DNA from: Microcaldota archaeon
GTDB lineage: Archaea; Micrarchaeota; Micrarchaeia; Norongarragalinales; Norongarragalinaceae
Assembly (NCBI GenBank): GCA_016214445.1
Contig: JACROM010000110.1
Span: forward strand, 1 to 12,771
Direction of reading: 5' to 3'
Length of the DNA stretch: 12,771 nucleotides
In this document: positions 1 through 12,771 of the stretch, in pieces
Layout of the letters: the number at the start of each line of letters is the position of its first letter
How positions within the stretch are numbered: position 1 is the first letter of the stretch
Notes under the pieces: model-generated
Database searches by the model: none
What the model was told of the DNA's origin: nothing
Seen by the model: only the letters and a program-made list of their open reading frames with translations
Made by a program: the position numbers and the translations under genes

Positions 1-1
1 A

Positions 2-364
2 AAATACTCGACAATCCAAGAAGCCAAAAAAGCCTACGACAAACGACTTAGCGAAGAAACGAACAGGGCGAGAACTATTCAATTACGAGAAATGAAACTG
101 CCTTATTTGGAAGGTACGCCCATTGATGACGCGATAGCGCGTCTCGAACCAATAATAAAGCGCATCGGCGCAAACTTCAACAAAAGCGCATTGGGACGCG
201 AGGACGCCGAACAGATCGCTAGACTTGAAGCACTTCAATTGCTTAACGCTGGCGAACGCGATGCAGAAACCATCGTAAACGCAGTTATAACAAAGGTGAC
301 AAAGGAAGCGGCAAGTTATGCCGCGTTCAGAAAAATTACTATACCACTACCAGAAGAAAGATAA
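2..364 (+). CDS. C-terminal part of an unrecognised protein, cut by the left edge
   Basis: The frame is open from base 2 to a TAA at 362-364, so the gene starts outside the window; the ATG at 92 is probably internal. The visible 120 residues are helical and charged. One stretch (LEPIIKRIGANFNKSAL, then GREDAEQIARLEALQLL, ending KITIPLPEER) has the look of sigma-70 region 2: a helix, an acidic D-x-x-Q segment, then a basic-to-proline end. That resemblance is by eye only and I would not name the protein from it. A 114-base gap with a strong hairpin separates it from the next gene on the same strand. Confidence 0.6.
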   Translation, partial: KYSTIQEAKKAYDKRLSEETNRARTIQLREMKLPYLEGTPIDDAIARLEPIIKRIGANFNKSALGREDAEQIARLEALQLLNAGERDAETIVNAVITKVTKEAASYAAFRKITIPLPEER

Positions 365-380
365 ACCGAATTCTCACGCG

Positions 381-403
381 CCTAGGGGGTGGAACCCCCT
401 TGG
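381..403. repeat. GC-rich hairpin after the first gene
   Basis: AGGGGGT (384-390), loop GGA, ACCCCCT (394-400) form a perfect 7-bp stem, extended by CC/GG across one T/T mismatch. It lies 19 bases after the TAA of the upstream gene and about 45 bases before the next gene's TATA element. It could be a transcript-end structure or a dispersed palindrome; no T-run follows it. A similar G5...C5 hairpin occurs at 8692-8712. Confidence 0.55.
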
Positions 404-446
404 GGCGACCGGGCACATAAAGTCGTCGAGACGCGAAATGTAGAAA

Positions 447-456
447 GAATTAAAAC
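447..456 (+). promoter_or_regulatory. TATA element for the gene at 479
   Basis: GAATTAAAAC is centred about 27 bases before the ATG at 479. That is the archaeal distance from TATA box to transcription start, so the transcript should begin at or next to the start codon (leaderless). This spacing is why 479 is preferred over the in-frame GTG at 389. Confidence 0.5.
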
Positions 457-478
457 AAGAGCAAAACTACTCTTCACG

Positions 479-1108
479 ATGGACAACCTATTCGAGCAGG
501 CAAGGAAGCACGTCGCAGAAAGACTGATAGAAGCGCGAAGGGAACGCGAGACTTACAGTTGGCCCCTCCGCTTGGGCGAAGTTTTCAAGCTGATACTGCA
601 CCGGCTCGCTCTTTCCCCGACCGCAATAGACGATGAATCGCTCATTCTCAGGCATCTTATTGGAACAAAGGAGAAAAGCGTTTTCGAGAGATACGCTGAC
701 ACTCTTGAAAAAGAAAAGGAAACTCTTGGACGCAAAAAGATTTTGGAAGAAAACGCCGACCTTTTGGAAGAAAAAGGCGGGCAAACTGTCCATGGCGGGC
801 TGTTGTTCAATTCACTGCGCAATATAGAGAACCATTACCTTGAAGAAAAGGGAGACAAAAATAAAAACGAAAGGGAACTGGCAGTGCTCGAAAGGTTGCG
901 GAACGAAATAAGCGGGAAAAAAGGAAGAGAAAGAAACCGGCATGTTGCCGCGAGGGTCGCCGGCTGGATGGAGGCGAGCAACCGCATCCTTGACTCTCTG
1001 GAAAAGGAAAGGATGTTGACAAGAGAACAGGAAAAAGGAACTGATTACGAGTCGTGGATCAGAGTCAACGGCGCAAACTCCATGAGGATGAAACTCCGGT
1101 TCCGCTGA
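479..1108 (+). CDS. Hypothetical helical charged protein
   Basis: I do not recognise this 209-residue protein. From the ATG at 479 (MDNLFEQARKHVAERLIEARR) it is rich in Glu, Lys and Arg, with long predicted helices and probable coiled coil at about residues 60-110 and 120-160. It has no signal peptide, membrane segment or cysteine motif. The frame extends upstream to a GTG at 389, but that extension runs through the hairpin at 381-403 and lacks a ribosome binding site. The TATA spacing supports a leaderless start at 479. Its A-rich codon use resembles the gene at the left edge and the kinase-like gene at 2064, and differs from the GC-richer presenilin gene between them. Confidence 0.6.
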   Translation: MDNLFEQARKHVAERLIEARRERETYSWPLRLGEVFKLILHRLALSPTAIDDESLILRHLIGTKEKSVFERYADTLEKEKETLGRKKILEENADLLEEKGGQTVHGGLLFNSLRNIENHYLEEKGDKNKNERELAVLERLRNEISGKKGRERNRHVAARVAGWMEASNRILDSLEKERMLTREQEKGTDYESWIRVNGANSMRMKLRFR

Positions 1109-1109
1109 A

Positions 1110-1118
1110 TTCTTAAAG
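1110..1118 (+). promoter_or_regulatory. TATA element for the presenilin-like gene
   Basis: TTCTTAAAG is centred about 28 bases before the ATG at 1142. It begins one base after the stop codon of the previous gene. No Shine-Dalgarno sequence precedes the ATG, so a leaderless transcript is inferred. Confidence 0.5.
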
Positions 1119-1141
1119 AAGCGGAAGCATTACATTAGCGC

Positions 1142-1933
1142 ATGTTTTCGCTTCGTTTGGTTGCAACCCAGCTTCTCGGCTCTTTCGCTCTTGCGCAGGT
1201 GCTCGGCCTGGCTGTTGGCGGGTTGTTCGCTTCCCGCGAGTTGGGCATAGTGGAGAACCCGTCCGACCCTTCCAACGCGCTGTATTTTTTCGGCGGAATA
1301 CTTTTAGTCACCGTACTGATGCTTTTGGTGCTCAAGTACTACAAGGGAAAACTTTTGTTCATAGCCATGGAGACCGTGCTGATATTCGTAACTTCCGACC
1401 TTTTCCTCTCGCTGTTCCTGCCCGGCATCTACGCAGCTGGAATTGCTTTCGCGTTGGTGGCGTTGAGGCACGTTTACCCGAAGGCCCGGCAGGCTTTGAT
1501 TCTTTCGGCGTCGGTGATAGTCGGCGCGCTTTTGGGAAGCTCGCTTGATTTCCTTCCAGTGCTGTTGTTCGTGGTGCTGCTTTCAAGCTACGATTTCGTC
1601 GCGGTGTTCATGACCAAGCACATGATTACCCTTGCCAAAGCGTTGGACAACCAGAAGAACAACTTCACCGTAGCGTTCAGGCACAAGAAGGACGTTGTCG
1701 AATTGGGAACCGGCGACTTCGTGGTGCCCATAGTGTTATGCGTTTCCGCTTCGCAGGCTTTCGGTATTGCTCCTGCCCTGTTTGCCGCTTTGGGCGCGAC
1801 AGCAGGGCTCGCGTCTCTCCTGTTTTTCATGGAGAAAAAGAAGGGCTACTATCCGGGCCTGCCGCCTGTTGTGTTCGGCGCGTTGCTCGCACTTGGCTTG
1901 TTCCTCGGAGCGAAGGCGGTTTTGGGCGCATAA
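1142..1933 (+). CDS. Presenilin-type intramembrane aspartyl protease
   Basis: A 263-residue polytopic membrane protein with about eight to nine hydrophobic segments. It has the three signatures of the presenilin/signal peptide peptidase (GxGD, family A22) proteases: YD with Asp151 in a membrane segment (LLSSYDFVAVF), GTGD with Asp192 (ELGTGDFVVPIV), and a PALP-like motif written PGLP at 238-241. The two Asp residues would form the catalytic pair that cuts peptides within the membrane. A lysine-rich hydrophilic loop (about 160-185) lies between the two catalytic segments, as in the family. Length fits archaeal presenilin homologues. The substrate cannot be inferred. It has its own TATA element and is followed 39 bases later by the start region of the kinase-like gene. 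Confidence 0.85.
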   Translation: MFSLRLVATQLLGSFALAQVLGLAVGGLFASRELGIVENPSDPSNALYFFGGILLVTVLMLLVLKYYKGKLLFIAMETVLIFVTSDLFLSLFLPGIYAAGIAFALVALRHVYPKARQALILSASVIVGALLGSSLDFLPVLLFVVLLSSYDFVAVFMTKHMITLAKALDNQKNNFTVAFRHKKDVVELGTGDFVVPIVLCVSASQAFGIAPALFAALGATAGLASLLFFMEKKKGYYPGLPPVVFGALLALGLFLGAKAVLGA

Positions 1934-1941
1934 AACACAAG

Positions 1942-1950
1942 CTATTAAAC
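1942..1950 (+). promoter_or_regulatory. TATA element upstream of the kinase-like gene
   Basis: CTATTAAAC is centred about 27 bases before the ATG at 1973. That places a leaderless start at 1973 rather than at the first start codon of the long open frame (TTG 2064). Confidence 0.5.
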
Positions 1951-1972
1951 GAAAGAGTAGGTATACGGAAGC

Positions 1973-2083
1973 ATGGAGCAAACAGAAAAACTTGTCGAAA
2001 TAGTCCCAGAAATGGCGAAAAGACTTCGAACGGGACATTTTACCGCAACTGACTGGACGCGGCTTGAAACAAGAGGAACTTGA
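1973..2083 (+). other. Probable out-of-frame N-terminus of the kinase-like gene
   Basis: The ATG at 1973 sits at leaderless distance from a TATA element but opens only 36 codons (MEQTEKLVEIVPEMAKRL...) before TGA at 2081. The adjacent frame is open from 2004 straight into the long kinase-like frame and encodes a plausible extension (SQKWRKDFERDILPQLTGRG) with no usable start codon of its own. Dropping one A from the AAAA run at 2018-2021 joins ATG 1973 to that frame. This suggests one gene with a +1 shift. The alternative is a separate short upstream ORF. Confidence 0.45.
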
Positions 2084-2966
2084 AGAAACAACTAGGCAAA
2101 TAAAACAAAGCTTGGAACGCATTCCGATTGAACCTGAGGACCCGATGCAAGGAATGCTTCAGTGGCTATACCTGACGGAAATCAAACGCAACAAGCTGAC
2201 GCCCGAACAAATACAAGTGCTCTGCAGGACAACTAACGCACTTCTGGATTCTATGCGCCCAAGAAGGGCGAAATTCGAGTTCTTCATCGACCACGGAATG
2301 AAAAAAAGCCCTTTCAAACAGGTAATAGCCGAACTTAAAACACCAGAGAAACTTGAGGAAATGACAAAAGTAGCAATTGAACACCTTAACAACCGCGGCG
2401 GAAGGTACCTGATTAGTAAAATCGTAATGGAAAATTTCGGAAGGCTGCCGGAACTCTCAAAAATAAGGGACAAAAAAAGGCTGTTCATTAAAAACGCTGG
2501 AGACACCCTGGAACCACTCGGTGGAAGATTGATAGGAATACTCGCAAGGAAAATGCCGATAAAATCCTTTGAAGCATGGAAGAAAGCGCACGAAACAAAA
2601 GGACTGCTTACGGAAGAGATAATGAAAAGAAAGAATGGGGAATACCGAATGCATAAAATCGGAGAAGGAAACGCTGGAACGGCGGTCGTATTCACTGAAG
2701 ACTCTGGCGGGGAACGGCTGGACATATTCGTAGAAGAGAAGCCCCATTACGAGGGCGCGATAAGAAAACTGCAGGAAAGAGCCTTGAAGCGGCTAACTCA
2801 AATAAAGGTCGGCCACGGACACGCGCACGACGAGAATTTTATGGTCGAACTGACCAAAAAAGGCCCGAGGGTTCGCATAATAGATTTTGGAATGGCAGAA
2901 ATCACTACGCGCGAACACGCCGGAATACGGAACAAACACATTCCTGTGCCGCGAGGGTGTTTCTAA
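2064..2966 (+). CDS. Kinase-fold-like protein with altered catalytic motif
   Basis: This frame encodes 300 residues from TTG 2064. It probably begins further upstream at 1973 through a frameshift. The N-terminal two thirds are helical and not recognised. The C-terminal third carries what look like kinase elements: a glycine loop (KIGEGNAGTAVVF, about 198-210), a catalytic-loop-like GHGHAHDENFMV (about 250-261) and RVRIIDFGMAE (about 269-279), where IDFG matches the metal-binding DFG of kinases. The usual HGDLHxxN is replaced by HGHAHDEN, so the catalytic Asp position is His. Only about 70 residues separate the glycine loop from DFG, much shorter than in typical kinases. It may be a pseudokinase, or a minimal or degenerate member of a RIO/ABC1-like group. 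Function is unknown. Confidence 0.6.
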   Translation: MKQEELEETTRQIKQSLERIPIEPEDPMQGMLQWLYLTEIKRNKLTPEQIQVLCRTTNALLDSMRPRRAKFEFFIDHGMKKSPFKQVIAELKTPEKLEEMTKVAIEHLNNRGGRYLISKIVMENFGRLPELSKIRDKKRLFIKNAGDTLEPLGGRLIGILARKMPIKSFEAWKKAHETKGLLTEEIMKRKNGEYRMHKIGEGNAGTAVVFTEDSGGERLDIFVEEKPHYEGAIRKLQERALKRLTQIKVGHGHAHDENFMVELTKKGPRVRIIDFGMAEITTREHAGIRNKHIPVPRGCF

Positions 2967-3076
2967 GTTTTGCGCTCCTTAACAGCTCCCCGCGTCCGGT
3001 TATGCTTGTTTGGAAGTAAAAACAGTTTTGGGCATAAGCTGACAAGACCGCTTACAGTTTTGGCCGGAGTTTCGCG

Positions 3077-3589
3077 CTAATGAAGTTGGGGCAGCTTCGG
3101 TTCCAACTGCCTGCTCCGACTCTTGACAGTCAAACCAAAAAGCAACCCGGGTTTCCTGAATACGTCGCGGCCTATGATGCCTGCAAGCCATAGGCCCGCT
3201 ACTGTTTCAGGGTCTATAAGCGCATCATGTTTGACTTTTCGTTCATCTGCCAACTCATAGCGCAAATCAGTCAGGGCGTTATTCATCTGGTTAACATTTG
3301 CCTTCTGCGCTTCGCCAACCAGTTTCGGGGCGTTTACTTTCGCAAACTTTTTTACGCTCTGGAGGTAGCCGTTGCGCATGCCCTTGACAAGCAGGCGCAA
3401 AGCGTCGGACACGGTCTCATCGCGACCCTTCGTAAGTTTTTCGAAGTCAACGCGTTTTGTTAGCTGCGTCTGCCATGCAAGTTCACGGTCTGAAATGTGT
3501 TGCTCCGCTTCAACCCATAGGGATCTTAGGGTTTGTTTGGACTTAGCCATGCTCGCCGGTATATCTATCCGCGCTCCTAACAAAACCAT
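3077..3589 (-). CDS. Hypothetical protein divergent from the aIF2-beta operon
   Basis: An unrecognised protein of about 170 residues. The ATG at 3587-3589 is preferred because a Shine-Dalgarno-like AGGTGG lies five bases upstream. An in-frame GTG at 3598 overlaps that site. An internal ATG (MAKSKQTLRSLW...) about 13 residues in is the other candidate. The product is mostly helical and basic, with an Ala/Lys/Val-rich middle (LVKGMRNGYLQSVKKF) and a basic tail (LTVKSRSRQ...). It has no signal peptide or cysteines. It shares a short divergent promoter region with the initiation factor operon, which hints at co-regulation but not at function. Confidence 0.6.
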   Translation of the reverse strand: MVLLGARIDIPASMAKSKQTLRSLWVEAEQHISDRELAWQTQLTKRVDFEKLTKGRDETVSDALRLLVKGMRNGYLQSVKKFAKVNAPKLVGEAQKANVNQMNNALTDLRYELADERKVKHDALIDPETVAGLWLAGIIGRDVFRKPGLLFGLTVKSRSRQLEPKLPQLH

Positions 3590-3594
3590 GATTT

Positions 3595-3651
3595 CCACCT
3601 GTTTAATAAAGGATTATCCGAATTATTATATTAATTATAGCTAAGGTGGAG
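3595..3651. promoter_or_regulatory. Compact divergent promoter with two ribosome binding sites
   Basis: Facing outward, CCACCT (3595-3600, read AGGTGG on minus) and AGGTGG (3644-3649) are ribosome binding sites for the minus- and plus-strand genes. Between them lie two TATA-like elements: TTTAATAAA (3602-3610), placed to serve the plus strand, and an AT-only block at 3621-3638 (TTATATTAATTATA), placed to serve the minus strand. The two promoters therefore overlap. Confidence 0.5.
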
Positions 3652-4056
3652 TTTTTGGAATATAACCAATTATTGGACAACTTGTACGAGAAGCTGCCGA
3701 AGAAGACATCGAGCGGCGAGCGGTTCGAAAAACCCATAGCCGACACTTTCTTCCAGGGCACCAAGACCATAATCAGGAACTTCGATGAAATCTGCCGGAC
3801 CATCCGTAGAAAACCAGAAGAGTTCGCGAAGTACCTTTTCAAGGAGCTCGCCACCCCAGGAAGCATTGAAGGAGCAAGGTTAACCCTCCAGACGAAGGTT
3901 TACCCGAAGCTCCTGAACGAGAAGATTTCCAACTACGTCGACCAAAGCGTCATATGCAACGAGTGCGGCAAGCCGGACACGCACGTGGAGTACGGCCAGC
4001 CCGTAAACACGCTCATATGCGAAGCTTGCGGCGCGAGGAGACCGATCAGGCTATGA
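3646..4056 (+). CDS. eif2b: Translation initiation factor aIF2 subunit beta
   Basis: Beta subunit of the heterotrimeric factor that brings initiator Met-tRNA to the ribosome. At 136 residues it has the normal archaeal length. The N-terminal helix (NQLLDNLYEKLPK) binds the gamma subunit in this family. The central alpha-beta domain includes the conserved KTIIRNFDEICRTIRR and FAKYLFKELATPGS stretches. The C-terminal zinc ribbon has Cys104, Cys107, Cys125 and Cys128 (CNEC...CEAC), ending ARRPIRL. The start could be GTG 3646 or TTG 3655. The second places the AGGTGG at 3644-3649 upstream as a ribosome binding site and gives an N-terminus (MEYNQLL) typical of the family. The last bases are duplicated 146 bp downstream, and the TGA overlaps the next ATG. 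Confidence 0.95.
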   Translation: MEFLEYNQLLDNLYEKLPKKTSSGERFEKPIADTFFQGTKTIIRNFDEICRTIRRKPEEFAKYLFKELATPGSIEGARLTLQTKVYPKLLNEKISNYVDQSVICNECGKPDTHVEYGQPVNTLICEACGARRPIRL

Positions 4057-4204
4057 GCAAACCCAATTTTGGCCGTTCTGCCAAAATTCCGTTTACGGAA
4101 AAAGACAGACGCGCGAATCAAGTAAAACCCAAACGCTTCGCGTTTCCGTTTACGGAAAAAAATAGCCGTGCAAACCAGCAAAGGAGACCGATCAGATTAT
4201 GAGC
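4036..4204 (+). repeat. Hairpin-rich insertion flanked by a 23-bp direct repeat
   Basis: The same 23 bp, AGGAGACCGATCAG + 2 bases + TATGAGC, occurs at 4036-4058 and 4182-4204 (21/23 identical, GC versus AT at the variable pair). Copy 1 is the end of aIF2-beta. Copy 2 is the ribosome binding site and start of aIF1A. The intervening DNA holds four hairpins: AATTTTGGC/GCCAAAATT (4065-4088), TTCCGT/ACGGAA (4087-4100), AAACGC/GCGTTT (4131-4145) and TTTCCGT/ACGGAAA (4143-4158). A 17-bp exact repeat, TTCCGTTTACGGAAAAA, starts at 4087 and again at 4144, 57 bp (19 codons) apart. Removing one 146-bp unit restores an ATGA overlap between aIF2-beta and aIF1A. Confidence 0.8.
4053..4202 (+). CDS. Small ORF created by the insertion between aIF2-beta and aIF1A
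   Basis: The 49-residue frame starts at an ATG overlapping the aIF2-beta stop (ATGA, 4053-4056) and ends at a TGA overlapping the aIF1A ATG (4199-4202). Its start region is the first copy of the duplicated ribosome binding site plus ATG, so it could be translated by the same coupling that once served aIF1A. The product is basic and probably unstructured. It contains two approximate 19-residue repeats, IPFTEKDRRANQ... and FPFTEKNSRANQ..., and ends in RRPIRL, the same tail as aIF2-beta because the tail bases were duplicated. Whether it is expressed or merely tolerated is not known. I do not recognise the peptide. Confidence 0.5.
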   Translation: MSKPNFGRSAKIPFTEKDRRANQVKPKRFAFPFTEKNSRANQQRRPIRL

Positions 4205-4498
4205 GCATACCATCAACCAGAAGGTCCCATAAGAACCAGGATGCCGAGGCCCGGTGAAATCATGGGAATAGTCACGCAGCTGCACGGCGGAGCGAGGATG
4301 ATGGTGCACTGCGAGGACGGAAAAGATAGGATGTGCCGCGTTCCCGGCAAAATCAGGCGTTTCATCTGGGTCCGCGAAGGCGATTACGTCCTCATAGTCC
4401 CGTGGAGCGTAGAAGGCGACGAAAAGGCGGACATAGCTTACAGGTACACCAAGGTCCAGTCCGACCAGCTGAAAAGGCAGGGAGTAATCAAGGGTTAA
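4199..4498 (+). CDS. eif1a: Translation initiation factor aIF1A
   Basis: A 99-residue OB-fold factor that binds the ribosomal A site during initiation. Family features: the basic N-terminal PRPGEIMGIVTQLHGGARMMV beginning the barrel, VHCEDGKDRMCRVPGKIRRFIWVREGD, then a strand YVLIVPWS and the C-terminal helix region EKADIAYRYTK, ending soon after. Length is normal for archaea. The ATG at 4199 overlaps the stop of the inserted 49-codon ORF, and GGAG at 4183-4186 lies 12 bases upstream. Its stop codon (4496-4498) overlaps by two bases the stop codon of the convergent minus-strand gene (4495-4497). Confidence 0.95.
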   Translation: MSAYHQPEGPIRTRMPRPGEIMGIVTQLHGGARMMVHCEDGKDRMCRVPGKIRRFIWVREGDYVLIVPWSVEGDEKADIAYRYTKVQSDQLKRQGVIKG

Positions 4499-4962
4499 CA
4501 GGCGGACAACTCTTTCTTCGCTCTTTCAACCCCTTCGTCAAAACCTTCCAGGTAGTTTTTCCAGTAGTCCGCGTCTTGCGAGTCGCCTGCTTTTTCAAAC
4601 GATGAAACAGCCGAAGTTATTTTTTCCCTTATCACTTCCGTCCGGTCCAGCAATATTCCGTAAGTCTCCGCGTTGGAACAATCGAATCCGCCCGCAGGGG
4701 ATACCCGCTTCATTTCCGAGAAAAGGGATTTCGCCTCGTTGATTTTCTTCTGCGCGCCAACAAGGAGTTTTGCCCGTTCGCCGGAAACTGAAACGTTTTC
4801 CTGCAGCTCGCCGGATTGCAAAGGTTGCGACAACCCAGCCGGTTCCGGAATCTTCGACTTCAAAACCCGAAACTGGGTTTCCTCGCCCTGTGCGGTTTGC
4901 ATGGAAAGGAAAACAACCGAAACGAGCGCCAGAACGAACAGCGCAACAAGCAGGAACCTCAT
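4495..4962 (-). CDS. Secreted or membrane-anchored partner protein
   Basis: A 155-residue protein with a clear N-terminal hydrophobic signal (MRFLLVALFVLALVSVVFLS), so it is probably exported or anchored by that segment. The rest is helical, with charged stretches (ERAKLLVGAQKKINEAKSLFSEMK and VERAKKELSAC) and two cysteines, one in FDCSNAE and one at the C-terminus, which could pair or attach to a partner. The ATG (4960-4962) overlaps the stop of the large upstream gene as ATGA, so the two are likely co-translated. The frame is open farther upstream, but that part lies inside the large gene and the signal peptide fixes the start. No family recognised. Confidence 0.75.
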   Translation of the reverse strand: MRFLLVALFVLALVSVVFLSMQTAQGEETQFRVLKSKIPEPAGLSQPLQSGELQENVSVSGERAKLLVGAQKKINEAKSLFSEMKRVSPAGGFDCSNAETYGILLDRTEVIREKITSAVSSFEKAGDSQDADYWKNYLEGFDEGVERAKKELSAC

Positions 4963-7619
4963 GAGTACCACGGTTTCTCCTTCAATTCCTTCAGGCCGAA
5001 CAGGCTTCCGGAGTCTTTTTTTCCGGCCTTGAACGCGGAAGGCGAGGCCTGCTTCTTCAAATCGAACGCGAGGTTGCCGTAATTCCGGCTGCACAAGCTC
5101 GTCTTGAACGTCGCTTCGGCCAGTTTTTCGCCGCTTGGAACAACGTTGCTGGAAGAAATATCGTTGGCGGAAGTGGTGATGGAAACCAAGGCCGCCTCTT
5201 TTCCAGCCTGCAACTGGATGTCCATCAAGGCATAAATCAAGGAAAGGCGTTCTTGGAGTTGCTTGTTGTCTTCAGACCTGTAACCAACAGGAAAAACGCA
5301 GTCTGCCTTGTTTTCCTCATCGCTGATCTTGCATGTGTCCGCAAGGCTGTGTTTGCTATCCGGAGCCTGCAGTTTTCGCAGGTCAAGGACGGCCAAGTCC
5401 TTTTTTTCTTCTTGCGCCTGGGCGAGCATGAAGGCAGCCTGCGCTTCCGGGACTTTAGCGACTTGCGCCACCATTTGCGGATCCAACCGGACATTAGGGT
5501 CAAACGCGGACGCCAAAACGTTTTCGACAACGCTCCTGAGCGCGAACACGTCCACTTCGTTACCGTACTTTTGTTGAAGCGCCTGAAGTGCTTTCGGATC
5601 GTTGAACACCAGTTCTGCTAAAGCAGCAGCGGTCGGCTGTGAATCGAAAACAAGACCACGTTTGCCCTCTCGCGTAACGAATACTACGGGAAGCGTGGCC
5701 AGGGCCTCCTTTGTCTTCAGAACCGGGAAGAAGGAAAGCCGGTAATCGAACACCTGCTTGCCGCCGGAAGAACTTGCCCTTGGCGCCAGTTCGAGCGAGA
5801 TTTTCGACAGGGCGGGCCGTTCACCTGCTTGCTGACGCACGGTATTTCCTTCCTCCTGCGTTACTGTCCGCACGCTCTGCACGTCTGGAAGCGAGTAAGC
5901 GAGATAAAAACGCTCGAGCCCAAGCCCGGGCTTTCCCGTTTTAAACTCCAGCAGCGCCCCGACCTGCTCGCCTCCTTTGCCCCGGGAATCCATGCCTGCA
6001 AAGAAAACCATTTGCGACGGCTTGCTCGGGTTGAAGCCTAAGAGGTAAGTTTGTTTGGCTGACGAAGAGTACTGTTCGCTGAAAACCGACACCTCGCTGA
6101 AGAAAGGCCCGAAAGGCCCGGCAGCGCCTCCGCCTATCGTTACTTCTTCCGTCTGAGTGGAGCCGTATTCTTCGCCTGCCTTCGAGTAAGCGAACCAGAC
6201 GTATTTTTCTTCCTGAAGGCCTGGCTGCGGCTCATCACCTTGCTGGTACATGTTTAGCTTGTTATTTTCGACCCTGTCAACGCGGTAGGGTTTTCCGTTA
6301 ATTACCAGATTTTGCGACTCAAATTCCTTGAGCTTCATGATACGGGCTATAACCGTATCAGTTGGCTTCGGCAGCGAATGATAAGCCAATTCCCGTATAA
6401 AATCATCCGGAGTCGCATCCGAGCTGAACAAATACCCTTGCTGCGATTGCAACGGAGGAATAACGGGAATGTTTCCGTTGTATTGCTGCCAGCCTCGGCC
6501 GCCACCGTACGAGGGCAGCCTGCCTCCGCTCCGCGAACCGCCTTCCAACCCCAAAAGCCCGCTGATGCTGTCCTTCGAACCGTAGTGGATCACGAAATTT
6601 CCTTTACCGCTCTTGGAAACATCGGTCTGCGTTGAAGAAAAACCTCCCGGGCCGGCCCTTTCTTCCCAGCTGCTCTTGCTTGCCTGTTCCTCTTCTACGA
6701 AAAACATGGTGAGCGAAGCCAAACCTCCTTTTTTCATGTCGAATACTGCCGACGCCCGAGTAAGCTTGCTGCCTGCTTTGGCTCCTGAAGGGATGACCGG
6801 GCCGTTGTCCCCGTACGAGAGCGTGAGCAACTTGGACCAGCCATCCGGACTGTTCTGGTAGTCAACCGATGCCTCCCGTTCGCCTTGCATGTCGAAAGCA
6901 ACGCTGAGGCCTGAAAAATGGATTTTTCCTTCGCTGTTGCGCGCCAACTCGAGGCTCGCGCGCGACAACCCGGAAGACGTCCGGTACTGGCCCCGGAAGT
7001 TATAGCCGAGAGTGAAGCGCTGGACTGCCAGTTTTCCCTCCGGGTTTTTGCCGAAAGACAACCTGGCGCTGACGGAACCCCGGTCGCTGGCGCCGCCAGT
7101 TGGCATGGAAACGTCAAGCGACATCGCGCCGCGCAACAGGTCTCGGATGTTCAACGACACGCCTTTGCCGAGCGGGATGCCGGTGTCGGCTACCCGAAAC
7201 TGGGCCTGTTCGCCCGGCACCCACTTTATGAAGACAGGCCAACCGCCAGGCGGCGGGCTTACGACATGGTTTGACCCAGGAACGTAACCTGTCGGGAAAG
7301 CGGACTGCACACCGGGCCCGTATATGGACTCTTCCGAAACCGTACGCTTTACACGGGCTTCCTCCTGGATTTCCTCAATGGCTTTCGCTAAATTGCGTTG
7401 CAGCGCAGGCATCACGTAAGAACCTTCTTCCTCTTTCGGCGGGATGAGAAAATAGTCCGCGCGGGAAACCTCGTCAAAAAAGTTGTCGAGCGCCTTGGCG
7501 ACCAAAGGGTCGGTTTGCTGTTTTTTCAGAACCTCTCGCAGTTTGCTTTTCGGCGAAGCAAGGTCGCTGACGCAAGCCGGGTCAGTAACCATGACAACCG
7601 GCAGCGAATTCAGGGCCAC
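4959..7619 (-). CDS. Large beta-rich extracellular protein, main open frame
   Basis: An 886-residue frame starting formally at GTG 7617-7619. In the same frame the codons continue upstream, past one TAA at 7725-7727, into a signal-peptide-bearing start at 7842-7844, so this is likely the body of a secreted protein of about 960 residues. It begins with a helical segment opening in LPVVMVTD (about 6-13). Long beta-hairpin-like repeats of roughly 40 residues follow, rich in Gly, Ser and Asp (SARLSFGKNPEGKLAV, SLELARNSEGKIHFSG and others). A Gly/Tyr/Gln-rich linker (about 365-395) and a second beta block follow. A second LPVVFVTRE segment (about 640-650) is followed by helices. Cysteines are few and mostly C-terminal. 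I recognise no family; a surface or cell-envelope role is inferred. Confidence 0.75.
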   Translation of the reverse strand: MALNSLPVVMVTDPACVSDLASPKSKLREVLKKQQTDPLVAKALDNFFDEVSRADYFLIPPKEEEGSYVMPALQRNLAKAIEEIQEEARVKRTVSEESIYGPGVQSAFPTGYVPGSNHVVSPPPGGWPVFIKWVPGEQAQFRVADTGIPLGKGVSLNIRDLLRGAMSLDVSMPTGGASDRGSVSARLSFGKNPEGKLAVQRFTLGYNFRGQYRTSSGLSRASLELARNSEGKIHFSGLSVAFDMQGEREASVDYQNSPDGWSKLLTLSYGDNGPVIPSGAKAGSKLTRASAVFDMKKGGLASLTMFFVEEEQASKSSWEERAGPGGFSSTQTDVSKSGKGNFVIHYGSKDSISGLLGLEGGSRSGGRLPSYGGGRGWQQYNGNIPVIPPLQSQQGYLFSSDATPDDFIRELAYHSLPKPTDTVIARIMKLKEFESQNLVINGKPYRVDRVENNKLNMYQQGDEPQPGLQEEKYVWFAYSKAGEEYGSTQTEEVTIGGGAAGPFGPFFSEVSVFSEQYSSSAKQTYLLGFNPSKPSQMVFFAGMDSRGKGGEQVGALLEFKTGKPGLGLERFYLAYSLPDVQSVRTVTQEEGNTVRQQAGERPALSKISLELAPRASSSGGKQVFDYRLSFFPVLKTKEALATLPVVFVTREGKRGLVFDSQPTAAALAELVFNDPKALQALQQKYGNEVDVFALRSVVENVLASAFDPNVRLDPQMVAQVAKVPEAQAAFMLAQAQEEKKDLAVLDLRKLQAPDSKHSLADTCKISDEENKADCVFPVGYRSEDNKQLQERLSLIYALMDIQLQAGKEAALVSITTSANDISSSNVVPSGEKLAEATFKTSLCSRNYGNLAFDLKKQASPSAFKAGKKDSGSLFGLKELKEKPWYS

Positions 7620-7724
7620 CTCGTATTTTCGGTTTGCCTCGGCGATATCCTTATAGCTGATTGCAAAAATAATCGTACTTTGGCTGCCTCGTAAAAGGAG
7701 CCTTAAAAAGTACAGATATTTTCG

Positions 7725-7844
7725 TTATTCGCTATTAACTACCAATTGGGCTACATTCAAGCCGGCGCCTTCTGGCTGCAATGCATGCGTAAGCGGAGAA
7801 AAGGCTACGGCCACAAAAACCAAAGCCAACATGAAACGATGCAT
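7725..7844 (-). CDS. Signal peptide and N-terminus, ended by an in-frame TAA
   Basis: From ATG 7842-7844 the frame encodes a signal peptide (MHRFMLALVFVAVAFSPLTHA) with a likely cut after THA. Eighteen more residues follow before TAA at 7725-7727. A TATATATAT element lies about 26 bases upstream of the ATG, so the start is well supported and leaderless. The frame is identical to that of the 886-codon ORF (75 codons from this ATG to its GTG). Between the TAA and that GTG there is no Shine-Dalgarno site or ATG. The simplest reading is one secreted protein interrupted by a nonsense codon or a pair of shifts. A separate 39-residue exported peptide is the alternative. Confidence 0.55.
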   Translation of the reverse strand: MHRFMLALVFVAVAFSPLTHALQPEGAGLNVAQLVVNSE

Positions 7845-7865
7845 AGGCTTGTTGATGTTTTTTTC

Positions 7866-7916
7866 TATATATATGCCGGCCGTTTTTTATAGGACGCGAC
7901 CCGCCGGGTTTTAATC
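7866..7916. promoter_or_regulatory. Divergent leaderless promoters for the secreted system and rio1
   Basis: TATATATAT at 7866-7874 is centred about 26 bases from the minus-strand ATG at 7844. GTTTTAATC at 7908-7916 is centred about 26 bases from the rio1 ATG at 7938. Neither start codon has a Shine-Dalgarno sequence. A second AT stretch (TTTTTTAT, 7883-7890) lies between them. Confidence 0.55.
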
Positions 7917-7937
7917 CTTTGGCTGCGTTCTTAACTC

Positions 7938-8678
7938 ATGGCACGCCGACTCGGGAAGAAGAAGATGCCTGCGCGCGAGGACAAGCCCTTCAAGGAGCAC
8001 CCCAAGATAGCGCACAAGGTGTTCGACGACTCTACTGTCAGCGTCTTGGTGCACTTCCTGAACAACGGCACCTTTGATTCTGTTGATTACCCGGTTGCTT
8101 CAGGCAAGGAGAGCATCGTTTTCCGCGCTACGTCCGGCAAAGGCCACGTGGCAGTCAAGATATTCAAGTACGAGACTTCCGCTTTCCACAACTTCGCGCA
8201 GTACATAGAGGGCGACCCGCGCTTCCATCTGAAGAACACCCACCGGGAACTCGTGAAGTTGTGGGCGAGAAAGGAGAACGCCAACCTGAAAAAAGCAAGC
8301 GAGGCGAGAGTGCGCGTGCCTGAACCAATAACGCAGAGGGAAAACGTGGTCGTAATGGAATTCCTTGGCGAAGGGGGCGTGCCATTTCCCTTGCTGGAGG
8401 AAATAGTGGTTGACGACCCGAAAGCCATCTACAAGGACGTGCTGGAGAACGCCAGAAAAACTTATGCAGCTAGGCTGGTGCACGCGGACTTGAGTTCCTT
8501 CAACATCATGCACTACAAGAAAGCGTACCTGATAGACTGGGCGCAGGCGGTTTTGCTGGAGCACCCGCGGGCGGAAGAGTTCCTTGAGCGGGACGCGAGG
8601 AACATAGCTCAGTTCTTCAACAGGAACGGTTTGGGCGTCAAGGCGGAAGACGTGTTGAAGGAAATAAAAGGAAAATGA
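7938..8678 (+). CDS. rio1: RIO1-type atypical protein kinase/ATPase
   Basis: RIO1 acts in late small-subunit ribosome maturation. The 246-residue protein has the family layout: an N-terminal helical region (KEHPKIAHKVFDDSTVSVLVHFLNNGTF), a RIO-type nucleotide loop (ASGKESIVF, G56-K57-E58), the ATP-contacting lysine in VAVKIFKYE (K74), the long RIO insertion rich in charged residues (FHLKNTHRELVKLWARKE), the hinge VVVMEFLG, catalytic Asp184 in VHADLSSFNIM, and metal-binding Asp200 in LIDWAQAV, 16 residues later. All expected catalytic residues are present. The start is leaderless with a TATA element at 7908. The stop overlaps an ATG (8675-8678) of a doubtful small ORF, and tpiA follows about 200 bases later. 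Confidence 0.93.
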   Translation: MARRLGKKKMPAREDKPFKEHPKIAHKVFDDSTVSVLVHFLNNGTFDSVDYPVASGKESIVFRATSGKGHVAVKIFKYETSAFHNFAQYIEGDPRFHLKNTHRELVKLWARKENANLKKASEARVRVPEPITQRENVVVMEFLGEGGVPFPLLEEIVVDDPKAIYKDVLENARKTYAARLVHADLSSFNIMHYKKAYLIDWAQAVLLEHPRAEEFLERDARNIAQFFNRNGLGVKAEDVLKEIKGK

Positions 8679-8878
8679 AGAAAAGCGTCTTGGGGGAAAC
8701 GTGGTTTCCCCCGCTACAGCAAGCTTGCGCTTGTTGTCTCCTCGATTCCTCGCGGAATCTACGGATACCCTGGGAAGCATCCCCCTTCCTTCGGAAAAAA
8801 TGGAAAATGCGGAAAACGAGAAAAAAGGAAAAGAAAAGTTTCAAAGTGGTTTTTGAAAGAAAAGTGGAAGTGATTTGA
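8675..8878 (+). CDS. Doubtful small ORF across the rio1-tpiA gap
   Basis: A 67-codon frame begins at the ATGA overlap with the rio1 stop and ends with TGA three bases before tpiA. The first two thirds are made of the hairpin array at 8692-8783 and give an odd composition (several Cys, Pro and Trp). The last 23 codons, from an internal ATG at 8807, are strongly basic (MRKTRKKEKKSFKVV...). It may be a chance frame through a structured RNA region, or a small basic protein whose N-terminus has been extended by an insertion. Confidence 0.25.
   Translation: MKKSVLGETWFPPLQQACACCLLDSSRNLRIPWEASPFLRKKWKMRKTRKKEKKSFKVVFERKVEVI
8692..8783 (+). repeat. Array of four hairpins between rio1 and tpiA
   Basis: In order: GGGGGAAAC/GTTTCCCCC with loop GTG (8692-8712, 9 bp perfect); ACAGCAAGC/GCTTGTTGT with loop TTGC (8716-8737, 9 bp with one G-U); GATTCC/GGAATC with loop TCGC (8744-8759, 6 bp); GGGA/TCCC with loop AGCA (8772-8783). 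Such dense local pairing is not expected of an ordinary spacer. The array could be a transcript end for rio1, an RNA regulatory leader of tpiA, or a dispersed palindromic repeat. A-rich direct-repeat-like sequence (GGAAAATG, 8670 and 8802) flanks it. Confidence 0.6.
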
Positions 8879-8881
8879 ATT

Positions 8882-9526
8882 ATGGCCATAGTCGCATTGA
8901 ACCTGAAAACATACGAGGAGAGCTTCCAGAAAACGAAGCTTCTGGAGGCGGTAGCCGAACAGGAGACCGAGCACGAGTTAATAGTGTGCCCGTCGCTTCC
9001 GGATTCGCCTGCTTTTGCAGCTGAAGGGAAGGAAGTGAGGCTTTTCGCCCAGCACGTTGACCCGAACGGTTTCGGCGCGTTTACAGGCTCGGTTCCTTGG
9101 AGCGCAATGAAGCGGCTCGGCTTTGAGGGCTCGCTGCTCAACCATTCCGAGAAAAAGATTCCGCACAACCGAATCAGGGAAACAATAGAGAACGCCAAGG
9201 AGTTCAAGATTATCGCTTGCGCCGACACAATAGAGGAAGCGAAAATTCTCGCGTCATTCGCGCCGTGGGCTGTTGCGATAGAGCCGCCGGAGCTTATAGG
9301 TTCAGGGGTGTCGGTGTCGAAGGCCAAACCCGAAATAGTGAAGGAAGGGGTGAAAGCGATAAAGAAAGCCAACCGCAACGTAAAGGCGCTGGTGGGCGCG
9401 GGGGTCTCAACTCGCGAGGACTTTAGGAAGAGTTTAGAGTTGGGAGCGGAAGGAGTATTGCTCGCGTCTGCTTTCGTCAAGGCGAAGGACCCGAAGAAGT
9501 GGCTGGAAGAATTTCTGGAGGCGTAA
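8882..9526 (+). CDS. tpiA: Triosephosphate isomerase, archaeal type
   Basis: Interconverts dihydroxyacetone phosphate and glyceraldehyde 3-phosphate in central carbon metabolism. At 214 residues it matches the short archaeal form, which lacks several helices of the bacterial enzyme. Active-site residues are visible: Asn7 and Lys9 in ALNLKTY, the catalytic His88 in LNHSEKK, the catalytic Glu134 in AIEPPELIGSG (with the flexible loop following), and the phosphate-binding VGAGVS (171-176) and GVLLASAFVK. A strong ribosome binding site, GGAAGTGAT (8866-8874), lies seven bases before the ATG. It is downstream of rio1 on the same strand, beyond the hairpin array. The next small gene starts three bases after its stop. 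Confidence 0.95.
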   Translation: MAIVALNLKTYEESFQKTKLLEAVAEQETEHELIVCPSLPDSPAFAAEGKEVRLFAQHVDPNGFGAFTGSVPWSAMKRLGFEGSLLNHSEKKIPHNRIRETIENAKEFKIIACADTIEEAKILASFAPWAVAIEPPELIGSGVSVSKAKPEIVKEGVKAIKKANRNVKALVGAGVSTREDFRKSLELGAEGVLLASAFVKAKDPKKWLEEFLEA

Positions 9527-9528
9527 AA

Positions 9529-9823
9529 ATGGAATACGAGCAATTTCATCGGTTTCTTAGTGGATTGGGTGAAGTCAACTCCGGGGAAAGCCCTCGACCG
9601 GGACACGGGACCCTTTACAGAATCGACTTTGGAAAAAGAGTCAAAGTGCACTTGCGACAGTTGTATCCCGAAAGCGGTAAGGGATAAGGGACCTATTTAC
9701 GAAGCAACGGTTTATCGGAACGGCGTTCGGTGGACATCGCACGAGTTGGACATGAAACGGTGGACGGAGACCGTTTTGAGGGATAAATTGTCCGCACTCA
9801 AAACGTTTGTTGATTCTCAATAA
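9529..9823 (+). pseudogene. Small unrecognised gene with a single-base frameshift
   Basis: ATG 9529 follows a good ribosome binding site (GGAGG, 9517-9521) and encodes 52 residues (MEYEQFHRFLSGLGEV...LYPESGKG) before TAA at 9685. The frame one base over is open at that point and continues (DKGPIYEATVYRNGVRWTSH...) to TAA at 9823. Removing one G from the GGG run at 9681-9683 gives an uninterrupted 97-residue protein. The upstream part of the second frame has only a GTG at 9560 and a less protein-like sequence, so I read this as one gene with an extra base. Function unknown. It could be a real lesion or a sequencing error. Confidence 0.6.
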
Positions 9824-9881
9824 AAGGCTTGAAACGCGAGGAAAGTTTTAACGGAGTGGAAGAAGGCCGGATGAAACTGAA

Positions 9882-10408
9882 ATGCACTTGTTTCTGAACG
9901 AACTGGCAGGGATGGTGGAGCGGCTTCCGTGGGGCGCGGACATAGGCGGCAAAGCAAGGAAAGAACTGGAAAAACCAACAAACATGTTTTTCGGAAACTA
10001 CGGGCACACGCATGGACTCCTCAGGGAATTCATTTTCCGCGCAAAACTCAAGAGAGGCGTGGAAGAAGGACGTGTCAGGGCGCTTTTTGAAGAACACGCG
10101 GAGCGTTTGGAAAAAGGAGGGCACCAAATCAAGGCGTTCCACGACAAGGGCATCATACAACTGAAAGTTCGGGTTCCTGCCGAGAAGCGCGGGTATTATC
10201 TTGGTCTGTATCCGGTTAGTTTTGTAGGCATTTTCAGAGGGAAATGTACTTTTTTGTGCATTGCTCTATTTTTTGCCTTTTTACGAGGTAAATTTGACAT
10301 TTTTTGCCTAGAAAACTAACCCCTTACCTTGGTCTTAACATTGCGTGGCACAGCGAAAATGAATCGGATTGGAACACTTTGGTTGAAAGGCTGAAACAGG
10401 AAAAGTAA
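9882..10408 (+). pseudogene. Hypothetical gene interrupted by a 108-bp MITE-like element
   Basis: ATG 9882 opens a frame (MHLFLNELAGMVERLPWGAD...) that reads normally to RGYYLGLYP at about 10211. It then enters the inserted element, which adds 36 unrelated, partly hydrophobic residues and a stop at 10317-10319. After the element, another frame continues the protein (YLGLNIAWHSENESDW...ERLKQEK) to TAA at 10406. Deleting 110 bases (the 108-bp element plus one copy of a CC duplication) joins the two into 138 residues in a single frame. The restored protein is not recognised. An upstream TATA-like TTTTAA (9846-9851) suggests its own promoter. Confidence 0.65.
10214..10321. mobile_element. 108-bp MITE-like element with 17-bp terminal inverted repeats
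   Basis: The ends are GGTTAGTTTTGTAGGCA (10214-10230) and its inverted partner TGCCTAGAAAACTAACC (10305-10321), 16/17 matching. It is AT-rich inside and encodes nothing credible. CC lies directly on both sides (10212-10213 and 10322-10323), a possible 2-bp target duplication. Its ends differ from those of the IS at 10798, so it would need another transposase. Confidence 0.75.
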
Positions 10409-10443
10409 AAGTATTGCTCTATACGGCAAGACGCAACAATTAG

Positions 10444-10616
10444 CCAGTTTATTTGCCGGTCTTGCGGTAACGTTTGCCCAAGGCGGCGCTAACCTTGCGG
10501 CCGAGCTTCAGCGCATCGTCTTCGGTAAGCGCGCTCTTCCCGGCGAACCCTTTCAGGAATTCCATGTCGCTTACCTTTTGCAAAAGCCTGCCTCGCAACT
10601 TCTGACCAGTTTATTT
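10444..10616. repeat. 11-bp direct repeat at the stops of two minus-strand ORFs
   Basis: CCAGTTTATTT occurs at 10444-10454 and 10606-10616, exactly 162 bp (54 codons) apart. In each case it contains the stop codon of a minus-strand ORF (read AAATAAACTGG). The intervening unit is therefore bounded by identical stop contexts, as expected from a tandem duplication or a recombination junction, though 11 bp could also be chance. Confidence 0.35.
10449..10565 (-). CDS. Short antitoxin-like C-terminal fragment
   Basis: From ATG 10563-10565 it encodes 38 residues (MEFLKGFAGKSALTEDDALK...). The frame is open further up to a TTG at 10596-10598 and then to the stop of the upstream ORF. The pattern KS-x-LTEDDALKLGRKVSAALGKRY resembles the C-terminal part of archaeal VapB-type antitoxins, by eye only. 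No PIN-domain toxin gene follows, so if the resemblance is right this is an orphan or remnant. It lies in the same frame as the ORF at 10611-10805, separated from it by one TAA. Confidence 0.4.
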   Translation of the reverse strand: MEFLKGFAGKSALTEDDALKLGRKVSAALGKRYRKTGK

Positions 10617-10805
10617 CTGCAAACCCTCTTCTTCTGCTTTCTCCAACTTTTTGCTCGGGTTGAAGGTCCAGATGAAGCCTTTCTTCGTTTCCAAGACAAT
10701 GCCTTTCTTTTCCAAATAGTCCAAGGCAACATTCAGGGTAGAACGCATTGCTTGTTTCGGCAGGCGGGATAGGATTTGGTTCTTGCTTACTGCAGATATT
10801 GTCAT
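10611..10805 (-). CDS. Winged-helix-like small protein, probably truncated by the IS
   Basis: Sixty-four residues. The first half (ILSRLPKQAMRSTLNVALDYLEKKGIVLETKKGFIWTFNP) resembles the recognition helix and wing of a DNA-binding winged-helix domain, followed by a charged tail. Its ATG (10803-10805) lies inside the left terminal repeat of the IS and overlaps the transposase stop (TGA 10802-10804) as ATGA. The first codons are therefore IS-derived and the original N-terminus was probably lost on insertion. It might now be expressed with the transposase. Function unknown. Confidence 0.45.
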   Translation of the reverse strand: MTISAVSKNQILSRLPKQAMRSTLNVALDYLEKKGIVLETKKGFIWTFNPSKKLEKAEEEGLQK

Positions 10806-11729
10806 CTTAGCGAATGATGCGTTTTCTTGGCGTGAAAACGGATGAGGTTGAGCAGTTTTTCTCTTCCGAGTCGAACGTTTACCCGTGCGGCTTCAGCGGG
10901 CGTTCGGCCTTTCAGACTCATGTGCGGATTCACAAAATTATGCAGCACCCGATTCAAATCCAAGAAACACTTGGCGCCCGGATGACTTCCGAAATCCCGC
11001 ATGGTCTTTACCCGATCCTCAATGCTACTGTTGTACCGTTCGATTGCATTGTTGTTGTGTTCGAGCCCATATTTTCTGCAAGCGATGGGCACGCCAAAAC
11101 GCAATTTGCACGTCCTGTAAAAAAGTTTGTTGAACGCATTGCGGTAATTCTGAAAACCGTCGCTCACGAAAACAATCAGTTTGCGTGTACCGGCAGGCTT
11201 GAACCGTTCCCGCCTGTACACGTCAAGAATTTGAGCGTAACACGCGGTTTTCACTTGGCGTAGAAAATCAACACAAGCGCGAGTCGTCCTTTTTACGACG
11301 TAGGAATGGGCCAAAACGTATTTGGTTTTGCTGTCAATCGCGTTCAAGTCGTACCCGTGTCGATGGCCGACATGGATGAACTTTTCGTCAACGTGCACAC
11401 GGCCTACGATGCGCGGGTTCAAACCGCCGTGAAACTTATTTAAAAAAAGCCGAGTATTTTTTCTCCCAATTCAAGATGGTCATCCGCGTGACTTTTACGC
11501 GGTCGTGTTGCCAAAGATGATTCTGGACTTTGGAAAGCGAGAAACCGTCTTGGTGCATGTGAATGGCTCGAACGATGGTTTTTGGTTTGTGCCGCATGCG
11601 TTCAAAACCATCTGGTCGCACGAATTGCTTTTTGCATGCGGTGCACCAATAGCTTTGTTTGGTTATGCTTTTTCGTTTTCGTTTGCCGTTTTTGACGACG
11701 GCATTGCTTTTACAGAAAATGCATTGCAC
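10802..11729 (-). pseudogene. DDE transposase, IS6/IS240-like, split by a +1 shift
   Basis: GTG 11727-11729 follows GGTGG and opens an N-terminal zinc ribbon (C3, C6, then WCTAC) and a helix-turn-helix region ending WEKKYSAFF at TAA 11436. The next frame resumes through LNKFHGGLNPRIVGR into the catalytic domain: first Asp in VHVDEKF, second in VFVSDGFQNY, Glu in NNNAIERYN, with HNFVNPHMSLKGRTPAEAA near the end. This pattern fits IS6-type (DDE_Tnp_IS240) enzymes with a zinc-ribbon N-terminus. One base too many in the T7 run (A7 at 11442-11448 on plus) separates the halves. Joined, the protein has 308 residues. All three catalytic acids are intact, so slippage on the run could still make enzyme. 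Confidence 0.75.
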
Positions 11730-11758
11730 AAAACCACCGGGAATATTCAAAGCCCGGC

Positions 11759-11769
11759 AATATATAAAT
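11759..11769 (-). promoter_or_regulatory. TATA element for the transposase
   Basis: Read on minus, ATTTATATATT just inside the right terminal repeat is placed about 26 bases upstream of a start point near 11738. That start would give a short leader with GGTGG before the GTG at 11729, which is why GTG 11729 is preferred over an in-frame TTG at 11750. Confidence 0.45.
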
Positions 11770-11829
11770 CATTCGTTAATTATACAATGCCCCCCAAAGC
11801 GAGGCTTTTTAAGCACCTTCGCCGCAAAC

Positions 11830-11837
11830 TTTATAAA
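11830..11837 (+). promoter_or_regulatory. TATA element for the TBP gene
   Basis: TTTATAAA here would set transcription start near 11858-11860 and a leader of about 18 bases. That leader contains GGAAGGTGA (11863-11871), a strong ribosome binding site six bases before ATG 11877. Confidence 0.55.
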
Positions 11838-11876
11838 GGGTTTTTATAGAGTCGCTCTTATCGGAAGGTGAAACTT

Positions 11877-12173
11877 ATGGCTAAGAAAACTAAACCTAAG
11901 AAGCGTATCGATACCTCTTTCAAGGTAGAGAACATAGTCGCCTCCGCCAACCTGAAGGTTGACCTGGACCTGTTCAACATCGCGATGGAAGTGGACAACG
12001 TCGAATACGAGCCCGAACAGTTTCCTGGCGCAATCATGCGCCTCAAGGACATCGGCACCACGCTTCTGCTCTTTAAGAACGGAAAAGTCATCTGTTCCGG
12101 AGCAAAAAGCGAGCGCCAGATCAGCCAGAGCATCAAGAAGGCTGTCGAGCTGTTAAGGGACTTCATACACTGA
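11877..12173 (+). CDS. tbp: TATA-binding protein with only one TBP repeat
   Basis: TBP recognises the TATA element and starts assembly of the archaeal transcription complex. The start is ATG 11877, behind GGAAGGTGA; an in-frame GTG at 11868 is part of that site. The 98-residue product has a basic N-terminal tail (MAKKTKPKKR) and one complete TBP repeat: VENIVASANL (17-26), VEYEPEQFPGAIMRL (42-56), LLLFKNGKVICSGAKS (63-78) and the closing helix to FIH. The two phenylalanines that wedge into DNA in each TBP repeat are kept (F49 in QFPG, F66 in LLF). Normal archaeal TBP has two such repeats, about 180 residues. Here the gene ends cleanly after one, and a different gene starts five bases later. 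It could act as a homodimer, or be a second, partial paralogue. Confidence 0.9.
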   Translation: MAKKTKPKKRIDTSFKVENIVASANLKVDLDLFNIAMEVDNVEYEPEQFPGAIMRLKDIGTTLLLFKNGKVICSGAKSERQISQSIKKAVELLRDFIH

Positions 12174-12178
12174 TTGAG

Positions 12179-12751
12179 ATGTCTTGGAAACGGGTTTTCC
12201 GAAGCTTCAAATCTATAATTGCCGAACACTCTACTAAGTTTAAGCCCAGTTGGCACGTTTTCGAGCCGCACGGCAAGGCGTTGAGTGAAACGCCTTATTC
12301 TTTTCCAGAACTTGTTGGTCCGCCACCTGAAGACCTAGTTCATGTTTCGTTTTCTGCTGCCTATTTCGGCACGAAAATCCCTGAAGAGAAAATTGACGCC
12401 CTCGGTGAACTGTTGGTTCGTACCACGAAAAGGCGTCCGCAAAAGGGAGAATTGCAGTCGGAAGACGGCCGTAGGGCGTTCTGGCAGGCTTGGTGGGAAA
12501 GCAACCAACTTAAACTGAACCCCGAAGACCCTCGCTTTGCTTTTGACCTGCCGCGGCAGTACAAGAAAAGCCAAGCGCGTATTGTCGAAATGCATCTGAA
12601 TGTTCCACGTGGTTCTCTCGACCGTTTGCGCACTATTTTTGGTGGCGTTCACGCGGATGCGGAAAAAAAGGATTTGTTAGACCTGTCTGACGGTAAACAC
12701 ATCGAGAAAATAACTTTGGTTCGTTTTTACAAAAACAGAAAGAAAAAATAA
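12179..12751 (+). CDS. Hypothetical basic protein downstream of TBP
   Basis: An unrecognised 190-residue protein starting five bases after the TBP stop, hence probably co-transcribed. The N-terminal part (MSWKRVFRSFKSIIAEH) is basic. The middle has LVHVSFSAAYFGTKIPEEKIDALGELL and a Trp-rich FWQAWWESN. The end is lysine-rich (RFYKNRKKK). It is T-richer in codon use than the TBP gene. No part of it resembles a second TBP repeat, so it is not a shifted continuation of TBP. No signal peptide or membrane segment is visible. Confidence 0.7.
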   Translation: MSWKRVFRSFKSIIAEHSTKFKPSWHVFEPHGKALSETPYSFPELVGPPPEDLVHVSFSAAYFGTKIPEEKIDALGELLVRTTKRRPQKGELQSEDGRRAFWQAWWESNQLKLNPEDPRFAFDLPRQYKKSQARIVEMHLNVPRGSLDRLRTIFGGVHADAEKKDLLDLSDGKHIEKITLVRFYKNRKKK

Positions 12752-12771
12752 AAAAAGAACGCCTAGCCTTT

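Follow-up and report, generated by a model that had tools for sequence, protein, structure and literature searches.

The DNA between the aIF2-beta and aIF1A genes in the window analyzed here (the whole 12,771-nt stretch, contig C104 of a 1.29-Mb draft genome that is 72% complete) is best explained as a mobile palindromic element that is non-autonomous and occurs in Micrarchaeota as well as in at least one other archaeon, GW2011_AR10 (hereafter AR10); we place the probability of this reading at roughly 0.85, and use the working name "NAAC/GTT palindromic element." One such element would comprise a single hairpin unit and a tail of about 15–37 nt. The preliminary description treated the insert as one element; it is instead made of two tandem copies of one unit (Table 1).

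Compared with related genomes, this DNA is a real insertion relative to an empty junction. A match to aIF1A was recovered in 36 of 39 relatives searched, as well as in the window genome itself. Among the 29 relatives' loci that were read, three (G001, G008, and G010) lack any spacer and join the end of aIF2-beta to the following ATG by an ATGA overlap, which in G001 reads GCCACGAGGCCGATCCGCGTATGAGC; all three belong to one genus (g2) in the family of the window genome and are that family's top three by aIF1A score. The remaining junctions carry variable spacers of up to about 225 nt (counted by script between the aIF2-beta stop and the point where the aIF1A alignment starts), with no insert-like sequence recognized by eye; in G013, no aIF2-beta was found upstream of aIF1A. 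Joining the window flanks without the insert restores the ATGA overlap, as had been claimed for removal of 146 bp, and the comparison with close relatives that the preliminary description called for thus came out in its favor. Several other elements of that description were reproduced: the identity of both neighbors by Pfam, the ATGA overlaps on both sides, the 23-bp repeat (copies 146 bp apart start to start, with 123 bp between them), and an exact 17-bp internal repeat, TTCCGTTTACGGAAAAA, at positions 4087 and 4144, 57 bp apart.

Table 1. Features of the aIF2-beta/aIF1A junction, in window coordinates
Feature	Position	Strand	Details
aIF2-beta gene	3646..4056	+	136 aa, C-terminal RRPIRL-stop; PF01873, E 5.6e-30
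Duplicated landing site, left copy (aIF2-beta end, stop, and first ATG of new ORF)	4036..4058	+	21/23 versus 4182–4204
49-codon new ORF joining aIF2-beta and aIF1A	4053..4202	+	ATGA overlap at both ends
Hairpin unit 1	4059..4098	+	AAAC-CC-(AATTTTGGC..GCCAAAATT)-CC-GTTTACGG; identical copy on C114
Tail 1, 26 nt	4099..4124	+	Equals C114 tail 1; resembles tail 2 (shuffle p 0.008)
Hairpin unit 2	4125..4155	+	AAAC-CC-(AAACGC TTC GCGTTT)-CC-GTTTACGG; 31/31 with C80 copy
Tail 2, 26 nt	4156..4181	+	
Duplicated landing site, right copy (RRPIRL-stop, overlapping aIF1A start)	4182..4204	+	Two mismatches to left copy, synonymous in RPIRL-stop
aIF1A gene	4199..4498	+	99 aa; PF01176, E 9.4e-21

The unit is not confined to this junction: seven hairpin units occur at five loci of the window genome (C67, C80, C43, and two each on C104 and C114), in keeping with the expectation of a second copy. 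Outside the window contig, the 17-mer recurs without mismatch on C67 and C114, and the whole insert aligned to C114 with 92% identity over 98 query bases and to C80 with 100% over 31. The pattern AAACCC-gap-CGTTTACGG returned six matches at four loci (reversed-pattern control, 0), and a covariance model of the unit added the C43 copy.

Seventeen loci were tested for a direct repeat whose left copy ends where the unit begins, with 300 shuffles and swapped flanks as controls. Four of the five loci in the window genome have a repeat at zero offset from the unit start, so that in the window the left landing-site copy stops directly before the first base of unit 1: 21/23 positions agree at C104, 26/29 at C114, and 21/25 at C80 (shuffle p 0 in 300 shuffles for each), and 13/15 at C43 (p 0.003, 300 shuffles). 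The fifth, at C67, is weak (9/10, p 0.047) and lies two bases off the unit start. The flanking repeat of the window scored 19, a value that none of 300 shuffles and none of 16 swapped flanks attained (the best swapped flank scored 7), and swapped flanks never reached the observed score at any of the five loci. In other genomes, 12 loci were tested and not one had such a repeat at p < 0.01; G028 gave p 0.017. At C114, the near copy ends a UbiD gene in frame (VDVKKFLE-stop) and the far copy reads VDLKKFLE-stop; at C43, the gene-side copy reads AAEAIAKKIA in the frame of the gene, and the far copy ADAIAEKLKA. Because both copies have like gene ends at these two loci, the flanking repeats look like copied coding ends rather than chance likenesses. 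Host sequence, as read from these comparisons, has been duplicated over 15–29 bp, with the left copy ending at the unit, at four of five loci; this supports the earlier proposal of a palindromic element that duplicates its landing site.

Taken alone, the direct repeat at the window could have arisen if the junction had slipped locally or been duplicated in tandem and unrelated hairpins had then grown there, with the 49-codon ORF being an ordinary small gene; the frame of the insert is, after all, open in 26% of shuffles. Such an origin is scarcely credible given that the unit recurs on other contigs of the same genome, mostly with flanking repeats, that no homologue of the peptide was found, and that the junction is empty in relatives; slippage is refuted unless the other copies are contamination. 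Several observations do count against the mobile-element account, among them the lack of a direct repeat at p < 0.01 at the 12 loci in other genomes and the lack of a mobilizer found (see below). In addition, the elements on C104 and C114 agree in every letter for 75 nt, counted from the first base of unit 1, and then differ in the stem-loop of unit 2, yet their flanking repeats have diverged by 9–10%. Simple single-age transposition does not predict this combination, and either selection or correction keeps the unit, or copying of the target is error-prone.

Across 18 aligned copies (16 distinct), the consensus of the unit is N-AAC-CC-(variable stem-loop)-CC-GTT-N'-RCGG, with a length of 31–116 nt. 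The RCGG end is present in 18/18 aligned units, partly because the search patterns required it, and AAC and GTT are invariant in 16/16 distinct rows, again partly by construction of the search. The outer letter pair changes jointly (A/T 13, C/G 2, G/C 1). The stem of the unit stays paired while its letters change: stem cells pair in 97.0% of cases versus 64.0% when shuffled (16 distinct rows, fitted to the model), and the covariation score is 0.73 versus 0.15 for these model-fitted copies. Changes on both sides affect 10 of 13 stem pairs (shuffle mean 8.3, observed count reached by 49/500 shuffles), and the observed pair types are reached by 28/500, so that two of five covariation measures lie near the shuffles. 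A MAFFT alignment of seven copies gave 95.4% pairing versus 69.7%, with both-side changes in 9/13 pairs versus 5.6 (2/500 shuffles). Template switching within quasi-palindromes can also yield covariation; the signal could come from that process, and alone is no proof of a functional hairpin. Five UBA95 copies (L193, L198, L199, L200, and L209) have apices that are alike (around GCTTGGTGCTTCGGC) and stems that differ, as template switching or repeated re-pairing would be expected to produce.

Compared with shuffled sequence, the insert has the more stable predicted fold, with z −2.9 as DNA (1/200 shuffles equally good) and −3.1 as RNA (2/200). Four hairpins had been proposed for it; these are two variable stem-loops and two CCG/CGG mini-hairpins, and the predicted minimum-energy fold retains the first stem-loop but pairs the two 17-mer regions with each other. 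Tails span 15–37 nt in the window genome, as measured from the position of the right repeat, and a second hairpin lies in the tail region at C43, at the UBA95 loci C20, C30, and C26, and at both AR10 copies. In AR10 (L205 at 363622 and L206 at 1160386), this adjacent second hairpin is branched and carries complementary changes, GACATCC/GGGTGTC versus GACGTCC/GGACGTC. Tails from different loci resemble each other weakly: of 20 pairs that are not identical, 8 gave shuffle p < 0.05 and the others values up to 0.94 (tail 1 counted at both of its loci). A duplication of about 50 bp taking in the tail was considered and rejected; since at C104, C114, and C43 the tail does not resemble the flank upstream of the unit, and at C80 it does so just weakly (shift p 0.16, shuffle p 0.01), the tail is counted as part of the element.

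The anatomy of the unit invites comparison with integrons, whose attC sites combine AAC/GTT triplets, an unpaired spacer, and a variable terminal stem. The archaeal unit has a similar outline, with invariant triplets, an unpaired spacer, and a variable stem, and integrons have been reported from archaea (PMC9668308). That the insert is an integron-type attC recombination site or a gene cassette is nonetheless highly improbable. The unit lacks the 7-bp complementary R box: pairing of the outer helix mostly ends after four base pairs, beyond which the host flank is mostly non-complementary (C43 extends further). There are no cassettes, just a 26-nt tail between units, and the target is duplicated.

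Beyond the window genome, copies of the unit were found at six loci in Micrarchaeota UBA95 (G002, of the same family), at four loci in three genomes of the same order (genus g13: contigs C36 and C24 of G015, G026, and G028), and at two loci in AR10, which we take to be a Diapherotrites member of the DPANN. A pattern scan of 301 genomes of the class returned 66 places in 48 genomes, with the reversed control also matching many genomes; 11 of these places have a stem of at least 6 bp (7 in the window genome, 4 in genus g13), another is the C20 copy of UBA95, and the other 54 have stems of 3 bp or less. Stem-bearing matches thus fall in the window genome, UBA95, and the three g13 genomes only, within the limits of the patterns, which miss hairpins whose gaps fall outside the allowed range, such as most of the six UBA95 copies. 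A wide search of the 301 genomes with the model had low sensitivity, scoring 17 candidates in each genome and recovering 2 of the 7 units of the window genome, and the class-wide spread therefore rests on the patterns. A pattern scan of a wider contig collection gave at least 113 stretches; among the matches listed, UBA95 (interrupted stem), AR10 (9 bp), and Pedobacter (5 bp) stood out, AR10 being the only long-stem match listed from outside the class. Viral collections gave 18, at least 120, and 0 stretches, with no stem of 5 bp or more among the matches listed, and BLAST searches of plasmids and phages returned 5 and 2 records, respectively (best E 0.1), none of them a copy. This patchy spread fits a mobile element.

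Copies lie mostly at the edges of genes. Of the 13 protein-gene loci examined (5 in the window genome, 6 in UBA95, 2 in AR10; mostly predicted ORFs, tallied by eye without a null), six (C104, C80, C67, and UBA95 C20, C30, and C19) have no more than 7 nt between the left end of the unit and a likely start codon, and the unit is near the 3' end of an ORF at C114, C43, and both AR10 loci. The UBA95 C26 copy is in a 5' leader, and the C57 copy may sit at a second overlap junction. Only the UBA95 C55 copy (L209) lies inside an ORF: here, a gene for the M48 protease HtpX (PF01435; 1354–2424, minus strand) reads through a 116-nt unit in frame and antisense, adding about 40 residues directly before the conserved EWEKTN...STHPLTYKRL segment. 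None of the 11 homologues aligned, drawn from 120 of the 453 found, has the inserted peptide, around TVNGIEARPCKTSF...GTSIGF. Several of them, including P0004, P0010, and P0012, carry unrelated linkers at this point, marking a length-variable region, which counts against the mobile-element account.

The g13 copies appear to be associated with tRNA genes. In G015 C36 (L055), a tRNA gene (1421–1590, minus strand) has an insert of about 104 nt in its anticodon region that holds the unit in antisense; the gene was called by Rfam and by ARAGORN with introns allowed, and a default ARAGORN run gave none. The G015 C24, G028, and G026 copies lie in sense between stretches that by eye resemble tRNA halves, although brute-force removal of the insert at these three loci yielded a "tRNA" for many different removals. 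Archaeal tRNA introns have a proposed mobile origin (PMC3293823), which makes them a natural comparison, but the unit is antisense at one of these loci and sense at the other three and so is not itself the splice motif.

The placement near gene starts, together with the covariation and the second hairpin seen behind the unit in several copies of UBA95 and in the two of AR10, might suggest a structured cis-acting RNA of mRNAs (an attenuator, or a processing or binding site) that does not move at all. We regard this as very improbable. Copies occur in both orientations relative to the adjoining gene, which weakens the proposal; the genes concerned are unrelated (aIF1A, UbiD, a JAB protease, and HtpX by Pfam, and a tRNA); the distribution is patchy; and duplications flank the unit. 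Known RNA families were also searched: no Rfam match to the element itself was found at the window, 14 related loci, or the four tRNA-type loci, the one tRNA match being to a gene that spans the element. Given both orientations, the palindromic element is probably a DNA-level one.

The insert nevertheless carries a reading frame, whose 49-residue product is MSKPNFGRSAKIPFTEKDRRANQVKPKRFAFPFTEKNSRANQQRRPIRL. Its length agrees with the preliminary description; the two 19-residue repeats reported there reduce to an 11-residue core, PFTEKxxRANQ, with 9/11 identities at a spacing of 19. No homologue was found in about 5.8 billion proteins, a collection in which short ORFs are probably poorly represented, no candidate shared three common 5-residue words, and there was no Pfam match, so that the refuting outcome foreseen earlier, a conserved ordinary gene, was not encountered. 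The frame was open in 771 of 3000 dinucleotide shuffles of the insert (26%), or about one in twelve when the frame requirement is included; the open frame is thus unremarkable and by itself no evidence of coding function. In the window, the copied 23 bp carry stop, start, and leader, which turned the insert into a 49-codon ORF overlapping both neighbors, and ribosomes could pass from aIF2-beta through this ORF to aIF1A by termination–reinitiation. We take the peptide to be a tolerated by-product of an insertion that keeps translational coupling.

As to how the element moves, the best-supported mechanism would have an enzyme recognize the folded hairpin, as single-stranded or cruciform DNA, and join it to target DNA whose strands are opened about 25 nt apart, with fill-in producing the duplication; the insertion and the duplication themselves are seen in the sequence, whereas the enzyme, the single-strand step, and a gene-edge filter are inferred. 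Survival would be mostly at gene edges, since there the duplication returns a stop or start signal. Candidate mobilizers were sought in the six carrier genomes. Reverse transcriptase (PF00078), which target-primed retro-insertion would need, was found in 0 of 6 (control positive in 3/14), and Cas1 (PF01867), as in CRISPR or casposon integration, in UBA95 only (control 9/14). Y1 transposase (PF01797) was absent from the window genome, G015, G026, G028, and AR10 (control 6/14), and in UBA95 appeared only as a fragment (profile positions 91–119 of 121) at a contig end. The negatives for the window genome are weak because the draft is 72% complete; the AR10 record is titled a complete chromosome.

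These searches bear on the possibility that the element is a classical REP, moved by an HUH (Y1) RAYT that cuts and joins a tagged hairpin as single-stranded DNA. REPs of the GTAG and CGTC kinds are palindromes that carry a tag and vary in their stems (PMC3733652), and the archaeal unit shares with them a short tagged imperfect palindrome, unpaired dinucleotides, variable stems, and grouping; the Y1 fragment in UBA95 points the same way. A RAYT-driven REP is still unlikely. No Y1_Tnp was detected in five of six carriers, AR10 included; IS200/IS605 elements have no larger target duplications described (PMC2817692), in contrast to the 15–29-bp repeats here; and the tag is RCGG, neither GTAG nor CGTC.

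The closest parallels are the CGTC REPs, which include the Rickettsia elements RPE-4 and RPE-6, can sit within genes in frame, and have no dedicated transposase (PMC3733652, PMC10969869). They share with the archaeal unit a short palindrome, a tetranucleotide tag at one end, heterogeneous complementary stems, and grouped copies (PMC3733652), as well as the lack of a dedicated transposase found and the capacity for in-frame protein insertion (here, the one UBA95 HtpX copy). Stems begin with A–T pairs almost invariably in those elements and mostly in the archaeal unit. Differences include the DPANN host, the RCGG tag in place of CGTC (or TGTC, CCTC), the CC/CC internal loop between the 4-bp NAAC/GTTN' helix and the variable stem, and the 15–29-bp duplications. 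In contrast to RPEs, there is no conserved peptide, because the archaeal unit is read in different frames and strands: the window copy is sense (KIPFTEK) and the UBA95 HtpX copy antisense (TVNGIE). The earlier likening to Rickettsia palindromic elements therefore holds for the in-frame insertion but not for the tag or the encoded peptide.

GTAG REPs with RAYT are likewise imperfect palindromes with a conserved head and internal mismatches that are mostly extragenic and dispersed (PMC2817692, PMC3733652). The archaeal unit differs from them in lacking the GTAG head, in numbering 7 units in the window genome versus the usual >100, in having no RAYT found in five of six carriers, and in its target duplication. 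Prokaryotic MITEs are also tiny and non-autonomous, duplicate their target, and lie near genes (PMC10969869), the duplication being seen here in the window genome only; compared with MITEs, the archaeal element has no terminal inverted repeats and no recognized parent transposon, and only its internal hairpin is inverted. The RepRanger survey reports REP-like palindromes in six listed genomes of Euryarchaeota and Crenarchaeota, and its available text mentions neither DPANN nor "Nanoarchae" (PMC12306157). Earlier reports of palindromic elements in Micrarchaeota, or of miniature inverted-repeat elements in DPANN, were not found in the literature searched, from which subscription journals are mostly absent.

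Other features of the window lie downstream of the junction. A TATA-binding protein gene (11868–12170, plus strand) encodes 101 aa with one full TBP repeat (PF00352 positions 1–85 of 85, in one stretch); TATA-binding proteins usually have two. An IS240-type DDE transposase (10802–11750, minus strand) is apparently split into two ORFs in different frames, the larger with PF13610, and no hairpin unit was seen by eye at the ends of this element. An 886-aa ORF (4962–7619, minus strand) had no Pfam match at E ≤ 0.01.

The NAAC/GTT palindromic element is best filed as a DPANN variant of tagged palindromic (REP/RPE-like) mobile elements. More tentatively, and with real doubt, it might represent a class of DPANN transposable element with a 31–116-nt hairpin and 15–29-bp target duplications that prefers start/stop junctions and tRNA genes, yielding coupled ORFs, in-frame insertions, and possibly tRNA introns. 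A REP/RPE-like element in DPANN archaea would be one whose empty site, duplicated landing sites, and in-frame protein insertion are readable from sequence, and the window would offer a clean case of a new overlapping ORF born within a core translation operon while both overlaps were preserved. With no reverse transcriptase found in these small genomes, and in most of them no Cas1 or Y1, the enzyme that mobilizes such a hairpin and leaves 15–29-bp duplications becomes a sharply posed question.
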